Virus record (IMG/VR): IMGVR_UViG_3300020162_002696
Coordinates: 1 to 38,633 of that record
DNA length: 38,633 nt
From: a virus
Direction: 5' to 3' (one strand)
Shown one piece after another: positions 1 to 38,633 of this stretch (its first letter is position 1; each line of letters starts with the position of its first letter). The position numbers were made by a program, and so were the translations under genes. The notes below the pieces were generated by a model. That model was given only the letters and a program-made list of their open reading frames with translations. It searched no databases and was not told the DNA's origin.

Positions 1-54
1 TAACTCACCGATTTCCATTGCAAAAATACCCTCTACCGTTAAACCGATTTTCAC
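1..54 (-). CDS. possible 5' end of a gene leaving the window
   Basis: On the minus strand an open frame begins with GTG at 54 (or ATG at 18) and reads VKIGLTVEGIFAMEIGEL to the window edge. No ribosome-binding site or promoter-like -10 is visible upstream. Only 18 codons are available, so this may be chance. The 80 bases between it and the RNA at 135 hold two imperfect copies of ACCAGTGAA and nothing else I recognise. Confidence 0.2.
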   Translation of the reverse strand, partial: MKIGLTVEGIFAMEIGEL

Positions 55-134
55 TGGTCAGAAGTTCTTCGCAAATTAGATTTGCTTCACTGGTAGAGTT
101 GCCGATGTACCGTAATCGAATACATTAGCAAAAT

Positions 135-203
135 TGGTGGACACCGGGGAATCGAACCCCGTCCGCGATGCCGAAACATCACGTCGAACTCCTATGAGTG
201 CCC
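135..203 (-). ncRNA. tmRNA-like tRNA-like domain lacking a message segment
   Basis: This 69-nt RNA has an encoded CCA, discriminator A and a T-arm (CGGGG, loop TTCGATT, CCCCG). Its acceptor stem GGGCACT/GGTGTCC carries a G3-U70 wobble, the alanyl-tRNA synthetase identity element found in all tmRNAs. In place of a D-arm it has GGAGTTCGACG, matching the tmRNA 5' signature GGATTCGACG, and before the T-arm it has TTTCGG...GGAC as in tmRNA 3' ends. What would be helix 2 is closed on itself: CGTGATG pairs with CATCGCG around the six-base loop TTTCGG, so there is no pseudoknot or tag reading frame inside. It lies last in the RNA array, followed by CCA-ATTTT like its neighbours. It could instead be a highly aberrant tRNA, but U8 and a D-stem are missing. 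Confidence 0.6.
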
Positions 204-320
204 ATATAAAAAATGTACGCAGGATACGGACTTGCACCGTGAAACTTTTGAACGCTCGCCCTGCGCAGACGTGTCTCGTTCCGTATTCTGATAGGGAGGC
301 TGCAGCCTACTCCTAAAAAT
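204..320 (-). other. structured spacer in the RNA array
   Basis: No protein gene or canonical tRNA is visible. Read on the minus strand it contains a T-arm-like hairpin (ACGG, loop TGCAAGT, CCGT) near 225-240, a 7-bp pairing ATACGGA/TCCGTAT enclosing about 50 nt, an alternative CGCAGG/CCTGCG stem, and a strong hairpin around GGCTGCAGCC near 297-308. It may be a degenerate tRNA or part of the adjoining tmRNA-like transcript. I could not assign a fold that satisfies either family. Confidence 0.3.
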
Positions 321-395
321 TGGCGGGCAGGCGGGAATCTAACCCACGATCTTTAGCCTATGGGGCTAACGCTTTATACACTAAGCTACTGCTCC
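321..395 (-). tRNA. tRNA with CAT anticodon (Met or Ile2)
   Basis: The 75-nt cloverleaf has D-stem GCTT/AAGC, a five-pair anticodon stem TTAGC/GCTAA with loop CCCATAG (anticodon CAT), T-stem GTGGG/CCCGC and an encoded CCA. Oddities are C instead of the usual U at position 33, A instead of C at T-loop position 56, and an acceptor stem that pairs only if one A is bulged. It may be a decaying elongator tRNA-Met, or a tRNA-Ile2 needing lysidine modification; the sequence does not decide. It sits between the tmRNA-like RNA and an unclassified CCA-ended RNA and shares the CCA-ATTTT 3' flank. Confidence 0.65.
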
Positions 396-403
396 GATGA
401 AAT

Positions 404-492
404 TGGTGGACGCTGCAGACTCTTACGATTGGAGCGCCACCTTAAAATCACCCCCGATGCTTTCGCTTCCATTGGGGTCGAGGTAACTCCCA
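404..492 (-). ncRNA. unclassified CCA-ended structured RNA
   Basis: The segment ends in GTCCACCA followed by ATTT, exactly the 3' context of the four other RNAs in the array, so it is probably processed like them. It is not a recognisable tRNA: there is no T-loop consensus. The 3' end folds as a bulged 9-bp hairpin (GGTGGCGCT with AGCGTCCACC, loop about 18 nt). The 5' half contains a second hairpin, ACCCC(A)ATG with CAT(C)GGGGGT. GGAG...CTCC offers a competing long-range pairing. The 5' boundary is inferred from the start of GGGAGTTACC and could be off by several bases. A degenerate tRNA is the alternative. Confidence 0.35.
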
Positions 493-508
493 TTTATTAT
501 AACAAAAT

Positions 509-594
509 TGGTGGGCAGTCTGGGGAACGATCCCAGCGAGCTGCAAAGCGTCGGATTTACAGTCCGAACCGTCTCCTTAACGGTATACCTACCC
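509..594 (-). tRNA. tRNA-Tyr(GTA)
   Basis: The 86-nt tRNA has acceptor GGGTAG paired with CTGCCC, discriminator A and encoded CCA. The anticodon arm is CGGA, loop CTGTAAA, TCCG (anticodon GTA). It has the long variable arm expected of bacterial tRNA-Tyr (about 13-15 nt) and a perfect T-stem CTGGG/CCCAG. Nothing suggests inactivation. It is co-oriented with the other RNAs and probably shares their promoter at 1080-1098. Confidence 0.9.
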
Positions 595-675
595 ATATAC
601 TCCGATATATCTACGACAGCGGGGTACTGTCATTAACCAAGCGAAGCTTTGATCTTCGATACATCGGAGTAAAAT

Positions 676-752
676 TGGTTGCGGAGGTGGGATTCGAACC
701 CACATGCTTAACGTTATGAGCGTTACGTCTCCCAGTCGACATTCACTCCGCG
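676..752 (-). tRNA. initiator-type tRNA-Met(CAT)
   Basis: The RNA is 77 nt, the length of bacterial initiator tRNA. It begins CGCGGAG and ends CTCCGCAACCA, so position 1 (C) faces A72 without pairing, the hallmark of bacterial initiator tRNA that allows formylation and blocks elongation use. The anticodon loop is CTCATAA on the stem TAACG/CGTTA, and A11 can pair with U24, another initiator trait. The three consecutive G-C pairs of the classical initiator anticodon stem are reduced to two (C30-G40, G31-C39) plus A29-U41. T-arm is GTGGG, loop TTCGAAT, CCCAC. The D-stem is weak and its loop long. Confidence 0.82.
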
Positions 753-861
753 ATTAAAAAATTTGAAGGGCTTTAACAAGCATACGACCACGGCAGTCCG
801 AAGACAGAAACTTAATCCAAACCGAGAGCATCGCTACCGTTCATGAGTGCGTTTGCAAGAA

Positions 862-977
862 TTGTCTTTTAATGGTAGGCGTTGTCGCATTCAAATCTCT
901 ACCTGCCACGATCGCTTCGAGATTCTCCTTCACTTACCGCACGGGAGCTGAAGCCCCCTTGTCCCATTAAAAGACAA
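862..977. repeat. 14-bp perfect inverted repeat around a structured 88-nt core
   Basis: TTGTCTTTTAATGG at 862-875 is the exact reverse complement of 964-977. The enclosed core, on the minus strand, holds a 6-bp hairpin with tetraloop (GGGGGC-TTCA-GCTCCC) whose loop bases can also pair with a downstream TGAAG, and an AATCTC/GAGATT stem. The rest of the region from 753 to 1070 contains no protein gene. At 781-840 a 7-bp pairing ACGGTAG/CTGCCGT encloses 37 nt. These are features of a structured RNA in the same transcript as the tRNAs. A small inverted-repeat mobile element is possible but I see no target-site duplication. Confidence 0.6.
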
Positions 978-1079
978 AATTTAGAAATTTTGGAAATGTC
1001 AAAGAGTACAAATTATAACTTCCGTTAGAAGTTATTGACGACTTGCAACCAACTCTCGTTAATCACCGTCGACATTATT

Positions 1080-1098
1080 ATTATAAGGTAGTTCCCTT
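1080..1098 (-). promoter_or_regulatory. early-type promoter for the RNA array
   Basis: On the minus strand AAGGGAACT (1090-1098), four bases, then TATAAT (1080-1085). The arrangement matches six other early promoters in the window. It is the only such element upstream of the tRNA and tmRNA-like cluster. An ATG lies 4 nt after the -10 and opens a 16-codon frame ending at 1025, which may be fortuitous. Confidence 0.65.
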
Positions 1099-1166
1099 AT
1101 AAAATCAATTTAATTGTTACTGTATTTAGGGTGAGACATAATATTCTTTTTAAAATATAAAAAAGT

Positions 1167-1174
1167 ATTAAATA
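1167..1174 (+). promoter_or_regulatory. late promoter, 5 nt before ATG
   Basis: ATTAAATA, one of the TATAAATA-like boxes, sits with a 5-nt spacer (AACAT) before the ATG at 1180. With T4 late geometry the transcript would start on the A of ATG. Confidence 0.6.
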
Positions 1175-1179
1175 AACAT

Positions 1180-2601
1180 ATGGCTTACAATAGCGACGTA
1201 CGTGCTCAAATATCGATTCCAGAATCTGGCAAATTCGTTGAAATTACAAATGATAATCGGTTTCCACGATTAAGTGTACAACGGACGCATCCTGGTGATA
1301 ATAGTATAGAGACAGCAGAGTTCTCAAAGTACGCTGTTCTTACATACGATACTGGGTCTGCTAACAACAACGTAAACGGTAATCCCTTCGGTGATAATGG
1401 CTCTGTAGATGCATTTGGTAGATTACGAGTCAGCAACCCAAAGACTCTATTCGATGCAAAGCAACTAGTAGATAAGCTACCTCAGTTTTTTGATGAGGTA
1501 ATAAGTGGCACAGCAACTTCAACTTTTGTTCCGGGTGATAGTTTAACTATTATGAGGACTTCTGCATCTAATGATTATGTTATCAGGCAAACATCAATAC
1601 ACTTTAATTACCAGCCCGGTAAGAGTTTGCTAGCAAATTTTACAGGTGTATTTGAACCAGAGGTTAATGTTATTAAGAGAATAGGATTGTTTCAAGGCTT
1701 ATCAACAGCTCCTTATACACCATCAGATGGTATTTTTATCGAGTCTGTAGATGGTCCGAATGGTTATATCGCTTTTAAGGTTTTAAAAACAGCAGGCACA
1801 CCCATATCTTTATCAGCAGCACAACCAGATTGGAATATAGATAGATTAGATGGTACAGGTCCTTCTGGGTTTGCATTAGATTTTAGATATGCACAATTAA
1901 TGGTAATTGATTATGAATGGTTAGGTGTTGGTAGGGTAAGATGTGGGTTTTATGTTAATGGCAGACCTGTATATTGTCACACATTTTCTAATTACAATTC
2001 TCTTTCAGCACCATTTATGACATCAGGTAATCAACCTGTTCGATATGAAATAAGACAGACTGGTGCAGGCTCTGGTTATCTCAAGCATATATGCAGCAGT
2101 GTTATGTCAGAAGGAGGTGAGCAGTATATTGGTACTTCTCTTACAGCTGAAATGTCATCTGCAGTTGCTGTAGTCGATACTGCTTACAGACCTTTATTAG
2201 CTATACGGCTAAATCCAACAAGTCATGATTTAGCTCTTGTCGTAAAAAATATGCATGTTTTAAATGTAGGTGTTAATGATGGTATTTTTAAAGCTGTATT
2301 TAATCCTACTATTACCGGCGGCTCATTAAACTTTAGAAATCTACCCTATACCTCACGTGTTCAGTTTGCTGAAGGTAGTGCATCCCTAGGTTTATCTGGA
2401 GGTTTTGATTTTGCCTCTAACTATGCGGGTAAGGGTAACTCAGCTGTAGCAGCAGGTACTGGTGGTGTTGAGTTATTAGGAGAGCTATCTGTTATGGGTA
2501 CCAAGATTAATGGAACACCTGACATTATGGTTATAGCTGCTAAGGGTGTAGGTGGTGCTACATCTATGTATGCAGCTGTTGATATGATATTGAGAGCTTA
2601 A
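1180..2601 (+). CDS. putative virion structural protein
   Basis: The product has 473 residues and no signal peptide or long membrane segment. The N-terminal third contains DNGSVDAFGRLRVSNP, which I associate with structural or appendage proteins of marine T4-like phages, although I cannot run a search. The remainder is rich in Gly, Ser, Thr and aromatic residues with alternating hydrophobic stretches, consistent with a beta-rich particle protein. It has its own late promoter and converges with the lysis genes, with one base or less between the stop codons at 2601 and 2602. Its exact place in the virion (fibre, whisker or capsid decoration) is not evident. The antisense frame at 1206-1436 is a shadow. 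Confidence 0.6.
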   Translation: MAYNSDVRAQISIPESGKFVEITNDNRFPRLSVQRTHPGDNSIETAEFSKYAVLTYDTGSANNNVNGNPFGDNGSVDAFGRLRVSNPKTLFDAKQLVDKLPQFFDEVISGTATSTFVPGDSLTIMRTSASNDYVIRQTSIHFNYQPGKSLLANFTGVFEPEVNVIKRIGLFQGLSTAPYTPSDGIFIESVDGPNGYIAFKVLKTAGTPISLSAAQPDWNIDRLDGTGPSGFALDFRYAQLMVIDYEWLGVGRVRCGFYVNGRPVYCHTFSNYNSLSAPFMTSGNQPVRYEIRQTGAGSGYLKHICSSVMSEGGEQYIGTSLTAEMSSAVAVVDTAYRPLLAIRLNPTSHDLALVVKNMHVLNVGVNDGIFKAVFNPTITGGSLNFRNLPYTSRVQFAEGSASLGLSGGFDFASNYAGKGNSAVAAGTGGVELLGELSVMGTKINGTPDIMVIAAKGVGGATSMYAAVDMILRA

Positions 2602-2919
2602 TTACTTCTTAATAAATTTAGTCGGGTTTCTTGCAAAGGATTTACCGATTTTTACAATTCCATTAATTATCTCTGGTGATACCACACCTATAATACCATA
2701 TGTCATTGCTTTTATCAAACTTGATACATCGGTTTGCTCTAAAATAAACCAAGCAATACCACTAGCAATCGCAGCGGTTAGTATTTTTTTAATTTGTTCA
2801 ACTATAGAAAGATTAGTATCAGATGATATTAGACGAGCTAACATAGCAGCGGCACCCACCATAGGCACAAGCCAACCACCATTTAAGAATTCTCGTATTA
2901 GTGATTTTTCTGGTTCCAT
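2602..2919 (-). CDS. holin, LydA-like
   Basis: This 105-residue protein would form the inner-membrane lesion that lets the adjacent hydrolase act or triggers lysis timing. It begins with a short charged segment, then FLNGGWLVPMVGAAAMLARL (membrane segment about residues 11-30), a second hydrophobic segment at about 47-62 (ILTAAIASGIAWFILEQ), a third, weaker one at about 70-88, and a basic tail ending KKFIKK-like. The GGWLVP opening and three-segment layout resemble the LydA holin family. It lies directly downstream of the 3D-domain hydrolase. A CATAAATA box overlaps the stop of that gene, 10 nt before this ATG, so it may have its own late promoter. Confidence 0.7.
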   Translation of the reverse strand: MEPEKSLIREFLNGGWLVPMVGAAAMLARLISSDTNLSIVEQIKKILTAAIASGIAWFILEQTDVSSLIKAMTYGIIGVVSPEIINGIVKIGKSFARNPTKFIKK

Positions 2920-2928
2920 GTGTTAACA

Positions 2929-3366
2929 TTATTTATGGTAAATAATGCGAACTTTCATGTATTTTGGCTTAGTTTTGGTTAGTTTGATTAGCTTTTGATT
3001 AGAATTAAGATAAACATCAATAACATCTGTTTTACCACGTGATGCTGTTTTTTTCGTTACGGCAGATCCTCTATCTTGAACAATAAAAACACTATCACCC
3101 ATTACATCAGCTAGTTCAGGAATTTCTATAATAGTACCAAACTTGAGATTTGGGTGTGCTGCGACTGTAATTCCCTCCTTAGCTCTTTTAGTCTTTTGAC
3201 AGGCAACCTTGTCTCCGTAAGGGCTCGCAGGGGTATAGTATGTAACACGAGTTGTTATCCATTCATGTTTTAAATTACTATTGACAGTAGGTGAAGCGTG
3301 TGATGATGTAATAAAAATAAAGTTTACTATCAGTAGAGTAATAATTTTATTCGGAAATAACCTCAT
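2929..3366 (-). CDS. secreted 3D-domain (RlpA-like fold) murein hydrolase
   Basis: The 145-residue product has an N-terminal signal peptide (MRLFPNKIITLLIVNFIFI, then SSHA-SP as a likely cleavage site near residue 25). It is followed by a 3D domain, the double-psi beta-barrel of lytic transglycosylases: VTYYTPASPYGDKVAC near residue 41, a GTIIEIP strand, and the paired acidic motifs VQDRG and DVIDVYL. The family cleaves the glycan backbone of peptidoglycan. Next to a holin it is best read as the endolysin, exported by the host Sec system rather than released through the holin. Its start overlaps the preceding gene by 20 nt. Confidence 0.72.
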   Translation of the reverse strand: MRLFPNKIITLLIVNFIFITSSHASPTVNSNLKHEWITTRVTYYTPASPYGDKVACQKTKRAKEGITVAAHPNLKFGTIIEIPELADVMGDSVFIVQDRGSAVTKKTASRGKTDVIDVYLNSNQKLIKLTKTKPKYMKVRIIYHK

Positions 3367-3601
3367 ACGTAGTTGTAGCTTTAATTAGGTAATTCGGCTT
3401 ATTTCTTAGACCTGGTGGAATCTTAGTAAGTACAACAGTATATTTGCTCATAGCTTCTTCAATCGTTTCAGATCTACTATAAGGTGATAATGGTATAACC
3501 TTTCCGGTAGGCATACAAAACGCATGGTAGTAAACTACTTCTTCGGGTATAGGTTTCATATTGTATGGTTCAATTAAGCTTGATGGATTTATAAATTGCA
3601 T
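3347..3601 (-). CDS. hypothetical protein, 84 residues
   Basis: I do not recognise it. The frame could begin at 3625, but the ATG at 3601 overlaps the stop of the preceding gene by one base (TAATG), the junction type used elsewhere in this genome, so I start there (MQFINPSS). The product is soluble, with a PEEVVYYHAFCMPTGK segment and a mixed helix/strand composition. It is cotranscribed with the lysis gene it overlaps. Confidence 0.6.
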   Translation of the reverse strand: MQFINPSSLIEPYNMKPIPEEVVYYHAFCMPTGKVIPLSPYSRSETIEEAMSKYTVVLTKIPPGLRNKPNYLIKATTTYEVISE

Positions 3602-3825
3602 TATAGTGTATGTGTTAAACAACAATCATTTGACTGGTATAAGTCTCTATCTTCAAACAATTCCTTAATTGTATCCTCGGTAAATGTCTGATGTATTAAT
3701 ATTGTCTTGAACGCGTTGACCCAATCATTAATATCAGCATCCCAATTCAAAGTTAATTGTAAAGAATTATTAGGTATATAAGATTCAACCTTCACTGTAA
3801 TCTTAGTGTCTTTATTTAATATCAT
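3601..3825 (-). CDS. small conserved protein, copy A of a duplicated gene
   Basis: The 74-residue product is a paralogue of the gene at 5548-5802. Residues 23-48 are virtually identical (LQLTLNWDADINDWVNAFK and onward), then the two diverge near the C-terminus, this copy being shorter by 10 residues. The composition suggests a small alpha/beta protein; function unknown. The two copies bracket a sulfotransferase and a glycosyltransferase. A TATAAT hexamer lies 6 nt upstream of the ATG. Confidence 0.72.
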   Translation of the reverse strand: MILNKDTKITVKVESYIPNNSLQLTLNWDADINDWVNAFKTILIHQTFTEDTIKELFEDRDLYQSNDCCLTHTL

Positions 3826-3831
3826 AATAGT

Positions 3832-3849
3832 ATTATATTCTTGTTAATT
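3832..3849 (-). promoter_or_regulatory. early-type promoter, weak upstream box
   Basis: TATAAT at 3832-3837 lies 6 nt before the ATG at 3825. Four bases further upstream is AATTAACA, a poor match (5 of 8) to the AAGGAACT box seen at other early starts. Geometry predicts a leaderless transcript. Confidence 0.4.
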
Positions 3850-4652
3850 TAGAAATCAACCGTACAATTTTGAGCATTCTTACAGATCAAGCGCCTTACC
3901 TTCGTATCCATTTGGCTTGTTTGTTCAATAATAAATTCAATTTCTTTGGCTGAGAGATGATTTTTGTATTCATGTGGATCAGAGTTTACATAAAGTCCTC
4001 TTTTACCGTCATCAAAAAGCTCATTATGACCAATTAATGTTTCTGGATTTTGTATATTTAAATCAGTATTTAAGAAATTACTTAAATCATTAATTAACAA
4101 ACTTTCATTATTAATATAGTGATCATAATCAATAATAATCTTATTTTTAACATATGGATATATATGGCTAAGCCAATTATAGGTTGTTATTTTTAATCTT
4201 GATGTAGATTCTTCAAAACTCTTAAAAAACCAATCTGCTCCTTCAGCTTTTTCAATTTTAGATCTTTTTATTTCTGAATAAATAGTAGCGCAAGGATTTC
4301 TATATGTAAAAATAAAATATGCATCAGAATAATTTTTAACTAAGTTAGTACAATACTCTACGGTATGGCAATATGTTATAAACTTGTCTCCAAAAAATTC
4401 AAGATTACCTTTGTTTTCGAAATTACCAATAAAGAAATCGTCTATATCTTTTTCAGTTAACCCTTTCCACTTTAGAAACTTTGTATTATATTGATTATTA
4501 ATTTTTTTTCTATGACAGTTATAATAATGATTTGGTTCGTAATCAAAAATTGCTAGTTCATTCATTACAAGTATTTTGGATGAATACGATAATAGTGTAT
4601 TTAATGCCGTACTGCCTGTGCGAGATGCGCCTGTTACTATGATTTTTTTCAT
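3849..4652 (-). CDS. sulfotransferase-like protein
   Basis: The 267-residue protein opens with MKKIIVTGASRTGSTALN, the P-loop-like 5'-phosphosulfate-binding motif (GxxRTGST) of PAPS-dependent sulfotransferases. The segment around residues 113-130 (FIFTYRNPCATIYSEIKRS) fits the 3'-phosphate-binding strand-helix with its RNP and conserved Ser. The family transfers sulfate from PAPS to sugars, lipids or protein tyrosines; the acceptor cannot be read from sequence. It is followed on the same strand by hypothetical genes and preceded by a glycosyltransferase, suggesting sulfation of a glycan. It is very AT-rich. A second, unrelated-looking sulfotransferase lies at 24702. Confidence 0.7.
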   Translation of the reverse strand: MKKIIVTGASRTGSTALNTLLSYSSKILVMNELAIFDYEPNHYYNCHRKKINNQYNTKFLKWKGLTEKDIDDFFIGNFENKGNLEFFGDKFITYCHTVEYCTNLVKNYSDAYFIFTYRNPCATIYSEIKRSKIEKAEGADWFFKSFEESTSRLKITTYNWLSHIYPYVKNKIIIDYDHYINNESLLINDLSNFLNTDLNIQNPETLIGHNELFDDGKRGLYVNSDPHEYKNHLSAKEIEFIIEQTSQMDTKVRRLICKNAQNCTVDF

Positions 4653-4716
4653 TAGTTAAAAATAGTTAGTATATTTGTATGACAGTATATATAAAAAATT
4701 TACAATCTAATAGTTA

Positions 4717-5544
4717 TTATTTCCTATTAATTAAGCATTGAATTGGAGTTCGTGTCTCCCAAGCATTTAAATTACAGTCTTTAAGCCAGTTTAAAACACG
4801 TATATAGCGGGGTATGTTACCTCCACCTTGTCGGTGTAGTGCATCTGCGTTGGCACTATATGACGCATGACTCCCGTCGAACAAGGTTTTGTGAGGCGTA
4901 ATGGGATAAGAGCAGTTATACATTTTAATATTTTTCATTTTAAGGTAGTTTGATATTATTACATCGTCACTATTTCTACAATCTACTGTTTCAGACGTTT
5001 TAATAACATAATCTTCAAAATCTCTTTGAATTATAAACGACGGGTATAAAACAGAAGCGAAGCCTTCAATAAAGTCAACAAATCCCTCTCTTCGAAAAGA
5101 ATTATAACCTACACATTCTTTAGAATCGACATTATACTTCCAGAAACCACCGCTGTGTGATAATACATATTTAGTGGTAGTTCTGAATTCTCTATATAGA
5201 ACAGCTACCATATTTTCAGGATATACAAAATCATCATCCACGGACCATATATACGTGTCTTTTTTATCTTTGTAACGTAATAGCGTAGGAGCTATTTTTG
5301 TAATAGCTCCATAATCCTCTGTTCTAAAAATTCGAACTTCACACTTAGAATTTTTAGTAGATTTCTCTAGATCTATAAGCCATTCTGGTATTTCGTAAGT
5401 TTCACCTGTTCTTTTAAAGATAAAAGGAATGTTTACTTCAATACTATCAATAGGTATTGTTTGATTTAAAATACTTTGTATTGTTGCAAAAATTAAATCA
5501 ATACGAGATGGAATCGTAGTTAAAGATGCTATTATCTTTACCAT
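4717..5544 (-). CDS. GT-A type glycosyltransferase
   Basis: The 275-residue protein starts with VKIIASLTTIPSRI, where the first strand and loop bind the nucleotide sugar, and continues IQSILNQTIPIDSIEVN as in family-2-like enzymes. The metal-binding acidic motif is VDDDF near residue 102. Further likely elements are a GFASVLYPS segment in the acceptor region and ETVDCRNSDDVIISNYL at about 187-205, where Asp-Asp may include the catalytic base. It would add a sugar, from UDP- or dTDP-sugar, to a phage or host polymer. It begins 3 bases after the stop of the upstream small gene, so it is probably operonic. Confidence 0.7.
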   Translation of the reverse strand: MVKIIASLTTIPSRIDLIFATIQSILNQTIPIDSIEVNIPFIFKRTGETYEIPEWLIDLEKSTKNSKCEVRIFRTEDYGAITKIAPTLLRYKDKKDTYIWSVDDDFVYPENMVAVLYREFRTTTKYVLSHSGGFWKYNVDSKECVGYNSFRREGFVDFIEGFASVLYPSFIIQRDFEDYVIKTSETVDCRNSDDVIISNYLKMKNIKMYNCSYPITPHKTLFDGSHASYSANADALHRQGGGNIPRYIRVLNWLKDCNLNAWETRTPIQCLINRK

Positions 5545-5547
5545 AAA

Positions 5548-5802
5548 TTAAAAGTTATCTGACCATTCAAATTTCGAAGTTTCAAAGATAGAATCTCCTC
5601 TATTCCCTGTATAGTACAAATCCTTTTCTTCAAATAATTCTTTAACACTGTCTTCATCAAACGTCTGATGAATCAGGATCGTCTTGAATGCATTGACCCA
5701 ATCGTTGATGTCAGCGTCCCAGTTTAAGGTTAGCTGCAAAGAATCGTTGAGTCTATAACCTTCAACCTTAATCGTAGTTTTTTTGTCTTTATTTGTTATC
5801 AT
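5548..5802 (-). CDS. small conserved protein, copy B of a duplicated gene
   Basis: The 84-residue paralogue of 3601-3825. Both start MI(L/T)NKD and share the central block LQLTLNWDADINDWVNAFK followed by TILIHQTF. This copy has an extended acidic and aromatic C-terminus (FEWSDNF). Function unknown. A TATATT hexamer lies 5 nt before the ATG (at about 5808-5813) but no AAGGAACT-type box is present. Confidence 0.72.
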   Translation of the reverse strand: MITNKDKKTTIKVEGYRLNDSLQLTLNWDADINDWVNAFKTILIHQTFDEDSVKELFEEKDLYYTGNRGDSIFETSKFEWSDNF

Positions 5803-5833
5803 GCCATAATATATAGGGGGTAATACTATTAAA

Positions 5834-6097
5834 TCAATCGCTTAATTTGTGTTTACAATCGCGGTTTTGAATATTGATTAATTGATCCACAAGATCTGCA
5901 AGGCTTTGATCGTTGAGCAAAACCATATCAGTGTATGGTTTACCTTTAAGGCAATTCCATGCCAGCTTGATTCTATTGCTCCATGAGCGGTTTTGTGGGC
6001 TATGTTGAAATAGTGAAAGCTCAGTGCTACCATAACCATCAGATTCAACCCACAATCCTTCACTGCCACAGTCACATTTGTAAAATTTACCTTTCAT
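5834..6097 (-). CDS. small Cys-containing phage protein
   Basis: The product has 87 residues. The N-terminus KFYKCDCGSEGLWVES presents a Cys-x-Cys pair and the C-terminus another Cys-x-His (RDCKH), so a zinc site is possible. It starts after TAATATG, a spacing of one base after the upstream stop that recurs in this operon. The overlapping frame 5878-6075 is a shadow. Function unknown. Confidence 0.65.
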   Translation of the reverse strand: MKGKFYKCDCGSEGLWVESDGYGSTELSLFQHSPQNRSWSNRIKLAWNCLKGKPYTDMVLLNDQSLADLVDQLINIQNRDCKHKLSD

Positions 6098-6098
6098 A

Positions 6099-6491
6099 TT
6101 ATTTTAATAGTGCTTCGATGATTTTCTCGGCATTTTCTTGAATCGATGGATATTCGAGAGTGTTGAATTCTTTACCGTGTTTAGCAATGAATGCTTGCCA
6201 GTCAGCAAGTGCCTCTGGAGTTAAAGGATTTTGTGATGGTCGAGCTTCGCTTGCTTTGCGAATGATATCAACTAATTGATCTTCCTTATCTCGCGCAGCA
6301 GCAGTAATTTCTGCCTTATAAGGATAGACTTGCTGACGAATCGAAGTGCTTCCAGGAGCAACTTTAACAAGCCACCAACCTTCGCGCAATCCTTCGTAGG
6401 CCCAAATGTCACTATCTTGCACATATTTGCGTCCAACCTTCTTGTAGCGAATTTGATTCATCTTTTCGTAGACTCTTGTTTCTGCATTCAT
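6099..6491 (-). CDS. hypothetical phage protein, 130 residues
   Basis: Unrecognised. The protein is charged and helical, with a WAYEGLREGWWLVKVAPGST segment near residue 29 and a long probable helix over residues 58-85. It has its own early promoter, with TATAAT 5 nt before the ATG, and heads a unit including the Cys-containing gene at 5834. The plus-strand frame 6276-6497 is its shadow. Confidence 0.68.
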   Translation of the reverse strand: MNAETRVYEKMNQIRYKKVGRKYVQDSDIWAYEGLREGWWLVKVAPGSTSIRQQVYPYKAEITAAARDKEDQLVDIIRKASEARPSQNPLTPEALADWQAFIAKHGKEFNTLEYPSIQENAEKIIEALLK

Positions 6492-6496
6492 ACCTA

Positions 6497-6514
6497 ATTA
6501 TATCTTAGTTCCTT
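6497..6514 (-). promoter_or_regulatory. early promoter, AAGGAACT type
   Basis: AAGGAACT (6507-6514), a 4-nt spacer AAGA, TATAAT (6497-6502), then 5 nt to the ATG at 6491. It lies inside the 3' end of the upstream gene. Confidence 0.7.
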
Positions 6515-6689
6515 TACGTTTTTCGAGTTTTAAATCTTCTTCAAACGCTGCAAACTTATTAGGCGTTTCAATAATATATGCTAGCTTATTGGTGCTTGTT
6601 AACCTGTCGTAAATCATAGTAACATCAGAAATAACTATACCTGAACCATACACGCCATGAATAATACTATCTCCTTGTTTAAATTTCAT
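6498..6689 (-). CDS. small SH3/KOW-like protein
   Basis: The 63-residue product begins KFKQGDSIIHGVYGSGIV, reminiscent of CarD- or KOW-type barrels where a GxG turn follows a hydrophobic strand. That resemblance is weak and rests on a few residues. Its stop region overlaps the promoter of the next gene. Function unknown. Confidence 0.6.
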   Translation of the reverse strand: MKFKQGDSIIHGVYGSGIVISDVTMIYDRLTSTNKLAYIIETPNKFAAFEEDLKLEKRKGTKI

Positions 6690-6691
6690 AT

Positions 6692-6931
6692 TTAACGACC
6701 CTTTTTACTAAACATACTCAAAATTACATAACCGATGGCCGCAACAAACAACGCGGATAAAATCAAAGCAGGTGCAATCCATAACGGAGATAAAACCCAC
6801 CACCACGACCATGTAATATAACCTGTCAATTTAAGCCCAATAAAGAGGACTGCTAATAGACTTGTAAACCCAACACCACTGGATGATGCATGGTTGGTCA
6901 TATTTCTGTTTTTATTAATTTTTAAACTCAT
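6692..6931 (-). CDS. two-helix membrane protein, Fragile-X-F-like
   Basis: The product has up to 79 residues with two hydrophobic segments: about residues 22-40 (FTSLLAVLFIGLKLTGYI) and 50-72, joined by a Trp-rich loop (WSWWWVLSPLW). The KLTGxIxWSWWWVLxPLW pattern is typical of small phage proteins annotated as transmembrane Fragile-X-F proteins, of unknown role. The start may be the ATG at 6931 or the internal Met at 6901. Confidence 0.68.
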   Translation of the reverse strand: MSLKINKNRNMTNHASSSGVGFTSLLAVLFIGLKLTGYITWSWWWVLSPLWIAPALILSALFVAAIGYVILSMFSKKGR

Positions 6932-6947
6932 ATCTTTTTATATAATT

Positions 6948-6965
6948 ATTATATCAGTGTTTCTT
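6948..6965 (-). promoter_or_regulatory. early promoter variant
   Basis: AAGAAACA (6958-6965, 6 of 8 matching AAGGAACT), 4-nt spacer CTGA, TATAAT (6948-6953). The ATG at 6931 is 16 nt away, so this unit alone would have a short AT-rich leader. Confidence 0.45.
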
Positions 6966-7651
6966 TAAGCTTTTCGATGCTCTTTTATTTCTTCAATCGC
7001 CAAAATTGTAGAGTAACATTCAGCAAAGTCAACCCAGTGACTCGCATGAAAGTGTCCATGATACGATTTAGATGGCTGGCAGAGTTTAATCAATTCGCTA
7101 TGCTCAATACGCTCTTTATAGCATAAATCCCAGAGTGTTGGATCTTTTTCACACCAGTTGCTAATATTTACTTTGTCGAAGGGACCAATCCAACTTGGCG
7201 CAGAATGCGTAATAAGAACGTCGCATTTTTCAACCAACTCTGGTTTTAACACGAATAATTCATCACTCCAGTAGCTTAAGCCTTCCTTACGCCAGGTTCG
7301 ATCAATACTTACTGCACCACCAACAAACAAAAACTTTTCGTCGTTGATGGTTTCCGTATGATAATCGGGAAGTAATTTAAAGTGGCTAAGGTCAATTTGA
7401 TATTCTCCACTAAAATAGATTGGGTCATCATGATTACCTCGAATCGACATAAACACAATATTTCGTTCACTGAAAAATTCATTCATACGAACGCACCCCT
7501 CACGTTCACCATCAGGTGAATAGTGAAATCCCATACCAAGATCGCCAACACAGATAAGTGTGCAGTCTTTGAGGTCGAGATCGCTTACCTTTTTCATCAG
7601 GCGATTAAATGCTCCGTGAATGTCTCCGATAATGTAGATTGGGTTGCTCAT
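6965..7651 (-). CDS. calcineurin-like metallophosphoesterase
   Basis: The 228-residue protein carries the full two-metal motif series in order: GDIHG (about residue 9), GDLGMG (36), GNHDD (72), THSAP (147) and HGHFH (199). These residues ligate Mn or Fe and catalyse hydrolysis of phosphomono- or diesters; the substrate (protein phosphate, nucleotide or RNA end) is not evident. Length is normal for a single-domain family member. Its start overlaps the stop of the upstream small gene as ATGA, implying coupled translation. Confidence 0.85.
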   Translation of the reverse strand: MSNPIYIIGDIHGAFNRLMKKVSDLDLKDCTLICVGDLGMGFHYSPDGEREGCVRMNEFFSERNIVFMSIRGNHDDPIYFSGEYQIDLSHFKLLPDYHTETINDEKFLFVGGAVSIDRTWRKEGLSYWSDELFVLKPELVEKCDVLITHSAPSWIGPFDKVNISNWCEKDPTLWDLCYKERIEHSELIKLCQPSKSYHGHFHASHWVDFAECYSTILAIEEIKEHRKA

Positions 7652-7839
7652 GATATGATGTATTTTTGTTCTTTTAAATAGTGGATGATGTCATCCTGTT
7701 GTGATTTTGTATAGCTCCTTTTCAGCTTTCTTCTGGCATTTATTGTAGAATAATTCCTGTATGCTTCACCGAAACTGCAATGAAAAACAAAGCCGTGTTT
7801 AGGGAAAAACACATTATTACCTTCTACATAGTAGCGCAT
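7648..7839 (-). CDS. small hypothetical protein
   Basis: The 63-residue product is basic and aromatic (MRYYVEGNNVFFPKHGF at the start). The start overlaps the upstream stop by one base (TAATG) and its own stop overlaps the phosphoesterase start (ATGA), so it sits firmly in the operon. Function not recognised. Confidence 0.6.
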   Translation of the reverse strand: MRYYVEGNNVFFPKHGFVFHCSFGEAYRNYSTINARRKLKRSYTKSQQDDIIHYLKEQKYIIS

Positions 7840-8558
7840 TACATATTATAGTATTGTTCCTTCGCTACAGAAAACCCAAGTCGCTTTGCTTCTTTCGGGG
7901 ATAGTGTTGCCCACCAGCTACCTTTATTAACTGGAGATCCTTCTTTACCAGTATTCTGACATGTCTTTGAACTGAGATATTCTGCAAAGCGAATCATACC
8001 TTCTACATTTTCATCTCCGCCATCAACATAGAATCGCAGAGTACCAAACTTTTCTTTGTATTGGGAGATCTTAACATCTGGCGGTCTTTGAGTGGTATAA
8101 AGTCCTTGTTTGTAAAAGAAGCTAGTAATTCTGGATGTAAAGATACGAACCTTCTTGGAAAACTTTTTATCGATTTCTTCCTGTTGTTTTGATGTCGGCG
8201 AAGCAAATTTTCGAATGATAAATGTACCTTTATACGGGTCAAATTGTCGATTAATTTTAGCTGCGATATATGTCCATACTTTTTGCAGAAAACGCATGGT
8301 TTTCTTATTCGGATTAGGAATCGAACGAAAAGTATTTTTGGTATAGTTTACAATTGCTCCACATAGATTGTCTATAAGAGGCTCCCAACCTTTAGGGCAA
8401 TCATTCCAGCATCTTTGAAACTGCGGCAGCAGTTCTCCATCTTCTCCTTTATAGAAAAGATCGGGATACTTCTTAAATAGGTGTTGCTCAAAGTCAAAAT
8501 CTTCTTTGACTTCTGCTTCGATTTTTTCTTTTAGTTCTTTTACAGTTTTAGATTTCAT
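7839..8558 (-). CDS. conserved phage protein with KEKFGTLRFY motif
   Basis: The product has 239 residues from the ATG at 8558. I prefer this start to 8573 because it gives the TAATATG junction with the upstream gene. The C-terminal part has KISQYKEKFGTLRFYVDGG followed by AEYLSSKTCQNTGKEG, a signature I know from many tailed-phage proteins of unknown function, where paired Cys residues often form a zinc knuckle; only one Cys remains here. The middle is basic (KKVRIFTSRI). Shadow frames at 8003-8242 and 8155-8346 are discounted. Confidence 0.7.
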   Translation of the reverse strand: MKSKTVKELKEKIEAEVKEDFDFEQHLFKKYPDLFYKGEDGELLPQFQRCWNDCPKGWEPLIDNLCGAIVNYTKNTFRSIPNPNKKTMRFLQKVWTYIAAKINRQFDPYKGTFIIRKFASPTSKQQEEIDKKFSKKVRIFTSRITSFFYKQGLYTTQRPPDVKISQYKEKFGTLRFYVDGGDENVEGMIRFAEYLSSKTCQNTGKEGSPVNKGSWWATLSPKEAKRLGFSVAKEQYYNM

Positions 8559-8559
8559 A

Positions 8560-8760
8560 TTATTTTTCGTCAAGCGCGTTTATAAATTTGCATCCTAATA
8601 ATATAAGGTATGCGAGCGATAGCATAAAAGTGCTGATACTAATTAGTATAAAAGCGTTTTGGTTTAGTTTCTGTGTTGCCAATATCCACCAACCATTAGA
8701 TACGATTGCGGCCCATCCTGTGTATAGTATAAACCATGCTAATTTTGTTTCTTGTTTCAT
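8560..8760 (-). CDS. small two-helix membrane protein
   Basis: The start at 8760 gives 66 residues (MKQETKLAW) and the TAATATG junction with the upstream stop; a longer frame from 8778 would overlap that gene. Hydrophobic segments span about residues 8-24 and 34-56. Function unknown; it resembles the general layout of phage inner-membrane accessory proteins. Confidence 0.62.
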   Translation of the reverse strand: MKQETKLAWFILYTGWAAIVSNGWWILATQKLNQNAFILISISTFMLSLAYLILLGCKFINALDEK

Positions 8761-8761
8761 A

Positions 8762-9067
8762 TTATTGTTCTTTTTCAAATAAAGCTTTTAATCTCTCATA
8801 TTCAGAACGATCTCGGGTCATTTGTCGCTCTAAGCTTTCTTTTTCGCGCCTTGATCTGTTTTCATATTCAAGATCAGTTTCAAAGCGTTTACCACGAAGC
8901 TTGAGACGATACCCGCCTTCATAACAAGGATCTTCGTAGATTTGCAAATCAGTCCAACCTTTTGAATATTTTTCTTGTAGCGATTGAAGATATTCAATCG
9001 CTCCTTCAATACTCATCTCGTCTAACTCAAGATCAGTAGCATCTCTTGTGTGAATTAATTTTTGCAT
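8762..9067 (-). CDS. coiled-coil hypothetical protein
   Basis: The 101-residue product has a short N-terminal domain with SIEGAIEYLQSLQEKYSKGW, a central strand pair around YEGGYRLKLRGKRF, and a highly charged C-terminal helix from about residue 70 with heptad-like spacing (RREKESLERQMTRDRSEYER). It overlaps the upstream 46-residue gene by 13 nt. Function unknown. Confidence 0.66.
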   Translation of the reverse strand: MQKLIHTRDATDLELDEMSIEGAIEYLQSLQEKYSKGWTDLQIYEDPCYEGGYRLKLRGKRFETDLEYENRSRREKESLERQMTRDRSEYERLKALFEKEQ

Positions 9068-9195
9068 AACATTTCTTTAAAAATAAAGTATATTGGCATT
9101 CCAATTATAATCAACATTAAAATTAACAATTCTGGATTTCTTTTGTGGAATTGCCATTCCCATTTTAATTCGTATTTAAAGTCTTCCCATTTCAT
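9055..9195 (-). CDS. 46-residue membrane protein
   Basis: The ATG at 9195 overlaps the TGA of the upstream gene (ATGA), so I start here (MKWEDFKYELKWEW), not at 9288, which would overlap that gene by about 100 nt in another frame. One hydrophobic segment (about residues 23-41, PELLILMLIIIGMPIYFIF) follows a charged N-terminus, suggesting a single-pass inner-membrane peptide. Role unknown. Confidence 0.6.
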   Translation of the reverse strand: MKWEDFKYELKWEWQFHKRNPELLILMLIIIGMPIYFIFKEMLCKN

Positions 9196-9485
9196 GCTTC
9201 TTCTTCCCATCTTCCAAGTGTCCGCAAGAAGGCTTCTGCGCGTTGGGCTGCGGTTGCACGAATCATTACTCTCCAACTGCACCCGCATACATTTTGCAAT
9301 TGGTTATGCCATTCAATTTCTGATGTTGGGGAAAGAATCTTCTCTGCGTCGTGCATCGCATTGAGGTCATTGAGGTAGTCTGGTGTAATAATTGCTTTCA
9401 CGCCGTTTGGATAATGCCATGAGTCGTCCACGAAGACCCCCCGACACGCCACCGCTATGGCTATTCTTTGTTGTTCTGGTGTCAT
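9192..9485 (-). CDS. hypothetical phage protein, 97 residues
   Basis: The sequence IAIAVACRGVFVDDSWHYPNG, a DYLNDLNAMHDAE helix and a C-terminal RAEAFLRTLGRWEE suggest one of the small phage families in which aromatic and acidic residues alternate and the tail contains AxQRAEAFLRTLG. I have seen that tail in several phage proteins of unknown function. GC content here is higher than in neighbouring genes. Confidence 0.68.
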   Translation of the reverse strand: MTPEQQRIAIAVACRGVFVDDSWHYPNGVKAIITPDYLNDLNAMHDAEKILSPTSEIEWHNQLQNVCGCSWRVMIRATAAQRAEAFLRTLGRWEEEA

Positions 9486-9820
9486 AATTTATTTAAATTT
9501 TTATCAAATAATCCAAGCATCCAATTCAATCTAAACTGACAATTAAAACGATCACCAATATAGGACAAATTAGTAAGAACATTTTCTTCGCTCTTGTAGC
9601 CGTAGGTATCCAATGGACTTCTGTAATCTCCTCCAAAATAATCAGTAGCGGCAAGCCATCTAGATTGTGCAGCAATCACTCCAGCATAAGGATGAATAAT
9701 CTCTTTTGCTTTTTCTAAAGTTTTATCTTGACTATAAAAATTAGAAAACACATGCTTAGTCAAAAGCTTACAACGCGCTTCTGATTTCTTTTCGAGACGA
9801 TTTTTAGTGCTATTCTTCAT
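9482..9820 (-). CDS. hypothetical protein, 112 residues
   Basis: Basic N-terminus (MKNSTKNRLEKKSEARCK), then mostly helical with aromatic residues and a C-terminal FNCQFRLNWMLGLFDKNL. It overlaps genes on both sides by 4 nt. Not recognised. Confidence 0.62.
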   Translation of the reverse strand: MKNSTKNRLEKKSEARCKLLTKHVFSNFYSQDKTLEKAKEIIHPYAGVIAAQSRWLAATDYFGGDYRSPLDTYGYKSEENVLTNLSYIGDRFNCQFRLNWMLGLFDKNLNKL

Positions 9821-10200
9821 GGATACATTTTACTGTGTTTGTCGGCATTGTCAAGAAACTCTTTGGTCTTTTTGTTTCGAAACGCAACCATCTCTTTAAA
9901 TTTTTGTAGTTGTTCTGCGGGTGGTTGTAGTTCTTCCCATGACGGAGGAAGTGCTTCGGCTAATGAATATGCAGCTTCTCTCCAGCCATCACGTTCGCGT
10001 TCCAGTTTCTCATTCTCCGCAGCAAGTTTAAAATACTCATCGTTAGCTGTTTTGTGCGAAATATCCATAATGCTAATGTGCTTTTTTAGGATATCCCGCT
10101 CGCGTTCCAGTTTGCGGGCGAAGTCTGCTTCAACGACCCGATCTGGATCGCACATTGCGTCGAAATATTCCATTGCGTCTGTCTCGGGTGTGTCAGTCAT
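9817..10200 (-). CDS. TDTPETD-family coiled-coil protein, copy 1
   Basis: I start at 10200 (MTDTPETDAMEYF), giving 127 residues. This matches the N-terminus of the neighbouring paralogue (MSDTPETD) better than the longer frame from 10218. After the short conserved head, RKLERERD-type helices occur twice (about residues 30-40 and 68-80), then a Pro-rich turn (ALPPSWEELQPPAEQLQ). The family is common in phages and of unknown function. It overlaps its paralogue by 8 nt. Confidence 0.66.
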   Translation of the reverse strand: MTDTPETDAMEYFDAMCDPDRVVEADFARKLERERDILKKHISIMDISHKTANDEYFKLAAENEKLERERDGWREAAYSLAEALPPSWEELQPPAEQLQKFKEMVAFRNKKTKEFLDNADKHSKMYP

Positions 10201-10393
10201 TGTATCCGATGATTCCATTTTCTTGTAGTAGTGTAGTTAATTCCCAGACCTTCTCACGAAGTTCGTTACGCTCACGTTCCAACCTCTTCGCGGTATGAAC
10301 AAACACATACTCAACCATAACGTGCCGAGCGGACGGAACGTCCCACGCCTGAAACGTTCTGACGGATTTATCTGTTTCTGGTGTGTCGCTCAT
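10193..10393 (-). CDS. TDTPETD-family coiled-coil protein, copy 2
   Basis: The 66-residue paralogue of the preceding entry: MSDTPETDKSVRTF at the N-terminus, KRLERERNELREKVWEL as the coiled coil, then a short tail. The tandem pair probably arose by local duplication followed by divergence. Function unknown. Confidence 0.64.
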   Translation of the reverse strand: MSDTPETDKSVRTFQAWDVPSARHVMVEYVFVHTAKRLERERNELREKVWELTTLLQENGIIGYND

Positions 10394-10400
10394 AATTTAT

Positions 10401-10679
10401 TTACCAATATTGTTGATCATTACGAAACTCATCATTAGAAATATGTTTAAGTTCTTTTTCGAGTTTATCGAGTTTGTCTCTTAGTATATGATTGTCAAAA
10501 GCAAATCGAGCGTTTGCTTCACGAAGGTTAGCTAGATCTGCTGGCAGACATACCATGTCTTTATGCTCTATAAGTCTATCAGCATAATCGTTTGCTTCTT
10601 GTAGTTCAATCTTTAGCTTTTCGTTTTCGGCTACAAGTTCTTCAAAACGATCAAGTATTGTTTCTGAGGTCGATTTCAT
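10401..10679 (-). CDS. coiled-coil protein, 92 residues
   Basis: Almost the whole protein is predicted coiled coil by eye: RFEELVAENEKLKIELQEAN in the first half and LRDKLDKLEKELKHI in the second, separated by a loop with CLPADLANLREAN. It belongs with the two neighbouring coiled-coil genes in style, but shares no obvious head motif. Function unknown. Confidence 0.63.
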   Translation of the reverse strand: MKSTSETILDRFEELVAENEKLKIELQEANDYADRLIEHKDMVCLPADLANLREANARFAFDNHILRDKLDKLEKELKHISNDEFRNDQQYW

Positions 10680-10682
10680 ATT

Positions 10683-10883
10683 TTAATTGCCGTCTTCTGG
10701 TCCTGTACAAAAGAGTGTATCGATTTTTGACAGATTAGCAAGGATTACTTCTTGATTCATACTAATATTTCTGGCAATGAAGATCTGATGACAAATATGC
10801 TTAAGCAATACAAGTTGCTCTTCTTGGGTATAGTTATGAATTTGCGTTAGTATTCCAGTTGGTAAGCGGGTGTGCTTTTTCAT
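10683..10883 (-). CDS. hypothetical protein, 66 residues
   Basis: A small, mostly helical protein (TQEEQLVLLKHICHQIFIAR in the middle), with a Pro-Thr-Gly turn near the start. It is first in its unit: TATAAT lies 5 nt before the ATG, with a degenerate upstream box. Function unknown. Confidence 0.62.
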   Translation of the reverse strand: MKKHTRLPTGILTQIHNYTQEEQLVLLKHICHQIFIARNISMNQEVILANLSKIDTLFCTGPEDGN

Positions 10884-10888
10884 GTCTT

Positions 10889-10906
10889 ATTATATTATAG
10901 TTTTTT
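10889..10906 (-). promoter_or_regulatory. early promoter variant
   Basis: AAAAAACT (10899-10906, 6 of 8 to AAGGAACT), 4-nt spacer, TATAAT (10889-10894), 5 nt to the ATG at 10883. Confidence 0.55.
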
Positions 10907-10912
10907 ATTTAA

Positions 10913-11104
10913 TTATTGGTAATTGCTTAACCAATGAAAATCATAATTGCGATCATTTTTAATTACAGTAAATTCTGTACACCCACCCTCAACCCAACTT
11001 AATATAGTCCTTTGAATATAATACAATGTTTCATCAAAATGCCCTTCACTGAGTTTACCATTTTCGTCTCTAAACTCAATAATAGTTGATGTGTTTAGGT
11101 CCAT
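10913..11104 (-). CDS. hypothetical protein, 63 residues
   Basis: Acidic N-terminal half (IIEFRDENGKLSEGHFDE) and a C-terminal strand-rich half (CTEFTVIKNDRNYDFHWL). It has its own early promoter with a perfect upstream box. Not recognised. Confidence 0.62.
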   Translation of the reverse strand: MDLNTSTIIEFRDENGKLSEGHFDETLYYIQRTILSWVEGGCTEFTVIKNDRNYDFHWLSNYQ

Positions 11105-11109
11105 AACTT

Positions 11110-11127
11110 ATTATATTAGAGTTCCTT
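11110..11127 (-). promoter_or_regulatory. early promoter, AAGGAACT type
   Basis: AAGGAACT (11120-11127), spacer CTAA, TATAAT (11110-11115), 5 nt to the ATG at 11104. The box coincides with the last codons (Lys-Glu-Leu-stop) of the upstream gene. Confidence 0.7.
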
Positions 11128-11391
11128 TTTGCCTTCCCAATCGAAGCTCCACATACTGAAAAATGGTAGATCACGCTCGGTATCATAAGCCTCGATCTCT
11201 TCTAGCCAAACGTATGTCGAAGAGGAATTAAGTTGAGTCCTACGCACGGTATATTCTTGTCCAATGCCAAGATACTTTTGATCGGTTATTACATTGGTAT
11301 GCCATGCGTGTTCACATGGTTGAGTAAACGTAACCTTTTGACCATCTTTCGGGAGTCCCATTCTTTCTTTATCTTTTTCAAATATACTCAT
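11116..11391 (-). CDS. hypothetical protein, 91 residues
   Basis: A beta-rich protein with a small-domain look: GQKVTFTQPCEHAWHTNV, then KYLGIGQEYTVRRTQLNSSS and a C-terminal WSFDWEGKKEL. It overlaps the start of nothing downstream but its 3' end carries the promoter of the next gene. Function unknown. Confidence 0.65.
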   Translation of the reverse strand: MSIFEKDKERMGLPKDGQKVTFTQPCEHAWHTNVITDQKYLGIGQEYTVRRTQLNSSSTYVWLEEIEAYDTERDLPFFSMWSFDWEGKKEL

Positions 11392-11783
11392 AATTTTTCT
11401 AATAGTTCGGGGGTTTCAAATATATTTCCAATAACTTCAATATCATCTTCACCCCAAATTCCCCGAATATCATTTTTATTAATCCATGTTAAAAAACACC
11501 CTTCATCAAAAATCACTTTGCCAACAAAGTTTTCATTTTCGTATTGGTCAGATGTCGCTTTTACGATATCACCTTCATAAATCTCAATACCATTCTTATC
11601 TTTTAATCCAGTGTATTGTTGAGCTACAATGCAAGTGTTTGAGAATTCAACAGGATCATCAAATGCCATCATTTCATAATCATAACTAACAAGTTTGCCT
11701 TCTCCATCAACTGCATACTTTGATGCGGGTTGAAAACGACGGGCTATTTTATTCCAGAATTTAAATTTTATTTCTCTGCTCAT
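11388..11783 (-). CDS. YopX-family protein
   Basis: The 131 residues follow the YopX pattern closely: SREIKFKFWNK at the start, QQYTGLKDKNGIEIYEGDIV in the middle (about residues 54-73), then a strand block GKVIFDEGCF and the terminal IEVIGNIFETPELL. YopX proteins are frequent in phages and prophages and adopt a beta-barrel fold; their role is unknown. Length is normal. Confidence 0.85.
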   Translation of the reverse strand: MSREIKFKFWNKIARRFQPASKYAVDGEGKLVSYDYEMMAFDDPVEFSNTCIVAQQYTGLKDKNGIEIYEGDIVKATSDQYENENFVGKVIFDEGCFLTWINKNDIRGIWGEDDIEVIGNIFETPELLEKL

Positions 11784-11788
11784 AATAT

Positions 11789-12001
11789 TTAATGAATATA
11801 AATTGCTTCACAATCAAACGGATCATCATCACGATCAGTAACTTCATGCTTACCATAATACCATTCAGTATACACATTAAGTTTAATCTTAACGTCAGCT
11901 GCATATTCCGCCTCATTGACTCCTCCTTCATAACCAGAAACAATAACCATCATTTCTGGATCATAGGCACTTAGTTTTTCAATTAGTTGTTTAACGTTCA
12001 T
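11789..12001 (-). CDS. conserved small phage protein
   Basis: I start at the ATG at 12001, which overlaps the upstream TGA (ATGA), giving 70 residues (MNVKQLIEKLSAYDPEMMV). The motif L-x-x-x-D-P-(E/D)-x-x-V-x-V-x-G-Y-E-G is widespread in small phage proteins of unknown function. A longer frame from 12046 would overlap the upstream gene. Confidence 0.68.
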   Translation of the reverse strand: MNVKQLIEKLSAYDPEMMVIVSGYEGGVNEAEYAADVKIKLNVYTEWYYGKHEVTDRDDDPFDCEAIYIH

Positions 12002-12582
12002 GACCACAAATATTGATGATATTTTACAATAGTATTCATTGCCCACAAGTCCTTTTCTTCGATTAGTTTTTCAAGACGATTTGTTTCGGCATATGCTTCT
12101 GCGTATGGCATTCCATAAACATCATCACAACTTCTCATTGTTCTATTGCCGTCTTCATTTTTAGTAAATAAATCTTTTGTGGGAGACAGTGGAATTGGAT
12201 AAGAGTTGTCGTGTGCTGCTTCAAGCTCTGAACGCTCAGTCTTAACATAGTTATAAACTGCACGAAGAAGAGCGCTTCTTGTTTTGATTGTATCAATATA
12301 TTCTTGCGACACATACCCTGCTTTAAGATCCTCGCCCCAATCAATTTCATCCTGCAAGCCTTTCTCATCTTCAACGTAATGAATAAGGCAAGTAAACAGC
12401 AGATCGGGAATGAGCGTTGTCTTATCACACCATGTATTTGGAATGGTTTTAGTCAACCACTTTTGCCGTGGATTAAACCATGCAGAAATTTGATATTTCA
12501 AATCCCACCAGAAATAACTATTAAGTAACAAAGATGGATGTTTAAAAATTCTTAGCGGATTGGTTTTATATGTATTAATCAT
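11998..12582 (-). CDS. conserved phage protein, 194 residues
   Basis: The product has FWWDLKYQISAWFNPRQKWL followed by TKTIPNTWCDKTTLI and LFTCLIHYVEDEKGL. I recognise this combination (PRQKWLTK-IP-x-x-WCDK, then C-x-x-HYVE-E) from uncharacterised proteins of several tailed phages. The C-terminal half is helical with a charged ETNRLEKLIEEKDLW. Several antisense frames overlap it and are ignored. Confidence 0.7.
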   Translation of the reverse strand: MINTYKTNPLRIFKHPSLLLNSYFWWDLKYQISAWFNPRQKWLTKTIPNTWCDKTTLIPDLLFTCLIHYVEDEKGLQDEIDWGEDLKAGYVSQEYIDTIKTRSALLRAVYNYVKTERSELEAAHDNSYPIPLSPTKDLFTKNEDGNRTMRSCDDVYGMPYAEAYAETNRLEKLIEEKDLWAMNTIVKYHQYLWS

Positions 12583-12887
12583 TAGTATTCTTCTTTGTAT
12601 AGTTCGTGTATATTATGTCTTAGCATACGATGAGATGCAAGTAAAAAATTAATTGGGTCTTGAACTCCAATATTTCCATTGGAGCATTCTTCTACGATGT
12701 ATTGAGTGACAGCTTCTTCTAGTAAAGTCAGTCTATTCGCTTCGTTTACATATCGAGTAATTTTATCTGGCAATGCTGCATACGACAAATCTTCACCAGC
12801 GATTGGCACTCGTTCATAGATATCAAACAATAGTTGCTTTGCTTCTTGATCAGTGAGTTCGGACACAAATTGAATTGTAGGTTTCAT
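12582..12887 (-). CDS. hypothetical protein, 101 residues
   Basis: Helical, acidic protein (SELTDQEAKQLLFDIYERVP, then TLLEEAVTQYIVEECSNGN). It is joined by one-base overlaps to both neighbours: TAATG with the tiny membrane gene upstream and overlap at 12582 downstream. Unrecognised. Confidence 0.64.
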   Translation of the reverse strand: MKPTIQFVSELTDQEAKQLLFDIYERVPIAGEDLSYAALPDKITRYVNEANRLTLLEEAVTQYIVEECSNGNIGVQDPINFLLASHRMLRHNIHELYKEEY

Positions 12888-12985
12888 TATTCGTCAAAGT
12901 ATCTAATTGAATTATAGGTAAACCAAATACATGCGATTAAACAAAATATAGCAAGAATAATTTCAAAGTTGTTAATGTTAATCAT
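12887..12985 (-). CDS. 32-residue membrane peptide
   Basis: A tiny frame reading MINNINNFEI-like start and one hydrophobic segment (about residues 8-23, EIILAIFCLIACIWF) then NSIRYFDE. It fits perfectly into the operon: its ATG follows the upstream TAA directly (TAAATG) and its TAA overlaps the next ATG (TAATG). That fit is the main evidence that it is a gene. Confidence 0.6.
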   Translation of the reverse strand: MININNFEIILAIFCLIACIWFTYNSIRYFDE

Positions 12986-13186
12986 TTAGCCCATACTTTC
13001 CATAGTTTCATTTCTTGTTTTTTTAATGTCAGCTAAGACGTTTTCTGCTCGTTGCTGTAAAGCCTCACGGCAATAGTTGTATGTACCATCTGGACGAGGA
13101 CCAGTTGCTACTAAACGAACGAAACTATGAAGCTTTTCATATTCAATAAGGTCGTTGATTTCCATAGGTAATAAACTGTCTTTCAT
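12986..13186 (-). CDS. hypothetical protein, 66 residues
   Basis: Short helical protein with SFVRLVATGPRPDGTYNYC followed by EALQQRAENVLADIKK; the ATGPRPDGTYNYCREA-x-x-x-AxxxL pattern recurs in small phage proteins. It leads its unit, with TATAAT 6 nt before the ATG and a perfect AAGGAACT box. Function unknown. Confidence 0.66.
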   Translation of the reverse strand: MKDSLLPMEINDLIEYEKLHSFVRLVATGPRPDGTYNYCREALQQRAENVLADIKKTRNETMESMG

Positions 13187-13192
13187 ATGATT

Positions 13193-13210
13193 ATTATACC
13201 AAAGTTCCTT
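13193..13210 (-). promoter_or_regulatory. early promoter, AAGGAACT type
   Basis: AAGGAACT (13203-13210), spacer TTGG, TATAAT (13193-13198), 6 nt to the ATG at 13186. This is one of the few early promoters lying in a genuine intergenic gap (13187-13231). Confidence 0.75.
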
Positions 13211-13231
13211 CGGAAAGTAAATAAGAAAAAG

Positions 13232-13510
13232 TCAAATATTCCATGTAGTTTCGGTCACAGAATCGCCGCATGTCTCACAGTAACCATCCTCAGTTTCGCA
13301 CTCATCATATTGAAAGCAACCAATCAAATCATCGATGCTCACCGAATTACTCTTTAATTCTTCCTTGAATTTCTCGCAGAGATAATCCACAAACTCATTG
13401 ATCTGAGACTCATTCATTGGTTCATATTCTCCGTAAACGTTTTGACCGTTTACGGTAGTACCAAACGATCTACATCCTTCGCTCTTAACAATTTTGTATT
13501 TTGTTTTCAT
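13232..13510 (-). CDS. small C-terminal Cys-rich protein
   Basis: The 92-residue protein ends with CFQYDECETEDGYCETCGD, four Cys residues that could bind a zinc ion, after an acidic helical region. The first part (KSEGCRSFGTTVNGQNVYG) is strand-rich. Its start overlaps the HAD gene by 4 nt. Unknown function. Confidence 0.65.
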   Translation of the reverse strand: MKTKYKIVKSEGCRSFGTTVNGQNVYGEYEPMNESQINEFVDYLCEKFKEELKSNSVSIDDLIGCFQYDECETEDGYCETCGDSVTETTWNI

Positions 13511-14025
13511 AGCCTGTCTTTAAGGAATTTCTTTATATTTTCAAAGAAATCTTCATCGTTTAGATTATTGCCAAAATACTCTGGGGTCTGATGGTAATTT
13601 TTTGTGACGATGCCCATCATATCCATTTTATAGTCGTTGTAGCGAGGCGGAAGGTTATCAATAAGCACGTTGTCCTTATCTGCAATAGGCAGCTTCATCA
13701 TTCCCTCACCTCTATTCCCAAAGTGAGTTTTATGTTGCTGAATGTCTTCGCGTGTAAAAATATGAGCATAGTCTAAACCAAACTCACCAAGCCGATTTAG
13801 CGCTTCAGCATATTTACGTGTGGCAGTGGTAAGAATATAAACGTTTTCTTTACCAACTAGGTCATTATAATAAGCGAAGAGTTTTTTTGCGCAGGGACGA
13901 ATGAGTGTTCTGTATATGTGCAAGTCTTCGCTTAAAGTAAATTTAACATGAGTTTGATTCGGGTCATTATTTACTGTCGTATGCAAGATGCACTCATCAA
14001 GGTCTTGAAATATTCTTTTTATCAT
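13507..14025 (-). CDS. HAD-superfamily phosphatase, FCP1/SCP-like
   Basis: The 172 residues begin KRIFQDLDECILHT, a HAD motif I with DLDEC as the DxDxT/V position (third residue Asp is the acid). TTATRKYAEAL near residue 65 gives motif II Thr, and VLIDNLPPRYND near residue 120 the acidic motif IV. It should hydrolyse a phosphomonoester through an aspartyl-phosphate; the substrate is unknown. The layout resembles small eukaryotic-type CTD phosphatases and phage 5'-nucleotidase or polynucleotide-phosphatase relatives. It follows a cREC gene by 8 bases. Confidence 0.75.
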   Translation of the reverse strand: MIKRIFQDLDECILHTTVNNDPNQTHVKFTLSEDLHIYRTLIRPCAKKLFAYYNDLVGKENVYILTTATRKYAEALNRLGEFGLDYAHIFTREDIQQHKTHFGNRGEGMMKLPIADKDNVLIDNLPPRYNDYKMDMMGIVTKNYHQTPEYFGNNLNDEDFFENIKKFLKDRL

Positions 14026-14030
14026 ATCTT

Positions 14031-14048
14031 ATATTAATACAGTTCCTT
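14031..14048 (-). promoter_or_regulatory. early promoter, AAGGAACT type
   Basis: AAGGAACT (14041-14048), spacer GTAT, hexamer TAATAT (14031-14036, degenerate), 5 nt to the ATG at 14025. The box again lies in the last codons of the upstream gene. Confidence 0.55.
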
Positions 14049-14447
14049 TAATACCTCAGCAATATTCTGACCACCCCACTTATTTGCTGAATGTACAAAT
14101 GTTTTGATTTGCTTAGGTTTGCCCTGCTTTTTCCATTCCTGTACTAGATATTCCGCACAATGTTTGCCAGTTTTTTCTTTGAGATTACCATATTCAACTA
14201 TACCAATATCTTGAGTTACCTTAAAGTAATGCATAATATGCTCTTCAGCTAGATCATGATCAAATGAAACAACGTCTGGCAATCCAAGATGCTCAAGACA
14301 TTCTACAAACTCATTATAGGTTCTCATAATCACCCAATCATCTTGATGAATGCCTGAGTGTTCTACTAAAGAAGTATTACCAGCTATACCATCAAGATGC
14401 AGGTAAGCATCATTTGGATTCCGCTGGTCATCGAGGAAGTAATTCAT
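14034..14447 (-). CDS. cyclic-phosphate processing receiver-like (cREC) protein
   Basis: The 137-residue protein has the cREC pattern: NYFLDDQRNPN at the start (acidic pair after strand 1), MRTYNEFVECLEHLGLPD, then VVSFDHDLAEEH with the DHD acidic cluster, KTGKHCAEYLV and a final TFVHSANKWGGQNI. cREC domains are receiver-like domains that comparative genomics has linked to processing of cyclic phosphates or nucleotides; no biochemical activity is proven as far as I know. It overlaps the thioredoxin gene by 4 nt. Confidence 0.75.
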   Translation of the reverse strand: MNYFLDDQRNPNDAYLHLDGIAGNTSLVEHSGIHQDDWVIMRTYNEFVECLEHLGLPDVVSFDHDLAEEHIMHYFKVTQDIGIVEYGNLKEKTGKHCAEYLVQEWKKQGKPKQIKTFVHSANKWGGQNIAEVLKELY

Positions 14448-14785
14448 GATTCAGTCCTAATACGATTAATGATATCGTCTGCACCTTGAATAACTTCCAC
14501 AAGCTCATCACCTTTAAAGATAAGCAAGCGTGGCACAGTCTTAATATTATGCTGCCTGAAGAATTCTGATTCATCTTCCATCTGCTTAACCTCTACATTA
14601 AGACTCTCTGTATCAATTCTAGATTTAAGCATCTTACACGGACCACAGAATGAAGCAGAAGCTAAAATAAGCTTTGTCTTCTTCTTAAAGATATTATCCC
14701 AACCGTCACGATATGCCTGGTTAGGTGGCTCTGACTTAATAAATTTTCCAGTTACATCATTTTTTGCTATATTTCCTGTTGCCAT
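14444..14785 (-). CDS. thioredoxin-like protein
   Basis: The 113 residues contain a thioredoxin fold with the redox motif SASFCGPCKMLKSRI (CGPC) near residue 46 and the cis-Pro loop TVPRLLIFKGDE near residue 83. It would reduce disulfides, possibly supporting a phage ribonucleotide reductase outside this window. The 30-residue N-terminal extension is longer than in classical thioredoxins. The conserved Trp before the CGPC is replaced by Phe. Confidence 0.82.
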   Translation of the reverse strand: MATGNIAKNDVTGKFIKSEPPNQAYRDGWDNIFKKKTKLILASASFCGPCKMLKSRIDTESLNVEVKQMEDESEFFRQHNIKTVPRLLIFKGDELVEVIQGADDIINRIRTES

Positions 14786-14787
14786 AA

Positions 14788-15009
14788 TTATTTAAAAATA
14801 TTATTTCTTACCATAGTAGTGTACTCATCATTATCGTTTGTGTCACAGTTAAAGATATAATCATACAACCAATTATTATCAATACCAACCTCTTTAACAA
14901 GATTAGCATAAATGAGATCTTCTGCTTCACGAAGCTTACTAATTGCTTCTTTTGAAATTTCTACTCTCACACGTTCATCTTCATTTAATTTCTTCATACC
15001 AGATGTCAT
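14788..15009 (-). CDS. hypothetical protein, 69-73 residues
   Basis: Helical and acidic (EISKEAISKLREAEDLIYAN) with a C-terminal DTNDNDEYTTMVRNN. Two Met codons (15009, 14997) are possible starts; both overlap the upstream gene in another frame by 29 or 17 nt. Function unknown. Confidence 0.6.
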   Translation of the reverse strand: MTSGMKKLNEDERVRVEISKEAISKLREAEDLIYANLVKEVGIDNNWLYDYIFNCDTNDNDEYTTMVRNNIFK

Positions 15010-15700
15010 ATTTTATTCTATATTCTTTGATTAAAATTCTTATATTACTCAGTGCGTGATCGAGATCAGTCTCGTCCATAATTGATTCAGCAAGTTTACA
15101 CTCACGATCAATATTGTCAACAAGTTTTTGTTCAACAGATGGATGTTTTTTACGACTCTCTTTAAAAGAAATTTCGTTCTCTTCTCTTCTCTTCTTATTT
15201 TGAGCTATACGCTCCTCAAATTCTTCATCAGAAAGTTTCTTTGGCTCCTTGTGCTCGATAAGAGTGATATCACCAATCAATTTACCATTTTTAAATAGTG
15301 AGGTATATTCAATCCATCCATACTCAAAGCGTAAAAATATATTAGTGTCAAATGAAAGGCCTTCAGCATGATGTTCAGGGTGATTGTAACTCTCATAAAA
15401 GTTAATAGCACCATCAAAGGCTTCTGGCTCCCACCACTCCTTGTCAGTTACAAAGCGCCCAATCGCGGCCAACTTATCACCGATGCTCGCATCTTCTGCG
15501 ACAGCTTCTCCCTCCTCCCAGTGACCTTCAGTCTTTAGAACCCACATCTGACCAGCACCGTCAATCTTATAAGTTGACATTGCTTGATTTGGCGTGTCTT
15601 TAGTCTGAAAAGCTACCCCTTCCTTTCCCCAAGCATCAGCTACAGCTTGAGGCAACTCCGGTAAAGTTGTATCTACTTTAATATAATCGAACATACCCAT
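14981..15700 (-). CDS. conserved phage protein starting MGMFDYI
   Basis: The 239-residue protein starts GMFDYIKVDTTLPELP and includes FQTKDTPNQAMSTYKIDGAG. This MGMFDYI-x(n)-PLP...FQTKD...Y-x-I-x-x-x-G arrangement is a common uncharacterised phage and prophage family. The C-terminal third is a charged, probably coiled-coil region (EEFEERIAQNKKRREENEIS). The overall length is greater than the short family members because of this tail. Confidence 0.72.
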   Translation of the reverse strand: MGMFDYIKVDTTLPELPQAVADAWGKEGVAFQTKDTPNQAMSTYKIDGAGQMWVLKTEGHWEEGEAVAEDASIGDKLAAIGRFVTDKEWWEPEAFDGAINFYESYNHPEHHAEGLSFDTNIFLRFEYGWIEYTSLFKNGKLIGDITLIEHKEPKKLSDEEFEERIAQNKKRREENEISFKESRKKHPSVEQKLVDNIDRECKLAESIMDETDLDHALSNIRILIKEYRIKYDIWYEEIK

Positions 15701-15704
15701 AATT

Positions 15705-15869
15705 TTATTTTGTTAGTGATTGTGCTGCAATTAATCCGAGGTTGGATACTGCATAACCTCCCCATACCACGGCCCATGCATAGTTTTGTTTGTAGAGGTG
15801 TGCAATGCATACACCAGTATATAGTATGAATGCAAGAAATACAACTATATTTTCAAATGTTAATTGCAT
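15705..15869 (-). CDS. 54-residue membrane protein
   Basis: The frame opens MQLTFENIVVFLAFILYTGV and has two hydrophobic segments: residues about 8-23 and 31-48 (YAWAVVWGGYAVSNLGLIAA), ending AQSLTK. The start overlaps the upstream gene by 10 nt. The 4-base gap to the downstream gene and clean two-helix pattern support it. It resembles the membrane protein at 8560-8760 in topology (ILYTG, then a W-rich second half). Confidence 0.65.
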   Translation of the reverse strand: MQLTFENIVVFLAFILYTGVCIAHLYKQNYAWAVVWGGYAVSNLGLIAAQSLTK

Positions 15870-16117
15870 ATACTTTTACTAAAGTTTTTAACACAACTTC
15901 TATTATTAGGTATAATATATTTTTTTTGATCAGACCAGGATTCTGCAGAAAGTATTTGAATTTCAGCACCTGTTTTATGCGCGTACGACATATAGCCTTT
16001 CGGTCGTTGCAGATCAGGTCCAGTAAAGGCGCAAGATTTACAAATTTTCAAATTTAGCTCAGCACGCGCTGGCTCCACCATACCCCCACACCCACAGAAC
16101 GTATTTTGCATTGACAT
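15860..16117 (-). CDS. zinc-binding-type small protein
   Basis: The 85-residue product contains NTFCGCGGMVEPARAELN followed by KICKSCAFTGP, so two C-x-C/C-x-x-C pairs, then KGYMSYAHKTGAEIQIL. The VEPARAELNL and YSHKTGAEIQ elements occur in small phage and plasmid proteins annotated as DksA-like or hypothetical zinc proteins. A role in transcription is possible but unproven. It leads its unit with an early promoter 6 nt away. Confidence 0.72.
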   Translation of the reverse strand: MSMQNTFCGCGGMVEPARAELNLKICKSCAFTGPDLQRPKGYMSYAHKTGAEIQILSAESWSDQKKYIIPNNRSCVKNFSKSICN

Positions 16118-16123
16118 AATATT

Positions 16124-16142
16124 ATTATAAAGGAGTTCCCTT
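16124..16142 (-). promoter_or_regulatory. early promoter, AAGGGAACT type
   Basis: AAGGGAACT (16134-16142), spacer CCTT, TATAAT (16124-16129), 6 nt to the ATG at 16117. The variant with one extra G matches the RNA-array promoter. Confidence 0.75.
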
Positions 16143-16157
16143 ATATAAGACTAGTAT

Positions 16158-16340
16158 TTAAGATTTGCTGCTATCAGCATACCACGACATAATTTCATAG
16201 TGAAAAGATTTTTCACTAATATTAGGGCTTACATGAATAAGATTTACAGGCTCAACGCCTGCACCCTCTTCATAAACCATAATTCGATTCGTTTCTGAGT
16301 CATGCTCAAACCGATATTTATTAATTTTACCACTATACAT
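16158..16340 (-). CDS. hypothetical protein, 60 residues
   Basis: MYSGKINKYRFEHDSETNRI then EEGAGVEPVNLIHVSPN. Short beta-type protein; unrecognised. It is co-oriented with neighbours and separated from the upstream gene by 9 bases. Confidence 0.55.
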   Translation of the reverse strand: MYSGKINKYRFEHDSETNRIMVYEEGAGVEPVNLIHVSPNISEKSFHYEIMSWYADSSKS

Positions 16341-16349
16341 TTTCGTTGT

Positions 16350-16595
16350 TTATTTGCTCTCTTTCTCGCTTTCTAGATATCGTAGCATCTCATTTGCTAT
16401 GACAAGTTTATCAATGATATTAACAGGCAATTTCTTACCTACAACACTATTTATAATAGCATATACCCTAACATCAACACTTTTAAAATTATCTTCATCA
16501 TCTTGCATATATTCAAAATCAACAAGCGTACCTTCAGCTGATTTTATATCAGACGACGCGTTATAATTTACATCTATACACCTCATTACATTCAT
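16350..16595 (-). CDS. hypothetical protein, 81 residues
   Basis: Acidic protein with FEYMQDDEDNFKSVDVRVYA and a C-terminal helix (IANEMLRYLESEKESK). The ATG overlaps the stop of the metallopeptidase-like gene (ATGA) and has an early promoter 8 nt upstream. A second Met at residue 4 could be the start. Function unknown. Confidence 0.58.
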   Translation of the reverse strand: MNVMRCIDVNYNASSDIKSAEGTLVDFEYMQDDEDNFKSVDVRVYAIINSVVGKKLPVNIIDKLVIANEMLRYLESEKESK

Positions 16596-17041
16596 CTTTT
16601 ATTATTATAGATCAGTTCCTTAAAAGAATCGAATTTAAACTTAGCGTATTTTTCCTCTATGCTCTTATATCCGTTATAAATACGACAAACGTCTGCTGCT
16701 AATTTTTCGTATTTACGTGCGTCTTTTTCTTCAGGAGAATTGTAGTATTCGTTATAGTTCTCATAATCAAAGCGAATATTTTTGACTTCTTTGACTTGCT
16801 TAACGTGTCTAATTTCATGTAGTAAAGTTGATATAATATATTTTAGTGATGTTCCCTGCTTAATATCTATTTTAATTATTTTTTCGTCCGACCAATATTC
16901 TGACCAATGTTGTTTACATATTTGAACTTTAATGGGAGTACGCCACTTAACTTTTAAAAACCGGTTTAATATAAAATTTATTAAATTAAAATCAAGCTTA
17001 GTTGCTTTAGCTATTCCAGGAGATGGCTTCAAAACTAACAT
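16592..17041 (-). CDS. HExxH metallopeptidase-like protein
   Basis: The 149-residue protein contains STLLHEIRHVKQVKEVK near residue 95, an HExxH motif with a hydrophobic helix before it, and, about 20 residues on, YYNSPEEKDARKYEK, where Glu could be the third zinc ligand as in SprT or ImmA-type zincins. Length is short for a complete protease. It may act on a host or phage protein, or be an inactive relative. Its ATG follows the RmlB stop directly (TAAATG). Confidence 0.65.
   Translation of the reverse strand: MLVLKPSPGIAKATKLDFNLINFILNRFLKVKWRTPIKVQICKQHWSEYWSDEKIIKIDIKQGTSLKYIISTLLHEIRHVKQVKEVKNIRFDYENYNEYYNSPEEKDARKYEKLAADVCRIYNGYKSIEEKYAKFKFDSFKELIYNNKR
16604..16621 (-). promoter_or_regulatory. 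early promoter, AAGGAACT type
   Basis: AAGGAACT (16614-16621), spacer GATC, TATAAT (16604-16609), 8 nt to the ATG at 16595. It is embedded in the 3' end of the metallopeptidase-like gene. Confidence 0.68.
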
Positions 17042-18028
17042 TTACCATATAGATTTATACTTCTCTACGTAATATGTTACTATTTCCGGTACACCTCTCG
17101 TAAAAAAATTACGCTGACTATGTAATGGTACTACTTCATCATATACAGTTGTCATTGCATATCTAAAATCGTGACCCATTCTATCTTTTACACTCTCAAT
17201 ATATTCACCGCTTTCGCGTTTATACTCTGGATACTGCTTGATAACCTCATCGATAATAGTCTGCATTATGTTATAGTTATCAATTTCTTCGGTACCGTAG
17301 AGGTTATAAACTCGTCTATGAGATAAGTGACGTAAGACATATAATAGAGCTTTCGCGTGATCCTCTGCGTGTATCCATTCACGGATATTCTTACCGTTTC
17401 CATACATTGGAATATTTTTACCGCCTACAATAGAACGAATAATAGTTGGAATTAATTTCTCATTATCCTGCCTAGGTCCATAATTGTTACAACAGCGCGT
17501 AACTGTAATATCCAAGCCATAAGTACTGTTATATGAAAGAGCAAGTAAATCGGATGATGCCTTTGAAGCTGAGTAGGGCGATCTTGGATTGAGATTAGTT
17601 AACTCAGTAAAGGGTGTATCATCAATTTTAAGATGACCATACACTTCATCTGTAGACACATGTACCATTCTCGCTTTAGGTGTAAATCGGCGCATACCTT
17701 CGAGAATATTAGCTGTACCATTTACATTAGATTCGATAAAGCTGAGAGGATGTGTAATCGATCTATCAACATGCGATTCAGCTGCAAGATGTACGATGTA
17801 ATCAGGTCTGTAAGCTTCGATAATAGTGAATATTTTTTCATCGCAAATATCTATAAAGTAATTAGTCACACGGTCGTCTTTTGAGATATTATTTACAGAA
17901 CTACCAGCGCCCATTTTATCTATATTGATTATTTCAATATTTTTATTTTTAAGGAGTTGCTCGATAACGTAACTCCCAATAAATCCACATCCCCCAGTAA
18001 TCAAGTAACGTGATTTATTCATATGCAT
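17042..18028 (-). CDS. rmlB: dTDP-glucose 4,6-dehydratase (RmlB-like)
   Basis: The protein converts dTDP-glucose to dTDP-4-keto-6-deoxyglucose, the second step of dTDP-sugar synthesis. It is a short-chain dehydrogenase with the NAD fingerprint LITGGCGFIGS, STDEVYGH with the dehydratase Asp-Glu pair after the catalytic Thr, and YSASK with catalytic Tyr and Lys. It has 328 residues, close to normal for RmlB. Two starts are possible (18028 or 18022); the ATGCATATG sequence overlaps the RmlA stop. It lies directly downstream of RmlA. Confidence 0.9.
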   Translation of the reverse strand: MHMNKSRYLITGGCGFIGSYVIEQLLKNKNIEIINIDKMGAGSSVNNISKDDRVTNYFIDICDEKIFTIIEAYRPDYIVHLAAESHVDRSITHPLSFIESNVNGTANILEGMRRFTPKARMVHVSTDEVYGHLKIDDTPFTELTNLNPRSPYSASKASSDLLALSYNSTYGLDITVTRCCNNYGPRQDNEKLIPTIIRSIVGGKNIPMYGNGKNIREWIHAEDHAKALLYVLRHLSHRRVYNLYGTEEIDNYNIMQTIIDEVIKQYPEYKRESGEYIESVKDRMGHDFRYAMTTVYDEVVPLHSQRNFFTRGVPEIVTYYVEKYKSIW

Positions 18029-18752
18029 TGAGACCTACTATCTTATTTGTTCGTTGTTCAATTGCTTGTACTAGGTTGGCACAAGATAATAAATCATCAT
18101 GCGTACCGCAATCGAACCAAAATCCATCTAATTGTTGAACTTTAACTCTATTAATATCGTCCATAGCTTTAATTAAATCAACAATTTCTAGCTCACCTCT
18201 TAGTGAAGGAGTCAATGCCGGAGCTATATCCACTACAAAATTTTCAAATACATACAAACCTACTACAGCATCATTACTAATAAATTCAACCGGTTTCTCT
18301 ACAAGCAAATTAATGTGACCACTATCTGTTAATTTAACAACACCGTACGATTCAGGTTGCTTTACCTTATAAGTAAAAATAGTATTAGGTTTAGCTTCAA
18401 TACACTCTGATGTAATAAATACATTATCACCTAAAATTAACGCTACATCATCATCTCCAATAAAGTCCCTACCTACAATAAATGCATCTGGTAAACCTCT
18501 CGGTGAGCTCTGTACCGTGTAAGAAAGGTTCAAACCATAATGTTTGCCGTCTTTTAATTGATCTTCAAATAGCCTGCATTGTTGTGGATCAGCTGTGATA
18601 ATAAGAATATCCTTAATACCCATACTCTTTAAAGTATCAAGCGGGTAATATATCATAGGTTTGTTATATACACAATGTAATTGCTTTGATACTGCTCTTG
18701 TGGTAGGTAAAAGTCTAGTACCGTTACCTCCTGCGAGACATATGCCTTTCAT
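18015..18752 (-). CDS. rmlA: glucose-1-phosphate thymidylyltransferase (RmlA-like)
   Basis: Makes dTDP-glucose from dTTP and glucose-1-phosphate. The N-terminus has the nucleotidyltransferase signature GGNGTRLLPTTRAVSKQL, followed by NKPMIYYPL (sugar-1-phosphate loop), ILGDNVF (metal-binding Asp) and VEKP. At 245 residues it is shorter than typical long-form RmlA (about 290), lacking part of the C-terminal helical region that forms the regulatory site, so allosteric control by end product may be lost. Its leader carries (CAA)6. It overlaps the RmlB start. Confidence 0.88.
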   Translation of the reverse strand: MKGICLAGGNGTRLLPTTRAVSKQLHCVYNKPMIYYPLDTLKSMGIKDILIITADPQQCRLFEDQLKDGKHYGLNLSYTVQSSPRGLPDAFIVGRDFIGDDDVALILGDNVFITSECIEAKPNTIFTYKVKQPESYGVVKLTDSGHINLLVEKPVEFISNDAVVGLYVFENFVVDIAPALTPSLRGELEIVDLIKAMDDINRVKVQQLDGFWFDCGTHDDLLSCANLVQAIEQRTNKIVGLNAYE

Positions 18753-18765
18753 ATTATTATTAATA

Positions 18766-18783
18766 GTTGTTGTTGTTGTTGTT
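18766..18783 (-). repeat. (CAA)6 leader repeat upstream of rmlA
   Basis: Six perfect GTT units on the plus strand, read CAA on the coding strand, end 14 nt before the ATG at 18752. An unstructured CAA-rich leader fits a long untranslated region, unusual in a genome where most starts are leaderless. The number of units could vary by slippage. Confidence 0.85.
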
Positions 18784-18821
18784 GTGTTAAGATAGAGTCT
18801 AGTGACCTGTATGTTTAGGTA

Positions 18822-19676
18822 CTAATCTATTTTAATGTTAGCCAAAGCATAATCAAGTGCTTGCTTTTCAGTCTGAATATTAAAGTCAGGAAACAAGGAT
18901 GTAAGTTTATCAATTGACAATACGCAATTAGATCTTGGTGCTGCCATTTTAAGTAATTTAGGGTCAACATAAACCCATTTAGGATTATCCATTCCATATG
19001 CAGTCATAAGATCTGTTACCTGCATAGTATCAAGAGCATCCGGGTTAACAAAATTAATAGTATTAACAATAGATAGGTCGACCTTATTATCTATTAAGTA
19101 TTCTATAAACATACACAAATCTGGTACATATGTTTTAGAATTCTTAAAATTAATCAACTGATCATATTTGTATATCTTAGTAAGATAGCTACGCGGGTTA
19201 TAATCATCACAGAAGGGCATACGAACACGAATAATGCAACCGTAATCATTAAGTGTCTCAAAAGCGTGCTTCGATTTTGAGTATGTTGATGAAGCGTCAA
19301 ATAATCCGAAATTAGGCTCATCTTGCTCTGACCATTCCTTTTCATATCCACTATATATACAACCTGAGGAAATATGTATATATTTAATACTTAGTTGTTT
19401 ACATATATTACTAATATTAAGTGGAATAACTACATTAAGATCCCAACATTCTTTCTTTCTAGTTTCGCCCTCATCTACATTAGGACGTCCAGTAAATCCA
19501 GAACAATTAACAATATATTCAATGTCATGATTTAAAATAAATTTATGTAAAAGAGCTTGATTGGAATAATCAAGCTGTCTACGAGATACGATACGATAAT
19601 TGTGTTTATCAGGATTAACCCAAGACATAATAGATTGACCTACATATCCAGATCCAATAATTAATACTTTACTCAT
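18822..19676 (-). CDS. fused-type NDP-4-keto-6-deoxyglucose 3,5-epimerase/4-reductase
   Basis: The 284-residue short-chain dehydrogenase has a GSGYVGQS cofactor loop, then VNCSGFTGRPNVDEGETRK, SSGCIYSG and catalytic YSKSK, then RVRMPFCDDYNPRSYLTK. These segments resemble plant and giant-virus UER/NRS enzymes (VVHAAG-TGRPNVD, GCI, YSKTK, LRVRMP), which carry out both 3,5-epimerisation and 4-reduction, more closely than bacterial RmlD. If so, no separate RmlC is needed and RmlA, RmlB and this protein suffice for NDP-L-rhamnose. It precedes rmlA, separated by about 70 bases. A plain RmlD-like reductase is the alternative. Confidence 0.7.
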   Translation of the reverse strand: MSKVLIIGSGYVGQSIMSWVNPDKHNYRIVSRRQLDYSNQALLHKFILNHDIEYIVNCSGFTGRPNVDEGETRKKECWDLNVVIPLNISNICKQLSIKYIHISSGCIYSGYEKEWSEQDEPNFGLFDASSTYSKSKHAFETLNDYGCIIRVRMPFCDDYNPRSYLTKIYKYDQLINFKNSKTYVPDLCMFIEYLIDNKVDLSIVNTINFVNPDALDTMQVTDLMTAYGMDNPKWVYVDPKLLKMAAPRSNCVLSIDKLTSLFPDFNIQTEKQALDYALANIKID

Positions 19677-19684
19677 ATAGAATA

Positions 19685-19690
19685 ATTATA
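19685..19690 (-). promoter_or_regulatory. candidate -10 for the sugar operon
   Basis: TATAAT 8 nt before the ATG at 19676. There is no AAGGAACT box at the usual distance; the upstream sequence is CGCTACCGT. Confidence 0.4.
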
Positions 19691-19719
19691 ACGGTAGCGA
19701 AATAATAAGTCAACTAATA

Positions 19720-20631
19720 TTATAAATTTTCTTTCGCAAGCTTAATATAGTACTCCGGATCTTCCGCAAGGTGTTGCTCTGACAGTAATGTCTCGAATGT
19801 CTCTACATTTAATTTGTGAATATCTCTCTCCCACAATCTTATAACACTATAACCTTGACTTTTCATTTCATCTGTTCTTATTAAGTCTATCTCTCTATAA
19901 TTTGGATAATTATGCCAGTAGTCACCATCACACTCTATTACTAAATTAAACTTATCTATAAAAAAGTCGCATTGATATCCATGCTTTATATCTTCTATAT
20001 ATTTGTGCTGCATAAATGGTATCGATAACGTTTCAAGAAATTCTCTTACCTTTACTTCGATTTTTGTATCTTTTACTGGGAAGATCTGATATTTTCTCTG
20101 TTCTCGTAATCTGACTATCCATTTTTCCTTTTTTTCGTCAGATAAATTTACCCATCTCATCTTTGCGCTGTTTGATAATTTTTGCATATATTGAGTATAT
20201 GCTTCGTCTGACATAAGATCCTTATGACGTTTTCCAAACATGCCATTATTGCTTCCGCTATTTGACCTACCTATTTTAAGCCTTGTTTCTTGGCTAACAG
20301 GTCGCCCTTTACCACTCTCACTTATTTTACGTCTCGTTTCAACTGAATGAACTCTACCCTTCATCCACTTACCAACACCATTTAGTTTAGCAGTTATACT
20401 TATTTTTAATTTAGTCTCAGGTAATACATGAAGATTTCCATTTTCATCTCCATACTTCTCTCTTTTTGTTTGTAGGCATTTTTGGATAGACTCCTCACTC
20501 CTTGATTTTCCTACATTACCTCTACCTATTCGTTCATTATGTTCTAACGTATTTTTTCTACCTCTTCTCGCATGACCGCGCTTATAATTTTTTGACACTA
20601 ATTCGCCACAACCACATTTACATTTAGTCAT
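19720..20631 (-). CDS. free-standing homing endonuclease (NUMOD3 repeats, Vsr-like nuclease)
   Basis: Starting at 20631 the product has about 303 residues. The first part binds DNA: CKCGCGELV (zinc-like), then repeated NUMOD3-like helices such as KGRVHSVETRRKISESGKG and KGRPVSQETRLKIGRSNSG. The C-terminal third has DFFIDKFNLVIECDGDYWH followed by DEMKSQGYSVIRLWERDI, a PD-(D/E)xK/Vsr-like nuclease core. It would cut a homologous intron- or gene-free allele and be copied by repair. The last 20 residues (EQHLAEDPEYYIKLAKENL) look like the end of a DUF5661 protein. I choose 20631 because a late-type box lies 5 nt upstream. Confidence 0.82.
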   Translation of the reverse strand: MTKCKCGCGELVSKNYKRGHARRGRKNTLEHNERIGRGNVGKSRSEESIQKCLQTKREKYGDENGNLHVLPETKLKISITAKLNGVGKWMKGRVHSVETRRKISESGKGRPVSQETRLKIGRSNSGSNNGMFGKRHKDLMSDEAYTQYMQKLSNSAKMRWVNLSDEKKEKWIVRLREQRKYQIFPVKDTKIEVKVREFLETLSIPFMQHKYIEDIKHGYQCDFFIDKFNLVIECDGDYWHNYPNYREIDLIRTDEMKSQGYSVIRLWERDIHKLNVETFETLLSEQHLAEDPEYYIKLAKENL

Positions 20632-20636
20632 ACATA

Positions 20637-20644
20637 TATTTAAT
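20637..20644 (-). promoter_or_regulatory. late promoter of the homing endonuclease
   Basis: ATTAAATA with a 5-nt spacer (TATGT) before the ATG at 20631. The spacing matches the other late starts and decides that start over the upstream ATG at 20649, which lies outside the spacing rule. Confidence 0.55.
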
Positions 20645-20681
20645 CGCAAGATAGTATTTTGATACTATTACTAGATGATGT

Positions 20682-20873
20682 TCAATCTATTCCTGATCTC
20701 TCTAATTCAGAATAATAACGAGGATTAGACGCAAGGTGCTGCTTAGCGATAATTTTAGCGATAGACTTATATGGTGTGTGTTCGCTTTCTACTTTGATAC
20801 CTGCAGCAAGCTGCTCTGCATCATACTCAATACTAGTATCTACTGGTTTAAAAAAGGATTTAAAGGCTTTCAT
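20682..20873 (-). CDS. DUF5661-like protein
   Basis: The 63-residue protein from the ATG at 20873 (MKAFKSFFKPVD; TAATATG junction) has EQLAAGIKVESEHTPYKSIA followed by KIIAKQHLASNPRYYSEL. This matches the GIKVE-x-EHT...A-x-x-IAxxHLxxxPxYYxxL pattern of DUF5661, common in phages and of unknown function. The C-terminus is shared with the tail of the adjacent homing endonuclease. Confidence 0.72.
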   Translation of the reverse strand: MKAFKSFFKPVDTSIEYDAEQLAAGIKVESEHTPYKSIAKIIAKQHLASNPRYYSELERSGID

Positions 20874-20874
20874 A

Positions 20875-21099
20875 TTATTGTTTTTTGCCGTAATATTCTT
20901 CAATATACTCGAGCATATCACCGCTTGTTACAATGTCATTATCGGAAATATACTCTACCATTGCATCTGCTAAGTCATTGCCCATTTGGGATAAATCATC
21001 ATTTTCTGTATCATCTAAAAGATCCCGCAAATCATAAATTGCATTAGTGATTTTATCTATTTTTTCGTTTATCTTTCGTATTAATGTACCTTTATTCAT
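20875..21099 (-). CDS. hypothetical helical protein, 74 residues
   Basis: Acidic helical protein (RKINEKIDKITNAIYDLRD, then DMLEYIEEYYGKKQ). It ends two bases before the DUF5661 gene. Unrecognised. Confidence 0.62.
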   Translation of the reverse strand: MNKGTLIRKINEKIDKITNAIYDLRDLLDDTENDDLSQMGNDLADAMVEYISDNDIVTSGDMLEYIEEYYGKKQ

Positions 21100-21139
21100 T
21101 ATTATTATTTAATTGATTTATACTAATTAGTCTATGGTG

Positions 21140-21835
21140 CTACTTTTTTTGTAATTTTAGTTTATAATCTTCTAATATATTAATAATATCGGTTTTAAGA
21201 TAATTAGCATGATATGGAATCCACTTATCATCCTCTAAATATAGTGTAACTATTTTATTGCACTTTTTACCTGTCTTTTGTTCAAACATATAAGCATACA
21301 TTGATAACTGCAAGGCATAGTTATTAAATTCGCAATATGTCAAGTGCTCTACAGGAGCTATAAAGTAATCGTTAAAATCGTTTGAAAATTTATATTTTTT
21401 ATTTGTTTTAAAGTCAGCAACTATAAAATCATCTTTACGTTCATAAATAAGATCTGATGTACCTGCAATTTCATAATCATGTAAAAACAGTAATTCTTCG
21501 GATAATATATTTTTAAAATTTCCAATATAATTCGTTACGAACTTATCATAACTCTTATACAAATAACTATATTCATCATTCACTTCACCCACTTTAACAA
21601 AATCTTCCATGAGTTTGTGAATTTTTGTACCTCTATCTGTAGCGGTTTTTGTAGTTGCTCTCCAAGATTCTAAAACGAATGATTGCGTTACTCCTTCACG
21701 TTCTGCGACTCGCTTGGAGTGAGTATCGGAATCAAATGGTTTCTTATACTTACCTAATAAAGTTGTTACAGAAGTGTATTTATTGTTTGTATCTGTATTA
21801 GTATATGTGTGTGATTTTTCATCAAAAATAATCAT
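21140..21835 (-). CDS. PD-(D/E)XK nuclease, RecB/Cas4-like
   Basis: The 231-residue protein has the RecB-type exonuclease motif series: KIHKLMEDF (His), GTSDLIYERKDD and VADFKTNKKYKF (D...D-x-K core) and ALQLSMYAYMFEQ (Gln of motif QxxxY). Four Cys residues for an iron-sulfur cluster, as in Cas4, are not seen. The family trims DNA ends in recombination or packaging. It converges on nothing and is divergent from the 34-repeat fibre gene. TATAAT lies 6 nt before the ATG. Confidence 0.8.
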   Translation of the reverse strand: MIIFDEKSHTYTNTDTNNKYTSVTTLLGKYKKPFDSDTHSKRVAEREGVTQSFVLESWRATTKTATDRGTKIHKLMEDFVKVGEVNDEYSYLYKSYDKFVTNYIGNFKNILSEELLFLHDYEIAGTSDLIYERKDDFIVADFKTNKKYKFSNDFNDYFIAPVEHLTYCEFNNYALQLSMYAYMFEQKTGKKCNKIVTLYLEDDKWIPYHANYLKTDIINILEDYKLKLQKK

Positions 21836-21841
21836 AACTTT

Positions 21842-21847
21842 ATTATA
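21842..21847 (-). promoter_or_regulatory. candidate -10 of the nuclease gene
   Basis: TATAAT 6 nt before the ATG at 21835; the AAGGAACT box is not recognisable upstream. Confidence 0.5.
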
Positions 21848-21867
21848 CTACAAAGTAAGCATAATGC

Positions 21868-21875
21868 AATAAATA
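21868..21875 (+). promoter_or_regulatory. late promoter of the repeat fibre gene
   Basis: AATAAATA with spacer TGTGT before the ATG at 21881. The spacing indicates that ATG at 21881 and not the in-frame ATG at 21875, which lies inside the promoter, is the start. Confidence 0.65.
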
Positions 21876-21880
21876 TGTGT

Positions 21881-24676
21881 ATGGGTCTTACAATTACAGA
21901 ACTACCTAACAGTTCAACAACATTTACAGGTACCGAGGTACTACCTATTGTTCAGAGCGCTATTACATCAAAAGTTAGTTTAAATAACTTGTCAAGCTAT
22001 TTTGCTGTAGTGAGTGCTAATAATAATTTTAAAGCAGGTCAAACTGTCAATGGCTCATTAACAGCGGCATCGTTTAAATTATCTGCATCTGATTTTTCAC
22101 TCGGCAAACTCAATCAAACCTCAGTAGGTCTAACGAACAATCTTTTTCCTCAAAAATCATCTTATGTAGTCGTAATGGGCCATGGTACTGGTTTTCAAGC
22201 TGGTTTTCAAACTGGTAGTAATGTATCATATTCTAATATGATTGGCTCTAGTGCTGGTGCTAATGCTGGTTATAATGGTAATGCATCATATTCTAATATG
22301 TTTGGAACTAATGCTGGTAATACTGCTGGTTATTCTGCTTCTGGTAATGCGTCATATTCTAATATGATTGGAACTAATACTGGTTATTATTCTGGTTATA
22401 ATGGTAATGTATCGTATTCTAATATGATTGGCGCAGCTGCCGGCTTTCAAGCTGGTTATAATGGTAATGCATCATATTCTATTATGTTTGGAACTAATGC
22501 TGGTAATAGTGCTGGTTATAATGGTAATGCAGCATATTCTAATATGATTGGAAATACTGCTGGTTATTACGCTGGTCAGAATGGTAATGCTTCATATTCT
22601 AATATGATTGGTTCTGACGCTGGAAGTAATGCTGGTCTTAATGGTAATGCTTCAAATTCTAATATGATTGGAAATACTGCTGGTTATTACGCTGGTAGTA
22701 ATGCTACTGGTAATGTATCAAATTCTAATATGTTTGGAAGTAATGCTGGTAATACTGCTGGTCTTAATGGTAATGCATCATATTCTAATATGATTGGAAA
22801 TGGTGCTGGTTATTATTCTGGTTATAGTGGTAATGCTTCAAATTCTAATATGATTGGAAATACTGCTGGTTATTACGCTGGTAGTAATTCTGGTGGTAAT
22901 GCTTCAAATTCTAATATGATTGGAAATACTGCTGGTTATTACGCTGGTCATAGTGGTAATGCTTCATATTCTAATATGATTGGAAATAATGCTGGTTATT
23001 ACGCTGGTCAGAATGGTAATGCTTCATATTCTAATATGATTGGACGTAATGCTGGTAATAGTGCTGGTAATTATGCTGGTGGTAATGCTTCATTTTCTAA
23101 TATGATTGGACATGATGCTGGTATTAGTGCTGGTTATACTGGTAATGCTTCATATTCTAATATGATTGGTTCTGAAGCTGGAAGTAGTGCTGGTCTTAAT
23201 GGTAATGCTTCAAATTCTAATATGTTTGGACATAATGCTGGTCAGAATGCTGGTTACCAGGGTGATGCTTTAAATTCTAATATGATTGGAAATGGTGCTG
23301 GTAATAATGCTGGTTATGGTGGTAATGCTTCAAATTCTAATATGATTGGAAATGGTGCTGGTAGTAGTGCTGGTTATTATGCTGGTGGTAATGCTTCATA
23401 TTCTAATATGTTTGGAACTAATGCTGGTCTGAATGCTGGGTATTCTGCTACTGGTGATGTATCATATTCTAATATGATTGGAGCTAATGCTGGTCAGAAT
23501 GCTGGTTCTTCTGGCGATGTATCATATTCTAATATGATTGGACATAATGCTGGTAGTAGTGCTGGTAATTATGCTGGTGGTAATGCTTCATATTCTAATA
23601 TGTTTGGACATAATGCTGGTCAGAAAGCTGGTTATACTGGTAATGCTTTTAATTCTAATATGATTGGAACTAGTGCTGGTAGTAGTGCTGGTTATAATGC
23701 TGGTAATGTATCAAATTCTAATATGATTGGAAGTCAAGCTGGAAGTAATGCTGGTCATAGTGGTAATGCTTCAAATTCTAATATGTTTGGAAATACTGCT
23801 GGTTATTACGCTGGTTATAGTGGTAATGTATCATATTCTAATATGTTTGGAACTAGTGCTGGTCTGAATGCTGGTTATTCTGCTGGTGGTAATGCTTCAA
23901 ATTCTAACATGATTGGAAATACTGCTGGTTATACTGCTGGTTATAATGGTAATGCTTCAAATTCTAACATGATTGGAAATACTGCTGGTAGTAATGCTGG
24001 TTATAATGGTAATGTATCGTATTCTAATATGATTGGTAGTAATGCTGGTAACCAGTCTGGTTATAATGGTAATGTATCGTATTCTAATATGATTGGAGCT
24101 AATGCTGGTTATGGTGCTGGTAATTATGCTGGTGGTAATGCTTCATATTCTAATATGTTTGGAAGTAATGCTGGTAGTAATGCTGGTTATTCTGGTAATG
24201 CATCATATTCTAATATGATTGGAAATGGTGCTGGTTATAATTCTGGTTATAATTCTGGTGGTAATGCTTCATATTCTAATATGATTGGACATAATGCTGG
24301 TTATTACGCTGGTTATTCTGGTAATGCATCAAACATAATTGCTATAGGTACCAGTTCAGGTTTAAGTGCTGCTTATGCTGTTGGTACAAATACAGAAAAT
24401 TCTATTTATATAGGACTATCGTCAGGTGCAAAACAAACAGCACAAAAGAATATATTTATAGGAGGCGAAACAAATACAACTAGCCCTAGCGCAGCATCAT
24501 TATCAGGATGTATTGCAATTGGTTATGGAGCTCAACCTTCAGAAAGAAATACAATAGCTTTAGGTTCAGCTAGTGTACCATTAAGTGTTATACCAGGCCG
24601 TCCTTTTTCAGGTTCTCTATCAGGATTGAAAATAATGGTAAATGGTATATATTATACTATACCGCTACTTGCATAA
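21881..24676 (+). CDS. repeat fibre or adhesin (34 x ~20-residue repeats)
   Basis: The protein has 931 residues from the ATG at 21881. After about 115 N-terminal residues (starting GLTITELPNSSTTFTGTEVL, typical of a particle-binding domain) come 34 tandem units of the form SxSNMIGxxAGxxAGxxGNA. They are 20 (23 units), 21 (1) or 22 residues (10 units) long and total 701. The C-terminal 115 residues keep a looser NIFIG/CIAIG pattern and end GLKIMVNGIYYTIPLLA. The alternating small/hydrophobic repeat is like the left-handed beta-roll of YadA-type trimeric heads, so a trimeric fibre is likely. A sulfotransferase follows. Confidence 0.78.
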   Translation: MGLTITELPNSSTTFTGTEVLPIVQSAITSKVSLNNLSSYFAVVSANNNFKAGQTVNGSLTAASFKLSASDFSLGKLNQTSVGLTNNLFPQKSSYVVVMGHGTGFQAGFQTGSNVSYSNMIGSSAGANAGYNGNASYSNMFGTNAGNTAGYSASGNASYSNMIGTNTGYYSGYNGNVSYSNMIGAAAGFQAGYNGNASYSIMFGTNAGNSAGYNGNAAYSNMIGNTAGYYAGQNGNASYSNMIGSDAGSNAGLNGNASNSNMIGNTAGYYAGSNATGNVSNSNMFGSNAGNTAGLNGNASYSNMIGNGAGYYSGYSGNASNSNMIGNTAGYYAGSNSGGNASNSNMIGNTAGYYAGHSGNASYSNMIGNNAGYYAGQNGNASYSNMIGRNAGNSAGNYAGGNASFSNMIGHDAGISAGYTGNASYSNMIGSEAGSSAGLNGNASNSNMFGHNAGQNAGYQGDALNSNMIGNGAGNNAGYGGNASNSNMIGNGAGSSAGYYAGGNASYSNMFGTNAGLNAGYSATGDVSYSNMIGANAGQNAGSSGDVSYSNMIGHNAGSSAGNYAGGNASYSNMFGHNAGQKAGYTGNAFNSNMIGTSAGSSAGYNAGNVSNSNMIGSQAGSNAGHSGNASNSNMFGNTAGYYAGYSGNVSYSNMFGTSAGLNAGYSAGGNASNSNMIGNTAGYTAGYNGNASNSNMIGNTAGSNAGYNGNVSYSNMIGSNAGNQSGYNGNVSYSNMIGANAGYGAGNYAGGNASYSNMFGSNAGSNAGYSGNASYSNMIGNGAGYNSGYNSGGNASYSNMIGHNAGYYAGYSGNASNIIAIGTSSGLSAAYAVGTNTENSIYIGLSSGAKQTAQKNIFIGGETNTTSPSAASLSGCIAIGYGAQPSERNTIALGSASVPLSVIPGRPFSGSLSGLKIMVNGIYYTIPLLA
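22226..24328 (+). repeat. tandem coding repeats, 60-66 bp period
   Basis: 34 imperfect direct repeats, in frame, with a consensus around TCATATTCTAATATGATTGG and GCTGGT doublets. Period is 60, 63 or 66 bp, the variation being in-frame insertions of 3-6 bases near the end of the unit. High DNA similarity between units favours unequal recombination and replication slippage, which would change fibre length. Confidence 0.95.
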
Positions 24677-24701
24677 TATGTAGCTAAATGTAAGTAATTA
24701 C

Positions 24702-25502
24702 ATGAAAAACTTTGCAATGGTCTCCGGGTTACCTAGATCAGGATCTACTCTTTTAATGAATATTTTAGGACAGCATCCTGATGTTCATGTAACGCCTACT
24801 TCTGGTATACACGAAGTTTTATGGACAACGCGTAATAATTGGAATACATTTCAAGAGCATCAAGCAGATAAGGTAGCATCTAACCCTAAAAATCTTCAAC
24901 GTGTACTTCAGGCAATGTTGAATTCCTATCACGATACAGATAAACAAATTGTTATTGATAAGCATCGTTCTTGGATTCATAGTATTGAGTTACTTGAATA
25001 TGTTTTAGGTAAAAAGGCTAAAATAATTGTTCCAGTTCGTTCAATTACTGAAATACTAGCTTCATTCGAACAATTACACAGAAAAAATGCTCATATTGCT
25101 AATGTACCTGGAGATTTTTTAATCTCACAAACAACAGAAGGTAGAGTTAATCATTGGTTATCTAATTCAGGTGAAGTAGGTATTGCTTATTCTAGAATAA
25201 AAGATGCCTTTCAAAAAGGGTACAATAATAGATTAATGTTGGTTGAGTTTGATGAACTGACTCAGCAACCGAAACTCACGATGGAGAGGATATGGGAGTT
25301 TCTAGATATAGATGCACCAGCACACGATTTTAATAATATAACCCAAATCACACAAGAAGATGATAGTGTAATTGGAATTCACGGACTTCATGATATTAGA
25401 TCTAAAGTAGAACCTATAATAAATAAGGCATATTCTATTCTTGGTAATAATATTGTAAATCAATATCAAAATTCGGAATTTTGGAGATTTACACGTAAAT
25501 AA
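24702..25502 (+). CDS. sulfotransferase-like protein
   Basis: The 266-residue protein begins MVSGLPRSGSTLLMNILGQH, the canonical 5'-phosphosulfate loop of PAPS-dependent sulfotransferases, and later has IIVPVRSITEILASFEQLHR, fitting the 3'-phosphate-binding strand-helix (R plus S). This type occurs in marine T4-like phages. The acceptor is unknown, but its position straight after the repeat fibre suggests fibre or surface-glycan modification. The upstream TGTAAGTA, 5 nt before the ATG, may be a degenerate late promoter. Confidence 0.75.
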   Translation: MKNFAMVSGLPRSGSTLLMNILGQHPDVHVTPTSGIHEVLWTTRNNWNTFQEHQADKVASNPKNLQRVLQAMLNSYHDTDKQIVIDKHRSWIHSIELLEYVLGKKAKIIVPVRSITEILASFEQLHRKNAHIANVPGDFLISQTTEGRVNHWLSNSGEVGIAYSRIKDAFQKGYNNRLMLVEFDELTQQPKLTMERIWEFLDIDAPAHDFNNITQITQEDDSVIGIHGLHDIRSKVEPIINKAYSILGNNIVNQYQNSEFWRFTRK

Positions 25503-25531
25503 CTAAATCTTGTAAGTTTTTATTACTTTTA

Positions 25532-25539
25532 CATAAATA
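25532..25539 (+). promoter_or_regulatory. late promoter, 5 nt before ATG
   Basis: CATAAATA and spacer ATTAT before the ATG at 25545. Confidence 0.65.
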
Positions 25540-25544
25540 ATTAT

Positions 25545-25790
25545 ATGAGCTTAAAAATCACTCTCACAACACCAAAGATAATCATCAAGCAACCTGAGAT
25601 TTCTGTAACCCTTAATGAAGTTACTATAGATCGTATTGTAGATTTACCTAGCCAACGTAAAGTTGTGGTATTTATATCGGGAGAGAGAATCGAACTTGAC
25701 GCCCTTTCTGGAGATAATTACGACACACCAGAAGAGTGGTCTAACGAAACGTTAATTAATGCAGTTAAAGAGCATTACGGTATCGTTTAA
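25545..25790 (+). CDS. small conserved phage protein
   Basis: The 81-residue protein is strand-rich (KITLTTPKIIIKQPEISVTL, then RKVVVFISGERIELDALSG) with a helical acidic tail (TLINAVKEHYGIV). It resembles small proteins of marine myophages of unknown function. It has its own late promoter and a strong terminator 27 bases downstream, so it is a one-gene late unit. Confidence 0.6.
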   Translation: MSLKITLTTPKIIIKQPEISVTLNEVTIDRIVDLPSQRKVVVFISGERIELDALSGDNYDTPEEWSNETLINAVKEHYGIV

Positions 25791-25816
25791 TTTATAATTT
25801 AACTTACTAGAAATAC

Positions 25817-25850
25817 ACCCGGGTATAACATAGTGTTATATCCGGGTTTT
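25817..25850 (+). terminator. rho-independent terminator
   Basis: A 14-bp hairpin (25817-25830 with 25834-25847, one G-T pair, loop TAG) is followed by TTTT. It ends the plus-strand late unit; the opposite side has no U-run, so it acts mainly on the plus strand. Confidence 0.85.
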
Positions 25851-25911
25851 GTATAATTATATTAATTAGCTTAATGATAAGCTAGTATAAATATTGAAAA
25901 TTGCAACCCTG

Positions 25912-26688
25912 TTAATAATAAGTACCATATATATCGGTATTATTAGCATTCATATTAAATACTTTAGTTTGCGATTCTGTATCTATGTCAAAAATATAAG
26001 ACTTAGCCTCTGATGCACTAATACCCGGTATATTAGATGAAAGTACACCAGAAGCCGTATTCTCGTATACTTGTTGGTTCTGGCGCTCACCAGATAGACC
26101 AGGTTCGAACGAATGCTCATATCTCTTAGCTTTTACTCTATATACATAATGACCTTGCATCGGGTTAAGAGACGCAATATCTTGATCCACACGCTCAGTT
26201 ACCTCAAACCACTTCGATCCACGACCATTAGGTCTGTCACAGCCCAGTGAAGCTAGCTCTATTATATCTCCCGATTTCGGCTCTATTACTTGATTAAACG
26301 AGTTATAATTTAAAGCAACACCCATTACCGATGTAAATGTCTCTATATGTAAAAACCCTGTAAGTTCGTCGTCAGACGCAAAACCAAATTTAGAAAGATT
26401 TATAGCATTCTCGGATAACTCAATATACATCTGTAGCTCATGAGGACCTGCAAACTGCGATGTAGGCTGTTCACCGTATATTAGATCTGCAGATAGTAAA
26501 TTAAATGTATTAACATAGTATTTAATAGGTACACCAAAACTGTTAATTTGATCTCTAAAAGCAGCATCGTATATTAATTGCTCTGCTTGAAAATTAGCAG
26601 GATTAGAAAACTGACTACACTGTGAAGAAGCTGTAGCAGCAAATACACTTTCTGGAGTACAGTTTTCCCTATTAGAGTTACAAGCCAT
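25912..26688 (-). CDS. neck protein, T4 gp14-like
   Basis: The 258-residue product (T4 gp14 has 256) follows the neck-protein pattern: SNPANFQAEQLIYDAAFRDQ, FGVPIKYYVNTFNLLSADLI with YGEQPTSQF, LQMYIELSENAINLSKFGF, IEPKSGDIIELA and HYVYRVKAKRYEHSFEPG. These correspond to the gp14 core elements AEQ-LYD, the YY strand, GE, FGL and GD. gp14 joins heads to tails. It lies near the terminase, as in T4. It overlaps the next gene by 11 nt. Confidence 0.6.
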   Translation of the reverse strand: MACNSNRENCTPESVFAATASSQCSQFSNPANFQAEQLIYDAAFRDQINSFGVPIKYYVNTFNLLSADLIYGEQPTSQFAGPHELQMYIELSENAINLSKFGFASDDELTGFLHIETFTSVMGVALNYNSFNQVIEPKSGDIIELASLGCDRPNGRGSKWFEVTERVDQDIASLNPMQGHYVYRVKAKRYEHSFEPGLSGERQNQQVYENTASGVLSSNIPGISASEAKSYIFDIDTESQTKVFNMNANNTDIYGTYY

Positions 26689-27073
26689 AGATTTTTGTAT
26701 TAGGGGTTTTAGCTCTTAACTTACCGCATTGTCTATGCTCTCCATCCTCAAACATTTCTATTTCAACATTAGAATTACCTATTGTTTTAACACCAGGCTC
26801 AAACACTATACCATAGCAATTTAATAAGCTTGTAAGATTTATACCTACCATCAGTACATTATTAGTCTTACCCTGACATATACTGTTAATAATAGGGTGT
26901 TTATGATCGTACTCTTTTACATTATGATTTTTATGTTTTCTTAAGTGAGCTCTAGTCATATCTTTACCATTAAAGATACCCTCTTTGGTACGCACTTTTA
27001 ATTTTGATATACCTGAGAAAAAAGCGTTTTCTCTATTTGCATATTCAAGTAAATAATCCTTAAACGTTACCAT
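26678..27073 (-). CDS. hypothetical late protein, 131 residues
   Basis: The product starts VTFKDYLLEYANREN and contains HLRKHKNHNVKEYDHKHP, a His/Lys-rich loop, then alternating strands (NNVLMVGINLTSLLNCYGIVF). No family recognised; an HNH-type motif was considered but the spacing does not fit. A perfect TATAAATA lies 5 nt before the ATG. Its position between neck and acidic core genes suggests a capsid or neck accessory. Confidence 0.6.
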   Translation of the reverse strand: MVTFKDYLLEYANRENAFFSGISKLKVRTKEGIFNGKDMTRAHLRKHKNHNVKEYDHKHPIINSICQGKTNNVLMVGINLTSLLNCYGIVFEPGVKTIGNSNVEIEMFEDGEHRQCGKLRAKTPNTKIYGL

Positions 27074-27078
27074 ATTAT

Positions 27079-27086
27079 TATTTATA
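27079..27086 (-). promoter_or_regulatory. late promoter, 5 nt before ATG
   Basis: TATAAATA (perfect) and spacer ATAAT before the minus-strand ATG at 27073. It abuts the T-run of the upstream terminator. Confidence 0.78.
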
Positions 27087-27090
27087 CAAA

Positions 27091-27122
27091 AAAAGCCTGG
27101 TAGCGTTAAACTACCAGGCTTT
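27091..27122 (-). terminator. terminator of the acidic protein gene
   Basis: AAGCCTGGTAG pairs with CTACCAGGCTT (11 bp, loop of 7), followed on the minus strand by a run of seven T, immediately before the next late promoter. It ends the 27141-28136 unit. Confidence 0.85.
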
Positions 27123-27140
27123 AAAATTAAATTTGATTAA

Positions 27141-28136
27141 TTATTGTTCGAATAATGATTTACCAGTCTTAAGACTGCCAACTTTGTTATTTTTGCCTAC
27201 GTTAGGTTGTTTAGCGTTAGCAATAGCGTGACCATGATCACCGTCAGCTCCTACTTTGTTAGTATAAGCTGATGAAGCACCACCTGATTGAACTTTAAGA
27301 TTACCAACCTTATTATTCTTACCCATGTTTACTTCCTTAGCACCTGAAACAGGATTACCAAGGTCTTCTTCATCTTCGTCCCAGAAGCCTTCTTCGTCTT
27401 CTTCACCAGCATACTCGTCTTCGTCTTCAAGACCTTCGTCTTCAAGACCTTCGTCTTCTCCGCCGATTTCATCCTCACCGCCGTTCATTGCAGCCATAAG
27501 AACTTCATGAAGCTTTTCAGCTGTTGCACGATCAAGTGTAAATGTAACTTCGTCACCTTCACCTTCAGTTTCGTCCTCGATACCGAGTGCGTCAAGTTCC
27601 TGCGAATCATCCATCTCGTCGTTCATGTCAGAACCACCCATAGGTGAGCTACCTGGCTGCATAACATTTTCGTAAAGCTTATCAAAAATTGATTTTCTTC
27701 TCATAAAATTATTTATGCTCTCCTTAGCAATTTTTCTACTTTCTTTTGCTATTTCTTCATCTTCTTTAGCTTTATAAATACCTGTTTTCTTCGCTTTGGC
27801 AGTATTATCTATTTTCTTAGTTGCTTCTTTGCTATTTTCGCTCTTTTTAGGCTTGGAGGACTTCTTATCTTCTTCATCCTCATCATAAGAAAGATTATCT
27901 ATATTATATAGATTATCATCAATATCCTGTTTGGACATTGCTTTTTTATCAATCTTAGGTGACATATAACCAGACGTTGTTTGTGGACCGCCTTTAATAA
28001 GTGAAACTTCACCTATTTCACCAGGTTTAACTTTTGGTCCTAGTTTGCCCTCAGAGACGAGTCTATGTTTCATACCGTTTAACATACCACCATATAAATC
28101 TCCGATGGATGCAATGTCATTTCTTGATTTTGCCAT
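27141..28136 (-). CDS. acidic prohead-core/scaffold-like protein
   Basis: The 331-residue product is strongly acidic and low-complexity: a Lys-rich middle, then DGGxx-type runs such as GEDEGLEDEGLEDEDEYAG, and a C-terminal repeat (MGKNNKVGNLKVQSGGAS and VGKNNKVGSLKTGKS, ending LFEQ). Acidic, easily degraded proteins of this sort form the prohead core or scaffold of T4-like phages and are often cut by the prohead protease. No family motif proves this. It is divergent from the terminase, with only 19 bases between the genes. Confidence 0.5.
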   Translation of the reverse strand: MAKSRNDIASIGDLYGGMLNGMKHRLVSEGKLGPKVKPGEIGEVSLIKGGPQTTSGYMSPKIDKKAMSKQDIDDNLYNIDNLSYDEDEEDKKSSKPKKSENSKEATKKIDNTAKAKKTGIYKAKEDEEIAKESRKIAKESINNFMRRKSIFDKLYENVMQPGSSPMGGSDMNDEMDDSQELDALGIEDETEGEGDEVTFTLDRATAEKLHEVLMAAMNGGEDEIGGEDEGLEDEGLEDEDEYAGEEDEEGFWDEDEEDLGNPVSGAKEVNMGKNNKVGNLKVQSGGASSAYTNKVGADGDHGHAIANAKQPNVGKNNKVGSLKTGKSLFEQ

Positions 28137-28141
28137 ATATA

Positions 28142-28149
28142 TATTTATA
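28142..28149 (-). promoter_or_regulatory. late promoter in the divergent terminase gap
   Basis: TATAAATA (perfect) with spacer TATAT before the minus-strand ATG at 28136. On the plus strand the same gap holds only TTTATAG-like sequence before the terminase. Confidence 0.75.
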
Positions 28150-28155
28150 GTAAGT

Positions 28156-29862
28156 ATGGCAAAAAACGGAAATAAAACAGAGTTTTACTTAGGAAACCCC
28201 AATCTACCAGCAGCAGATGCTCAAATAGCGTATGAGCCGTGGATGATTAAAGAAATGAAGAAGTGTAAAGAAAATATATTATACTTTGCTGAAAAATACT
28301 TTTATATTATTAATCTAGATAGAGGACGCGAGACAATTGACCTACACCCTTGTCAGAAGCGTGTAATGAGAAAAATGAGAGATAACAGGTTTTTTATATT
28401 GTTAGCATCAAGACAAATAGGCAAGAGCACTCTAATGACTATTTATATACTTTGGTATGCGTGCTTTATGGATGATCAACGGGTTCTTCTTGTAGCTAAC
28501 AAAGAAGCGACTGCTATTGAAATCTTTCAACGTGTTAGAATGGCATTTGAAGAATTACCTATATGGTTAAAGCCTGGCGTTAAAGAATACGGTAAAACAT
28601 CAATGACACTAGATAATGGTAGTCGCATCGGTATTACAACTACAACTGGTACCGCTGCTCGTGGTCAGTCCGTCAACCTGTTAATTATTGACGAGTGCGC
28701 GTTCATTGAGTCACACTTAGTTGAAGAGTTTTGGAAATCCGTTTTTCCTATTATTACTTCGTCTAAAAAATCTAAAGTGTTTATATGTTCTACTGCTAAT
28801 GGAACAGGTAATCTATTTCATAAGTTGTATGATGGTGCTGAAAAGGAAGAAAATGGATGGGGGTATGATAAAATCATGTGGAATGAGGTTCCTGGTAGAG
28901 ACGAAAAATGGGCTGCAGTCACAAAGCAAGCTCTTGGCTCTAATGAGGCCTGGTTACAAGAATTTTGTTGCATTTTCGTTAATTCAGGTGAATCATCTAT
29001 TGATGAAGAGTTATTTGCTGATATGTCAGCTAAGTGTACAGAAGCTAAGATTATACTTGAAGAAGGTAACTATAAAATTTGGGATGAACCAGACCCGGCG
29101 AGAGTGTATGTAGCTGGTGTTGATATATCTGAAGGCGTCGGTATAGATGCTTCTGTTATACAAATACTAGATATAACTGATATTAGAGATATTAGACAAG
29201 TAGCTACATATCATAATAGGCATATACCACCTCTAGAGTTTGCTAATAAATTACACACTATACTACTAAACTGGGGATCACCGCTAGCTCTGATTGAACG
29301 TAATAATTGCGGAGCTCAAGTTGTTGATAGACTTGCATTTGATGTAGGTTATGAAAAAGTTGTATCATACGGTGCTAAGGCTGCTTTAAGAGGTAGACCT
29401 CAAATGGGGATGATAGCTCACACTAACACCAAATACAAAGGTGTCATGAATATGAGATACTTTATTAACGAAACACGCTCTGTAGCTATCCAGGACCTTA
29501 ATACACTTAAAGAAATGCGTGACTTCGTCAGATATCCTAACGGTACATGGAAAGCTAAGGGGGGATATCATGATGATAGAGTCATGTCATTTATGTATGC
29601 TTTGTTTATTTTAGAAAAGGAGATAACAGAAAGATATTTCGATATTCTTGAATTAGATGATCACGGCAAACCAATGACTATTGAGCCTATGGATTTTGGT
29701 GTCGCTACATTTGAGAATGCTACATCTATATATAACGATTTTGAAGTAGTAGGATTAAATAATCCATACATGACGCCTATTGTATTTGGCATGGGCGATT
29801 CAGATCAAGTAGCAGAAATAGAATATTTACAACAGGAAGGCTGGAAACTATATGGCAATTAA
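28156..29862 (+). CDS. terminase large subunit (T4 gp17-like)
   Basis: The 568-residue packaging motor has the ATPase Walker A ASRQIGKSTLM (about residue 85), adenine or coupling motif CSTANGTGN near 215, Walker B VNLLIIDECAF near 178, and the RNase H-fold nuclease: VAGVDISEGVGIDASV (first Asp near 320), ERNNCGAQ, and a C-terminal HDDRVMSFMYA. Length agrees with T4-like TerL. I use the ATG at 28156, not the upstream frame extension to 28045, which would run into the divergent gene. The stop overlaps the next start by 11 bases. Confidence 0.93.
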   Translation: MAKNGNKTEFYLGNPNLPAADAQIAYEPWMIKEMKKCKENILYFAEKYFYIINLDRGRETIDLHPCQKRVMRKMRDNRFFILLASRQIGKSTLMTIYILWYACFMDDQRVLLVANKEATAIEIFQRVRMAFEELPIWLKPGVKEYGKTSMTLDNGSRIGITTTTGTAARGQSVNLLIIDECAFIESHLVEEFWKSVFPIITSSKKSKVFICSTANGTGNLFHKLYDGAEKEENGWGYDKIMWNEVPGRDEKWAAVTKQALGSNEAWLQEFCCIFVNSGESSIDEELFADMSAKCTEAKIILEEGNYKIWDEPDPARVYVAGVDISEGVGIDASVIQILDITDIRDIRQVATYHNRHIPPLEFANKLHTILLNWGSPLALIERNNCGAQVVDRLAFDVGYEKVVSYGAKAALRGRPQMGMIAHTNTKYKGVMNMRYFINETRSVAIQDLNTLKEMRDFVRYPNGTWKAKGGYHDDRVMSFMYALFILEKEITERYFDILELDDHGKPMTIEPMDFGVATFENATSIYNDFEVVGLNNPYMTPIVFGMGDSDQVAEIEYLQQEGWKLYGN

Positions 29863-30436
29863 TCAACACCAACAATCACACCTTAACAAGGCTAGAACAG
29901 ATAAGTTTCTGCTTGTATTTGACATACCGCCTATATTAAAGACAATCTCAAGACCGTTAGAAAGTCAAGTTAATAATAGTAATATTATACCAGATTCTGT
30001 ACAATTTTCTATTTTCGGTACTGTTGTACCTGAAATAGTTGTACCTGCAGTTGAAAATAGATACGCTGGTAACACATATTATGTATCGTCAAACTCTAAA
30101 AATTCGTACCCACCGGTAAATATTAAGTTTGCTATCGATAATCAATACAGTAATTATTGGACGATATTTCAATGGCTTAACCTGCTACACGATCAAAAGG
30201 AAGGTAGATATAATGCAAGAGATATCGAAGTAACTGGTAGTTTTAAAGATTACCAAACTAGTTTAACCATATACGGTCTTGATGAATTTGATAATAAGTG
30301 TATTAAATTTACTTACAAAAATGCATTTCCAACATCACTCAATAGTATTGACTATAACTATCAGGAGAGTGGTGAGATTGTAGCTGGTTTTGTTTTTGTG
30401 TACTCCCAACTACATATTGAACTGATCAATTACTGA
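29852..30436 (+). CDS. tail tube-like protein
   Basis: The 194-residue protein overlaps the terminase end by 11 nt. Segments such as KFLLVFDIPPILKTISRPLE, VPEIVVPAVENRYAGNTYY and FKYQTSLTIYGLD-like strands, with the closing IVAGFVFVYSQLHIELINY, suggest the beta-barrel of T4 gp19/gp54-type tube proteins. It is shorter than gp54 and gp48. Identification is by overall pattern and by position before the sheath. A tube-initiator role is possible. Confidence 0.45.
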   Translation: MAINQHQQSHLNKARTDKFLLVFDIPPILKTISRPLESQVNNSNIIPDSVQFSIFGTVVPEIVVPAVENRYAGNTYYVSSNSKNSYPPVNIKFAIDNQYSNYWTIFQWLNLLHDQKEGRYNARDIEVTGSFKDYQTSLTIYGLDEFDNKCIKFTYKNAFPTSLNSIDYNYQESGEIVAGFVFVYSQLHIELINY

Positions 30437-30455
30437 TAAAAGTTATCTGCAAAAC

Positions 30456-30463
30456 CATAAATA
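30456..30463 (+). promoter_or_regulatory. late promoter of the sheath gene
   Basis: CATAAATA with spacer ATATT before the ATG at 30469. Confidence 0.7.
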
Positions 30464-30468
30464 ATATT

Positions 30469-33198
30469 ATGGCAACAAGAACAATAAATTCACCAGGTGT
30501 TGAAATTAGAGAAAAAGATCTCTCCTTAACAGCACCACCAAATGTAGGTACAAATATATTTGTAACCGGATTCGCAGGCTCAGGACCACTTGACGAGGTA
30601 ATAAAAATTACAACCAGGGAAGAACTGGACCTAGTCTATGGCCCTCCTTCAAACTCTGCAGAACGTTACTTTTATTATACTGTTAACGAGCTCTTAAATT
30701 CACCTTGTAATATTTACACAACAAGACTCGCTTATGGGTCTGGTGGCGGTGTTGGCTTTGGATCAAAGTATTCTGCACTAGTATATCCTGTAAATTTCGT
30801 TACTGACGTCATCGGCGCAGATCTTACACACAGCACTAAAACAATCGGAGCATACGCTCTATCTGCTGCCAGTATAACGTTACTTACACCTAACGGTACA
30901 ACAAAAACAATCGGGTTTAGTTCCATTACATACCCTTCAACATTCGCTGTGTCAAGTGTAGATGCGTTTGCTTTTTACCCAGCAGGTACATTAACTCCAG
31001 ATGTTAGTGCTGTATATAGTGCACTTTCTAGTGCTCTTACTAGTGCTTATGGTACAAATAGTGGTATTACTTTTGGTAGTGATTACACTGATCTTAATGC
31101 GCAATCATTTTCTATTGCCTTAACTGCAGGATCAACAACTCTTAACGGTTTTACAAATAGTCCTTTTAACTTTAACTTCAATCATAGAAATGTTAGTACA
31201 AGTCTAGATACAAGCCTTAGCTCTTTATCAGGTATTGGCGGTACTTATGTATTAGGTGAGCCAACACACGTCGAATTAAACGATACAGACTATTTTGCCA
31301 TCTTGGACGGCTCTGCATTTGAATGGAGCGCTACTGGCGGTGGAAAGGATAGTTTTACACAATTATCTGATCTCGCCAAAGCAGGTGTTATTATACTTAA
31401 TAATGCTCAGACGACTATTAACGATCAATACGAAGGTTATTATGTTGGTATTCTTGATAATAGTAACATTAACCCTGGTACACCGTATGATGGCATTCGT
31501 TCAGTAAAAACCTTCAACGATACTGCTGTTTACACACGAGCAAATTATATTACTATACCATCTAGTACTCTGCAGTTTAACCTAACTTCAAATTACTATC
31601 TTGGCTCTTCGGATAGCGTTTCCATTCAAATGGAAAATCTTACAAACTACGACATTAACACACGTGCAGATGATGACTTACTTAGTGTTGGCGTATTTAA
31701 GTTAAGGAAGTCTATATTCGCACAGGAAGCGTTTAAGTTAGATTATGTACTTGAAGATGCAATTGTAGGTTCTGTTGATTATTACAGAACACAACTTAAC
31801 CCTAGAGGCGGGCCAAATTTACCATACTTCCTTGAAGCACGTGATAGTAAATCCCGAAACGCAACGATTATTGTTAATGACTTCATCTCAAATAGATTAC
31901 AACCAGCTGGCTCAAATGTTACAGGTATTCCAAGAAAGAAAATTAGAGTACTCGCTCAACAGTTACTTACCATAGATGAAAGTATTACTTCATTAACTAG
32001 AGCTAACATTACTCAACTTTCAAGTTCACTTGGATTTGGTGATAGCTTATATGGATTAGGTGCATATACCAACGTATCGTTTAAAGATAAGTCTCTAGGT
32101 CAAATCTCGCAGAAGGTGAAACGTGCTCTTGACGGTGTACGCAATGATGATATCTACGACATTGATGTGGTGTTAGAAGCCGGTCTTGGCACTATTGCAG
32201 TTGCTAAAGCTGCTTACGCTATCGATAATGCGTCGACACCAAATATAGATAACTACGACGAGTATAACTACAACACAACGCTTAAAGCGTATATGGAGTC
32301 TCTTAGAACTTCAAATGCACTAAACGCAACAGGTGAAACTGTGAGAGCTTTATATCACGACATCTTCAATACCTTTGAATCGTTCTGCTCACCTCCTTAT
32401 GATGGAGGCGGTAGAGGAGATTGTATCTTTATTGCAGATACACTACGTCATATCTGCGTTACAGGTAAAGATACTAAGGTATTGTCAGATAAGGTTAATA
32501 GAAACTTCCAAAAAGATATATATTGGGCGATCAGGCATCAATTTGAACTAGCTAATACTTCTTACGCTACTGTTTATGCTAACTGGTGTAAAATATACGA
32601 TTCATATTCAGGTAGGTTTGTATGGGTACCGTTTTCTGGGTTTGCTGGTTCTACAATTGCAAATTCTGAAGCATCTACATATCCGTGGATAGCGCCAGCT
32701 GGTTTCACTAGAGGTCTTATATCCTCAAGTAACGATATTGCAATTAATCCAAATCAAAAGCAAAGAGACGAGCTATACAAGTCAAATATTAACCCTGTTG
32801 CGTTTTTCCCATCACAAGGTCAAGTAGTATTTGGTCAAAAAACTCTTCTTAAGAGACCAAGTGCGTTTGATAGAATTAATGTCCGTCGTTTATTCTTAGC
32901 TCTTGAGAGACCAACAAAGAAGGCTTCACAGTTCTTCGTATTTGAACCAAATACAACGTTTACAAGAACAAGAATTATAAACACACTTACACCGATATTC
33001 CAAAAAGCAAAGGCTACGGAAGGTCTTTATGACTTCTTAATCGTGTGTGATGAAAGAAACAATACTCCTGAAGTAATTGATAACAATGAACTTGTTGTTG
33101 ATATCTATATTAAACCGGTAAGATCTGCTGAGTTTATTCTAGTTAACTTCTACGCAACTAGAACAGATGCTAACTTTACAGAGATAATTGGAGCATAA
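30469..33198 (+). CDS. tail sheath protein (T4 gp18-like)
   Basis: The 909-residue product starts with the sheath N-terminus INSPGVEIREKDLSLTAPPN and FVTGFAGSGPLDEVIKITT, then EELDLVYGPPSNSAERYFYY. The C-terminal 250 residues hold the conserved sheath core (FDRINVRRLFLALERPTKKA, then FEPNTTFTRTRIINTLTPIF and FILVNFYATRTDANFTEIIG). Contraction of the sheath drives the tube through the host envelope. It is larger than T4 gp18 (659 residues), the extra length lying in the middle, Ser/Thr-rich outer domain. A terminator-like hairpin follows. Confidence 0.93.
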   Translation: MATRTINSPGVEIREKDLSLTAPPNVGTNIFVTGFAGSGPLDEVIKITTREELDLVYGPPSNSAERYFYYTVNELLNSPCNIYTTRLAYGSGGGVGFGSKYSALVYPVNFVTDVIGADLTHSTKTIGAYALSAASITLLTPNGTTKTIGFSSITYPSTFAVSSVDAFAFYPAGTLTPDVSAVYSALSSALTSAYGTNSGITFGSDYTDLNAQSFSIALTAGSTTLNGFTNSPFNFNFNHRNVSTSLDTSLSSLSGIGGTYVLGEPTHVELNDTDYFAILDGSAFEWSATGGGKDSFTQLSDLAKAGVIILNNAQTTINDQYEGYYVGILDNSNINPGTPYDGIRSVKTFNDTAVYTRANYITIPSSTLQFNLTSNYYLGSSDSVSIQMENLTNYDINTRADDDLLSVGVFKLRKSIFAQEAFKLDYVLEDAIVGSVDYYRTQLNPRGGPNLPYFLEARDSKSRNATIIVNDFISNRLQPAGSNVTGIPRKKIRVLAQQLLTIDESITSLTRANITQLSSSLGFGDSLYGLGAYTNVSFKDKSLGQISQKVKRALDGVRNDDIYDIDVVLEAGLGTIAVAKAAYAIDNASTPNIDNYDEYNYNTTLKAYMESLRTSNALNATGETVRALYHDIFNTFESFCSPPYDGGGRGDCIFIADTLRHICVTGKDTKVLSDKVNRNFQKDIYWAIRHQFELANTSYATVYANWCKIYDSYSGRFVWVPFSGFAGSTIANSEASTYPWIAPAGFTRGLISSSNDIAINPNQKQRDELYKSNINPVAFFPSQGQVVFGQKTLLKRPSAFDRINVRRLFLALERPTKKASQFFVFEPNTTFTRTRIINTLTPIFQKAKATEGLYDFLIVCDERNNTPEVIDNNELVVDIYIKPVRSAEFILVNFYATRTDANFTEIIGA

Positions 33199-33209
33199 CT
33201 CAATTAAAA

Positions 33210-33238
33210 GGATTTAGGCTCACAGTGAGCCTAAATCC
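33210..33238 (+). terminator. hairpin after the sheath gene
   Basis: GGATTTAGGCTCAC and its reverse complement adjoin with one unpaired base, giving a near-perfect 13-14-bp hairpin (33210-33238), followed by CTCCCTTAATTT. The U-run is poor, so it may end or stabilise the sheath mRNA rather than be a strong terminator. Confidence 0.6.
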
Positions 33239-33260
33239 TCCCTTAATTTAACAAAAACAA

Positions 33261-33267
33261 CTAAATA
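33261..33267 (+). promoter_or_regulatory. late promoter variant of the tube gene
   Basis: CTAAATA with a 7-nt spacer (ATTATAT) before the ATG at 33275, two bases longer than the usual 5. Confidence 0.5.
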
Positions 33268-33274
33268 ATTATAT

Positions 33275-33805
33275 ATGGCAACAACAATTGAAAATTTCAT
33301 GGAGAACGCTAGCACTAAACAATTTGCTCGTGACTTTCTATTTCGTGTTACACAAATTACAATCGCAGGTACAGATTTTTCTGGTGATGATGATTTAATT
33401 TATGCTAAATCTGCGGTATTACCAGGTAGAGCAATCGAGAACAAAACAGTAAACTACGTAGGTCAGCAGTTTAATCTTCCAGGTAAGTCTACATATACTA
33501 ACTCAGAAAGTTATTCTATTGACTTCTACCATGAAGAATCTATTGCTTTGCGTAGGAAGTTTGAAGACGCTTCTAGATATGTTTTCGATAACGAGATATC
33601 TTATGGAGACATAGCGATGCCAGGTGAAGGCGATAGAATAACACTTGAAGTACTTGATCGTTCTCTTAACGCAACAAGTACAATAGACTTAATCGGCGCT
33701 TCTATTCGTGATATAGGTGCTGTTACACATAATATTGCTGAAGGTACAGGTGATGTCCTCTCCTTTCCGGTGACCTTCTCTTATCACTTCTACAGAATAA
33801 AATAA
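33275..33805 (+). CDS. tail tube protein (T4 gp19-like)
   Basis: The 176-residue product follows the sheath, as gp19 follows gp18 in T4. Sequence features are ARDFLFRVTQITIAGTDFSG, KSAVLPGRAIENKTVNYVGQ, then SYSIDFYHEESIALRRKFED and the closing FPVTFSYHFYRIK, all typical of tube barrels that stack as hexamer rings. Length (T4 gp19: 163) agrees. A strong terminator lies downstream. Confidence 0.85.
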   Translation: MATTIENFMENASTKQFARDFLFRVTQITIAGTDFSGDDDLIYAKSAVLPGRAIENKTVNYVGQQFNLPGKSTYTNSESYSIDFYHEESIALRRKFEDASRYVFDNEISYGDIAMPGEGDRITLEVLDRSLNATSTIDLIGASIRDIGAVTHNIAEGTGDVLSFPVTFSYHFYRIK

Positions 33806-33824
33806 TTTTAAAGTGATTGTATTT

Positions 33825-33863
33825 TAAAAAGCTACGGTATTTAAAATACCGTAGCTTTTTTTT
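33825..33863 (+). terminator. rho-independent terminator of the tube gene
   Basis: AAAGCTACGGTATT pairs with AATACCGTAGCTTT around a short TTA-like loop, followed by eight T. It is immediately followed by the late promoter of the next gene, so successive late genes are separate transcripts. Confidence 0.9.
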
Positions 33864-33865
33864 GG

Positions 33866-33873
33866 TATAAATA
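33866..33873 (+). promoter_or_regulatory. late promoter, perfect TATAAATA
   Basis: TATAAATA and spacer AATAT before the ATG at 33879, right after the terminator T-run. Confidence 0.85.
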
Positions 33874-33878
33874 AATAT

Positions 33879-34493
33879 ATGCCTGACTTAATACCAGAAT
33901 TTCTAGAAAAATATTCTAGCAAGACTAATAAAACCTTCCACGTACCGTTACCCTTCCAGTGGACAGTTAGTATTACAGAGGACGAGAAGCTCTATGACGC
34001 TATTGATGAAGTTCTAAAAGATGTTGATCTTGGCAGGTGGGAGACATTCAAAAGTGAAAAGTGGCGTAGTGGTGGCGATGCTGGTAATATATTAGTTGCT
34101 CAAGAAGTTTCAATTCCATCTGAATCTTTTCAAGCTGTTGTTTTAGGTCATCCAAACCGCGGAGGTTTTATGCCGGGGTATGGTGTAGCGGAGCGAACAG
34201 ATTTTCTTTCGCGTAATTTAGTGATAAATTTTCTTGAAACGGGTATAGATATTGAGACACACTTATTCAGACCATGGACTATTGCTCTAGGCTCGGCAGG
34301 ATTACTTAACACTAAATTACGTGCCAATATTAACGTGAGAGAGTATAATAGAGATCTTTCTCTACGAAAGTCGTACAAGTTTAAAAATGTGTTTCCAACA
34401 AATTGTGAAGGATACACACTTACATATAGCGATAGGGAGTTTACAATAAAATCTGTTACATTTGGATATAGTACATATGAACTAGAATCCTAG
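33879..34493 (+). CDS. tail tube-fold protein
   Basis: The 204-residue product has HVPLPFQWTVSITEDEKLYD near the start, IPSESFQAVVLGHPNRGGF, then LETGIDIETHLFRPWTIALG, LRANINVREY and the terminal FKNVFPTNCEGYTLTYSDRE with strand-rich closing. This layout resembles tube or tube-initiator (gp48/gp54) proteins, shortened. It lies after gp19-like and before baseplate genes. Which of these roles applies is unclear. Confidence 0.55.
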   Translation: MPDLIPEFLEKYSSKTNKTFHVPLPFQWTVSITEDEKLYDAIDEVLKDVDLGRWETFKSEKWRSGGDAGNILVAQEVSIPSESFQAVVLGHPNRGGFMPGYGVAERTDFLSRNLVINFLETGIDIETHLFRPWTIALGSAGLLNTKLRANINVREYNRDLSLRKSYKFKNVFPTNCEGYTLTYSDREFTIKSVTFGYSTYELES

Positions 34494-34561
34494 ATCGACT
34501 ACGTAGGAGATATAAACATAAATATTGGTGGCAATCTTGTTTAAACTATATATAATAACTA

Positions 34562-35353
34562 ATGTTTAGTGTTGTACTACCTTATGCTAATAAAGATTTT
34601 AATATAGTAAAGATATCTTTCTCGCAAATATTTGAGATATCTAGATTGATTGATAATAATGACGATGTAGGATTTATTACATATATAGAGGATCATTTTG
34701 GTATCTCTAGTCTATGTGTAATAGATAAGTTTTTTGTCTTACTAAAAGCTCGTGAATTATATATAGATGAAACCTTATCTCTAGTAGTCGAAAACAATAA
34801 CTTAAAACTACCACTGAAGTCTTTATCGGATAAATTATATGACATTGGTAATTACGAACAAGTAATCGTTGATAATAACATCAAAATAAAAATAGATGTG
34901 CCACATAATTTTCTTTTTTCTGGTAATTTGAGCTTATATGATAATATCATAAAGCAGATACAAATAGACAGTACTATTATTAATTTTAATGAGCTAAAAC
35001 GTGGTGATCAACACCACGTTTTAACGTCACTACCATCCAGTGTGTTTAAACATTTAAAAGCCTTTGTTAACAACATCAATGTTGAAGTTATTTTATATGA
35101 AGGAAAATCTTCTATAAATATAAAGAGACTAAGTGTTAATTTTTTAACCATGGATCCTTTTTTACTGATAAAAAGTCTATATAGTGATTATTCTCTACAT
35201 AGCTGTCGTGAGATATTATTTTATTTATCAAAACGCATATCTAGTAGCACGCTTTTAAATTCCCCTATGACAGACATTAAGTTTTATCTTGAGGAATCCT
35301 CTAAAGAAAATAATAAGTCGGGTAATAGTGGTAATATTAACGATATAGTGTAA
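34562..35353 (+). CDS. putative baseplate assembly protein
   Basis: The 263-residue protein has PYANKDFNIVKISFSQIFEI, then DKFFVLLKARELYIDETL and LKLPLKSLSDKLYD. The succession of LLKARE helix and long helical repeats resembles T4 baseplate hub chaperones (gp26/gp51 family, PF12322), with low similarity. The tail (EESSKENNKSGNSGN) is disordered. Upstream, 34494-34561 contains a CATAAATA box at about 34517 but 38 nt from the ATG and only a TATATAAT-like sequence near it, so this start breaks the 5-nt rule. Confidence 0.42.
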   Translation: MFSVVLPYANKDFNIVKISFSQIFEISRLIDNNDDVGFITYIEDHFGISSLCVIDKFFVLLKARELYIDETLSLVVENNNLKLPLKSLSDKLYDIGNYEQVIVDNNIKIKIDVPHNFLFSGNLSLYDNIIKQIQIDSTIINFNELKRGDQHHVLTSLPSSVFKHLKAFVNNINVEVILYEGKSSINIKRLSVNFLTMDPFLLIKSLYSDYSLHSCREILFYLSKRISSSTLLNSPMTDIKFYLEESSKENNKSGNSGNINDIV

Positions 35354-35356
35354 ATA
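35349..35356 (+). promoter_or_regulatory. late promoter variant
   Basis: TGTAAATA and spacer TTGGT before the ATG at 35362; it overlaps the end of the upstream gene. Confidence 0.55.
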
Positions 35357-35361
35357 TTGGT

Positions 35362-36117
35362 ATGTCAGATACCAAAGATACCAAAGATACTAACGTAGCA
35401 ACTTTTTTACAAAAACTCGGAAATATTAAAGCAGAGTATGTAAGTGCTTTTTTACCATCTAAGAAAACAACACTAAAACTAAAACCTTTAAATTTAAGAC
35501 AGCAAAAAGACATTATTTCTAGTGTAGCGGATGGAGTAGCTGGTATGATATCATTTACACGTATTTTAAATAATGCTATTATTGATGCGACAGGAGATGA
35601 AACAGTTAAAATTCAAGATAGGGCGCCTCTGACTATTGCACTACGCGCTAGCGCTCTTGGAGATACTTATAAAGATGGAGAAAAAACTATTAGTCTTGTT
35701 CAAATTCTTAATACATATAAAACTTACACTCCAGAGTTTAAAGATGAAGATGTTGTTACACATAATGGCATTACTGTTAATGTATCTATACCTACACTAA
35801 AAGAGGAGAACTTAACTATTAAGAAGCTCGAGGAAGAAATTAAGCGTAACGGTGAAAAAAATAATACTAAGAATCTTGGAAGCATTTATATATATGAAAT
35901 TATTAAATATATTCAATCAATAAAAATTGATGATATTGAAGTAGACTATACATCTCTTAAAGTAAAAGAGAAGATTGAGATTATTGAAAACCTACCTTTA
36001 ATTTTGAATAAAAAAATTATTAACTTTATTGAGTCTATTCGTAAAGAAGAGCGTGAGATTCTTACTGTTGATGACGTAACCGTCGAGATTAATCCTAGTT
36101 TCTTTGATGCTGAATAA
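35362..36117 (+). CDS. baseplate hub assembly protein (T4 gp26-like)
   Basis: The 251-residue protein has AEYVSAFLPSKKTTLKLKPL followed by NLRQQKDIISSVADG, then ILNNAIIDATGDETVKIQDR and APLTIALRASALGD. This agrees with the T4 gp26/PF12322 pattern: LPSxxKxLxFRPxTxxQQK, then D-x-x-L-x-x-x-R-x-x-x-x-G. gp26-type proteins help fold the baseplate hub. The remainder is acidic and helical. It is followed by a late promoter and the large repeat gene, which would be the hub or tape-measure gene. Confidence 0.6.
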   Translation: MSDTKDTKDTNVATFLQKLGNIKAEYVSAFLPSKKTTLKLKPLNLRQQKDIISSVADGVAGMISFTRILNNAIIDATGDETVKIQDRAPLTIALRASALGDTYKDGEKTISLVQILNTYKTYTPEFKDEDVVTHNGITVNVSIPTLKEENLTIKKLEEEIKRNGEKNNTKNLGSIYIYEIIKYIQSIKIDDIEVDYTSLKVKEKIEIIENLPLILNKKIINFIESIRKEEREILTVDDVTVEINPSFFDAE

Positions 36118-36120
36118 ATA
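36113..36120 (+). promoter_or_regulatory. late promoter before a GTG start
   Basis: AATAAATA and spacer CTTAT before GTG at 36126. The spacing is the argument for GTG as start; the ATG at 36124 opens only two codons. Confidence 0.65.
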
Positions 36121-36125
36121 CTTAT

Positions 36126-38633
36126 GTGTTAAGTAATTCACAGACATCACCTGACGCAGCATTAATGCTGAGTGCACTTAGAGAAGCTTCAGCAGCTACA
36201 GACGAAGCTGTAGGCTTACCGGAAGATGAGCTTGATCGGTTAAGGAATAATAATATTATACCTAAAAGTAGAGAATTGGAGAGTGATGTCGATCCAGTTC
36301 TAACAGGTAATGAAAAAAGAAGAGCTTATAACTTTGGACAAGAATTAGCTAGATCATTTTATGATTTCGCACAAAAGCATAAAGAGGATTCTAAAGAAAA
36401 GACACTTATACAGTCAAAAGCTGCAAATGTAAAAGAAGCATCTTCAGGTAATGAAAACCAGATAGGTAATATAGATAAAAGCAAGATTGGATTTTGGGCT
36501 AAATTAATTGCTGCAACTATTATTATAGGAATGCTTATATGGAATTATTTTGGTCCTATTGGCGCTGATATATCTAAATTTATTACAAAATTACCTCAAT
36601 TCCTTAAAGACAGTGTCAGCTTTAAAGGTTTATTTAAATTTTTAAGTGAAACAAAAATAGGTAAAGCTGTAAGTGAATTTATAGCGCCTATAAGTAAACT
36701 TTTTACCAGCATTAAAGCATTTTTCGGTATAGGTACGAAAGCTACTACGGAAATTGTAGAAGGAACTAGTAAGTTAAAAGGATTTACAGGTATATTGAAA
36801 GCAGCTACTTCGACAATAGGTAAATTTTTATCCAGATGGATTAGGAGACTTCCTATAATAGGTGGTATACTTGGTATGGTATACGCGTATAAAAGTTTTA
36901 AAGCAGGTAACTGGGTAAGAGGTACAGTTGAGATGTTATCAGCTGTATTATCCTTCTCCGGCGTTGGATTACCAATTTCCTTAATTTTGGACGGTGCATT
37001 ATTAATATATGACTTAATGAAGGCTGAAGGATCTAGTGAAGTCGCTGCATCTAGCACCGCTATGAAAGTCGGTATTGGTACATCACGAGCCTTATTACCA
37101 CTCCTTACCAAGACAGGCTCTAAAATAGGCCTAAAGCTAGGTAAAGTATTAAAGTTTATACCGTTTATAGGAGGATTATTTAATTTTGCTAGTGCATACC
37201 TACGCTTTCAAGAGGGTCAGTGGTTTAGAGGTACACTTGAAATTATTGCTGGTATAGCAGCCTTATCAGGAGTAGCATCACCATTAGCATGGGTAATAGA
37301 TGGAGCACTTATTCTTAGTGATTTAATTGAACCTAAAGTAGGAGCAGAGGTCGCAGGTGGCGCCGCTGCTAAAGGCGTTGTATTAGGTGCATCTATATTA
37401 CCTTTACTTACAAAGTTTGGCCTAAAAATTGGTACAAAATTACTAAAAGTATTAAAATTTATACCGGTAGTAGGTGCTTTAGCAAATTTTGCATTGTCGT
37501 ATATACGTTTTAAAGAAGGTGATTGGCTAGGTGGAATATTTGAACTTATAGCCGGTATTGCTGCATTTATACCGGGATATGGTACAGCGGTCGCGTATAT
37601 TATAGATGGTGGTTTAATTCTTTATGATCTACTTAAATCTGATAAAGCACAAACATCAGAAGAACCTAAAAAAGGTAAGATCCAGCCTGGTGTTTGGGAT
37701 AAACTAAAAAGCTGGGTAGGTACAAAGCTAATAAATTCATTATGGTATACTCCTGGTGTTTCGAGCTTACTCTATATCGGTAGAGGAATATCTAAGCTAG
37801 TTAATGGAGACTTTAGAGGTGGTTTACTGGATTTAGCTAGTTCGTTACTTGCGGTTACCGGCGGCAAACTGTTAGTTGATTTTGTACTCAACGCCCTAGG
37901 AATAATTGAGAGTACAGAAAAGACAGTAACCTCAGAAGTATCTACGAGTACTAACACTGTTGGTATTTTTGATAAACTAAAAAGCTGGGTAGGTGTAAAG
38001 TTTGTAGGTGCGTTGTGGTATACTCCCGGTGTTTCGAGCTTACTCTATATCGGTAGAGGAATATCTAAGCTAGTTAGTGGTGACTTTAAAAGCGGCTTAC
38101 TTGATTTAGCTAGTTCGTTACTAGCGTTAACTGGTGGAAAGCTGTTAGTTGACTTTATCTTAAATGCTTTAGGTTTGATTGAGAGTCCGGAAAAGATAGC
38201 AACACCTGAAGTATCTACAAGTACTAGCACCAGTGGTATTTTCGATAAATTAAAAAGCTGGGTTGGTACAAAGCTAATAAATTCTTTGTGGTATATTCCT
38301 GGTATTTCAAGTCTACTCTATATCGGTAGAGGAATATCTAAGCTAGTTAAAGGAGACTTTAAAGGCGGTTTACTTAATTTAGCTAGTTCGTTACTAGCGT
38401 TCACTGGTGGTAAGATGTTAGTTGATTTTGTACTCAACGCTCTAGGAATAATTGAGAGTACAGAAAAAACTGCTGAGCCTAAATCATTAAAAGCTAATAC
38501 AGTTAATGCTGATAATATTATATCTAAGTTAATAGAAGGTGTTATTGGGTCGCTACTGTCTGTAGTAAGTGGTATATTTAATTGGATAGGTACGTTAAAA
38601 GATAAACTCGCTAATGCACTAGAAGGTGTTAAA
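36126..38633 (+). CDS. tape-measure-like repeat protein, 3' truncated
   Basis: The frame is open from GTG at 36126 to the window end (836 codons). After a hydrophilic 130-residue head there is a membrane-like segment (FWAKLIAATIIIGMLIWNYF). Three diverged modules of about 100 residues follow (LPLLTKTGSKIGLKLGKVL, FIPFIGGLFNFASAY, GTLEIIAGIAALSG and so on), then three near-identical 91-residue modules (FDKLKSWVGTKLINSLWYTP, LLYIGRGISKLV). Gly-rich amphipathic repeats of this kind are typical of tail tape-measure proteins, whose length sets the tail length. A baseplate-hub component (gp29-like) is equivalent in T4. Minus-strand frames here are shadows. Confidence 0.6.
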   Translation, partial: MLSNSQTSPDAALMLSALREASAATDEAVGLPEDELDRLRNNNIIPKSRELESDVDPVLTGNEKRRAYNFGQELARSFYDFAQKHKEDSKEKTLIQSKAANVKEASSGNENQIGNIDKSKIGFWAKLIAATIIIGMLIWNYFGPIGADISKFITKLPQFLKDSVSFKGLFKFLSETKIGKAVSEFIAPISKLFTSIKAFFGIGTKATTEIVEGTSKLKGFTGILKAATSTIGKFLSRWIRRLPIIGGILGMVYAYKSFKAGNWVRGTVEMLSAVLSFSGVGLPISLILDGALLIYDLMKAEGSSEVAASSTAMKVGIGTSRALLPLLTKTGSKIGLKLGKVLKFIPFIGGLFNFASAYLRFQEGQWFRGTLEIIAGIAALSGVASPLAWVIDGALILSDLIEPKVGAEVAGGAAAKGVVLGASILPLLTKFGLKIGTKLLKVLKFIPVVGALANFALSYIRFKEGDWLGGIFELIAGIAAFIPGYGTAVAYIIDGGLILYDLLKSDKAQTSEEPKKGKIQPGVWDKLKSWVGTKLINSLWYTPGVSSLLYIGRGISKLVNGDFRGGLLDLASSLLAVTGGKLLVDFVLNALGIIESTEKTVTSEVSTSTNTVGIFDKLKSWVGVKFVGALWYTPGVSSLLYIGRGISKLVSGDFKSGLLDLASSLLALTGGKLLVDFILNALGLIESPEKIATPEVSTSTSTSGIFDKLKSWVGTKLINSLWYIPGISSLLYIGRGISKLVKGDFKGGLLNLASSLLAFTGGKMLVDFVLNALGIIESTEKTAEPKSLKANTVNADNIISKLIEGVIGSLLSVVSGIFNWIGTLKDKLANALEGVK
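37698..38490 (+). repeat. 273-bp direct coding repeats (three copies)
   Basis: Units start at 37698, 37971 and 38244, an exact 273-bp (91-codon) period. Similarity is high in most of each unit and drops in the linker before GIFDKLK. Older, more diverged modules of similar kind lie upstream (about 36840-37660). Confidence 0.92.

Follow-up and report, generated by a model that had tools for sequence, protein, structure and literature searches.

We report that a 38.6-kb virus record from IMG/VR (IMGVR_UViG_3300020162_002696, whose full 38,633 nucleotides are the window analyzed here) carries a 69-nt gene whose sequence supports its identification as a phage-encoded tmRNA cut to its tRNA-like domain. 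RNAs of this kind, hereafter minis, are spread across phages: a descriptor applied to IMG/VR matches recovered at least 77 distinct sequences consisting of the tRNA-like domain only, 66–84 nt long and nearly all in viral contigs. The best explanation we can offer for the window RNA is that it may serve as a decoy blunting host trans-translation, a proposal whose chances we regard as evenly balanced.

The window encodes a T4-type terminase, a tail sheath and head proteins, and its terminase shares 33–37% identity with the terminases of cyanophages, Sinorhizobium phage phiM9 and a Pseudoalteromonas phage. The mini, separated by 135 bases from the record's end, belongs to an RNA array at ~1–1180 on the minus strand that also contains two tRNAs detected by Rfam (Table 1). 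When the window was searched with cmscan against all Rfam 15 families, the tmRNA family RF00023 was the best match at 135–203 (37.1 bits, E 4.9e-13), in an alignment that spans model positions 1–374 and passes over the entire mRNA-like domain. The score lies below the RF00023 gathering score of 47 and discriminates only modestly, because matches of tRNA size elsewhere in these records score 25–32 bits on this model; the identification therefore rests on the tRNA model finding nothing here, on the motifs and on relatives that covary.

Table 1. Features of the mini-tmRNA and of the neighboring tRNA genes in the window
Feature	Position	Strand	Remarks
Mini-tmRNA (tRNA-like domain only)	135..203	-	69 nt including the encoded CCA; RF00023 match, covarying relatives
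Acceptor stem, 5' strand GGGCACT	197..203	-	Pairs with 139-145
Acceptor stem, 3' strand GGTGTCC	139..145	-	Compensatory changes at pairs 4, 5 and 6
D-arm analogue CATAGGAG + TTCGA	184..196	-	TTCGA invariant in the compact class
Helix 2, 5' strand CGTGATG	177..183	-	Three helix-2 pairs changed on both sides
Helix 2, 3' strand CATCGCG	164..170	-	Pairs with CGTGATG, 7 bp
Loop TTTCGG, six bases	171..176	-	Replaces the ~300-base mRNA-like domain
T arm: stem GGGG/CCCC, loop TTCGATT	146..160	-	4-bp stem; 11-bp acceptor/T stack
3' end ACCA	135..138	-	DNA-encoded; seen in the sequence
Neighboring tRNA (CAT anticodon)	322..395	-	Same array
Neighboring tRNA (CAT anticodon by eye)	682..749	-	RF00005, 34.3 bits; same array

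Read from the minus strand, the RNA is GGGCACT-CATAGGAG-UUCGA-CGUGAUG-UUUCGG-CAUCGCG-GAC-GGGG-UUCGAUU-CCCC-GGUGUCC-ACCA, and its minimum free energy fold has the same tmRNA-type structure (-28.3 kcal/mol, z -1.98). The acceptor holds G3·U70, the alanine identity pair; the D-analogue is of the GG..UUCGAC type and forms no D stem, and GGAC stands between helix 2 and the T arm. Nothing lies between the strands of helix 2 except the six-base loop: the mRNA-like domain, resume codon and tag are absent from the RNA, as are pseudoknots PK1–PK4. A first-pass annotation of the same letters had proposed an alanine-accepting domain only, in a phage, and this reading is borne out by the covariance-model match, by covariation and by the relatives. 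Its coordinates were accurate to the base. The G3-U70 acceptor, TTCGACG, GGAC and T arm that it listed recur in the sequence, the RF00023 match and the fold; helix 2 closes over six bases in both the fold and the RF00023 alignment; and its remark that no tag or pseudoknots lie inside agrees with the mRNA-like domain being skipped. The Infernal search of the minus strand with Rfam that it recommended is the one reported above, matching RF00023 end to end. It went astray in taking TTTCGG for a tmRNA signature: these bases are the helix-2 loop, so their likeness to E. coli TTTCGGAC is not evidence. It also did not mention that the acceptor/T stack measures 11 bp (7+4) rather than 12.

Could the gene be no more than an ordinary tRNA that folds unusually? 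It sits in a tRNA array, and RF00023 does match tRNA-sized sequences with up to 32 bits. However, the tRNA model RF00005, which found both array tRNAs, returned nothing either at 135–203 or at the corresponding place in six relatives, even with the E limit raised to 10, so the covariance search did not return the ordinary tRNA that the first-pass annotation had named as a way to be wrong; ARAGORN called neither a tRNA nor a tmRNA at 135–203. There is no D stem, and helix 2, with 7 bp and a six-base loop, leaves no anticodon loop. We reject this reading, and its probability is close to nil. A full-length tmRNA assembled from neighboring segments, the other outcome named there, did not appear either, since the only full-length tmRNA among the relatives, described below, is a separate gene. 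Permuted tmRNA models (RF04321, RF02544) were rejected because the gene order is the standard 5'-to-3' one, and the match to RF04321 is confined to the T arm (12.8 bits); the one other competing family, mascRNA/menRNA (RF01684), reached 21.1 bits, below its cut-off of 42.5.

The compact form of the window RNA recurs in six further viral contigs: L082/L221 (record G034), L040/L220 (G015), L213/L222 (G048, 140 kb), L065/L224 (G028), L073/L225 (G031) and L033/L223 (G012). In all seven members a 4-bp T stem follows GGAC, giving an acceptor/T stack of 11 bp where other minis have 12, and all seven hold G3·U70. When the seven are laid on the structure given above, 96.3% of cells are paired and 12 differ on both strands, with a covariation score of 0.333; not one of 500 shuffles matches these three values, and slid structures are 39–53% paired. 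RNAalifold alone recovers the same helices; helix 2 and the acceptor stem both contain compensatory changes. The window mini is identical to that of G034 (L221) at 69/69 positions and to that of G015 at 68/69, the single difference preserving the pair, and outside the RNA array these two contigs share no nucleotide similarity with the window except one 42-bp match. Downstream of its mini, L221 also carries a repeated motif, (T)AG.GCCAGTCCTGC...ATGGAC, in about three copies at ~7700–8300 (+).

Beyond this class, we scanned with an exact pattern, TTCGACG...GGAC...GGGTTCGA, that leaves the acceptor and helix 2 unconstrained, and with a relaxed one, finding 105 and 118 IMG/VR stretches, respectively. 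Among 118 distinct pattern matches in all fetched DNA, 96 have all seven acceptor pairs, against about 17 expected after re-pairing, and 65 have all seven helix-2 pairs, against 3.5. GG precedes TT[CT]GA in each of the 96 fully paired matches, and those lacking full acceptor pairing come nearly all from bacterial genomes. The descriptor returned 78 unique minis, 77 once a misregistered entry was dropped. Scanning with exact patterns makes this a lower bound on distinct forms, and a single virus may be represented by more than one contig. In a non-redundant set of 48 minis less than 88% alike, base pairing is complete in the acceptor (336/336 cells; re-pairing null 259, sd 4.8) and the T stem (240/240; null 182, sd 4.3) and nearly so in helix 2 (275/288; null 173, sd 6.4). 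Helix 2, the T stem and acceptor pairs 4–7 covary, the latter with 3–5 pair types each, while G·U occupies pair 3 in 48/48. Because the descriptor demanded at least 6/7 acceptor and 5/6 helix-2 pairs, the unselected 118 matches are the fairer set for pairing and the 48 minis for variation. The D region varies in length and MAFFT misplaces the 5' acceptor of the 48 minis; pairs were counted on anchored pieces.

Most minis have a longer helix-2 arm with a small hairpin cap (AAGCC-NNNN-GGNAC type), and a bare short helix-2 loop is found in the window class, L022 and L124. RF00023 matches minis end to end in 53/53 records, above its cut-off in 47 (51–81 bits), and the six below it are the window class. 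Folding energy alone separates minis weakly (z -0.8 to -3.8). A scan of genome contigs gave 22 matches, among them three minis (L120, L124, L126), most of the others being, by eye, 3' ends of full-length genes or chance. L120, from a Prochlorococcus single-cell record, has the same mini as the viral contig of L042, and the contig of L126 carries phage-like genes. Several candidate calls were set aside. The long "tmRNAs" that ARAGORN drew across the L031, L079 and L206 minis were judged spurious, joining a mini 3' end to a distant, unpaired-looking 5' end with an unrecognized tag; so was its permuted tmRNA across the L134 mini, again with an unrecognized tag. A Vibrio match, D239 (35 bits, no UUCGAC), and a DSS3P8 match (21 bits, by eye a tRNA-Ala) were excluded from the mini count.

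Minis are also present, unannotated, in cultured phages: six that infect Streptomyces (LuckySocke, GiJojo, pSt2308, Alone3, BRock and Shaeky; those of Alone3 and GiJojo on BLAST evidence alone) and Stenotrophomonas virus Jojan60. The LuckySocke and GiJojo copies are identical. Phages with a BLAST match to the T arm only were rejected: in PA_L9, XacN1, Rb1, DLP_6, RpAliso, QDWS595, QDWS359, S-CRM01, GMA2, phi40:1 and Nappy, Rfam identifies full or permuted tmRNAs, and in the others plain tRNAs. As a separate observation, permuted tmRNAs above the RF04321 cut-off, with no tmRNA annotation in the fetched stretches, occur in seven loci (L135, L217, L230, L231, L232, L233 and L235) from cultured phages of Pseudomonas, Alcaligenes, Xanthomonas, Stenotrophomonas and Ruegeria. 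Gordonia phage GMA2 further encodes a Pistol ribozyme (L234 1042–1098, +; 56.8 bits, cut-off 34.5) inside its phage tRNA array, adjoining the full-length tmRNA.

No SmpB gene was detected in the window or in 50 mini-carrying records, by a search that was positive in 10/10 control bacterial genomes, and no permuted tmRNA exceeded the cut-off in the 50 records. Among the viral records searched, a full-length one-piece tmRNA is present in G015 only (L219 4318–4622, -). It is 305 nt long, scores 120.5 bits, encodes the tag GKNNVVDSGLALAA and shares its strand with the mini, from which it lies 7.5 kb downstream. The acceptors of the two genes, GGGCACG/CGTGTCC in the full-length tmRNA and GGGCACT/GGTGTCC in the mini, are near-identical, which hints at a common origin or at matched charging. 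A mini without a full-length tmRNA is found in contigs of 130–140 kb (G014, G016, G048) and in the complete genomes of LuckySocke, BRock and Jojan60. The bacterial assemblies G038 and G050 each possess a full tmRNA of their own, located on different contigs.

Reduction of a phage tmRNA to the tRNA-like domain has been seen before, in one published phage. The tmRNA of mycobacteriophage DS6A, by its description, consists of hardly anything beyond the tRNA-like domain and has no tag frame (Mao et al., 2009, as cited in PMC4131195 and PMC11915505), which, compared by description, applies to the window RNA as well; the latter differs in coming from a T4-like virus and in its six-base helix-2 loop, its 11-bp stack and its seven-member class. 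A DS6A-like RNA inhibits tmRNA in E. coli (PMC4131195, PMC11915505), even in uncharged form, in the only functional test known from the literature (PMC4131195). The putative role that the first-pass annotation gave the window RNA, occupying SmpB, EF-Tu or stalled ribosomes, has in DS6A a published precedent, one that it did not cite. Out of 97,179 sequences in a 2025 tmRNA database, nine are "standard, no CDS" of any origin, one of them named as coming from a phage (PMC11915505).

The window RNA shares G3·U70, GG..UUCGAC, helix 2, GGAC, the T arm and CCA with the standard bacterial tmRNA (RF00023), whereas the mRNA-like domain, resume codon, tag and pseudoknots are gone and its length is 69 instead of ~300–400 nt. 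Mitochondrial tagless tmRNAs have likewise lost the tag frame but are usually permuted, while the window gene keeps the standard order; they are organellar, with a nuclear SmpB, and that of Jakoba libera is re-permuted (PMC11915505). Plastid tmRNAs of Mallomonadaceae, which are ~65 bp and so near the window RNA in size, have also lost the tag frame and are organellar too (PMC11915505). Phage full-length tmRNAs (the Bxz1 group, Streptomyces phages and permuted ones such as Melnitz, PMC9004378) are phage-carried and often sit in tRNA arrays, yet encode a tag where the mini has none; among the viral records searched, both forms occur together only in G015. What appears to be new is the breadth, the compact 11-bp class and the invariance of G3·U70; these, and the coexistence in G015, had no report in the mainly open-access literature searched.

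How might such an RNA act? In the explanation we consider best, host tRNA-processing enzymes would cut the 69-nt RNA from the tRNA array, the host AlaRS would charge it with alanine through the invariant G3·U70, and the charged RNA would bind host SmpB and EF-Tu, competing for SmpB and stalled ribosomes against the full-length tmRNA of the host. Because an RNA without a tag frame cannot tag or resume, the nascent chain would stay untagged and the ribosome would not be returned to a message, blunting host trans-translation in infection. This explanation draws on the structure and model match, the covariation in the compact class and in the wider set, the lack of SmpB in the records searched and the near-identity of the RNA between otherwise dissimilar genomes. 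We infer the steps of processing, alanylation and SmpB and EF-Tu binding; the inhibitory outcome is the most likely one by likeness to the work on the DS6A-like RNA in E. coli. That published inhibition needs no alanylation, yet G3·U70 is invariant, so plain SmpB titration is probably not the whole account. An uncharged sponge would not need a pair that never varies; selection is therefore probably on the charged form, which would mean EF-Tu binding and ribosome entry, and the invariance suggests that alanylation matters beyond SmpB titration. Counting against a decoy is G015, where a tagged full-length tmRNA of its own beside the mini would be odd if the virus were only switching off trans-translation. 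The 11-bp stack of the window class, for its part, might weaken EF-Tu or SmpB binding. More tentatively, and as a possibility we would not bet on, many phage lineages may carry an alanylated, minimal, tagless device for ribosome entry that is bound by SmpB, takes the nascent chain on stalled ribosomes and diverts or ends rescue, going beyond the sequestering of SmpB, the tmRNA having been repeatedly stripped to its core, sometimes beside the phage's own full-length tmRNA.

The same invariance of G3·U70 across 48 diverse minis, since it implies that charging matters where a pure SmpB sponge would not need it, could also fit a role in rescue itself: the charged mini with SmpB would enter stalled ribosomes and take the nascent chain, after which the ribosome falls apart or the peptidyl-RNA is hydrolyzed, recycling ribosomes without the cost of tagging and proteolysis. 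Tagless mitochondrial tmRNAs, retained alongside a targeted SmpB (PMC11915505), would be a precedent, whereas the sole functional test in the literature showed inhibition of tmRNA, even by an RNA that was not charged (PMC4131195). We also know of no release step for a tRNA-like domain lacking a resume codon. Such tagless rescue is on the unlikely side, and a charged decoy that jams rescue is favored over it. In G015, whose mini is one base from the window's, the nearby tagged tmRNA with its near-identical acceptor would suit a mini that partners a phage full-length tmRNA, perhaps regulating it or acting as a timer, instead of acting against the host's; the virus is alone among the viral records searched in having both forms, and the large contigs and complete genomes with a mini only speak against this quite improbable arrangement. 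An invariant G3·U70 without an anticodon would equally suit an alanine donor outside rescue, feeding C-terminal tailing or an aminoacyl transferase, for instance. The retention of UUCGAC, GGAC and helix 2 points instead to SmpB or the ribosome, and incidental inspection showed no partner enzyme; we consider such a donor very unlikely.

Some array tRNAs score low and the mini falls below the Rfam cut-off, as a decaying, functionless tmRNA remnant might, but the identity to L221 at every position, compensatory changes over the seven relatives and the distinct intact versions elsewhere, at least 77 of them, are hard to reconcile with decay; covariation disfavors a pseudogene, and we hold this reading highly improbable. 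Phages integrate at ssrA, and the attachment-site copies keep only its 3' end. A host ssrA fragment of this sort in a temperate phage would account for the tyrosine integrase found ~0.5–1.1 kb from the mini in five temperate-looking contigs (G029, G032, G010, G024, G044), a proximity that may possibly reflect a link to ssrA attachment sites, and for one BLAST match lying under an annotated attR. However, 42 of the 50 mini records have no tyrosine integrase, the window virus is T4-like, and, unlike a 3'-only copy, the gene retains its 5' acceptor, D-analogue and helix 2, all of which covary. With a complete, covarying tRNA-like domain in phages that lack an integrase, an attachment site is scarcely credible.

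If minis act on trans-translation, as the decoy explanation would have it, countering or rerouting host ribosome rescue would be a strategy common among phages. Charged, on-ribosome action can be tested directly against a plain SmpB sponge by way of the invariant alanine identity pair, and since cultured Streptomyces phages carry minis, testing needs no uncultured virus.

The array and the rest of the window hold several further features. A gene resembling tRNA-Tyr, with anticodon GTA, a long variable arm and CCA in the DNA, is recognizable by eye at ~511–594 (-); it was missed by ARAGORN and by the Rfam cut-off, and a tRNA-Tyr is called in the same place in L220 and L221. Four non-tRNA segments between the tRNAs, at 20–134, 212–314, 755–845 and 876–976 (-), are conserved in L220, L221 and L222, with 74–98% DNA identity over aligned stretches; they have no Rfam match, and their folding z is near zero except for 20–134 (-2.0). 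The T4 tRNA cluster also has stable RNAs without a known role. At 603–666 (-), between two tRNA genes, lies a segment with a compact three-way-junction fold (-21.1 kcal/mol, z -3.84) and no Rfam match, and at 404–494 (-) one whose 3' end, GCGTCCACCA, resembles that of a tRNA or mini-tmRNA, with no cloverleaf recognizable. Outside the array, this T4-like virus encodes two sulfotransferase-like proteins and nucleotide-sugar genes (3849–4652, 17042–19676 and 24702–25502), and a large ORF at the right end contains long in-frame repeats at 37688–38470, with units of ~273 bases at 82–89% DNA identity.
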